Source: a virus
IMG/VR virus record: IMGVR_UViG_3300032214_001179
Span: 1 to 26,667 of that record
Reading direction: 5' to 3' (one strand)
DNA: 26,667 nucleotides
This document shows, piece after piece, positions 1 through 26,667 of this stretch. The first letter of the stretch is position 1; the number at the start of each line of letters is the position of its first letter. The position numbers and the translations under genes are program-made. The notes beneath the pieces are model-generated. The model searched no databases. It had not been told where the DNA came from and saw nothing but the letters and a program-made list of their open reading frames with translations.

Positions 1-210
1 AGTGGTGGAAGAATTCTAGCATCTGGGTTTTTCTCATCAAATAATCAATCTTCTGCATCAGTAGATATTCTGAAAGAAGCACTATTTAAGTTTCAGTTAG
101 AAAGAAATGGACTGACTGGAACTCCTTACGAACTAACACTTGTATGTGCATCTAATACTGCTGGTGCCGATGTTTTTGCTTCCCTGGACTGGGAAGAAAT
201 TAGTAGGTAA
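1..210 (+). CDS. C-terminal fragment of an unidentified, probably virion-associated protein
   Basis: The first frame is open from the window edge to a TAA at 208-210 and encodes the last 69 residues of a larger protein. The fragment starts SGGRILASGFF and ends FASLDWEEISR. It is Ser/Asn/Gly rich at its start and has a hydrophobic beta-like stretch (YELTLVCAS) near its end, with no catalytic motif. It lies 6 bases upstream of the large terminase gene, where T4-like phages carry gp15/gp16 or other structural genes. It does not resemble what I know of small terminase gp16, so I leave it unnamed. The beta-rich composition and the position inside the late structural block suggest a virion component, but that is inference. 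The 5' end is missing. Confidence 0.6.
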   Translation, partial: SGGRILASGFFSSNNQSSASVDILKEALFKFQLERNGLTGTPYELTLVCASNTAGADVFASLDWEEISR

Positions 211-216
211 CTTATT

Positions 217-1890
217 ATGTCAATTCAAGATATTCAACTTAAGCAATCTGATGCTTATCTATCAAATCCAAATTTAAAGCGAGCAAATACCTCATTTTCA
301 TGGACTCAAGAACAAATTATTGAGTTCTTTAAATGTAAAGAGGATCCTGTTTACTTTGCAAAAAATTATATTAAAATTGTTTCTCTTGATCATGGTTTAG
401 TTCCTTTTAGTTTATACCCCTTTCAAGAAAAATTAATCAATAATTTCCACAAACACAGATTTAATATCTGTAAGATGCCTCGACAGACGGGTAAATCTAC
501 TACATGTGTTTCATACCTTTTACACTATGCGGTTTTTAACGATAACGTAAATATTGCAATATTAGCAAACAAAGCATCAACTGCCAGAGATCTCCTGCAG
601 CGCCTACAACTCGCATATGAGAATTTACCAAAGTGGATGCAGCAAGGAGTTCTTCAGTGGAACAGGGGTTCTCTGGAGTTAGAAAACGGATCTAAAATAG
701 TAGCTGCTTCCACAAGTGCTTCAGCAGTTCGTGGTGGATCATACAACATCATCTTTTTGGACGAATTTGCATTCATTCCAAACCATATTGCAGATGATTT
801 CTTTGCATCAACATATCCCACAATTTCATCTGGTCAAAGTACAAAAGTAATTATTGTTTCTACCCCACGTGGTATGAACCATTTTTACCGCAAGTGGCAT
901 GATGCAGAAAGAGGTAAAAATGAATATGTGCCAACCGATGTTCACTGGTCCGAAGTTCCAGGAAGAGATGAAAAATGGAAGGCATCTACAATTGCAAATA
1001 CTTCGGAACAACAATTTAAAGTTGAGTTTGAGTGTGAATTTTTAGGATCAGTTGATACACTAATCAATCCATCAAAATTAAGAAATTTAGTATATGAAGA
1101 CCCAATAAAAAGAAATAAAGGGTTAGATGTTTATGAAGACCCAATAGAAGATCATAATTATATGATTACTGTTGACGTTGCTCGTGGTATAGGAAATGAT
1201 TATTCCGCATTTGTTGTTGTAGACATAACTTCGTTTCCTTATAAAGTAGTTGCAAAGTATAGGAATAACGAAATAAAACCTATGCTTTTTCCAAGCGTTA
1301 TAGAACCAGTCGCAAAAGCATACAATCATGCTTGGATTTTAGTAGAAATTAATGATATTGGAGATCAAATAGCAAACATATTACATTACGATTTGGAGTA
1401 TGATAATATTTTAATGTGCTCACAGAGAGGTAGAGCAGGGCAAATAGTTGGAACTGGATTTAGTGGAAAGAAATCTTATCTTGGTATTAGGATGACTGCC
1501 GCAGTTAAAAAACTGGGTTGTTCTAATTTAAGAACACTAATAGAAGATGATAAGTTACTAACAAATGATTATGAAATTATTAGTGAAATGACAACTTTCA
1601 TTCAGAAAAGTAGTACATTCATGGCAGAAGAAGGTTGCAATGACGATTTAATGATGTGCCTTGTAATTTTTGCTTGGTTAGTGGCGCAACCTTATTTTAA
1701 GGAAATGACAAATGATGATATTCGTAAAAGAATTTATGAAGAACAAGAAGATCAAATAGAAGCAGATATGTCACCTTTTGGTTTTATATCTACAGGATTG
1801 GAAAGTGGAACATCATTTACCGATAATGATGGAGATACTTGGCATTTTGACGAATATGGTGATAGAAGTTATATGTGGGATTATATTTAA
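217..1890 (+). CDS. 17: Terminase large subunit, gp17 (DNA-packaging ATPase/nuclease)
   Basis: This is the motor protein that docks on the portal, pumps DNA into the prohead using ATP, and cuts concatemers. The N-terminal ATPase domain shows Walker A MPRQTGKST (residues 87-95), Walker B IIFLDEFAF (178-186, with the D-E pair) and coupling motif STPRG (215-219). The C-terminal RNase H-like nuclease domain shows the metal-binding aspartate in TVDVARG (D320), an acidic site in VEINDIGD (about 378-383) and a late acidic pair NDD (475-477). At 557 residues it is a little shorter than T4 gp17 (about 610). Its ATG follows the upstream stop by 6 bases, with an AGG-like ribosome site overlapping that stop. 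Its TAA directly abuts the next ATG. The family call is secure. Confidence 0.97.
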   Translation: MSIQDIQLKQSDAYLSNPNLKRANTSFSWTQEQIIEFFKCKEDPVYFAKNYIKIVSLDHGLVPFSLYPFQEKLINNFHKHRFNICKMPRQTGKSTTCVSYLLHYAVFNDNVNIAILANKASTARDLLQRLQLAYENLPKWMQQGVLQWNRGSLELENGSKIVAASTSASAVRGGSYNIIFLDEFAFIPNHIADDFFASTYPTISSGQSTKVIIVSTPRGMNHFYRKWHDAERGKNEYVPTDVHWSEVPGRDEKWKASTIANTSEQQFKVEFECEFLGSVDTLINPSKLRNLVYEDPIKRNKGLDVYEDPIEDHNYMITVDVARGIGNDYSAFVVVDITSFPYKVVAKYRNNEIKPMLFPSVIEPVAKAYNHAWILVEINDIGDQIANILHYDLEYDNILMCSQRGRAGQIVGTGFSGKKSYLGIRMTAAVKKLGCSNLRTLIEDDKLLTNDYEIISEMTTFIQKSSTFMAEEGCNDDLMMCLVIFAWLVAQPYFKEMTNDDIRKRIYEEQEDQIEADMSPFGFISTGLESGTSFTDNDGDTWHFDEYGDRSYMWDYI

Positions 1891-2133
1891 ATGGATTTGG
1901 ATGATCAAGTAGATTTAGAACACCTTTTATTTTTAGAAAGAAAATGTAGATCTTGTGGACGAATAAAAAATTTATTAGATGATTTTTATTTGTCATATAG
2001 AGATAGAGGATCTTTACCCTCATCATATTCTTATGAATGTAAAGAATGTACGGTAGATAGGATAAAAAAATCCAGAAAACCCAAGTTTAAAAAACACTAT
2101 ATTTCAGAAACGTTAGAGTATCCAGATTGGTAA
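1891..2133 (+). CDS. Small zinc-ribbon/treble-clef-like protein of unknown function
   Basis: This 80-residue ORF starts on the base after the gp17 stop codon, so it is probably translated by re-initiation. Two CxxC knuckles (C19/C22 and C50/C53) about 28 residues apart suggest a structural zinc site. The C-terminus is basic (KKSRKPKFKK, about 59-68). Paired CxxC knuckles of this kind occur in the N-terminal zinc part of HNH/endonuclease VII-like proteins, but no nuclease motif follows, so activity is not supported. Lying between gp17 and the sheath gene, it could bind nucleic acid or assist packaging; this is inference. No T4 equivalent comes to mind. Confidence 0.8.
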   Translation: MDLDDQVDLEHLLFLERKCRSCGRIKNLLDDFYLSYRDRGSLPSSYSYECKECTVDRIKKSRKPKFKKHYISETLEYPDW

Positions 2134-2155
2134 TTGTTCGTGGGTTATTTCCCCA

Positions 2156-2198
2156 TCAGAAATACTCTTTTTAATAAATAATTTTAGAATATTTCTGA
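2156..2198 (+). promoter_or_regulatory. Late promoter inside a 9-bp inverted repeat, upstream of gp18
   Basis: A T4-type late box AATAAATA lies at 2173-2180. It is flanked by perfect inverted-repeat arms TCAGAAATA (2156-2164) and TATTTCTGA (2190-2198). Transcription from the late box would start near 2186 and omit the left arm, whereas read-through mRNA would carry both. A good ribosome site, GAGG at 2205-2208, follows the right arm and sits 8 bases before the gp18 ATG. The box match is visible directly; activity is inferred from T4 and cyanophage late promoters. Confidence 0.65.
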
Positions 2199-2216
2199 AA
2201 AAACGAGGAAAACAAG

Positions 2217-4388
2217 ATGCCACTAAATTTAGCATCTCCTGGAGTTATTGTAAGAGAAGTTGATGTAACCGTTGGGAGAGTAGATCCAACTTCAAATTCA
2301 GTAGCTGCAATTGTGGCTCCTTTTGAAAAGGGCCCAGTTGAAAGTGCAGTTTTAGTTCAAAACGAGCAGGAATTATTAGCAAATTTTGGTCAACCACGTA
2401 GCAGTGCAACTCATTATGAAACTTGGTTTACTGCTTCATCGTTTTTAGCATATGGTGGAAATTTACTAGTTTTAAGATCAGATGGAACTAGTTTATCTAA
2501 TGCAAATATGGGAACAAATGGTGTTTCCGCTAATATAAAAATTAAAAGTTATGAAGATTATGTAAATAAGGGATATGACGAATCTCCAATATCGAATGTA
2601 GTTGTTGCAACAAGAGATCCAGGATCTTGGGGAAATGGATTAAAAGTTGCACTTATTGACGGTAGAGCTGACCAAACTTTAAGTGGAATAGTTACAACTG
2701 GAGCAGTAGTTGGTCACGGAGTAACACATTCACTTAGTGGAACTGTTGGTGCTGGTGTTGGAACTACTTCAGTTTTAGATGGTTTCATTAGAGGAATTAT
2801 TACTGGAATTGGAGCTAGCACTCTTGACGTAAAAGTATTAAGTTACGTCACAGCAGTTGGAACAGAAACTAATGTTGATTATGAACCACAAGGTGTTTAT
2901 AGATTTAAGTCTACTGGAACAGTCACAATTCGTGCAAATGGAACTGGAATTGGTGTAGCAACAATTACATATTCTTCTTCACCAGACTGGTATGATGCAC
3001 AATCAATCACTTTAGATAATGGATCAATTCCATGGAATACAATTGCTCCAAGACCAGGAACATCAAGATTTGCCGCTTCTAGAGGAAGTAGATTTGATGA
3101 GATTCATGTTGCAGTAATTGATGGTGATGGAGGTATAACTGCAAATGCGGGCACTGTTTTAGAAAAGCATGTAGCTTTATCCAAAGCCAAAAATGCAGTG
3201 TATGCGGCAGGTAGTTCTTCTTATTGGTCTAAGTATATTGCAGAGGGATCATCTTTAATTTTTGCAGGATCGCAACCAACTGGTGTTGTAACTTGTGGAT
3301 TTACCACACCATCAACATTTAGTTTAGGTGCAACTAAAGATTGGAATACAGTTACAGAAAATAATACAGTATTTAAGTGTTTAGGTTCCCAAACTTATTC
3401 ATTAAGTGGAGGAAAGAATTATGATGGTCAAACTAATTTAGATAATGCAGCTTCATTAACTTCATCGTTAACTGATTTGTCAAGTGGTTATGATTTATTA
3501 ACCAATACTGAGCAATATGATCTCGATTTTATATTGATGGGTTCTGCTGCATATGAGAAAGAAACAGCACAGGCATTAGCATCTAAAATTATTTCTGTAG
3601 CAGAGCAAAGACAAGATGCAGTAGCATTTATTTCTCCTTATAGAAATTCGATGTTAAATCTTAGTGGAACATCATCATTTGTTCCAGTAAATGCAGCAAC
3701 AATAACAGATAATGTTATTAGTTATTATGCATCAATACCTTCTTCATCATATGCTATTTTTGATAGTGGTTACAAATACATGTATGATAAATTTGCACAA
3801 ACATTTAGATACATACCTCTAAATGGAGATATTGCAGGAATTTGTGCAAGAAATGACACAACAAATGCTCCATGGGTTTCTCCTGCTGGAACATCGAGAG
3901 GTGCCGTTCTTAACGCAGTTAAACTTGCATACAATCCATCAAAAACCCAAAGAGATAGACTTTATTCGAATAGAGTAAATCCCGTAATTTTCTCTCCAGG
4001 ATCTGGAATTATCTTATTTGGTGATAAAACTGGATTAGCAAAAGCATCTGCATTTGATAGAATTAACGTTCGTAGATTGTTTATCTATATCGAAAATGCT
4101 ATTAAAGCAGCAGCTGATGATCAGTTATTTGAATTTAATGATGAAACAACTAGAAATAATTTCTTAAACATTGTAGATCCTTTCTTAAGAGATATTTTGG
4201 CAAAGAGAGGAATTCAAGATTATAGAGTTATTTGTGATGAAACTAATAATACTGCAGCGGTAATTGATAATAATGAATTTATTGCAGATATCTATGTTAA
4301 ACCATCTCGCTCAATTAATTTTGTTGGACTGACTTTTGTGGCTACGAGAAGTGGTGTTTCTTTTGAAGAAATCGTAGGTAATGTTTAA
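2217..4388 (+). CDS. 18: Contractile tail sheath protein, gp18
   Basis: This is the sheath subunit that polymerises around the tail tube and contracts on infection. The N-terminus (MPLNLASPGVIVREVDVT) is the typical T4/cyanophage sheath start. The C-terminal conserved sheath domain includes FEFNDETTRNNF and a terminal strand rich in VGLTF. At 723 residues it is longer than T4 gp18 (659). Part of the excess may be a Gly/Thr/Val-rich region at about residues 155-260 that looks like an inserted beta domain. Start choice is supported by GAGG 8 bases upstream and by the late promoter at 2173. It is followed 41 bases later by the tube gene, the standard sheath-tube order. Confidence in the family is very high. 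Confidence 0.96.
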   Translation: MPLNLASPGVIVREVDVTVGRVDPTSNSVAAIVAPFEKGPVESAVLVQNEQELLANFGQPRSSATHYETWFTASSFLAYGGNLLVLRSDGTSLSNANMGTNGVSANIKIKSYEDYVNKGYDESPISNVVVATRDPGSWGNGLKVALIDGRADQTLSGIVTTGAVVGHGVTHSLSGTVGAGVGTTSVLDGFIRGIITGIGASTLDVKVLSYVTAVGTETNVDYEPQGVYRFKSTGTVTIRANGTGIGVATITYSSSPDWYDAQSITLDNGSIPWNTIAPRPGTSRFAASRGSRFDEIHVAVIDGDGGITANAGTVLEKHVALSKAKNAVYAAGSSSYWSKYIAEGSSLIFAGSQPTGVVTCGFTTPSTFSLGATKDWNTVTENNTVFKCLGSQTYSLSGGKNYDGQTNLDNAASLTSSLTDLSSGYDLLTNTEQYDLDFILMGSAAYEKETAQALASKIISVAEQRQDAVAFISPYRNSMLNLSGTSSFVPVNAATITDNVISYYASIPSSSYAIFDSGYKYMYDKFAQTFRYIPLNGDIAGICARNDTTNAPWVSPAGTSRGAVLNAVKLAYNPSKTQRDRLYSNRVNPVIFSPGSGIILFGDKTGLAKASAFDRINVRRLFIYIENAIKAAADDQLFEFNDETTRNNFLNIVDPFLRDILAKRGIQDYRVICDETNNTAAVIDNNEFIADIYVKPSRSINFVGLTFVATRSGVSFEEIVGNV

Positions 4389-4429
4389 TTTTTGGTTATA
4401 GTCTAAACTTACTTATTAAAGGTACAAAA

Positions 4430-5020
4430 ATGGCACTCAGAACTCTCGATAATTTTAAAGCCCAACTAATTGGTGGTGGCGCAAGACCCAATCTATTTGA
4501 GGTTACTGTAAACTTACCACCTGATTTGGCCACTACAGCAGCATTTACCCAAACAGTTACTAAACCTGTAAATGGTTCTAATGATTTATTCAGTTTCATG
4601 GTAAAAGCTGCTGCCCTTCCAGCATCAAATATTACACCTATTGAAGTTCCTTTTAGAGGAAGAACTTTAAAAGTTGCTGGAGAAAGAACTTTTGATACTT
4701 GGACAATTACTGTTTTAAATGATGTTGATTTTAAAATTAGAACAGCATGTGAACAGTGGATGAATGGAATTAGTAGAATTAGTGATGCTTCAGGTGTTAC
4801 GAATCCATCTGTCTATCAAAGAGATGCTACAGTTTCTCAATTAAATAGACAAGGTGATGCTGTAAGGCAGTATAAATTTTTTGGAATATTTCCAACAAAT
4901 ATTTCACAGATTGATCTTTCTATGGATTCAACTGATACTATTGAAGAGTATACTGTAGAATTCCAAGTTCAGTATTGGCAAGCTCTCAATACTGATACAG
5001 ATAGACCTGCAATACTATAA
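4430..5020 (+). CDS. 19: Tail tube protein, gp19
   Basis: This is the structural subunit of the inner tail tube, through which DNA passes. The protein has 196 residues, against 163 in T4. It has the tube-fold pattern: an N-terminal stretch (NLFEVTVNLP), a proline-rich loop then IEVPFRGRTLKVAGERTFDTW, and a C-terminal beta segment DTIEEYTVEFQVQYW. An AAAGGT ribosome site at 4418-4423 precedes the ATG. The gap from gp18 holds no good late box, so the gene is probably co-transcribed with the sheath. Its stop codon overlaps the late box of the following portal gene. The assignment rests on sequence pattern plus its place directly after the sheath and before the portal. Confidence 0.95.
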   Translation: MALRTLDNFKAQLIGGGARPNLFEVTVNLPPDLATTAAFTQTVTKPVNGSNDLFSFMVKAAALPASNITPIEVPFRGRTLKVAGERTFDTWTITVLNDVDFKIRTACEQWMNGISRISDASGVTNPSVYQRDATVSQLNRQGDAVRQYKFFGIFPTNISQIDLSMDSTDTIEEYTVEFQVQYWQALNTDTDRPAIL

Positions 5021-5026
5021 TAAATA
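5019..5026 (+). promoter_or_regulatory. T4-type late promoter box upstream of gp20
   Basis: AATAAATA overlaps the gp19 stop codon and lies 30 bases before the portal ATG. It matches the T4 late -10 consensus TATAAATA at 7 of 8 positions. A short AT-only inverted repeat (AATAAA 5019-5024, TTTATT 5038-5043) surrounds the expected start point, but in such AT-rich DNA it may be chance. Confidence 0.55.
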
Positions 5027-5056
5027 GATGTAACAAGTTTATTTTAATTTTATACG

Positions 5057-6736
5057 ATGCCAAGACTTTTTGGTTTTTCTATTGAAGATCCTGATAATAA
5101 AAAATCTAAAATTGTCTCCCCCGTTCCTCAAAATAATGAGGACGGGGTTGATAATTATATTGCCAGTGGATTTTATGGTCAATATTTAGATATTGAAGGT
5201 GTTTTTAGGACTGAAAACGACCTTATTAGAAGATATAGGGAAATGGCATTGCATCCAGAGTGTGATGCCGCAATTGAAGATGTCGTGAATGAAGCAATCG
5301 TTAGTGACTTGTACGATTCTCCTGTTGAAGTTGAATTATCAAATTTAAATGCCAGCGATAAAGTTAAAGAAAAAATAAGAGAAGAATTCAGATATATTAA
5401 AGAACTCATGGACTTTGATAAAAAAGCTCATGAAATTTTTAGAAATTGGTATGTTGATGGAAGACTTTACTACTTAAAAATTATAGATCCTAAAAATGCA
5501 TCTGATGGAATAAAAGAAATCAGATATGTTGATCCTATGAAAATGCGTCATGTTCGGCAGGAAAAAAAGAAAGGGGATTCAAGAATTCCTATGTCTGCCG
5601 AAATGATCAATCCGATGAATGGTAGGGGTGATGATAAAAATGTATATTCTCCAGAAATTGAAGAATATTTTATATACACACCAGTTCCAAATTACCCAAC
5701 TGGAATGATATCAAGTTCTGGGGCACAAAAAGGAGTTAAAATTGCTAAAGACTCTGTTACTTATTGTACTTCAGGATTAGTAGATAGAAATAAAGGAACG
5801 GTTCTTTCTTATCTACATAAAGCAATTAAAGCACTCAATCAATTAAGAATGATTGAAGATTCTTTAGTTATTTACAGATTATCTCGTGCTCCAGAAAGAA
5901 GAATTTTTTATATTGATGTTGGAAATTTACCAAAAGTAAAAGCAGAACAATATTTACGTGACGTAATGATGCGTTACAGAAATAAAATGGTATACGATTC
6001 CAATAACGGAGAAATTCGTGATGATCGTAAATTTATGAGTATGCTTGAAGATTTTTGGCTTCCCCGTCGTGAAGGTGGTAGAGGAACTGAAATCACGACT
6101 CTTCCTGGTGGTCAAAATCTTGGAGAACTTGCGGATATTGAATATTTCCAGAAAAAACTTTATAGAGCACTAGGTGTTCCGGAATCAAGAATTGCGAATG
6201 ATGGTGGTTTTAACCTTGGAAGATCATCAGAAATTTTGAGAGATGAATTAAAATTTACTAAATTTGTCGGAAGACTGCGTAAAAGATTTGCAAACATGTT
6301 TACGGACATGTTACGGACACAACTAATATTAAAAAATATTGTTTCCCTAGAAGATTGGGAAAAAATGTCTGATCATATTCAGTATGATTTCGTTTATGAT
6401 AATCAATTTTCAGAATTGAAAGAAACTGAATTAATGACAGAACGTCTCAATTTAGTTGCAATGATGGAACCCTATATTGGTAAGTATTTTTCAGTTCAAT
6501 ATGTAAGATCTAAAGTTCTTCGTCAAACTGATGCTGATATGGTTGAATTAGATAAACAAATTGATAAAGAAATAAAAGATGGCGTTATTCCAGATCCTAA
6601 TTCAGTTGACCCAATAACGGGAGAACCTTTACCGATGGGACCATTAGGTCAAGTTCCAACAGAACCAGATATGGAAAAACAGGGAGCAGTTACTAATGCT
6701 CAAGCACAAAAAGATGTTAAAAAAACCCAAATATAA
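5057..6736 (+). CDS. 20: Portal vertex protein, gp20
   Basis: This is the dodecameric portal at the unique head vertex. It initiates prohead assembly and is the docking site for terminase and neck. The 559-residue product (T4 gp20 is 524) has the known conserved stretches of cyanophage g20. These include GFYGQYLDIEGVF (about 36-48), RYREMALHPECDAAIEDVVNEAI (60-82), a central RLSRAPERRIFYIDVGNLPK and LPGGQNLGELADIEYFQKKL. The N-terminus and the Pro/Gln-rich C-terminal tail (about 510-559) are variable. A late box lies 30 bases upstream. Its own stop codon is embedded in the next late promoter (TATAAATA at 6732-6739). Confidence 0.97.
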   Translation: MPRLFGFSIEDPDNKKSKIVSPVPQNNEDGVDNYIASGFYGQYLDIEGVFRTENDLIRRYREMALHPECDAAIEDVVNEAIVSDLYDSPVEVELSNLNASDKVKEKIREEFRYIKELMDFDKKAHEIFRNWYVDGRLYYLKIIDPKNASDGIKEIRYVDPMKMRHVRQEKKKGDSRIPMSAEMINPMNGRGDDKNVYSPEIEEYFIYTPVPNYPTGMISSSGAQKGVKIAKDSVTYCTSGLVDRNKGTVLSYLHKAIKALNQLRMIEDSLVIYRLSRAPERRIFYIDVGNLPKVKAEQYLRDVMMRYRNKMVYDSNNGEIRDDRKFMSMLEDFWLPRREGGRGTEITTLPGGQNLGELADIEYFQKKLYRALGVPESRIANDGGFNLGRSSEILRDELKFTKFVGRLRKRFANMFTDMLRTQLILKNIVSLEDWEKMSDHIQYDFVYDNQFSELKETELMTERLNLVAMMEPYIGKYFSVQYVRSKVLRQTDADMVELDKQIDKEIKDGVIPDPNSVDPITGEPLPMGPLGQVPTEPDMEKQGAVTNAQAQKDVKKTQI

Positions 6737-6751
6737 ATAATCATATAAATA
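6732..6751 (+). promoter_or_regulatory. Tandem perfect T4 late promoter boxes
   Basis: Two exact copies of the T4 late consensus TATAAATA occur 12 bases apart, at 6732-6739 and 6744-6751. The first overlaps the gp20 stop codon (6734-6736). They lie 13-25 bases upstream of the small core-peptide ATG at 6764 and would drive the prohead block (core peptide, unknown beta protein, gp21). Such exact doubling is visible directly; that both fire is inferred. Confidence 0.75.
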
Positions 6752-6763
6752 CACTAAATTTTT

Positions 6764-6928
6764 ATGGATAAAATTATCGATTTGATTGCCACTGATTCAT
6801 CTGCTTCTGATATTTCAGATTTAATAAAGGATGTTCTTTTTTCAAAATCTGCCGAAAAAATAAATTCAATTCGTCCAGAAGTGGCTAATTCTTTATTTGG
6901 TGTGGATAACGTAGGAGAAGAAGAATGA
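6764..6928 (+). CDS. Small acidic prohead core peptide (gp67/gp68-like)
   Basis: This 54-residue ORF starts MDKIIDLIATDSSASDISDL and ends SLFGVDNVGEEE. It is acidic, predicted largely helical, and contains IRPEVANSLFG, a pattern I associate with small prohead core proteins of T4-like phages. It sits exactly where T4 has gp67 and gp68, between portal and prohead protease, directly behind two perfect late boxes. Its TGA overlaps the next ATG (ATGA at 6925-6928). Which T4 gene it matches cannot be decided here. In T4 these peptides are assembled with the scaffold and destroyed by the gp21 protease; the same role is inferred. Confidence 0.8.
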   Translation: MDKIIDLIATDSSASDISDLIKDVLFSKSAEKINSIRPEVANSLFGVDNVGEEE

Positions 6929-7191
6929 CGACAAAAATTTTAGCAGGTGAAATAAATTTACCGATTTCAACAGGCACAGCTACAAGTTTTAGTTCTGCAA
7001 CAGTTGTCAGACTTGTAAATACCGATACATCTGCACATATCATAACCATTGTAGAAACACAAAATGGAGTGGGTGTTGGTTCAATGACTATGCCTGCGGG
7101 AACAGTTGAGCAAATTGTAAAAACACCAAGTCATTGTGTATATGCAGATAGTATTACGGTTAGAGGAACAAAAGTAGGATTTACAAATTAA
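6925..7191 (+). CDS. Small beta-rich virion/prohead-region protein, unknown
   Basis: The 88-residue product is rich in Thr, Val, Ser and Ile with alternating hydrophobic strands (TVVRLVNTDTSAHIITIVET). It has no cysteine pair or catalytic motif and looks like a small beta sandwich. It is coupled to the upstream core peptide by an ATGA overlap, and a good ribosome site AGGAG (6913-6917) lies inside that upstream gene, 7 bases from its ATG. Being in the late head block between portal and protease suggests a capsid-associated part, such as a decoration-type protein. That is inference from context and composition only. I do not recognise a T4 counterpart. Confidence 0.8.
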   Translation: MTTKILAGEINLPISTGTATSFSSATVVRLVNTDTSAHIITIVETQNGVGVGSMTMPAGTVEQIVKTPSHCVYADSITVRGTKVGFTN

Positions 7192-7196
7192 GAAAA

Positions 7197-7847
7197 ATGA
7201 AACTCATCACAGAAGAAGTATCAAAGGTAAAATTTATTACCGAAGGCAAAGGATCACAAAAGAAAATGTTTATCGAAGGTATTTTCCTTCAAGGTGATAT
7301 TTGCAATCGTAATGGAAGAATGTATCCTATGGAAACTCTTTCACGTGAAGTAAAAAGATATAATGAAAATTTTGTAAAAAAAGGTCGTGCTCTTGGTGAA
7401 CTTGGACATCCTGATGGCCCAACAGTAAATCTTGATCGTGTTTCTCATAAAATTGTTTCTCTTACACAAGAAGGAACAAATTTTAGAGGTAAAGCACAAT
7501 TACTTGAAACACCTATGGGTAAGATTGCAAAATCTTTGATTGGTGAGGGAGTTTGCCTCGGCGTTTCTTCTCGTGGTGTTGGTTCACTTAAGATGACCAA
7601 CGAAGGTCATAAAGTTGTTGGTGAAGATTTTATGCTTGCAACTGCAGCTGATATTGTTGCTGATCCTTCTGCCCCCGATGCTTTTGTTCAGGGAATTATG
7701 GAAGGAAAAGAGTGGGTTTGGGATGGTGGTATTCTTCGTGAAAGACTTGCAGAATCAACAAAACGTAGAATTAATACTTTAGTAGACCAAAAAATATTGG
7801 AAGAGTATAAACTTGGTTTATTCCAAGATTTTCTCTCAAATTTATAA
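7197..7847 (+). CDS. 21: Prohead core protease, gp21
   Basis: This serine protease inside the prohead degrades the scaffold and trims the capsid protein and internal proteins at (L/I)-x-E sites before packaging. The 216-residue length is close to T4 gp21 (212). Conserved sites are visible: GELGHPDGP with His71, LGVSSRGVGS with Ser124/Ser125, and an acidic block ADIVADPSAPDA (151-162). These are consistent with the herpesvirus-assemblin-like prohead protease family. The ATG follows the previous stop by 5 bases without a clear ribosome site, so translation is probably coupled. It is followed by its scaffold partner gp22. Confidence 0.95.
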   Translation: MKLITEEVSKVKFITEGKGSQKKMFIEGIFLQGDICNRNGRMYPMETLSREVKRYNENFVKKGRALGELGHPDGPTVNLDRVSHKIVSLTQEGTNFRGKAQLLETPMGKIAKSLIGEGVCLGVSSRGVGSLKMTNEGHKVVGEDFMLATAADIVADPSAPDAFVQGIMEGKEWVWDGGILRERLAESTKRRINTLVDQKILEEYKLGLFQDFLSNL

Positions 7848-7850
7848 ATT

Positions 7851-7862
7851 AATAAATAAATA
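7851..7862 (+). promoter_or_regulatory. Overlapping late promoter boxes upstream of gp22
   Basis: AATAAATAAATA contains two overlapping ATAAATA cores (7852-7858 and 7856-7862), 27-31 bases before the scaffold ATG at 7889. It lies in the 41-base gap after gp21, whose TAA is at 7845-7847. This is a near match to the T4 late consensus; function is inferred. Confidence 0.55.
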
Positions 7863-7888
7863 TAGATTATATACAGAAATCTAAACAA

Positions 7889-9088
7889 ATGTCCGTTGGT
7901 AGAAATTTACAAGAAATGGAAAACGTAGTAACCAAAGGAGCAAAACCTGCTGAACCAATGCCTAAGTTAACCAAGGGTATTCCCGATGGTCAAACAGGTA
8001 GTTGGGAAGATTTAGGTGGTCCTACTCCAGAAAATTATCGTTCAGACGACGATTCAGCAAAGCTAAAAGATGCCGCATCTCCTTTAGCTCAAGTAAAAAA
8101 TGTCGTTAATAAAGGTGCAAAGGGTGCTGATCCTATGCCAGCGGCAATTGTTGGCAAAAAAGCCAGCTATGGTGAAGAAACAGAAACTGAAGATGAGGAG
8201 TTAATCTCCGAAGCAGAATCTGAAGAAGATGAAGATGAAGAGGAAGATGAAAATACATCTTCCAAGAAAAAGGCAAAGAAAGAAGATGAAGATGAAGATG
8301 AAGTGAAAGAAGAAGTTGAAGAAGAAGGTGAAGATGTAGAAGAGGAAGAAGAAATTGACATCGAAGAAGATGTCAGAGCTCTTCTAGAAGGTGAAGACCT
8401 TTCTGAAGAGTTTCAAGAAAAAGCACGTGTTATTTTTGAAGCTGCGATTAGATCAAAAGTTTTAGAAATTAAAGAAGAATTACATGCTTCATATGAAGAT
8501 GCATTAATTGAAGAAGTTCAATTAATCAAAGAAGAACTTACTGATCGTGTTGATGCATACCTTGAGTATGTTGCTGACGAGTGGATTCAAGAGAATGCAC
8601 TTGCAGTTGAGCATGGTCTTAAGACTGAAATGACCGAATCATTCCTCCAAGGAATGAAGGGTCTTTTTGAAGATCATTATGTAACAATCCCTGAAGATAG
8701 ATATGATGTAATCGAGAGTATGGTAGATAAACTTGATGAAATGGAAACAAAACTCAACGAGCAAATCGATAGAAACGTTGCTCTAAAGAAAAGATTAGCA
8801 GAGTCAGTTGCAGATGTAATTTTTGCAGAAGTATCTGAGGGTCTCGCACTTTCTCAGAAGGATAAACTCGCTTCTCTTGCTGAAAATGTTGAGTTTGAAA
8901 GTGAAGAAAACTATCGTGAGAAACTAGTTACTTTAAGAGAATCTTATTTCTCTTCAAGAGTGTCTAGTGCTCAAAGAGATGACTCTGAGAACTTGTCTGA
9001 AAGCACAGATGTCCAAAATATCCAACCTCAAGTAGGTGGAATTATGGAAGCATATCTTCAGACTCTTGGCAGAGTTTCCAAAAAGTGA
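7889..9088 (+). CDS. 22: Prohead core scaffolding protein, gp22
   Basis: This protein forms the internal scaffold on which the capsid assembles and which gp21 later digests. The 399-residue product is extremely acidic. Residues about 92-165 are mostly Glu/Asp/Lys, and from about 165 on it is a long helical, coiled-coil-like region (for example VIESMVDKLDEMETKLNEQ). The N-terminus has a duplicated motif (residues 11-26 and 70-85; NVVTKGAKPAEPMP and NVVNKGAKGADPMP). It is longer than T4 gp22 (269) because of that N-terminal part and the acidic run. No Shine-Dalgarno is visible before the ATG; a late box lies about 30 bases upstream. Position between protease and capsid gene confirms the role. 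Confidence 0.93.
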   Translation: MSVGRNLQEMENVVTKGAKPAEPMPKLTKGIPDGQTGSWEDLGGPTPENYRSDDDSAKLKDAASPLAQVKNVVNKGAKGADPMPAAIVGKKASYGEETETEDEELISEAESEEDEDEEEDENTSSKKKAKKEDEDEDEVKEEVEEEGEDVEEEEEIDIEEDVRALLEGEDLSEEFQEKARVIFEAAIRSKVLEIKEELHASYEDALIEEVQLIKEELTDRVDAYLEYVADEWIQENALAVEHGLKTEMTESFLQGMKGLFEDHYVTIPEDRYDVIESMVDKLDEMETKLNEQIDRNVALKKRLAESVADVIFAEVSEGLALSQKDKLASLAENVEFESEENYREKLVTLRESYFSSRVSSAQRDDSENLSESTDVQNIQPQVGGIMEAYLQTLGRVSKK

Positions 9089-9097
9089 TTTCTAAAT

Positions 9098-9105
9098 TAT
9101 AAAAA
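9098..9105 (+). promoter_or_regulatory. Possible weak late promoter box upstream of gp23
   Basis: TATAAAAA matches the T4 late consensus at 7 of 8 positions and lies 35 bases before the gp23 ATG. An AAGAGG ribosome site follows at 9126-9131, 8 bases from the ATG. The box is weaker than others in the window, although the gene must be very strongly expressed. Confidence 0.4.
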
Positions 9106-9139
9106 TTCAAACTAACAATTTTAAAAAGAGGTAAAAACA

Positions 9140-10579
9140 ATGCAAGGGTTCAACACCGAACTATTGCAGGAGAAGTGGGCTCCTATTCTAGACTATCAAG
9201 GTATGGATCCAATTAGGGATTCACATCGTAGAGCCGTAACCGCTGTCCTGCTAGAAAACCAAGAAAGAACTCTCCGCGAAGAGCGTGAGTTCCTTTCAGA
9301 ATCACCAACCATGAACACTGGTTCATCTGGTGCAACCGCCGGTTTTGGTGGCGTTGCAACTCCAGCTGGTCCTGTTGCAGGTTTCGATCCTGTTCTAATC
9401 AGCCTTATTCGCCGTTCAATGCCTAACTTGGTCGCTTATGACCTCGCTGGTGTTCAACCAATGAACGGTCCTACTGGACTCATCTTTGCGATGCGTTCAA
9501 GATATAATGGTCCTACCATTACCAACGACGAAGCATTCTTCAACGAACCAGATTCAGGTTTCTCTGCCGTTGGTACTGATCGTTCTTCTGGTGCGGTTGG
9601 AAATCCATATGTAGCAAACTCTGATGGCACATCAGTTGGTTTTGGTACAACTGGAGCACAAGCAGGATCAAACCCAGGTCTCTTAAGTCCAGATAGTAAC
9701 ACCACACAAGCTGGTTATACAGTTGGTCGTGGTATGGACACCGAAGATGCTGAATCATTAGGTGAGACCAACGGAGCACAGTTCAATCAGATGGGCTTCT
9801 CAATCGAGAAGATCACTGTTACTGCAAAGTCAAGAGCACTCAAGGCCGAGTATTCACTAGAACTCGCTCAAGACCTCAAGGCAATCCACGGTCTAAACGC
9901 AGAAGCAGAACTCGCTAATATTCTTTCTAGCGAAATTCTTGCTGAAATCAACCGCGAAGTTATCAGAACAATCTATAAGGTTGCTAAATCTGGTGCTCAA
10001 CACAACGTTGCAACTGCTGGTAGATTTGACCTCGACGTTGACTCCAACGGTCGTTGGTCTGTTGAGAAGTTCAAGGGTCTTATCTTCCAAATCGAGCGCG
10101 ATGCAAACGCAATCGCAGTTGAGACTCGTAGAGGAAAGGGTAACATGATCCTCTGCTCCGCTGACGTTGCTTCGGCACTCACCATGGCAGGCGTTCTTGA
10201 TTACACCCCAGCACTCAACGCTAACCTTCAAGTTGATGACACTGGCAATACCTTTGCTGGTGTTCTCCAAGGTAAGTATCGCGTATATATTGACCCATAT
10301 TCGGGTGGTTCAAACCCTGGCGCTTCAGGTGGTCAATACTACGTTGTTGGTTATAAGGGTTCTTCTCCTTATGACGCTGGTATCTTCTACTGCCCATATG
10401 TTCCTCTCCAAATGGTTCGTGCCGTTGGTGAGAACACCTTCCAGCCTAAGATTGGCTTTAAGACCCGTTACGGTCTTGTTGCTAACCCATTCGCCGAAGG
10501 AACAGCCCAGGGCCTTGGTAGACTTACTGTTAATAGCAACCGCTATTACAGAAGAGTACAGGTTCTCAACCTTATGTGA
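9140..10579 (+). CDS. 23: Major capsid protein, gp23
   Basis: This HK97-fold protein builds the head. The 479-residue product carries the familiar cyanophage g23 stretches: ALVRRSMP-like LISLIRRSMPNLVAYDLAGV, the PMNGPTGLIFAMRSRY block and FKTRYGLVANPFAEG near the C-terminus. A predicted gp21 cleavage site LSE|S lies at residues 52-55 (FLSESPT), which would leave a mature protein of about 425 residues; T4 gp23 loses 65. Codon use is visibly more C/G-ended (CTC, AAC, CGT, ACC) than in the neighbouring structural genes, as expected for the most abundant virion protein. A strong ribosome site (AAGAGG) and a strong terminator 20 bases after the stop fit a highly expressed unit. Confidence 0.98.
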   Translation: MQGFNTELLQEKWAPILDYQGMDPIRDSHRRAVTAVLLENQERTLREEREFLSESPTMNTGSSGATAGFGGVATPAGPVAGFDPVLISLIRRSMPNLVAYDLAGVQPMNGPTGLIFAMRSRYNGPTITNDEAFFNEPDSGFSAVGTDRSSGAVGNPYVANSDGTSVGFGTTGAQAGSNPGLLSPDSNTTQAGYTVGRGMDTEDAESLGETNGAQFNQMGFSIEKITVTAKSRALKAEYSLELAQDLKAIHGLNAEAELANILSSEILAEINREVIRTIYKVAKSGAQHNVATAGRFDLDVDSNGRWSVEKFKGLIFQIERDANAIAVETRRGKGNMILCSADVASALTMAGVLDYTPALNANLQVDDTGNTFAGVLQGKYRVYIDPYSGGSNPGASGGQYYVVGYKGSSPYDAGIFYCPYVPLQMVRAVGENTFQPKIGFKTRYGLVANPFAEGTAQGLGRLTVNSNRYYRRVQVLNLM

Positions 10580-10598
10580 TCCACATTCACATACTTTC

Positions 10599-10624
10599 AG
10601 AGGGTCTTCGGACCCTCTTTTTTT
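10599..10624 (+). terminator. Rho-independent terminator after gp23
   Basis: Perfect 8-bp stem AGAGGGTC/GACCCTCT with the extra-stable TTCG tetraloop (10607-10610), followed by a run of seven T (10618-10624). It lies 19 bases after the gp23 stop and insulates the capsid gene from the recombination genes. Confidence 0.95.
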
Positions 10625-10625
10625 A

Positions 10626-10633
10626 TCTAAATA
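10626..10633 (+). promoter_or_regulatory. Possible late promoter box upstream of the probable gp3 gene
   Basis: TCTAAATA differs from the T4 late consensus TATAAATA at one position. It begins right after the T-run of the gp23 terminator and lies 17 bases before the ATG at 10643. A promoter is needed here if the terminator is efficient, which adds some support. Confidence 0.4.
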
Positions 10634-10642
10634 AAAATAAAA

Positions 10643-11191
10643 ATGGCGAATACTGTTTTTAGTAATCAAATACAGAATAGAAACTTTTTATCTCCAGTAG
10701 GATTTAAATTTACTCTACAAAAATATCCTAAAGTTTCTTTCTTTTCTAACGGATGTAGAATTCCAGATATTACTTTAAACACGGCAGTTCAAAGCAATTA
10801 TTTTAAAGCGATTGATATTCCAGGTGATCAAGTTGTGTATGGAGATTTTTATTTGAGATTTCTTGTGGATGAAGATATGTCAAATTATATGGCAATACAC
10901 AATTGGATAACCGCATTAGGATTTCCAGAATCTCATGAGCAATTTAAAAAATTAATTACCGATGAAAACGGGACAGAAGATCCAAAATTACAATTTAGTA
11001 ATGGTACTTTACAAATATTAAATAGCAATTATAGAACAACTGCAAATGTTGTTTTTAGAGGGTTATACCCAGTTTCATTAACTTCATTAGAATTTGAAGC
11101 AACTGATACTGATATTAATTACTTTACAGCAGAAGCAACTTTCAAGTATACTATGTACAATATATTTGACAAAAATAATAAACTATTATGA
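10643..11191 (+). CDS. 3: Tail-tube-fold protein, probably tail completion protein gp3
   Basis: The 182-residue product has the pattern of tail tube/terminator family proteins. It has an N-terminal FKFTLQKYPKVSFF strand, then CRIPDITLNTAV, an IPGDQVVYGDFYLRFLVDED block, and a C-terminal beta segment LTSLEFEATDTDINYFTAEATFKY. In T4, gp3 caps the tail tube and stabilises the sheath and has 176 residues, a good length match. A gp3 gene after gp23 and before uvsY/uvsW is my recollection of cyanophage gene order. A baseplate tube initiator (gp48/gp54-like) is the alternative, since these share the fold. Its TGA overlaps the uvsY ATG (11188-11191). Confidence 0.7.
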   Translation: MANTVFSNQIQNRNFLSPVGFKFTLQKYPKVSFFSNGCRIPDITLNTAVQSNYFKAIDIPGDQVVYGDFYLRFLVDEDMSNYMAIHNWITALGFPESHEQFKKLITDENGTEDPKLQFSNGTLQILNSNYRTTANVVFRGLYPVSLTSLEFEATDTDINYFTAEATFKYTMYNIFDKNNKLL

Positions 11192-11619
11192 ACCTTGAAC
11201 AAATTCAGGAAATGTGGGAAAAAGATTCTGTAATTGATCCTGATAATTTACATGATGAGTCTTTAAAAATACCCCAGTTACATTCAAAATATTATACAGT
11301 TTACAATACAGTAACTCTTTTGAGAGAAAAGGCAAGAGAAACATACAATAAAGTTAAATTAGAACGCTATAACTACTACACAGGAAAGGCACCAGTAGAG
11401 GTTTATGTAGAAGAACCGTTTCCGTATAAGGTTAGAGAAAAAGAAGCATTACAGAGGCATATGGATGCCGATGAGAGACTGAATAAAATAGATCTTAAAA
11501 TTAGATACTATGATATTATGCTCAAATTTCTTGAAGAGATTATTAAAACCATCTCAAATAGAACTTTCCAGATCAAAAATGCTATTGAGTGGCATCGTTT
11601 CCAAGCAGGGTTTAATTGA
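11188..11619 (+). CDS. uvsY: UvsY recombination mediator protein
   Basis: UvsY loads the UvsX recombinase onto ssDNA coated with gp32 during recombination-dependent replication. The 143-residue product is close to T4 UvsY (137). It aligns by eye at the start (MNLEQIQEMWEKDSVIDPDNL against the T4 opening, which has the same helix and VFID-type motif). It also aligns at the central RYNYYTGKAP (T4 has DYYSGRG) and the C-terminal IKNAIEWHRFQAG (T4 ends with a similar helix). It is basic and mostly helical. The gene is translationally coupled to the preceding gene (ATGA) and precedes uvsW, as in T4. Confidence 0.92.
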   Translation: MNLEQIQEMWEKDSVIDPDNLHDESLKIPQLHSKYYTVYNTVTLLREKARETYNKVKLERYNYYTGKAPVEVYVEEPFPYKVREKEALQRHMDADERLNKIDLKIRYYDIMLKFLEEIIKTISNRTFQIKNAIEWHRFQAGFN

Positions 11620-11622
11620 GCA

Positions 11623-11653
11623 AATAAATACTCATAAGTAATATTATGAGTAT
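11623..11653 (+). promoter_or_regulatory. Late promoter plus perfect 10-bp inverted repeat directly before uvsW
   Basis: Late box AATAAATA (11623-11630) overlaps the left arm of a perfect inverted repeat, ATACTCATAA (11628-11637) and TTATGAGTAT (11644-11653), with a 6-base loop. The right arm ends on the base before the uvsW ATG (11654). Read-through mRNA would fold the region up to the start codon, while a transcript started at the late box (about 11636) would lack most of the left arm. A late-only translation switch is inferred. Confidence 0.65.
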
Positions 11654-13117
11654 ATGACTCATTTGATAATTTCCAAAAAGAATGAGGTTTACCTACAAGT
11701 AAAGGCAGAACCTCATGTTTATTATGAACTGGCAGATCAATTTACCTTTGATGTACCAGGTGCGAAGTTTATGCCCCAGTTTCGCAACAAATACTGGGAT
11801 GGGAAAATACGTTTGTTTAATACCCAAACTGGAGAAATATACGTTGGATTATTAGATAAACTTATAAGATTTTGCGAAAATCACAATTATACTTATGAGT
11901 TTGCAAATAATAAATTCTATGGTCTTCCATTTGAAGTCAACGAAATGATTTCAAAGGAAGGTGTAAAAGATTATATGAACTCTATTTGCAAGTACTCTCC
12001 CCGCGAGTACCAAGTTGAGGGAGTATACGACGCTTTACGACATAATAGAAAGTTGCTGATATCACCAACTGCTTCTGGAAAGTCGTTGATGATATATTCA
12101 ATTGTGAGATATTACGTTGAGAAAGGACAAAATACTCTGATAGTCGTTCCAACGACATCCCTTGTAGAGCAGATGTATAAAGATTTTGCAGATTATGGAT
12201 GGGATGTGGGTTCATACTGCCACAAGATATATGCGGGAAAGGAAAGAGAAACAGACTCACAGGTAATCATTACGACCTGGCAGTCTATCTACAAACTTCC
12301 CCGACAATATTTTTCAAGATTTAATGTGGTAGTAGGAGATGAAGCACACCAGTTTAAATCAAAGTCATTAGTATCTATAATGACAAAACTTTCTGATGCA
12401 AAATATCGTTATGGTTTTACGGGAACTTTAGATGGTTCACAAACCCATAAGTGGGTTTTAGAGGGTTTATTTGGTCCTTCTTACAAGATTATTCGTACAG
12501 ATGAATTAATGCAGAAGGGTCATGTTGCCAAACTGGATATTAATATTCTTCTATTGAAACACCCACCAAATAAATTTGAAACTTTTGAGGAAGAAGTTCA
12601 GTATATTATTAATCATGAGCGTAGAAATAAGTTTATTCGCAATCTTGCTCTTGATCTTAAAGGTAATACTTTAATTCTTTTTTCAAGAGTAGAAGGTCAC
12701 GGGCAACCATTATACGATCTCATAAATAATAGCATATCGGACAATCGCCATGTATTTTTTGTTCATGGTGGTGTAGATACGGAAGACCGAGAAAAGGTCA
12801 GAGAAATTACTGAAAAGGAAAATAATGCAATTATTGTGGCGTCCTATGGTACGTTTAGTACTGGAATTAACATTAAGAATTTACATAATGTTATTTTTGC
12901 TTCACCTTCGAAGTCTAGAATCCGCAATCTCCAATCAATTGGAAGAGTATTGAGAAAGAGCGATAACAAAACAAAAGCAACTTTGTATGATATTGCCGAT
13001 GATATCAGTTATAAATCAAGAAAAAATTATACACTTAATCACTTAATAGAAAGAATTAAAGTTTATAATGAAGAAAACTTCAATTACGATATTGTAAACA
13101 TACCAATTAAAAGCTAA
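11654..13117 (+). CDS. uvsW: UvsW RNA-DNA/DNA helicase (SF2)
   Basis: UvsW is an ATP-dependent helicase. It unwinds R-loops and branched DNA, ending origin-dependent replication and favouring recombination-dependent replication. The 487-residue length matches T4 UvsW (about 500). Visible motifs are an N-terminal double-strand-binding-type domain (1-110), the Q-region YSPREYQ (114-120), Walker A SPTASGKS (137-144), the DEAH box (229-232), motif III FTGT (255-258), motif V TGINIKN (403-409) and motif VI QSIGRVLRK (427-435). It starts immediately after an inverted repeat that overlaps a late box, with no usable Shine-Dalgarno. Its TAA overlaps the next ATG by one base. The family call is secure. 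Confidence 0.96.
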   Translation: MTHLIISKKNEVYLQVKAEPHVYYELADQFTFDVPGAKFMPQFRNKYWDGKIRLFNTQTGEIYVGLLDKLIRFCENHNYTYEFANNKFYGLPFEVNEMISKEGVKDYMNSICKYSPREYQVEGVYDALRHNRKLLISPTASGKSLMIYSIVRYYVEKGQNTLIVVPTTSLVEQMYKDFADYGWDVGSYCHKIYAGKERETDSQVIITTWQSIYKLPRQYFSRFNVVVGDEAHQFKSKSLVSIMTKLSDAKYRYGFTGTLDGSQTHKWVLEGLFGPSYKIIRTDELMQKGHVAKLDINILLLKHPPNKFETFEEEVQYIINHERRNKFIRNLALDLKGNTLILFSRVEGHGQPLYDLINNSISDNRHVFFVHGGVDTEDREKVREITEKENNAIIVASYGTFSTGINIKNLHNVIFASPSKSRIRNLQSIGRVLRKSDNKTKATLYDIADDISYKSRKNYTLNHLIERIKVYNEENFNYDIVNIPIKS

Positions 13118-13536
13118 TGGGAGAAGAATTTTATAGCAGCATTAAATTAGTTAGTGGAGAAGAAATATTTTCATTGGTCTCAATTGATGAAAATGATGGA
13201 GATCCAATCATAGTGCTGCAAAATCCAGTTGTAATTAAAGTTATTACAAATCAGAATGGACAAATGATAAAGATAAAACCTTGGATGGAAATTCCATCTG
13301 ATGATTTCTTTATTATTAGATTAGATAAAATTATTACTATGACAGAAGTTAATAATGAACTTATAATAAATTGTTATAATAATTATATTGAAAGTGATGA
13401 TGATGAAGTACTAACTACTAACCCTAGCGGGAAAGTTAAGATATCGGATAGGATGGGATACCTGTCTTCAGTAGAAGAAGCCCGTAAAAAACTAGAAAGT
13501 ATATTCAAGAATAATAAAGATCATAAAGAAGGCTAG
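13117..13536 (+). CDS. Sm-like (LSm/Hfq-fold) phage protein
   Basis: The 139-residue product has a short strand-rich core: KLVSGEEIFSLV (9-20), IIVLQNPVVIKVI, NGQMIKIKPWMEI and FFIIRLDKIITM. It is followed by an acidic patch (ESDDDE, about 91-96) and a charged C-terminal helix. The same core pattern (SGEE..., NP-V/I-hydrophobic, NGQM...PW) recurs in the protein at 24927-25214, so the two are paralogues. A Sm-like fold has been described for a protein of putative cyanophage origin, and this core fits that kind of small beta barrel. Sm proteins bind RNA as rings; RNA binding here is inference. It overlaps uvsW by one base and ends the uvsW transcription unit. Confidence 0.75.
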   Translation: MGEEFYSSIKLVSGEEIFSLVSIDENDGDPIIVLQNPVVIKVITNQNGQMIKIKPWMEIPSDDFFIIRLDKIITMTEVNNELIINCYNNYIESDDDEVLTTNPSGKVKISDRMGYLSSVEEARKKLESIFKNNKDHKEG

Positions 13537-13584
13537 ATCTCATCTTCAAACCTAACAAAGGCATTCTACTTACTTTTTGGAGGT

Positions 13585-13624
13585 TTGTCAATAGGCCATA
13601 ATAATGGTATAATAATGGTATAAT
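13585..13624 (+). promoter_or_regulatory. Host sigma-70-type promoter with duplicated -10 box, upstream of gp55
   Basis: TTGTCA (13585-13590) is separated by exactly 17 bases from a perfect TATAAT (13608-13613). A second TATAAT follows at 13619-13624, because the 11-base unit ATAATAATGGT is repeated (13598-13608, 13609-13619) with a degenerate third copy to 13630. The start point would be about 40 bases before the gp55 ATG. Recognition by the host vegetative sigma factor fits the need to make the late sigma factor before late transcription. Confidence 0.8.
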
Positions 13625-13630
13625 AATAAT
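13598..13630 (+). repeat. Tandem repeat, 11-base unit, 2 exact plus 1 degenerate copy
   Basis: ATAATAATGGT occurs twice exactly (13598-13608, 13609-13619), followed by ATAATAATAAT (13620-13630). It generates the duplicated TATAAT boxes of the gp55 promoter. Confidence 0.9.
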
Positions 13631-13658
13631 TAATATTTTAAAATTAAAAACAAATGTT

Positions 13659-14132
13659 ATGCCTAAAAAGAAATCAGAGCACTATGTAAATAATAAGGAG
13701 CTGCTAGAAGAAATTATTGTTTACCGATCAAAGTATCTCAAATCCAAAGAGAATGGGTTGGCAAAACCTCAAATATCAAATTATCTTGGCGACTGCTTTT
13801 TAAAAATTGCAACTCACTTATCATATAAACCGAACTTTGTAAATTACATGTTTCGTGAGGATATGATTTCTGATGGTGTAGAAAATTGTATTCAATATAT
13901 TCATAATTTTGATCCTAATAAAAGTAGTAATCCTTTTGCTTATTTCACTCAAATTATTCATTATGCTTTTTTGAGAAGAATTCAAAAAGAAAAGAAACAG
14001 TTAGAAATAAAATCTAAAATTATTGAAAGAAGTGGATTTGATGAAGTGATGATGGTAGATGAGGGCTTGCTTTTTGGAGCTAGTAGCGACTATAATACTA
14101 TCAAAGATAACATCCAATACAAAACCCGATGA
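13659..14132 (+). CDS. 55: Late-transcription sigma factor, gp55
   Basis: gp55 is the minimal sigma factor that directs host RNA polymerase to late boxes (TATAAATA) and works with the sliding clamp gp45. The 157-residue product has the diagnostic stretch MFREDMISDGVENCIQYIHN followed by FDPNKSSNPFAYFTQIIHYAF and RRIQKEKKQ, almost word for word the T4 gp55 core. T4 gp55 has 185 residues; the shorter N-terminus here is typical of marine relatives. An upstream out-of-frame ATG at 13654 opens only a 10-codon ORF. The C-terminus overlaps gp47 by ATGA. A sigma-70-like promoter precedes it, while late boxes occur before several structural genes in the window, closing the regulatory loop. Confidence 0.96.
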   Translation: MPKKKSEHYVNNKELLEEIIVYRSKYLKSKENGLAKPQISNYLGDCFLKIATHLSYKPNFVNYMFREDMISDGVENCIQYIHNFDPNKSSNPFAYFTQIIHYAFLRRIQKEKKQLEIKSKIIERSGFDEVMMVDEGLLFGASSDYNTIKDNIQYKTR

Positions 14133-15166
14133 AGGTTGCTATTATTACTGATACTCATTATGGTGCCCGAAAGGGTTCAAAATACCTCCACGATTATTTT
14201 GAACTCTTCTATGAGAATGTCTTTTTCCCTGCACTTGAGGAGCATGGAGTAGAATCAGTTATTCATATGGGTGATGCATTTGATAGTCGTAAGTCAATTG
14301 ATTATCAAAGTCTTGAATGGGCAAAGAGAGTTGTATTTGAACCTCTGCGGAATTATGAGGTTCATATGATTATTGGCAATCATGATTGTTACTATAAGAA
14401 TACCAATAGCGTCAATTCTCCAAGTTTGCTTCTTCAGACCTATCCAAATATTCAAACTTATAGTTCTCCACAAACCATTAAAGTTGGTGGACTGGACATT
14501 ATGATGGTTCCTTGGATTTGTAGTGAGAACTATGATGAAACCTTAAAACATATTGAAAAAACAAAAGCAAAAATTGCTATGGGGCACCTTGAATTTCAGG
14601 GTTTTCGGGTAAATCGCAATCTTGTTATGGAGGATCATGGACTGGACTCGACTATTTTTTCAAAGTTCAAAAAGGTATTTTCTGGTCATTACCACACTCG
14701 TTCTGATAATGGAAGTATCTTCTATCTCGGTAATCCTTATGAAATGTATTGGACGGATGTAAATGATACTCGTGGATTTCATATCTTCGATACGGAAACC
14801 CTTACTCATACTCCAATTAATAATCCTTATAAATTATTTTATAACATTTATTATGAAGATACTCCTTATCAATTATTTGATGCCACCGAGTATGAAGACA
14901 AAATTGTCAAAGTGATTGTTCGTAAAAAATCAAAACCAAAAGATTTTGAAAAATTTATTGACAAACTTTATTCTGCAAAAATTCAAGAACTTAAGATTGT
15001 AGAAAACTTCGACATACAAGAAAATGAAAATTTTCAAATTGAAGAAGAAGAAAGTACAATTTCAATTCTTAATCGTTACATTGATGAATCTGAATTTGAA
15101 TTTGATAAAACAATTATTAAAGAAATTTTTCAAGATTTATATCAGCAAGCTTGCGAAGTAGAGTAA
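14129..15166 (+). CDS. 47: Recombination endonuclease subunit gp47 (Mre11/SbcD-like)
   Basis: This is the nuclease subunit of the gp46/gp47 complex. It resects DNA ends for recombination-dependent replication and helps degrade host DNA. The 345-residue product (T4 gp47 is 339) has all the metallophosphoesterase motifs: DTHYGARKG (D8, H10), MGDAFDSR (D49), IGNHDCYY (N84, H85, D86), GHLEFQG (H153) and SGHYHTR (H187, H189). The C-terminal region from about 230 is the acidic capping/gp46-binding part. The ATG overlaps the gp55 stop (ATGA), and the following DUF3110-type gene starts on the base after its TAA. The assignment is secure. Confidence 0.96.
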   Translation: MKVAIITDTHYGARKGSKYLHDYFELFYENVFFPALEEHGVESVIHMGDAFDSRKSIDYQSLEWAKRVVFEPLRNYEVHMIIGNHDCYYKNTNSVNSPSLLLQTYPNIQTYSSPQTIKVGGLDIMMVPWICSENYDETLKHIEKTKAKIAMGHLEFQGFRVNRNLVMEDHGLDSTIFSKFKKVFSGHYHTRSDNGSIFYLGNPYEMYWTDVNDTRGFHIFDTETLTHTPINNPYKLFYNIYYEDTPYQLFDATEYEDKIVKVIVRKKSKPKDFEKFIDKLYSAKIQELKIVENFDIQENENFQIEEEESTISILNRYIDESEFEFDKTIIKEIFQDLYQQACEVE

Positions 15167-15436
15167 ATGTTTCTTCTAACTCTGAAAGATAGAAAAGATG
15201 ATGGTGCATATGCTGTTCAAGATCAGCATGGACAAAAAGTTTTATTTCTTTTTGAGGAAGAAGATGATGCAACACGTTATGCTTTAATGCTTGAGGACCA
15301 AGAAGAAACTGAAATGGATGTCGTTGAAGTTGACGACGAACTTGCAATAAAAACCTGTAAGATGTATAATTACAAATACGCTGTAATTACTCCTGACGAT
15401 ATCGTAATTCCCCCTAAAAATGTTAGTATTTCATAA
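15167..15436 (+). CDS. DUF3110-like protein between gp47 and gp46
   Basis: The 89-residue product has a core KVLFLFEEEDDATRYALMLEDQ (about 24-45), followed by acidic MDVVEVDDELAIKTC and YKYAVITPDD. This matches the pattern of DUF3110 proteins, a small family typical of cyanobacteria (LFE-DEDDA-RYA-LLE-Q followed by -VE-ID-EE). It begins directly after the gp47 stop and overlaps gp46 by 17 bases, so expression is coupled to the nuclease. Function is unknown. Its fixed place inside the operon suggests an accessory or regulatory partner of gp46/47, or merely a cyanobacterium-derived passenger. The family name is recalled by pattern, not searched. Confidence 0.75.
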   Translation: MFLLTLKDRKDDGAYAVQDQHGQKVLFLFEEEDDATRYALMLEDQEETEMDVVEVDDELAIKTCKMYNYKYAVITPDDIVIPPKNVSIS

Positions 15437-17132
15437 AATCAAGTGGAAAAATTTTCTTTCAACTGGAAATCAATTTACGGAAGTTAATTTAGAGTCAAAC
15501 AATACAAATTTAATTATTGGAACAAATGGAGCAGGAAAATCTACAATTCTTGATGCTCTCACATTTGTTCTTTTTAATAAACCCTTTCGTAAAATTAATA
15601 AACCACAATTAGTTAATACAGTAAACGAAAAAGATTGTTTGGTTGAAATTGAGTTTTCTGTGAACAATCGAGATTATCTTGTTCGGCGTGGAATTAAACC
15701 AAATATTTTTGATATAGAAGTAAATGGCAGTCTTCTTCATAAAGAAGCAGATGATCGTGCTAATCAAAGAATTCTTGAAGAAAATATTTTAAAAGTAAAT
15801 TATAAGTCTTTTACTCAAATTGTTATTCTGGGCAGCACTGCATTTGTTCCTTTTATGCAGTTGACAACTGCAAATCGCCGTGAGGTAATTGAAGATCTTT
15901 TAGATATTCGTATTTTCTCTGCAATGAATAATATCGTCAAAGATAAAATTCGTGCTCAAAAGGATGAAATCAAATCTTTGAATGTTGCAAAAGAAAATTT
16001 TAAAGATAAAATTAAAATGCAACAAGATTTTATTGAGGAACTTGAAAATCGTGGGAATGCCAATATAAATGCCAATAAAGAAAAGATTGCCAATTTAGAT
16101 GTTGAAGTTGGCATTTATATGGATGAAAGTGCTAAAATCGAAGAGAAGATTTTTACTTACACCAAAGAACAAGAAGAAGTTATTGGGGCGGAAGAAAAGT
16201 TAATAAAACTGAATAATCTGAAGGGTAAATTGTCTCAAAAAGTATTTACAATTACCAAAGAACATAAGTTCTTTACAGAAAATACGGTCTGCCCTACTTG
16301 CACTCAAACTATAGAAGAAGAATTTCGGTTAAATAGAATTACAGACGCTCAAAATAAAGCAAAGGAACTCCAGAAAGGTTTTCAAGAACTTGAGGAGGCA
16401 ATAGAATTAGAAAAAGAACGAGAGCGTCAATTTATAGTTCTATCCAAGGAGATTACAAAACTCAACCATGAGATTTCTCAAAACAATACTCGGATTTCCC
16501 TCAACCAAAGACAAATACGAGAACTTGAATCTGAAATTCAAACTATTACCAAGAACCTTGCAAACAGAAATACTGAACATGAGAAACTAGAAGAATTTCA
16601 AACTAATCTCCAAAACACAATAGAAGACCTTTCAAATAAAAAACAAAAAATCGTCTATTACGATTTTGCCTATTCCTTACTCAAGGATGATGGTGTAAAA
16701 ACGAAGATAATCAAGAAGTATCTTCCGTTCATAAATCAGCAGGTTAATCGTTACCTTCAAATGATGGATTTTTATATTAACTTTCATCTAGATGAAGAAT
16801 TTAATGAAACTGTAAAGTCCCCTATTCACGAACATTTTTCATACAGTTCTTTTAGTGAAGGGGAAAAAATGAGAATTGACCTTGCCCTACTCTTCACTTG
16901 GAGAGAAGTCGCCAGAGTCAAAAATTCCGTCAATACCAATCTGCTGATTATGGATGAAGTATTTGATAGTTCTCTTGATGGATTTGGCACTGATGAGTTC
17001 CTTAAAATTATTCGTTATGTGATTAAGGATGCTAATATATTTGTGATTTCTCATAAGACTGGCCTTGAGGACAAATTTGAAAGTGTCACAAGGTTTGAAA
17101 AAATCAAAGGTTTTAGTAGGATGATTGCATGA
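15420..17132 (+). CDS. 46: Recombination endonuclease subunit gp46 (Rad50/SbcC-like ATPase)
   Basis: This is the ABC/SMC-type ATPase partner of gp47. The 570-residue length equals T4 gp46 (560) within a few residues. Motifs are Walker A GTNGAGKST (34-42), a central coiled coil of two halves (about 180-430) with a CPTC zinc hook at its apex (C291, C294), signature FSEGEKMRIDLALLF (about 477-491), Walker B LLIMDEVFD and an H-loop VISHKTG. The N-terminus MLVFHKIKWKNFLSTGNQFT is typical. It starts inside the preceding DUF3110 gene (17-base overlap). Its TGA overlaps the ATG of a tiny downstream ORF (17129). The assignment is secure. Confidence 0.96.
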   Translation: MLVFHKIKWKNFLSTGNQFTEVNLESNNTNLIIGTNGAGKSTILDALTFVLFNKPFRKINKPQLVNTVNEKDCLVEIEFSVNNRDYLVRRGIKPNIFDIEVNGSLLHKEADDRANQRILEENILKVNYKSFTQIVILGSTAFVPFMQLTTANRREVIEDLLDIRIFSAMNNIVKDKIRAQKDEIKSLNVAKENFKDKIKMQQDFIEELENRGNANINANKEKIANLDVEVGIYMDESAKIEEKIFTYTKEQEEVIGAEEKLIKLNNLKGKLSQKVFTITKEHKFFTENTVCPTCTQTIEEEFRLNRITDAQNKAKELQKGFQELEEAIELEKERERQFIVLSKEITKLNHEISQNNTRISLNQRQIRELESEIQTITKNLANRNTEHEKLEEFQTNLQNTIEDLSNKKQKIVYYDFAYSLLKDDGVKTKIIKKYLPFINQQVNRYLQMMDFYINFHLDEEFNETVKSPIHEHFSYSSFSEGEKMRIDLALLFTWREVARVKNSVNTNLLIMDEVFDSSLDGFGTDEFLKIIRYVIKDANIFVISHKTGLEDKFESVTRFEKIKGFSRMIA

Positions 17133-17269
17133 GTTCTCAATCTGAAGAAATTTCTAAATTAAAATCAGAAGTTGAAACCCTTAAAAAAGAACTGTGTAAA
17201 CTCAAACGTGCTATACTTAACACTCCCGATCTGGGAGAAAAAGTCCAAAAAAAACTCTGGGAACAATGA
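17129..17269 (+). CDS. Short coiled-coil peptide, unknown
   Basis: This 46-residue ORF starts MSSQSEEISKLKSEVETLKK and ends KKLWEQ. Residues about 7-30 show heptad-like spacing of I/L/V with charged residues, suggesting a single coiled-coil helix. It overlaps the gp46 stop by ATGA, has AGGA at 17118-17121 (7 bases from its ATG), and overlaps the next ORF by ATGA in turn. The chain of couplings and the ribosome site support a real gene. Function is unknown; a helper of the coiled-coil protein gp46 is only a guess. Confidence 0.65.
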   Translation: MSSQSEEISKLKSEVETLKKELCKLKRAILNTPDLGEKVQKKLWEQ

Positions 17270-17403
17270 AACTTCCAAACTGGCAACACCACTCTAAAAA
17301 GGAGCAAAAGCGGAAATTGAAACCGCAAGCACTCCGACAAGCAAAGGCACGACGCCAAGCTCTCAAGAAGCGCCTCTCACGGGGCGCTTCTTTTTTTTTA
17401 TAA
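17266..17403 (+). CDS. Very basic short peptide whose end is encoded in a terminator
   Basis: This 45-residue ORF starts MKLPNWQHHSKKEQKRKLKP, and about 17 of its residues are Lys or Arg. Its last codons (RLSRGASFFL) are formed by the stem and T-run of the terminator at 17367-17399. The ATG overlaps the preceding stop (ATGA). The strongly basic composition would suit nucleic-acid binding or charge balancing. Coupling to the upstream gene and the composition argue for translation, but no homologue is recognised, and chance is possible. Confidence 0.5.
   Translation: MKLPNWQHHSKKEQKRKLKPQALRQAKARRQALKKRLSRGASFFL
17367..17399 (+). terminator. Rho-independent terminator after the gp46 operon
   Basis: Perfect 8-bp GC-rich stem GAAGCGCC (17367-17374) and GGCGCTTC (17383-17390), 8-base loop, followed by nine T (17391-17399). 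It closes the gp55-gp47-gp46 unit and lies within the coding region of the small basic ORF. Confidence 0.93.
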
Positions 17404-17422
17404 ATAACTAAAAACGTTTTTA
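17399..17422 (+). promoter_or_regulatory. Perfect late promoter box followed by a 14-bp palindrome
   Basis: TATAAATA (17399-17406) is an exact T4 late consensus starting on the last T of the upstream terminator. It is followed by the perfect palindrome TAAAAACGTTTTTA (17409-17422), which spans the expected start point (about 17412). The downstream ATG is at 17428, without a Shine-Dalgarno. It should give late, stage-specific expression of the following gene. Confidence 0.75.
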
Positions 17423-17427
17423 TAAAA

Positions 17428-18393
17428 ATGAAAGCAACAGAAATGCAATCTTTATTTGAGGCATATGAAAATGTATATGCCCAAGAACAATTTTCAGAAG
17501 AAGTGGAAATTGCTGCACATTATTTTTACGAAATGGGTTTAAATGAAGAAGGTGTTGATATTTTAATTGAAGAACTCGGCGAAGAAGAATTTTCAGAGTT
17601 TGTTTATGATATTGCTGAAGAGTATGTTTTAACCGAAGCAAGAGCAGGTGGTGCTAGAATTGAACCTGTGACTGCAAAAGGACAAAAGTTCAAGTCTGGT
17701 AAACCAACTGGCAAATCTCTTGAAAGACTTCGTGCTCAAAAGGCAGCAAGAAGAGATGCGGAAGAAAAATCATCTGCATCAAAACCATCAGGAATGAAAG
17801 CATCTCTTGAGAGACAATCTGCTGTTGCTGCTGCTGCGAAAAAGCAACCTAAAAAACCAGGTCTTTTAGATCGTGTTGCTGGCGCAGTAAACAGAGGTAT
17901 TGAAGCTGCTCAAACAAGAGCTGCTGCTGACGTACAAAGAAGAAAAGAATTTATGAGTGCTGCAAAAGAGACTGGAAAGGTAATTCGTAAAGCAGCAGGA
18001 AAAGTTGGTGGTGTTGCAAAAGAAGTTGGCAGAGGAGCATCTGGTGCTACTAAACTTGCTGGGCATGTTGCAAGAAAAGGATTGAGTGATGAGTATATTA
18101 TGGCATATTTGATGGATGAAGGTTATGCTGATACCGAAGATGCTGCGCTTGCAATTTTAGAAAATATGAGTAGAGAGTGGAAACAAAATATTATGATTAG
18201 TGAGGAAGAGTCTGATAGAGTAAATGATAGAAGACTTGAAAGAGGTGGAGTTGGTGCTGGTAGAGGATCTACAAGAACATCACAATCATCTAAACCATAT
18301 GATCCTAAAAAAACTGCAGAGACTAATAAAAAGGCATTAGACCTTGTAAGGCAATCTATTATTGCCAAGCACGGCAAAGGGGCTTTAATGTGA
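17428..18393 (+). CDS. Candidate internal head protein with gp21-type processing site
   Basis: The 321-residue product has two unlike parts. Residues 1-70 are acidic and helical (MKATEMQSLFEAYENVY then EMGLNEEGVDILIEELGEEEFSEF), ending in YVLTEA, a good match to the gp21 cleavage rule (L-T-E|A after E70). Residues 71-225 are Ala/Lys/Arg/Gly-rich and strongly basic, like a DNA-associated protein. The C-terminal part has an acidic helix pair (DEYIMAYLMDEGYADTEDAAL) and a disordered Ser/Lys tail. An acidic N-terminal capsid-targeting piece cut by the prohead protease before a basic body is the plan of the T4 internal proteins IPI-IPIII. A perfect late box 29 bases before the ATG fits. Packaging into the head and ejection into the host are inference; the family is not named. 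Confidence 0.75.
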   Translation: MKATEMQSLFEAYENVYAQEQFSEEVEIAAHYFYEMGLNEEGVDILIEELGEEEFSEFVYDIAEEYVLTEARAGGARIEPVTAKGQKFKSGKPTGKSLERLRAQKAARRDAEEKSSASKPSGMKASLERQSAVAAAAKKQPKKPGLLDRVAGAVNRGIEAAQTRAAADVQRRKEFMSAAKETGKVIRKAAGKVGGVAKEVGRGASGATKLAGHVARKGLSDEYIMAYLMDEGYADTEDAALAILENMSREWKQNIMISEEESDRVNDRRLERGGVGAGRGSTRTSQSSKPYDPKKTAETNKKALDLVRQSIIAKHGKGALM

Positions 18394-18456
18394 TTAAATT
18401 ATCAAGATAAAAATAATAATTAGAATTATTGAGACCACTTTTCAAACTGGTACACT

Positions 18457-18482
18457 AGAGGGTTTCACCACCCTCTTTTTTT
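18457..18482 (+). terminator. Rho-independent terminator after the internal-protein gene
   Basis: Stem AGAGGGT/ACCCTCT (18457-18463, 18470-18476) with 6-base loop TTCACC, followed by seven T (18476-18482). It is 64 bases after the stop of the upstream gene and 28 before the next ATG. Confidence 0.9.
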
Positions 18483-18510
18483 GTATGATACCCTCATACA
18501 CAACAAACCC

Positions 18511-20640
18511 ATGACCGTTCGACACGAAATCAAGTCACAACTTGCCAAACTTCTTGCCACCGAAGACCTTGTGGTTGAGCACAAGAAGGTAGAGACTGCC
18601 TGCTTTAATGTTCATACACGTGTGCTCACACTTCCTATGTGGGAGAAGGCAAGCAACACCGTGTATGATCTTCTGGTGGGGCATGAGGTTGGACATGCTC
18701 TCTACACTCCCGATGAAGATTGGACCAAGAATGTAAAAGTTCCTCCCCAATTCGTGAACATCGTAGAGGATGCACGTATTGAGAAGATGATGAAGCGCCG
18801 TTATCCTGGTCTTTCCAAGACCTTTTATAACGGATATAAAGAGTTTTCTGATGACGACTTCTTCCAGATTGATGGTGATGATCTGGAAATCTATAACCTT
18901 GCAGATCGCGTAAACCTTTGGTTTAAGATCGGTAACTATGTAAATATTCCTATTGAACCTGGCGAAGAAACTGAAATCATCAACATGGTTGCCGAAACCG
19001 AAACCTTTGCCGATGTTCTGATTGCTGCAGAGGCACTGTACAAGTACTGTAAGCGTAAGCAACAGGAAGAAACCAAGACTCCTATGGATAATCTGGAGGC
19101 GCAGGATAGTGGTGCAAGTCAACAACCTGCTTCCGATTTTACTGATCAGCAGGAAGGTGAGAATGATCAGCAGGAACAACCTGCAGAACAGAATAATCAA
19201 CAACAACCTAAAAACACTCAAGATGGTGGAGAGAAGGATGAAGATCCAGAAGTTAAAACCATGGACTCTCTGGAAGAGGCACTGAAGGATCTTGTTAATC
19301 CTGACTCATATGAGAATGTTTATCTTGAATTGCCCCAACTTGATCTCAATAGGGTAATTGTTCCAAATGAAGAAATTCATTCTAATTGCAAACAGTATTG
19401 GATTAATTACCTTGGGGATCAAGGGTGGAAGTATTCTGATATTTTTGGTGCAGTTGATAAGAAGTTTGCCGAGTTCAAACGTTCTGCTCAAAAGGAAGTC
19501 AACTATCTGGTAAAAGAGTTTGAATGTCGTAAAGCAGCAGACTCCTATGCTCGTGCTTCTACTGCACGTACTGGTGTTTTGGACTGTACAAAACTTCATA
19601 CCTACAAATACAATGAAGATCTGTTCAAGAAAGTAACTACTCTTTCTGATGGTAAGAACCATGGATTGGTGTTTATTCTTGATTGGTCTGGATCTATGTC
19701 AAACGTAATGGAAGATACCGTCAAGCAACTTTTTAATCTTGTATGGTTCTGCAAAAAGGTTTCTATTCCTTTTGAAGTTTATGCTTTTACCACTGATTAT
19801 CCTTTGGTGAAATATGACGAGAACGGTAAAGCAAAACTTCGCCAACTCTCTTACGAAAAGAAAGATGGACTTATTCAGGTTGGTGAATGGTTCTCTTTGA
19901 TGAACCTTCTTACCAGTAAAGTGAATGGTAAAACACTTGAAGAGCAAATGATGAATGTATTTCGTCTTGCGGTTTCTTTTGCATATCACAACCAGTGCTA
20001 TTACAGCACTCCTCCAGGTCTGACTCTTTCTGGAACTCCTTTGAACGAATCTCTGATTGCTTTGCATCAAATTCTGCCTAAATTCCAGAAAGAAAACAAA
20101 CTTCAAAAGGTTCAGTGTGTTGTTCTAACTGACGGTGAAGGATGTCTTCTCAAATATCATCGTGAAATTCAACGCCGATGGGAAGAAGAACCTTATATGG
20201 GAACCGCTCATATTGGTCCTAATGCGTTTATTCGGGATCGTAAAACAGGAATGACTTACTCTTGTGATGGTGAGTTTTATGATTTTACTGATGTTCTTCT
20301 TCGCAATTTGAGGGATAAGTTTACTGACATTAACTTTATTGGTATTCGTGTTCTTGAGTCTCGTGATGCTGGACATTTTATTCGCCGTTACTATGGGTAT
20401 TATGGTGATGAGTATGATAAGGTGATGAACTCTTGGAAAAAGGAGAAGGCATTTACTATCAAGAAGTCTGGGTATCATTCTTATTTCGGTCTTTCTGCAA
20501 ATGCTCTTTCTCAAGAAGCAGAATTTTCTGTTGCCGAGGATGCAACAAAGGCACAAATTAAAAATGCTTTTGTAAAGAGTTTGAAAACTAAAAAAATGAA
20601 CAAGCGTATTCTTGGTGAATTTGTGGAACTTGTTGCCTGA
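18511..20640 (+). CDS. VWA-domain protein with zincin motif (CobT/MoxR-partner-like)
   Basis: The open frame begins at a TTG (18481) inside the terminator T-run, so I place the start at ATG 18511 (709 residues). Near the N-terminus lies a metalloprotease-type motif HEVGH (58-62). A glutamate in NIVEDARIE (E86) 24 residues later matches the third ligand position of gluzincins. A Gln/Glu-rich linker (about 200-250) follows. The C-terminal half is a von Willebrand A domain with an intact MIDAS: DWSGSMS (D391, S393, S395), a Thr in SGTPLNES and VLTDGEG (D541). VWA proteins of the CobT/CbbO/NorD type work with MoxR-family AAA+ ATPases, and one follows at 20919. Chelatase, protein-remodelling and protease roles are all possible. 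Confidence 0.85.
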   Translation: MTVRHEIKSQLAKLLATEDLVVEHKKVETACFNVHTRVLTLPMWEKASNTVYDLLVGHEVGHALYTPDEDWTKNVKVPPQFVNIVEDARIEKMMKRRYPGLSKTFYNGYKEFSDDDFFQIDGDDLEIYNLADRVNLWFKIGNYVNIPIEPGEETEIINMVAETETFADVLIAAEALYKYCKRKQQEETKTPMDNLEAQDSGASQQPASDFTDQQEGENDQQEQPAEQNNQQQPKNTQDGGEKDEDPEVKTMDSLEEALKDLVNPDSYENVYLELPQLDLNRVIVPNEEIHSNCKQYWINYLGDQGWKYSDIFGAVDKKFAEFKRSAQKEVNYLVKEFECRKAADSYARASTARTGVLDCTKLHTYKYNEDLFKKVTTLSDGKNHGLVFILDWSGSMSNVMEDTVKQLFNLVWFCKKVSIPFEVYAFTTDYPLVKYDENGKAKLRQLSYEKKDGLIQVGEWFSLMNLLTSKVNGKTLEEQMMNVFRLAVSFAYHNQCYYSTPPGLTLSGTPLNESLIALHQILPKFQKENKLQKVQCVVLTDGEGCLLKYHREIQRRWEEEPYMGTAHIGPNAFIRDRKTGMTYSCDGEFYDFTDVLLRNLRDKFTDINFIGIRVLESRDAGHFIRRYYGYYGDEYDKVMNSWKKEKAFTIKKSGYHSYFGLSANALSQEAEFSVAEDATKAQIKNAFVKSLKTKKMNKRILGEFVELVA

Positions 20641-20651
20641 TAAATAATTTT

Positions 20652-20663
20652 ATAGAATTCTAT
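20652..20663. promoter_or_regulatory. 12-bp perfect palindrome, possible operator
   Basis: ATAGAATTCTAT lies in the 31-base gap between the VWA gene and the Pro-rich peptide gene, 9 bases before the ATG. It follows a late-like box GATAAATA (20639-20646, 7 of 8 matches) that overlaps the VWA stop codon. Symmetry suggests a protein-binding site near a start point; no function is shown. Confidence 0.4.
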
Positions 20664-20671
20664 CGTACCTA

Positions 20672-20827
20672 ATGAGTAGATTTACAGATTTTTTTCAAGA
20701 ACCAATTCCAGCACCTGCTGTAGAACCTGCACCAGTGCCTGTTTCGGAACCTGTTTCAGAGCCTGTTGTTGAGGCACCACTTGCCTCTAAAAAATCACTT
20801 CCAAAAAAGAAGTTCACTATGGACTGA
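20672..20827 (+). CDS. Pro/Glu/Val-rich short protein
   Basis: This 51-residue ORF starts MSRFTDFFQEPIPAPAVEPA, continues with repeated V-S-E-P-V units, and ends in a basic KKSLPKKKFTMD tail. The MSRFTDFFQE opening with a Pro-rich middle and Lys-rich end is a pattern I recall from small cyanophage proteins next to this ATPase locus. It has no Shine-Dalgarno. It is flanked by a palindrome upstream and two hairpins downstream and sits between the VWA and AAA+ genes. It is likely disordered, and a linker or adaptor peptide between the two partners is only a guess. Confidence 0.7.
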   Translation: MSRFTDFFQEPIPAPAVEPAPVPVSEPVSEPVVEAPLASKKSLPKKKFTMD

Positions 20828-20830
20828 TAA

Positions 20831-20875
20831 CCAGTTACTGAACTGGCACAGGGGGCACTCACCTGCCCCCTTTTT
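20831..20875 (+). terminator. Two hairpins, the second a rho-independent terminator
   Basis: A first hairpin CCAGTT-ACTG-AACTGG (20831-20846) is followed by an 8-bp GC-rich stem AGGGGGCA/TGCCCCCT (20850-20857, 20864-20871) with loop CTCACC and five T (20871-20875). It separates the VWA/Pro-rich unit from the AAA+ ATPase gene. Confidence 0.88.
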
Positions 20876-20880
20876 GCTTC

Positions 20881-20886
20881 TATAAT
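20881..20886 (+). promoter_or_regulatory. Possible -10 box upstream of the AAA+ gene
   Basis: A perfect TATAAT begins 5 bases after the terminator T-run and 38 bases before the ATG at 20919. No -35-like hexamer is visible at 16-18 bases (that position falls in the terminator stem), so an activator or an extended element would be needed. Confidence 0.4.
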
Positions 20887-20918
20887 TACTTTGTTGAAAC
20901 GAACCACCCAACTAAATC

Positions 20919-22052
20919 ATGCCCCGCAAAATTTCTGTGACTGACGAACAACTCATTTCTGATCTTAAATCTCTGTTTGGTACAGAGTTTTCTTCTGGCG
21001 ATGTTCGCGGTTACTGTGCTTCCAAGGGTATTTCTTACCCTACAGTAACCAGTCGCCTTGAAAAATTCAAAACTGATCGTGGTCGTTGGAATCTAGAAGT
21101 GACTCAAGAACGTGTGGAAGAGATTGAACGTTCTTATCAAGCACCTCCTGCTCTTCCTGCCTTGGAACAAAACCTCATTCCTGATAAAGATGATACCTTC
21201 GTCAAGTTTGGTAACTTTAACGATATTAAGAAAATTATTCAGTCCAATCTTTTTTATCCGACGTTTATTACGGGTCTTTCGGGTAATGGTAAAACGTTCA
21301 GTGTTGAGCAAGCGTGTGCTCAACTTAAGCGTGAACTGATTCGTGTCAATATCACTATTGAAACTGATGAAGACGATCTAATCGGTGGTTTCCGTTTGGT
21401 GAATGGTGAAACTGCCTGGCATAATGGCCCTGTGATTGAGGCACTGGAACGTGGTGCAATTCTCCTTCTGGATGAGATTGACCTTGCTTCTAACAAGATT
21501 CTGTGCCTTCAATCCGTTCTGGAAGGTAAGGGTGTTTTCCTGAAGAAGATTGGCAAGTTCGTCAAACCCGCTGCTGGTTTCAACGTATTCGCCACTGCAA
21601 ACACCAAGGGTAAAGGTTCTGATGACGGACGCTTCATCGGCACTAACGTGCTCAACGAGGCGTTCCTAGAGCGTTTCCCTGTGACCTTTGAGCAATCCTA
21701 TCCTGCCCCTGCAACCGAGCAGAAGATCCTTGAGGGCATCGCTCTGGATCTTGGTGTGGAGGATCGTGATTTCTGCAAGCGCCTGGTGGATTGGGGTGAC
21801 ATTATCCGCAAGACCTTCTATGATGGTGGTATTGAGGAAATCATCAGCACCCGCCGTTTGGTTCATATCATCCGTGCTTATAGCATCTTCCAAGACAAGG
21901 CAAAGGCAATCCAGGTGTGTGTGAACCGATTTGATGAAGAAACCAAGCAAGCATTCCTGGAACTCTATGACAAAGTGGATGTTGACTTCCAGATGCCTTC
22001 TACTGGTCCTGAACTGACTGTAGAATATATTGACGAGAAGCAAGTAAACTGA
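20919..22052 (+). CDS. cobS: CobS/MoxR-type AAA+ ATPase
   Basis: The 377-residue product has an AAA+ module of the CobS/MoxR class. It shows Walker A GLSGNGKT (119-126), Walker B ILLLDEID (181-188), sensor-1 region FATANTKG (224-231) and the arginine-finger-type NEAFLERF (246-253). Residues 1-65 form a separate helical domain with a helix-turn-helix look (FSSGDVRGYCASKGISYPTVTSRLEKF), absent from the canonical ATPase core. Cyanophages commonly carry such a gene annotated cobS, linked to cobalt insertion for cobalamin. No CobN-like large chelatase subunit is seen here, so I infer a MoxR-VWA pair with the protein at 18511. Codon use around 21500-21900 is more C/G-ended than in neighbours. Confidence 0.88.
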   Translation: MPRKISVTDEQLISDLKSLFGTEFSSGDVRGYCASKGISYPTVTSRLEKFKTDRGRWNLEVTQERVEEIERSYQAPPALPALEQNLIPDKDDTFVKFGNFNDIKKIIQSNLFYPTFITGLSGNGKTFSVEQACAQLKRELIRVNITIETDEDDLIGGFRLVNGETAWHNGPVIEALERGAILLLDEIDLASNKILCLQSVLEGKGVFLKKIGKFVKPAAGFNVFATANTKGKGSDDGRFIGTNVLNEAFLERFPVTFEQSYPAPATEQKILEGIALDLGVEDRDFCKRLVDWGDIIRKTFYDGGIEEIISTRRLVHIIRAYSIFQDKAKAIQVCVNRFDEETKQAFLELYDKVDVDFQMPSTGPELTVEYIDEKQVN

Positions 22053-22081
22053 TAGAATACAAGGGGGTTAATGTACCTCCT
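22030..22081 (+). promoter_or_regulatory. Sigma-70-type promoter and leader hairpin before the clamp operon
   Basis: TTGACG (22030-22035), 17 bases, TAGAAT (22053-22058); it begins inside the end of the cobS gene. A stem AGGGGGT/ACCTCCT (22062-22068, 22075-22081, one G-T pair) follows at the expected start and could be a leader hairpin or a weak terminator (tail only CTTTTG). It would drive the DUF3310-like gene and the replication genes. Confidence 0.6.
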
Positions 22082-22107
22082 CTTTTGTCCTTTTACTATG
22101 AAACAAA

Positions 22108-22596
22108 ATGTCTGAAAACTTTGAGAGCACTTACGAAAGTTCAATCCCAAAAACATCTCAATTTTCCACAATTTATGGTGGATCTGGAACTGATACCATT
22201 TCATTTTCAGGGGCGCAGGATTACTGGAACTATGATGGAATTAGTTTGACTGGAAATCCTTATACCTCACCTGATACTATTACTTTTAATTTGAACATGC
22301 CTGAAGATACAAACAAAAACGGTTTTTGGAAATATAACGAGGATAAAATCCTCAAGCAACTGGAAGAATATATTGCAAGCACTTATCGGCAACATTATGT
22401 TGATCGTACTGGCGGTGGCAAAGAGCAAACCCTAGATAAGATCAAGCACAATCGCCGTGAAGGTTTCTGTGCTGGTAATGTAACCAAGTATATTGATCGT
22501 TATGATACAAAAGGTACTCCTCGTGCAGATTTGTTCAAGGTTCTTCACTACACAATTCTGCTAATTAATCATCTTAATCTCGTTGAAAACAAGTGA
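22108..22596 (+). CDS. DUF3310-like protein of unknown function
   Basis: The 162-residue product has a low-complexity Ser/Thr/Asn/Gly-rich N-terminal 65 residues and a compact C-terminal domain. That domain includes EDKILKQLEEYIASTYRQHY, REGFCAGNVTKYIDRYDTKG and ADLFKVLHYTILLINHL. The motif (F/Y)CAGNV-KY--RY followed by DL-K---Y is that of DUF3310 proteins, found in many phages and of unknown role. The family is recognised by pattern only. It precedes the sliding clamp gene and probably shares its transcript, from the promoter at 22030-22058. The N-terminal region may be disordered. Confidence 0.75.
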   Translation: MSENFESTYESSIPKTSQFSTIYGGSGTDTISFSGAQDYWNYDGISLTGNPYTSPDTITFNLNMPEDTNKNGFWKYNEDKILKQLEEYIASTYRQHYVDRTGGGKEQTLDKIKHNRREGFCAGNVTKYIDRYDTKGTPRADLFKVLHYTILLINHLNLVENK

Positions 22597-22613
22597 AACT
22601 GAAACCTGAAACT

Positions 22614-23279
22614 ATGAAACTTTCTGACAATACCCTAACCATTCTTAAGAATTTTGCAAGTATTAATAACTCAATTCTTGTAAAAGAGGGAAACCGCCTT
22701 CGTACTATTTCGGTTGCAAAAAACATTTTGGCAGAGGCAGATATTACTGAAGAGTTTCCTCGTGATTTTGCAATCTATGATCTCAACCAGTTTTTGAATG
22801 GATTGGGTCTTCATCAAGATCCAGATTTGGATTTTAAAGAAGACTCTTACTTGAGTATTCGTGAAGGCAAGCGCCGTGTAAAATACTTCTTTGCTGATCC
22901 TAATGTAATTGTTTCTCCTCCCGAAAAAGACATTCAACTCCCTTCAAAAGATGTTTGTTTCCAACTTGATAGTGCTTCCTTGGAGAAACTGGTAAAGGCA
23001 GCAGCAGTTTATCAACTCCCAGATTTTTCTGCTATTGGTGAGGCAGGTGTCATTAAACTTGTTGTTCGTGATAAGAAGAATGATACCTCTAATGAATATG
23101 CTATTGTTGTTGGGGAAACCGATACAGAGTTTACGTTCAATTTCAAGGTAGAAAACATTAAGATCATTCCTGGTGCTTATGACGTTGTGGTGTCTTCTAA
23201 ACTTTTGTCACAGTTCACGAACACCAAGTACAATCTGAAGTATTATATTGCTCTGGAACCTGATTCAACATTCGGATGA
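22614..23279 (+). CDS. 45: Sliding clamp, gp45
   Basis: This is the trimeric ring that tethers DNA polymerase and, in T4, also activates late transcription with gp55. I use the ATG at 22614 (221 residues) because T4 gp45 begins MKLS and this product begins MKLSDNTLTILKNFASIN. A GTG at 22593 would add seven residues. Conserved stretches are AIYDLNQFLNGL, the central ADPNVIVSPP (T4 has ADPSTVVAPN), TEFTFNFKVENIKIIPGAYDVVV and the ending YIALEPDSTFG (T4 ends YVVALEADSTHDF). Its stop overlaps the next ATG (23276). Confidence 0.95.
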   Translation: MKLSDNTLTILKNFASINNSILVKEGNRLRTISVAKNILAEADITEEFPRDFAIYDLNQFLNGLGLHQDPDLDFKEDSYLSIREGKRRVKYFFADPNVIVSPPEKDIQLPSKDVCFQLDSASLEKLVKAAAVYQLPDFSAIGEAGVIKLVVRDKKNDTSNEYAIVVGETDTEFTFNFKVENIKIIPGAYDVVVSSKLLSQFTNTKYNLKYYIALEPDSTFG

Positions 23280-23785
23280 ACATCTTCGTAACAAGTGAAT
23301 TTCCTGCAGAGAGTGCTCTCTGTCTTCCTGACAAGCACATTGTCAAGATGCCCTTGGAGTGCTGCCAGATGCTTTCTATCGTTGCCTCCAAGTGGTATCA
23401 CAACTATGGACCCCTTCTCAAAGCAGACAACACTCCTTACAGCACCGAGAAGGGTGCTTTCCGTAACCATCCTTGTACCAAGTGGGCAGCAGAGTCCGTT
23501 CATAATGCTTACTGGTTGATTAAACATGGTCTTAATCTGTGTGATGAATACACTCTCCGTTATGGTAAAGTTCATTCTTGTTACAAGACACTCGTAGATG
23601 CCTTTTATTTGTTCCCTCGTGGTAAAATTAATAAGGTAGAAAACTTCGTTCGTGCTATGCCAGATGAGTATAAACTTGACACAAGCATTGACACTTTTAC
23701 TGCTTACAAGATGTATATTGCATCCAAACCTTGGGTTGCATCTAATTATCTTCGTATGCCAGAACGCAAACCTGATTGGATCTAA
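23276..23785 (+). CDS. Conserved phage protein between clamp and clamp loader, unknown
   Basis: The 169-residue product has the stretches LPDKHIVKMPLECCQML (17-33), NTPYSTEKGAFRNHPCTKWAAES (about 52-74), AYWLIKHGLNLCDEYTLRYGK (78-98) and a C-terminal NYLRMPERKPDWI. The conserved His, Cys, Trp and Arg residues look enzymatic. The general layout (a helix with H-V-K then NHP--KW) resembles proteins annotated near pyrimidine-dimer DNA glycosylases, but this is a weak recollection and I do not assign it. It overlaps gp45 by ATGA, and gp44 follows 3 bases later, so it is made with the replication machinery. Confidence 0.85.
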   Translation: MNIFVTSEFPAESALCLPDKHIVKMPLECCQMLSIVASKWYHNYGPLLKADNTPYSTEKGAFRNHPCTKWAAESVHNAYWLIKHGLNLCDEYTLRYGKVHSCYKTLVDAFYLFPRGKINKVENFVRAMPDEYKLDTSIDTFTAYKMYIASKPWVASNYLRMPERKPDWI

Positions 23786-23788
23786 ATT

Positions 23789-24733
23789 ATGACAAGTGAA
23801 TTTCTTTTTGTGGAGAAATACCGTCCTCAAGTGATTGAGGATTGTATTCTTCCCGATGAAACTAAAAAAACATTTAAGGAGTTTGTAGAGAAGGGTGAGA
23901 TCCCAAATCTCCTTCTTGCTGGACCTCCTGGAATTGGTAAAACTACAATCGCAAAGGCATTATGTAACGAATTGGGAGCAGACTATTATGTCATCAACGG
24001 ATCCGACGAAGGGCGTTTCCTGGATACTGTACGGAACCAAGCAAAGAACTTCGCTTCGACCGTCTCACTTACGGGATCTTCTAAACACAAAGTCATCATC
24101 ATCGATGAGGCTGATAACACAGGCAACGACGTACAACTCCTACTACGGGCGAATATTGAGGCATTTTATAACAACTGCCGATTCATTTTCACCTGTAACT
24201 ACAAAAACAAGATCATTGAACCCCTTCATTCCCGTTGTGCCGTCATTGACTTCGCAATCAAAGGAAAACAAAAACAGCAACTTGCTGGAAGTTTTTTCAA
24301 AAGAGTCCTACAAATCTTGGATCAGGAAAAAATTGAGTATGATGAAAAAGTTGTTGTTGAATTAGTTGCTAAACACTTTCCAGATTTCCGACGTGTTTTA
24401 AACGAAATTCAAAGATATTCTACTGGTGGTAAAATTGACTCTGGTATTCTTGCAACTTTTTCTGATGTATCTGTAAATGAACTTATTAAATTTCTCAAGG
24501 ATAAAAACTTTACTGAAGTCCGAAAGTGGGTGGTCTCCAACTTGGACAACGATGCTTCTAGTTTACTCCGCAGGGTTTATGACTCCCTTTATGATTGTCT
24601 TTCACCCGCATCTATTCCTGCTGCCGTTCTTGTTATTGCTAAGTATCAATACCAATGTGCGTTCGTGGCTGATCAGGAAATAAATCTTCTTGCAGCATTA
24701 ACTGAAATTATGTGTGAGTGTGAATTCAAATGA
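23789..24733 (+). CDS. 44: Clamp loader ATPase, gp44
   Basis: This is the large AAA+ subunit that opens and loads the gp45 clamp at primer ends. The 314-residue product (T4 gp44 is 319) has VEKYRPQVIEDCILP (8-22), Walker A GPPGIGKTT (45-53), Walker B VIIIDEADN (102-110) and the trans-acting arginine motif SRC (148-150, in PLHSRCAVIDF). A helical collar region follows from about residue 230. It follows the gp45 unit directly. The next gene overlaps by ATGA. In T4 the small subunit gp62 comes next, but it is not recognisable here. Confidence 0.96.
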   Translation: MTSEFLFVEKYRPQVIEDCILPDETKKTFKEFVEKGEIPNLLLAGPPGIGKTTIAKALCNELGADYYVINGSDEGRFLDTVRNQAKNFASTVSLTGSSKHKVIIIDEADNTGNDVQLLLRANIEAFYNNCRFIFTCNYKNKIIEPLHSRCAVIDFAIKGKQKQQLAGSFFKRVLQILDQEKIEYDEKVVVELVAKHFPDFRRVLNEIQRYSTGGKIDSGILATFSDVSVNELIKFLKDKNFTEVRKWVVSNLDNDASSLLRRVYDSLYDCLSPASIPAAVLVIAKYQYQCAFVADQEINLLAALTEIMCECEFK

Positions 24734-24921
24734 AAGTTCCATCTAAATCTGAATTGATGCATTATCGTCTTCAAGCAGTTATGCGTGAAAACATTTTTGA
24801 AGAAAATCAAATGAAATATCTTGGTGTTCGTGATGATGGTAAACATTGGTATCTTCTTGGCGGAGAGCATGAAGTATCTTCGGATCAATTTGAGGACATT
24901 GAACTAGTAGATGAGGTTTAA
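24730..24921 (+). CDS. Small hypothetical protein after gp44
   Basis: The 63-residue product begins MKVPSKSELMHYRLQAVMRE and ends EDIELVDEV. It has an N-terminal amphipathic helix, a short strand pair (KYLGVRDDGKHWYLLGG) and an acidic tail. It overlaps gp44 by ATGA and is 5 bases before the Sm-like gene, so it is part of the replication transcript. I do not recognise it. It occupies the place of gp62 but is much shorter than T4 gp62 (187 residues) and lacks its pattern. Confidence 0.7.
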   Translation: MKVPSKSELMHYRLQAVMRENIFEENQMKYLGVRDDGKHWYLLGGEHEVSSDQFEDIELVDEV

Positions 24922-24926
24922 TTAAA

Positions 24927-25214
24927 ATGAATGTAAAATTAATTCGTATGTGGTCTGGTGAAGATGTTATCGCAGATCAAGTTGGTGATTTGACTGATAC
25001 TATTGTTATTCGTAATCCTATTGTTGCTATTCCTACTGGAAATGGGCAGATGGGATTTGCTCCATGGTCTCCTCTTCTAAAAGGTAAAGATGTAGATTTG
25101 GAGGTTTCTAAAAAATATGTTGTTTATATTTCCGAAGCGCAGGAGCAAATTGTTGACAACTACAAGGATATGTTTTCGGTTATCAAATCTCCGAATAAAA
25201 AATTGATTGTTTGA
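24927..25214 (+). CDS. Second Sm-like phage protein
   Basis: The 95-residue product starts MNVKLIRMWSGEDVIADQV, then IVIRNPIVAIPTGNGQMGFAPWSPLLKG and a strand pair KKYVVYISEAQEQIVDNYKDM. It aligns by eye with the protein at 13117-13536 at SGE(E/D), NP(V/I)V and NGQM...PW, giving the same small-barrel core without the acidic C-terminal extension. A ribosome site GAGG (24913-24916) lies 10 bases upstream. Sm-like proteins form RNA-binding rings; that activity is inferred. Placement with clamp loader genes suggests early or middle expression, whereas its paralogue ends the uvsW unit. Confidence 0.75.
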   Translation: MNVKLIRMWSGEDVIADQVGDLTDTIVIRNPIVAIPTGNGQMGFAPWSPLLKGKDVDLEVSKKYVVYISEAQEQIVDNYKDMFSVIKSPNKKLIV

Positions 25215-25230
25215 CTATTGTGAGTATCTG

Positions 25231-25437
25231 ATGAACTTTTACCGAATTGATTACAAAATCTTATACGAAAAACCAGTTAAAACAACGCCTACAAATGTGA
25301 AGGAGGCAAACGAAGGTCTTTTTCGTGCTAAAATGACTTTGCCTGCTGCTGCTGCCCACTGTGGCATGACGCAGAAGGAAATGAAACTTACTTTTTTTGA
25401 GTACCTTAAGTACAACAAACCTGATTATGAGTATTGA
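25231..25437 (+). CDS. Small protein with helix-turn-helix-like C-terminal half
   Basis: I take the ATG at 25231 (68 residues); an in-frame TTG at 25207 would overlap the upstream gene. The product starts MNFYRIDYKILYEKPVK. Its second half, LPAAAAHCGMTQKEMKLTF followed by EYLKYNKPDYEY, reads like a helix-turn-helix: a first helix, the turn at CGMT, and a recognition helix QKEMKLTFFEYL. That would suit a small DNA-binding regulator, but no family is recognised. It overlaps the next gene by 11 bases. Confidence 0.65.
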   Translation: MNFYRIDYKILYEKPVKTTPTNVKEANEGLFRAKMTLPAAAAHCGMTQKEMKLTFFEYLKYNKPDYEY

Positions 25438-25999
25438 TTTTTCTCGCGTTAATTTTGAACAATTTTTTGGATGGGTAAATGCATCCAATACAAAACAAAT
25501 GAAAAGTAATCCCTTCAGGGGACTTCGTGCCCATTATACTGAGAAGTCTTTTTGTAAGTGGTCCGATGATCAATTGACCCATGTGGGACTTTTTCAAACT
25601 GGCAGGGATTTTATTCTAAAAGAAACGGGCAAATTTGTTGAAATGAAAAGTCAATTTGGTCTGTTTAAAACAGGTAAAGACAAAACTGGTAAAGACTGCC
25701 GTGGTGACTGCAAAGCATTTGTATTGAAAAATTTTCATCCTTCTAGTAAAGATAAAACAGAATGGAAAAAAGAAGATCTAATTAAAACATTTGATTATCT
25801 ACTTTTAGTTGATACTAAGGCTATGTCTGTGGGTTATACCACATGGGATAAAGTTTACGAATGTGTTGATGAGAATGCAAATGACCCCAAATGTGTATTG
25901 AAGAAGGGTGATTATACTATGATTGTTGAAAACGTTATTCCTGCTGAAAAGGATTGTGACGTTGATGGTATGTTTTCTTTGATTGAGGAATACGTTTGA
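25427..25999 (+). CDS. Predicted PD-(D/E)XK-type nuclease-like protein next to Dam
   Basis: I choose ATG 25427 (190 residues); the frame extends to a TTG at 25397. The central stretch LFQTGRDFILKETGKFVEMKSQFGLF has D61, E72 and K74. An Asp followed after ten residues by E-x-K in a strand-turn-strand setting is the PD-(D/E)XK pattern of many restriction enzymes. The following part is rich in Lys, Asp and Cys (KTGKDKTGKDCRGDC), and the C-terminus ends VDGMFSLIEEYV. The next gene is a DNA adenine methyltransferase overlapping by one base, as in restriction-modification pairs. The nuclease call is inference from one motif plus context. A non-enzymatic phage protein remains possible. Confidence 0.6.
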   Translation: MSIDFSRVNFEQFFGWVNASNTKQMKSNPFRGLRAHYTEKSFCKWSDDQLTHVGLFQTGRDFILKETGKFVEMKSQFGLFKTGKDKTGKDCRGDCKAFVLKNFHPSSKDKTEWKKEDLIKTFDYLLLVDTKAMSVGYTTWDKVYECVDENANDPKCVLKKGDYTMIVENVIPAEKDCDVDGMFSLIEEYV

Positions 26000-26667
26000 T
26001 GAAATCTCTTAAAACCCCGCTTAGATATCCTGGTGGAAAATCACGTGCTTGTGAAAAGATGGGACCTTACTTTCCAGATCTTCGCAACTACGATGAGTTC
26101 CGAGAACCATTTCTTGGTGGAGGAAGTGTTGCGATTTATATCACAAAGAAGTATCCCAATATGGATATTTGGGTGAATGATCTTTATGAACCTCTTGTAA
26201 ACTTCTGGCAGCAACTTCAGATGTTTGGGAATGATCTGAAGAATGAATTGGTTGATTGTAAAGTTGCTTACAATACTCCTAAACTTGCCAAAGAACTTTT
26301 CTTAAAATCAAAGGAACATATCAATGATGAGTCTGAAACGAACTTTAATCGTGCTGTCGCTTTCTATATTGTTAACAAATGCTCTTTTAGTGGTCTTACC
26401 GAAAGTTCATCTTTTTCGGAGCAAGCAAGTAACTCCAATTTTTCCTTGCGAGGAATTGAAAAATTGCCAGAGTATTCCAAGTTAATTGCTAGTTGGCGTA
26501 TAACTAACTATTCATACGATTATCTGATGGATGGGAATAAAGGTGCTTTTATGTATCTCGATCCTCCTTATGATATTAAGGATAATCTCTATGGGAACAA
26601 AGGATCAATGCACAAAAGATTTGATCACGATAAGTTTGCTGCTGATTGTGATGCTAATAATATGGAC
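25999..26667 (+). CDS. dam: DNA adenine methyltransferase (Dam, D12 class), 3' end missing
   Basis: This enzyme transfers a methyl group from S-adenosylmethionine to adenine N6 in DNA. The visible 223 residues begin MKSLKTPLRYPGGKSR, with the class-typical RYPGGK (9-14). The SAM-binding motif REPFLGGGSVAIY is at 35-47 and the catalytic motif DPPY at 188-191 (YLDPPYDIKDNLYGN). The order, FxGxG before DPPY, is that of the Dam/T4 Dam alpha group, for which GATC is the usual site. The ATG overlaps the upstream stop (TGATG). The gene runs off the window, so the last part (roughly 30-60 residues by family length) is not seen. Self-protection of phage DNA is the likely purpose; specificity is not proven. 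Confidence 0.92.
   Translation, partial: MKSLKTPLRYPGGKSRACEKMGPYFPDLRNYDEFREPFLGGGSVAIYITKKYPNMDIWVNDLYEPLVNFWQQLQMFGNDLKNELVDCKVAYNTPKLAKELFLKSKEHINDESETNFNRAVAFYIVNKCSFSGLTESSSFSEQASNSNFSLRGIEKLPEYSKLIASWRITNYSYDYLMDGNKGAFMYLDPPYDIKDNLYGNKGSMHKRFDHDKFAADCDANNMD

Follow-up and report, generated by a model that had tools for sequence, protein, structure and literature searches.

Does the inverted repeat that brackets the late promoter of the tail sheath gene gp18 confine translation of this gene to late RNA, and do late promoters of cyanophages use such an arrangement generally? The stretch of DNA that raises the question (the window, 26.7 kb in all) belongs to a virus record of IMG/VR and is a fragment of a T4-like cyanophage, with DNA matches in Synechococcus and Prochlorococcus phages, cyanophages and marine virus records. 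Among its predicted products are a gp55-like late sigma factor (PHROG 234), UvsY and UvsW. Ten NATAAATA boxes were found in the window, all on the plus strand, and the ORFs upstream of gp18 run co-directionally with it. In one database record (MW015081, positions 130000-132171), the part that matches the tail sheath is covered by a feature which the record calls the terminase large subunit.

Geometry and chance expectation of the gp18 repeat

The first-pass annotation of this DNA had described two arms around a late box, followed 6 nt past the right arm by a GAGG ribosome site, and every one of these features was found where it had been placed (Table 1). The arms can be extended to 2156-2168 and 2186-2198, in which 12 of 13 positions pair and the single mismatch is C2165/A2189. 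Among 212 dereplicated cyanophage late boxes that have a gene start no more than 60 nt away, the sixth position past the box is occupied by A in 59% of cases, by G in 19% and by C in 1%. On the basis of this purine bias, the late RNA is predicted to begin at A2186, where the extended right arm begins, and would therefore lack the left arm. The position agrees with that of the T4 late box, given as -13 to -6 in the available text of PMC1524935. At gp18, NATAAATA ends 5 bp before the purine start, and the start, if correctly predicted, falls between the two arms. The suggestion that only read-through RNA can form the helix is consistent with this geometry.

Chance expectation was estimated by keeping the box fixed and dinucleotide-shuffling its flanks 2000 times, and 600 times in a second run. 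A perfect arm of at least 9 spanning +1 arises at the gp18 box with P=0.022 (0.032 in the second run), and a repeat of 12 pairs with one mismatch with P=0.0055 (0.007). Because seven boxes of the window were examined, the significance of the repeat (P 0.006-0.03 uncorrected) is borderline once corrected.

Table 1. Features of the gp18 promoter region and of other late promoters in the window, and predicted hairpins in S-SKS1 and S-SRM01
Feature	Position	Strand	Remarks
Small endonuclease-VII-like ORF, 80 aa, CxxC...CxxC	1891-2133	+	PHROG 4723 endonuclease VII, E=4e-33
Conserved upstream element GTTCGTGGGTTATTTCCCC	2136-2154	+	-50 to -32 from predicted start; 18 nt before box
Spacer, element to box, 18 nt	2155-2172	+	length conserved; contains left arm
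Left arm of inverted repeat TCAGAAATA	2156-2164	+	reaches 2168 if one mismatch is allowed
Late box AATAAATA, gp55-type late promoter	2173-2180	+	register backed by logo of cyanophage boxes
Predicted +1 of late RNA, A2186	2186	+	sixth base after box; T4 box position
Right arm TATTTCTGA	2190-2198	+	extended form begins at 2186
GAGG ribosome site	2205-2208	+	outside helix
gp18 tail sheath gene	2217-4388	+	matches to named tail sheath records
uvsW late box	11623-11630	+	read-through-only hairpin
uvsW hairpin arms	11628-11636 / 11645-11653	+	predicted +1 11636, AUG 11654
Palindrome TAAAAACGTTTTTA	17409-17422	+	after late box 17399-17406
Read-through-only hairpin, L136	about 8149-8210	-	
Read-through-only hairpin, L132	about 12190-12246		
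Read-through-only hairpin, L130	about 16120-16173		

Effect of the repeat on the gp18 ribosome site and its conservation

Masking was expressed as the energy required to open the stretch that begins 14 nt before the AUG and ends with it, and was compared between the late RNA and an RNA with 60 nt more upstream sequence. For gp18 in the window, this energy is 4.9 kcal/mol in the late RNA and 6.7 kcal/mol in the read-through RNA, a rise of 1.8 kcal/mol that is equalled by a fraction of 0.17 of 12 swapped upstream flanks. The helix ends at 2198, 6 nt before the GAGG, and includes neither the ribosome site nor the AUG. Since the read-through hairpin predicted in silico leaves the ribosome site largely free, it is unlikely to confine translation of gp18 to late RNA.

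The pairing is also not kept in relatives. Over 150 distinct gp18 leaders compared in the register of the window, 5.97 of 13 pairs form and own arms pair no better than swapped ones, which rules out the repeat as a conserved RNA element. Either 12 or 13 of the 13 pairs are present in three of these leaders, all of them close relatives: that of the window and those of the L006 and L004 groups. L006 and L009 have all 13 pairs, with C-G at the position that is mismatched in the window, and L004 and L007 have G/A there. The masking change is -0.7 to 1.3 kcal/mol in these four leaders, 3.0 in L014 and 1.8 in L015. The right half of the repeat (TTAGAATAwTTCTG or alike) occurs also in gp18 leaders with a non-matching left half. 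Separately, about the first dozen bases of the gp18 late RNA look conserved (AGAwwAAyyyTG-like), even in leaders that lack the upstream element described below (L012, L057, L058, L068 and others).

When the gp18 spacer and leader were allowed to pair in any register, the comparison of own with swapped sequences gave a signal under light dereplication (z=-3.1, p=0.0017, n=96) that fades as dereplication becomes stricter (z=-1.8, p=0.039, n=63; z=-1.2, p=0.12, n=36). These comparisons leave room for weak or lineage-specific selection on pairing at gp18. RNAalifold returned no pairs over 133 gp18 leaders, a result to which we give little weight because it returned none for the uvsW leaders either, where pairing is clear. 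The case for a ribosome lock at gp18 is weak. The geometry proposed for it stands, but with so small a rise in masking and a register that is not kept, the claim of late-only translation is supported weakly at best.

Predicted read-through-only hairpins at uvsW and at other cyanophage late promoters

The uvsW hairpin of the window has a different relation to its gene. Its left arm, made of the end of the box plus positions -5 to -1, lies upstream of +1, its right arm lies at the start site, reaching the AUG, and masking is confined to read-through RNA: the opening energy is 5.9 kcal/mol in the late RNA and 12.7 kcal/mol in the read-through RNA, with 0 of 12 swaps as good. A perfect arm of 8 has P=0.008 against shuffled flanks. 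Relatives were represented by 76 of the best 80 of 600 loci, which together with the window and S-SRM01 gave 75 distinct leaders. In this set, drawn from the best 80 of 600 loci, own arms pair better than swapped arms (z=-7.9, -3.9 and -4.3 for n=75, 25 and 20), also with a wider left flank (z=-3.9, -2.5 and -2.2, respectively). At least 6 contiguous pairs span the start in 60 of the 75 leaders, and the masking change is at least 4 kcal/mol in 52, with a few showing none (both counts again from the best 80 of 600 loci). Two or more types of Watson-Crick pair are found at each of positions -5, -4, -3 and -2 of the stem; as the best stems were picked for this tally, pairing is built into it and the information lies in how many pair types occur. 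The pairing is thus kept with changed bases, and uvsW is the clearest putative late-only lock in our survey, a well-supported case at the level of sequence comparison.

The survey drew 202 dereplicated promoters from the window plus 19 cyanophage records, of which Syn9 and one IMG/VR record were used whole and the rest in part. Gene starts were picked by script and not from annotation; near-identical promoters (245 reduced to 228, T4 included), boxes deep inside genes and starts more than 60 nt from the box were left out. Perfect arms of at least 8 spanning +1 are present in 16 of the 202 late promoters (shuffled mean 6.3, maximum 12 in 60 shuffles), and arms of at least 9 in nine of them (shuffled mean 1.9, maximum 6). 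Such repeats are therefore commoner than in shuffled sequence, the comparison on which the first-pass annotation had staked its proposal of a general strategy. Read-through-only masking of at least 6 kcal/mol was found in 19 of 202 promoters, compared with 4.9 when upstream flanks were swapped within each phage (mean shift z=4.3), a control for composition that does not account for all homology between phages. Of 602 gene starts that have no late box, 32 reach this threshold, against 25.7 with swapped flanks (p=0.09, z=-0.6). In T4, used as positive control, the count is 10 of 26 against 3.6 expected, and starts without a late box are likewise in excess (z=3.4). An earlier round of the survey had found excess complementarity also at junctions upstream of the box, not at the start only, as well as an excess among cyanophage control starts at the strongest duplex threshold (35 versus 24.2, p=0.010). 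That round did not include the uvsW box, probably through its choice of starts, and is replaced by the masking survey.

Gene e, identified by annotation, is third in the T4 masking list, and the remaining three of the top four are presumably gene 49, I-TevII and segB. The strongest cyanophage cases, to which gp18 of the window does not belong, include a gene of S-SKS1 with NUMOD3 and HNH domains, two genes of S-SRM01, one with a sub-threshold HNH match and one with an Endonuclease_7 domain, and the uvsW genes of S-SRM01 and of the window. The predicted read-through-only hairpins of S-SKS1 and S-SRM01 (L136, L132 and L130 in Table 1) cover the starts of HNH and endonuclease-VII-like genes, which recalls the homing endonucleases of T4.

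Given the excess of both arms and masking, a minority of cyanophage late genes (very roughly 5-10%) probably rely on a late-only strategy. The idea of a general strategy is partly supported by the excess over shuffled and swapped controls, and would apply to this minority.

At least three late boxes of the window had been thought to share the arrangement. The geometry at gp18 and the hairpin at uvsW, with its chance probability and covariation, agree with this for two of them. Shuffled flanks rarely match the palindrome at 17409-17422 (P=0.007), but the palindrome is poorly kept, being exact in four of 18 distinct relatives, and the predicted start at 17412 removes only three of its seven left bases. 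An A5-G-T5 form is visible by eye in five more relatives (L404, L407, L408, L410 and L414). The masking change at the palindrome of the window is 3.1 kcal/mol, which 0 of 12 swaps reach, and we regard it as no more than a candidate for the arrangement. Other arrangements were noted around late boxes of the window. A GC-rich terminator-like hairpin with a T run (about 17366-17398) abuts the late box at 17399. A perfect 12-nt palindrome, ATAGAATTCTAT (20652-20663), starts at the predicted start of the box at 20639-20646. Tandem late-box pairs precede single genes at 6732-6751 and 7851-7862, with the boxes 12 and 4 nt apart.

A conserved element upstream of the gp18 late box

The leaders of gp18 share a layout that consists of GTTCrYGynnnrTTTCCCC at -50 to -32, 18 nt, NMTAAATA, usually a T-rich stretch, and a start at AG. 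Among the matches listed, 179 distinct leaders carry the strict element, and its distance to the box is 18 nt in 166, 19 in six, 17 in five and 13 in two; in strict-element leaders among these matches, the distance from box to AUG is mostly 31 to 43 and that from the upstream stop to the element 0 to 8. Some of these leaders come from a search with the element itself as the pattern, in which a gap of 15 to 19 nt before the 8-nt box was permitted; in them, GTTC..G and TTTCCCC are fixed by construction. Among 51 distinct leaders found through protein matches, 35 have the element ([AG]TTC form), 34 at a spacing of 18 and one at 17. These, like all our counts of gp18 leaders, come from related sequences and hence are not independent. 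Within the genome stretches scanned, the strict pattern occurs only at gp18, namely in the window and nine of the records. Of laboratory cyanophages, S-T4 has the strict form and S-SKS1 the ATTC form.

Cyanophage late boxes generally have little conservation from -43 to -14. By its usual description, a late promoter of the T4 type has no conserved -35 region, and gp18 departs from this, with a conserved element at nearly fixed spacing. The full box TATAAATA is present in one of the 35 protein-found leaders with the element versus 12 of the 16 without it. Among the matches listed, 39 of the 179 strict gp18 leaders have C at -12, and most keep A. A coding extension of the upstream ORF was considered as the source of the element and ruled out, as the distance from stop to GTTC varies.

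TTTCCCC is complementary to the ribosome site, and the element could for this reason act in RNA. Read-through masking averages 3.28 kcal/mol in 96 leaders, compared with 2.55 with swapped upstream flanks, and drops to 0.97 when TTTCCCC is replaced by A7 in silico; single leaders reach 6.5 and 7.1 kcal/mol (L040 and L080). A comparison of own with swapped pairing between the element and the ribosome site gave no signal of covariation (z=+1.7).

In the window, the element follows a small endonuclease-VII-like ORF that has no Pfam match at 1e-3; other records annotate this gene as endonuclease VII. With the presence of this upstream gene scored by its last codons as a proxy, 34 of the 51 protein-found distinct leaders have both the gene and the element ([AG]TTC form), 14 have neither and three are exceptions: L006 was missed by the proxy, and P-TIM40 and S-WAM2 have elements that by eye are diverged. 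A search with the small protein (best 80 of 595; 79 examined, 67 distinct) placed it before gp18 at 65 loci, 47 with the strict element and 18 with a near variant recognized by eye, and found two copies away from gp18, both without the element. Another of the searches covered the best 80 of 131. Sequence comparison establishes the element, its spacing, its tie to gp18 leaders with the endonuclease-VII-like gene upstream, and the signal at the start site.

Possible explanations

We consider it probable that gp18 has a composite late promoter and that the repeat is a pairing peculiar to the nearest relatives of the window, lying over two otherwise conserved segments. A gp55-type polymerase would read NMTAAATA at -13 to -6 and start at A2186, and the element, nearly fixed at 18 nt from the box, would probably be contacted as DNA by a promoter-bound protein. 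It may compensate for a box that is usually short of the full TATAAATA, and the two segments under the repeat would be kept for reasons other than pairing. We infer that the element works as DNA, that a protein binds there and that gp18 transcription is raised. A more specific form of this explanation is tentative and rather doubtful: in many cyanophages the gp18 promoter would be activator-assisted, with a dedicated protein, possibly the endonuclease-VII-like CxxC protein or a host regulator, binding two 7-bp half-sites at -50 to -32, after which the gp55 polymerase would use the imperfect box. It is quite possible, and compatible with a composite promoter, that the repeat itself is a functionless chance feature of AT-rich sequence. 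Its probability of 0.006-0.03 before correction for seven boxes and its unconserved register fit such an origin, although it is kept in the nearest relatives and once fully matched there (12-13 pairs in three of 150 distinct leaders).

A lock of the T4 gene e type, in which 2156-2168 folds on 2186-2198 in read-through RNA and blocks the gp18 ribosome site so that only late RNA is translated, seems distinctly unlikely. The ribosome site lies outside the helix, the masking changes are small (1.8 kcal/mol in the window, and the low values of L004, L006, L007 and L009), and own pairing equals swapped pairing in the window's register over 150 leaders. These points outweigh the arm geometry relative to the predicted +1, a repeat better than chance for its box, the 13 of 13 pairs in L006 and L009, the general excess of start-spanning repeats in the survey and the precedent of gene e, soc, 49 and I-TevI (excerpts of PMC3014915). 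Minimum free energy folds of L004, L007, L014, L015, L033 and SfCH5, which pair TTTCCCC with the ribosome site, together with the loss of masking when TTTCCCC is replaced in silico, suggest another role in RNA, with TTTCCCC as an anti-ribosome-site pairing GGAAA/GGGGAA in read-through RNA and the inner repeat merely closing the same long hairpin. This is unlikely: RNA pairing needs no nearly fixed 18-nt spacing to the box, the GTTCrYG half is likewise conserved, own pairing between element and ribosome site has no advantage over swapped, and masking is weak in the window. The element could also go with the endonuclease-VII-like gene as a mobile or packaging cassette, perhaps as a site that this protein or the terminase recognizes, and have no role in gp18 transcription. 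Its position 0-8 nt after the stop of the small gene and just downstream of the terminase gene, as well as its co-occurrence with the small gene, would be explained, but its spacing is held to the gp18 box and not to the stop codon, and both copies of the small gene away from gp18 (best 80 of 595) lack it, which makes a cassette quite improbable.

We conclude that the gp18 repeat is probably incidental or lineage-specific, and that the late-only lock is probably real at a minority of late genes, with its best example at uvsW. Descriptions of T4-type late promoters show a TATA-like box alone, with the sliding clamp as the driving factor. If the gp18 promoter is indeed composite, its conserved element, kept at a rigid distance from the box of a structural gene, would give some cyanophages a second input to late transcription. 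The survey further indicates that cyanophages share with T4, where it is known from lysozyme and homing endonucleases, an RNA lock limited to read-through transcripts; uvsW is the strongly covarying case, and HNH and endonuclease-VII-like genes supply candidates.

Comparison with known systems

Boxes of the OmpR/PhoB type are direct repeats upstream of -10. The element can be read in a similar way, with GTTCAYG and GTTTCCC as two 7-mers 11 nt apart, which we regard as a candidate lead and not as a known box. Neither the gp18 element nor a uvsW lock in cyanophages is reported in the open-access texts consulted, including available portions of PMC2988020, PMC3037559, PMC3014915, PMC2988022, PMC5931967, PMC1524935, PMC2984593 and PMC2993671. 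In T4-type late promoters (gp55/gp33/gp45), NATAAATA lies at -13 to -6, as at gp18, and the window encodes its own late sigma factor. T4 late promoters are described without sequence conservation at -35 in the accessible part of PMC2988020, unlike gp18 here with its conserved -50/-32 element. The late promoters of Aeh1 read CTAAATA (available text of PMC1524935), and share C at -12 with the minority of strict gp18 leaders noted above, whereas most gp18 leaders have A at this position.

Among known hairpins, that of seg43(25) in Aeromonas phage 25 lies just upstream of the ribosome site without covering it, like the gp18 repeat (extracts of PMC2988022), but it belongs to another gene, and gp18 has a late box in the loop. 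The psbA 5'-UTR of cyanophage S-PM2d contains a 36-bp inverted repeat, probably an RNA hairpin, with a Gp55 site upstream; in the available sections of PMC5931967, it is proposed to serve mRNA stability and the light response and not late-only translation. In T4, hairpins at e, soc, 49 and I-TevI lead to late-only translation (excerpts of PMC3014915), and hairpins of this kind are also listed for I-TevI to III, segB and mobE (excerpts of PMC2988022). In the T4 late-only hairpins (e, soc, 49, I-TevI and segB), as these same excerpts describe them, the late start lies inside the hairpin and only read-through RNA contains both strands. At gp18, in contrast, the helix includes neither the ribosome site nor the AUG and relatives do not keep the pairing, whereas uvsW fits the T4 arrangement closely.
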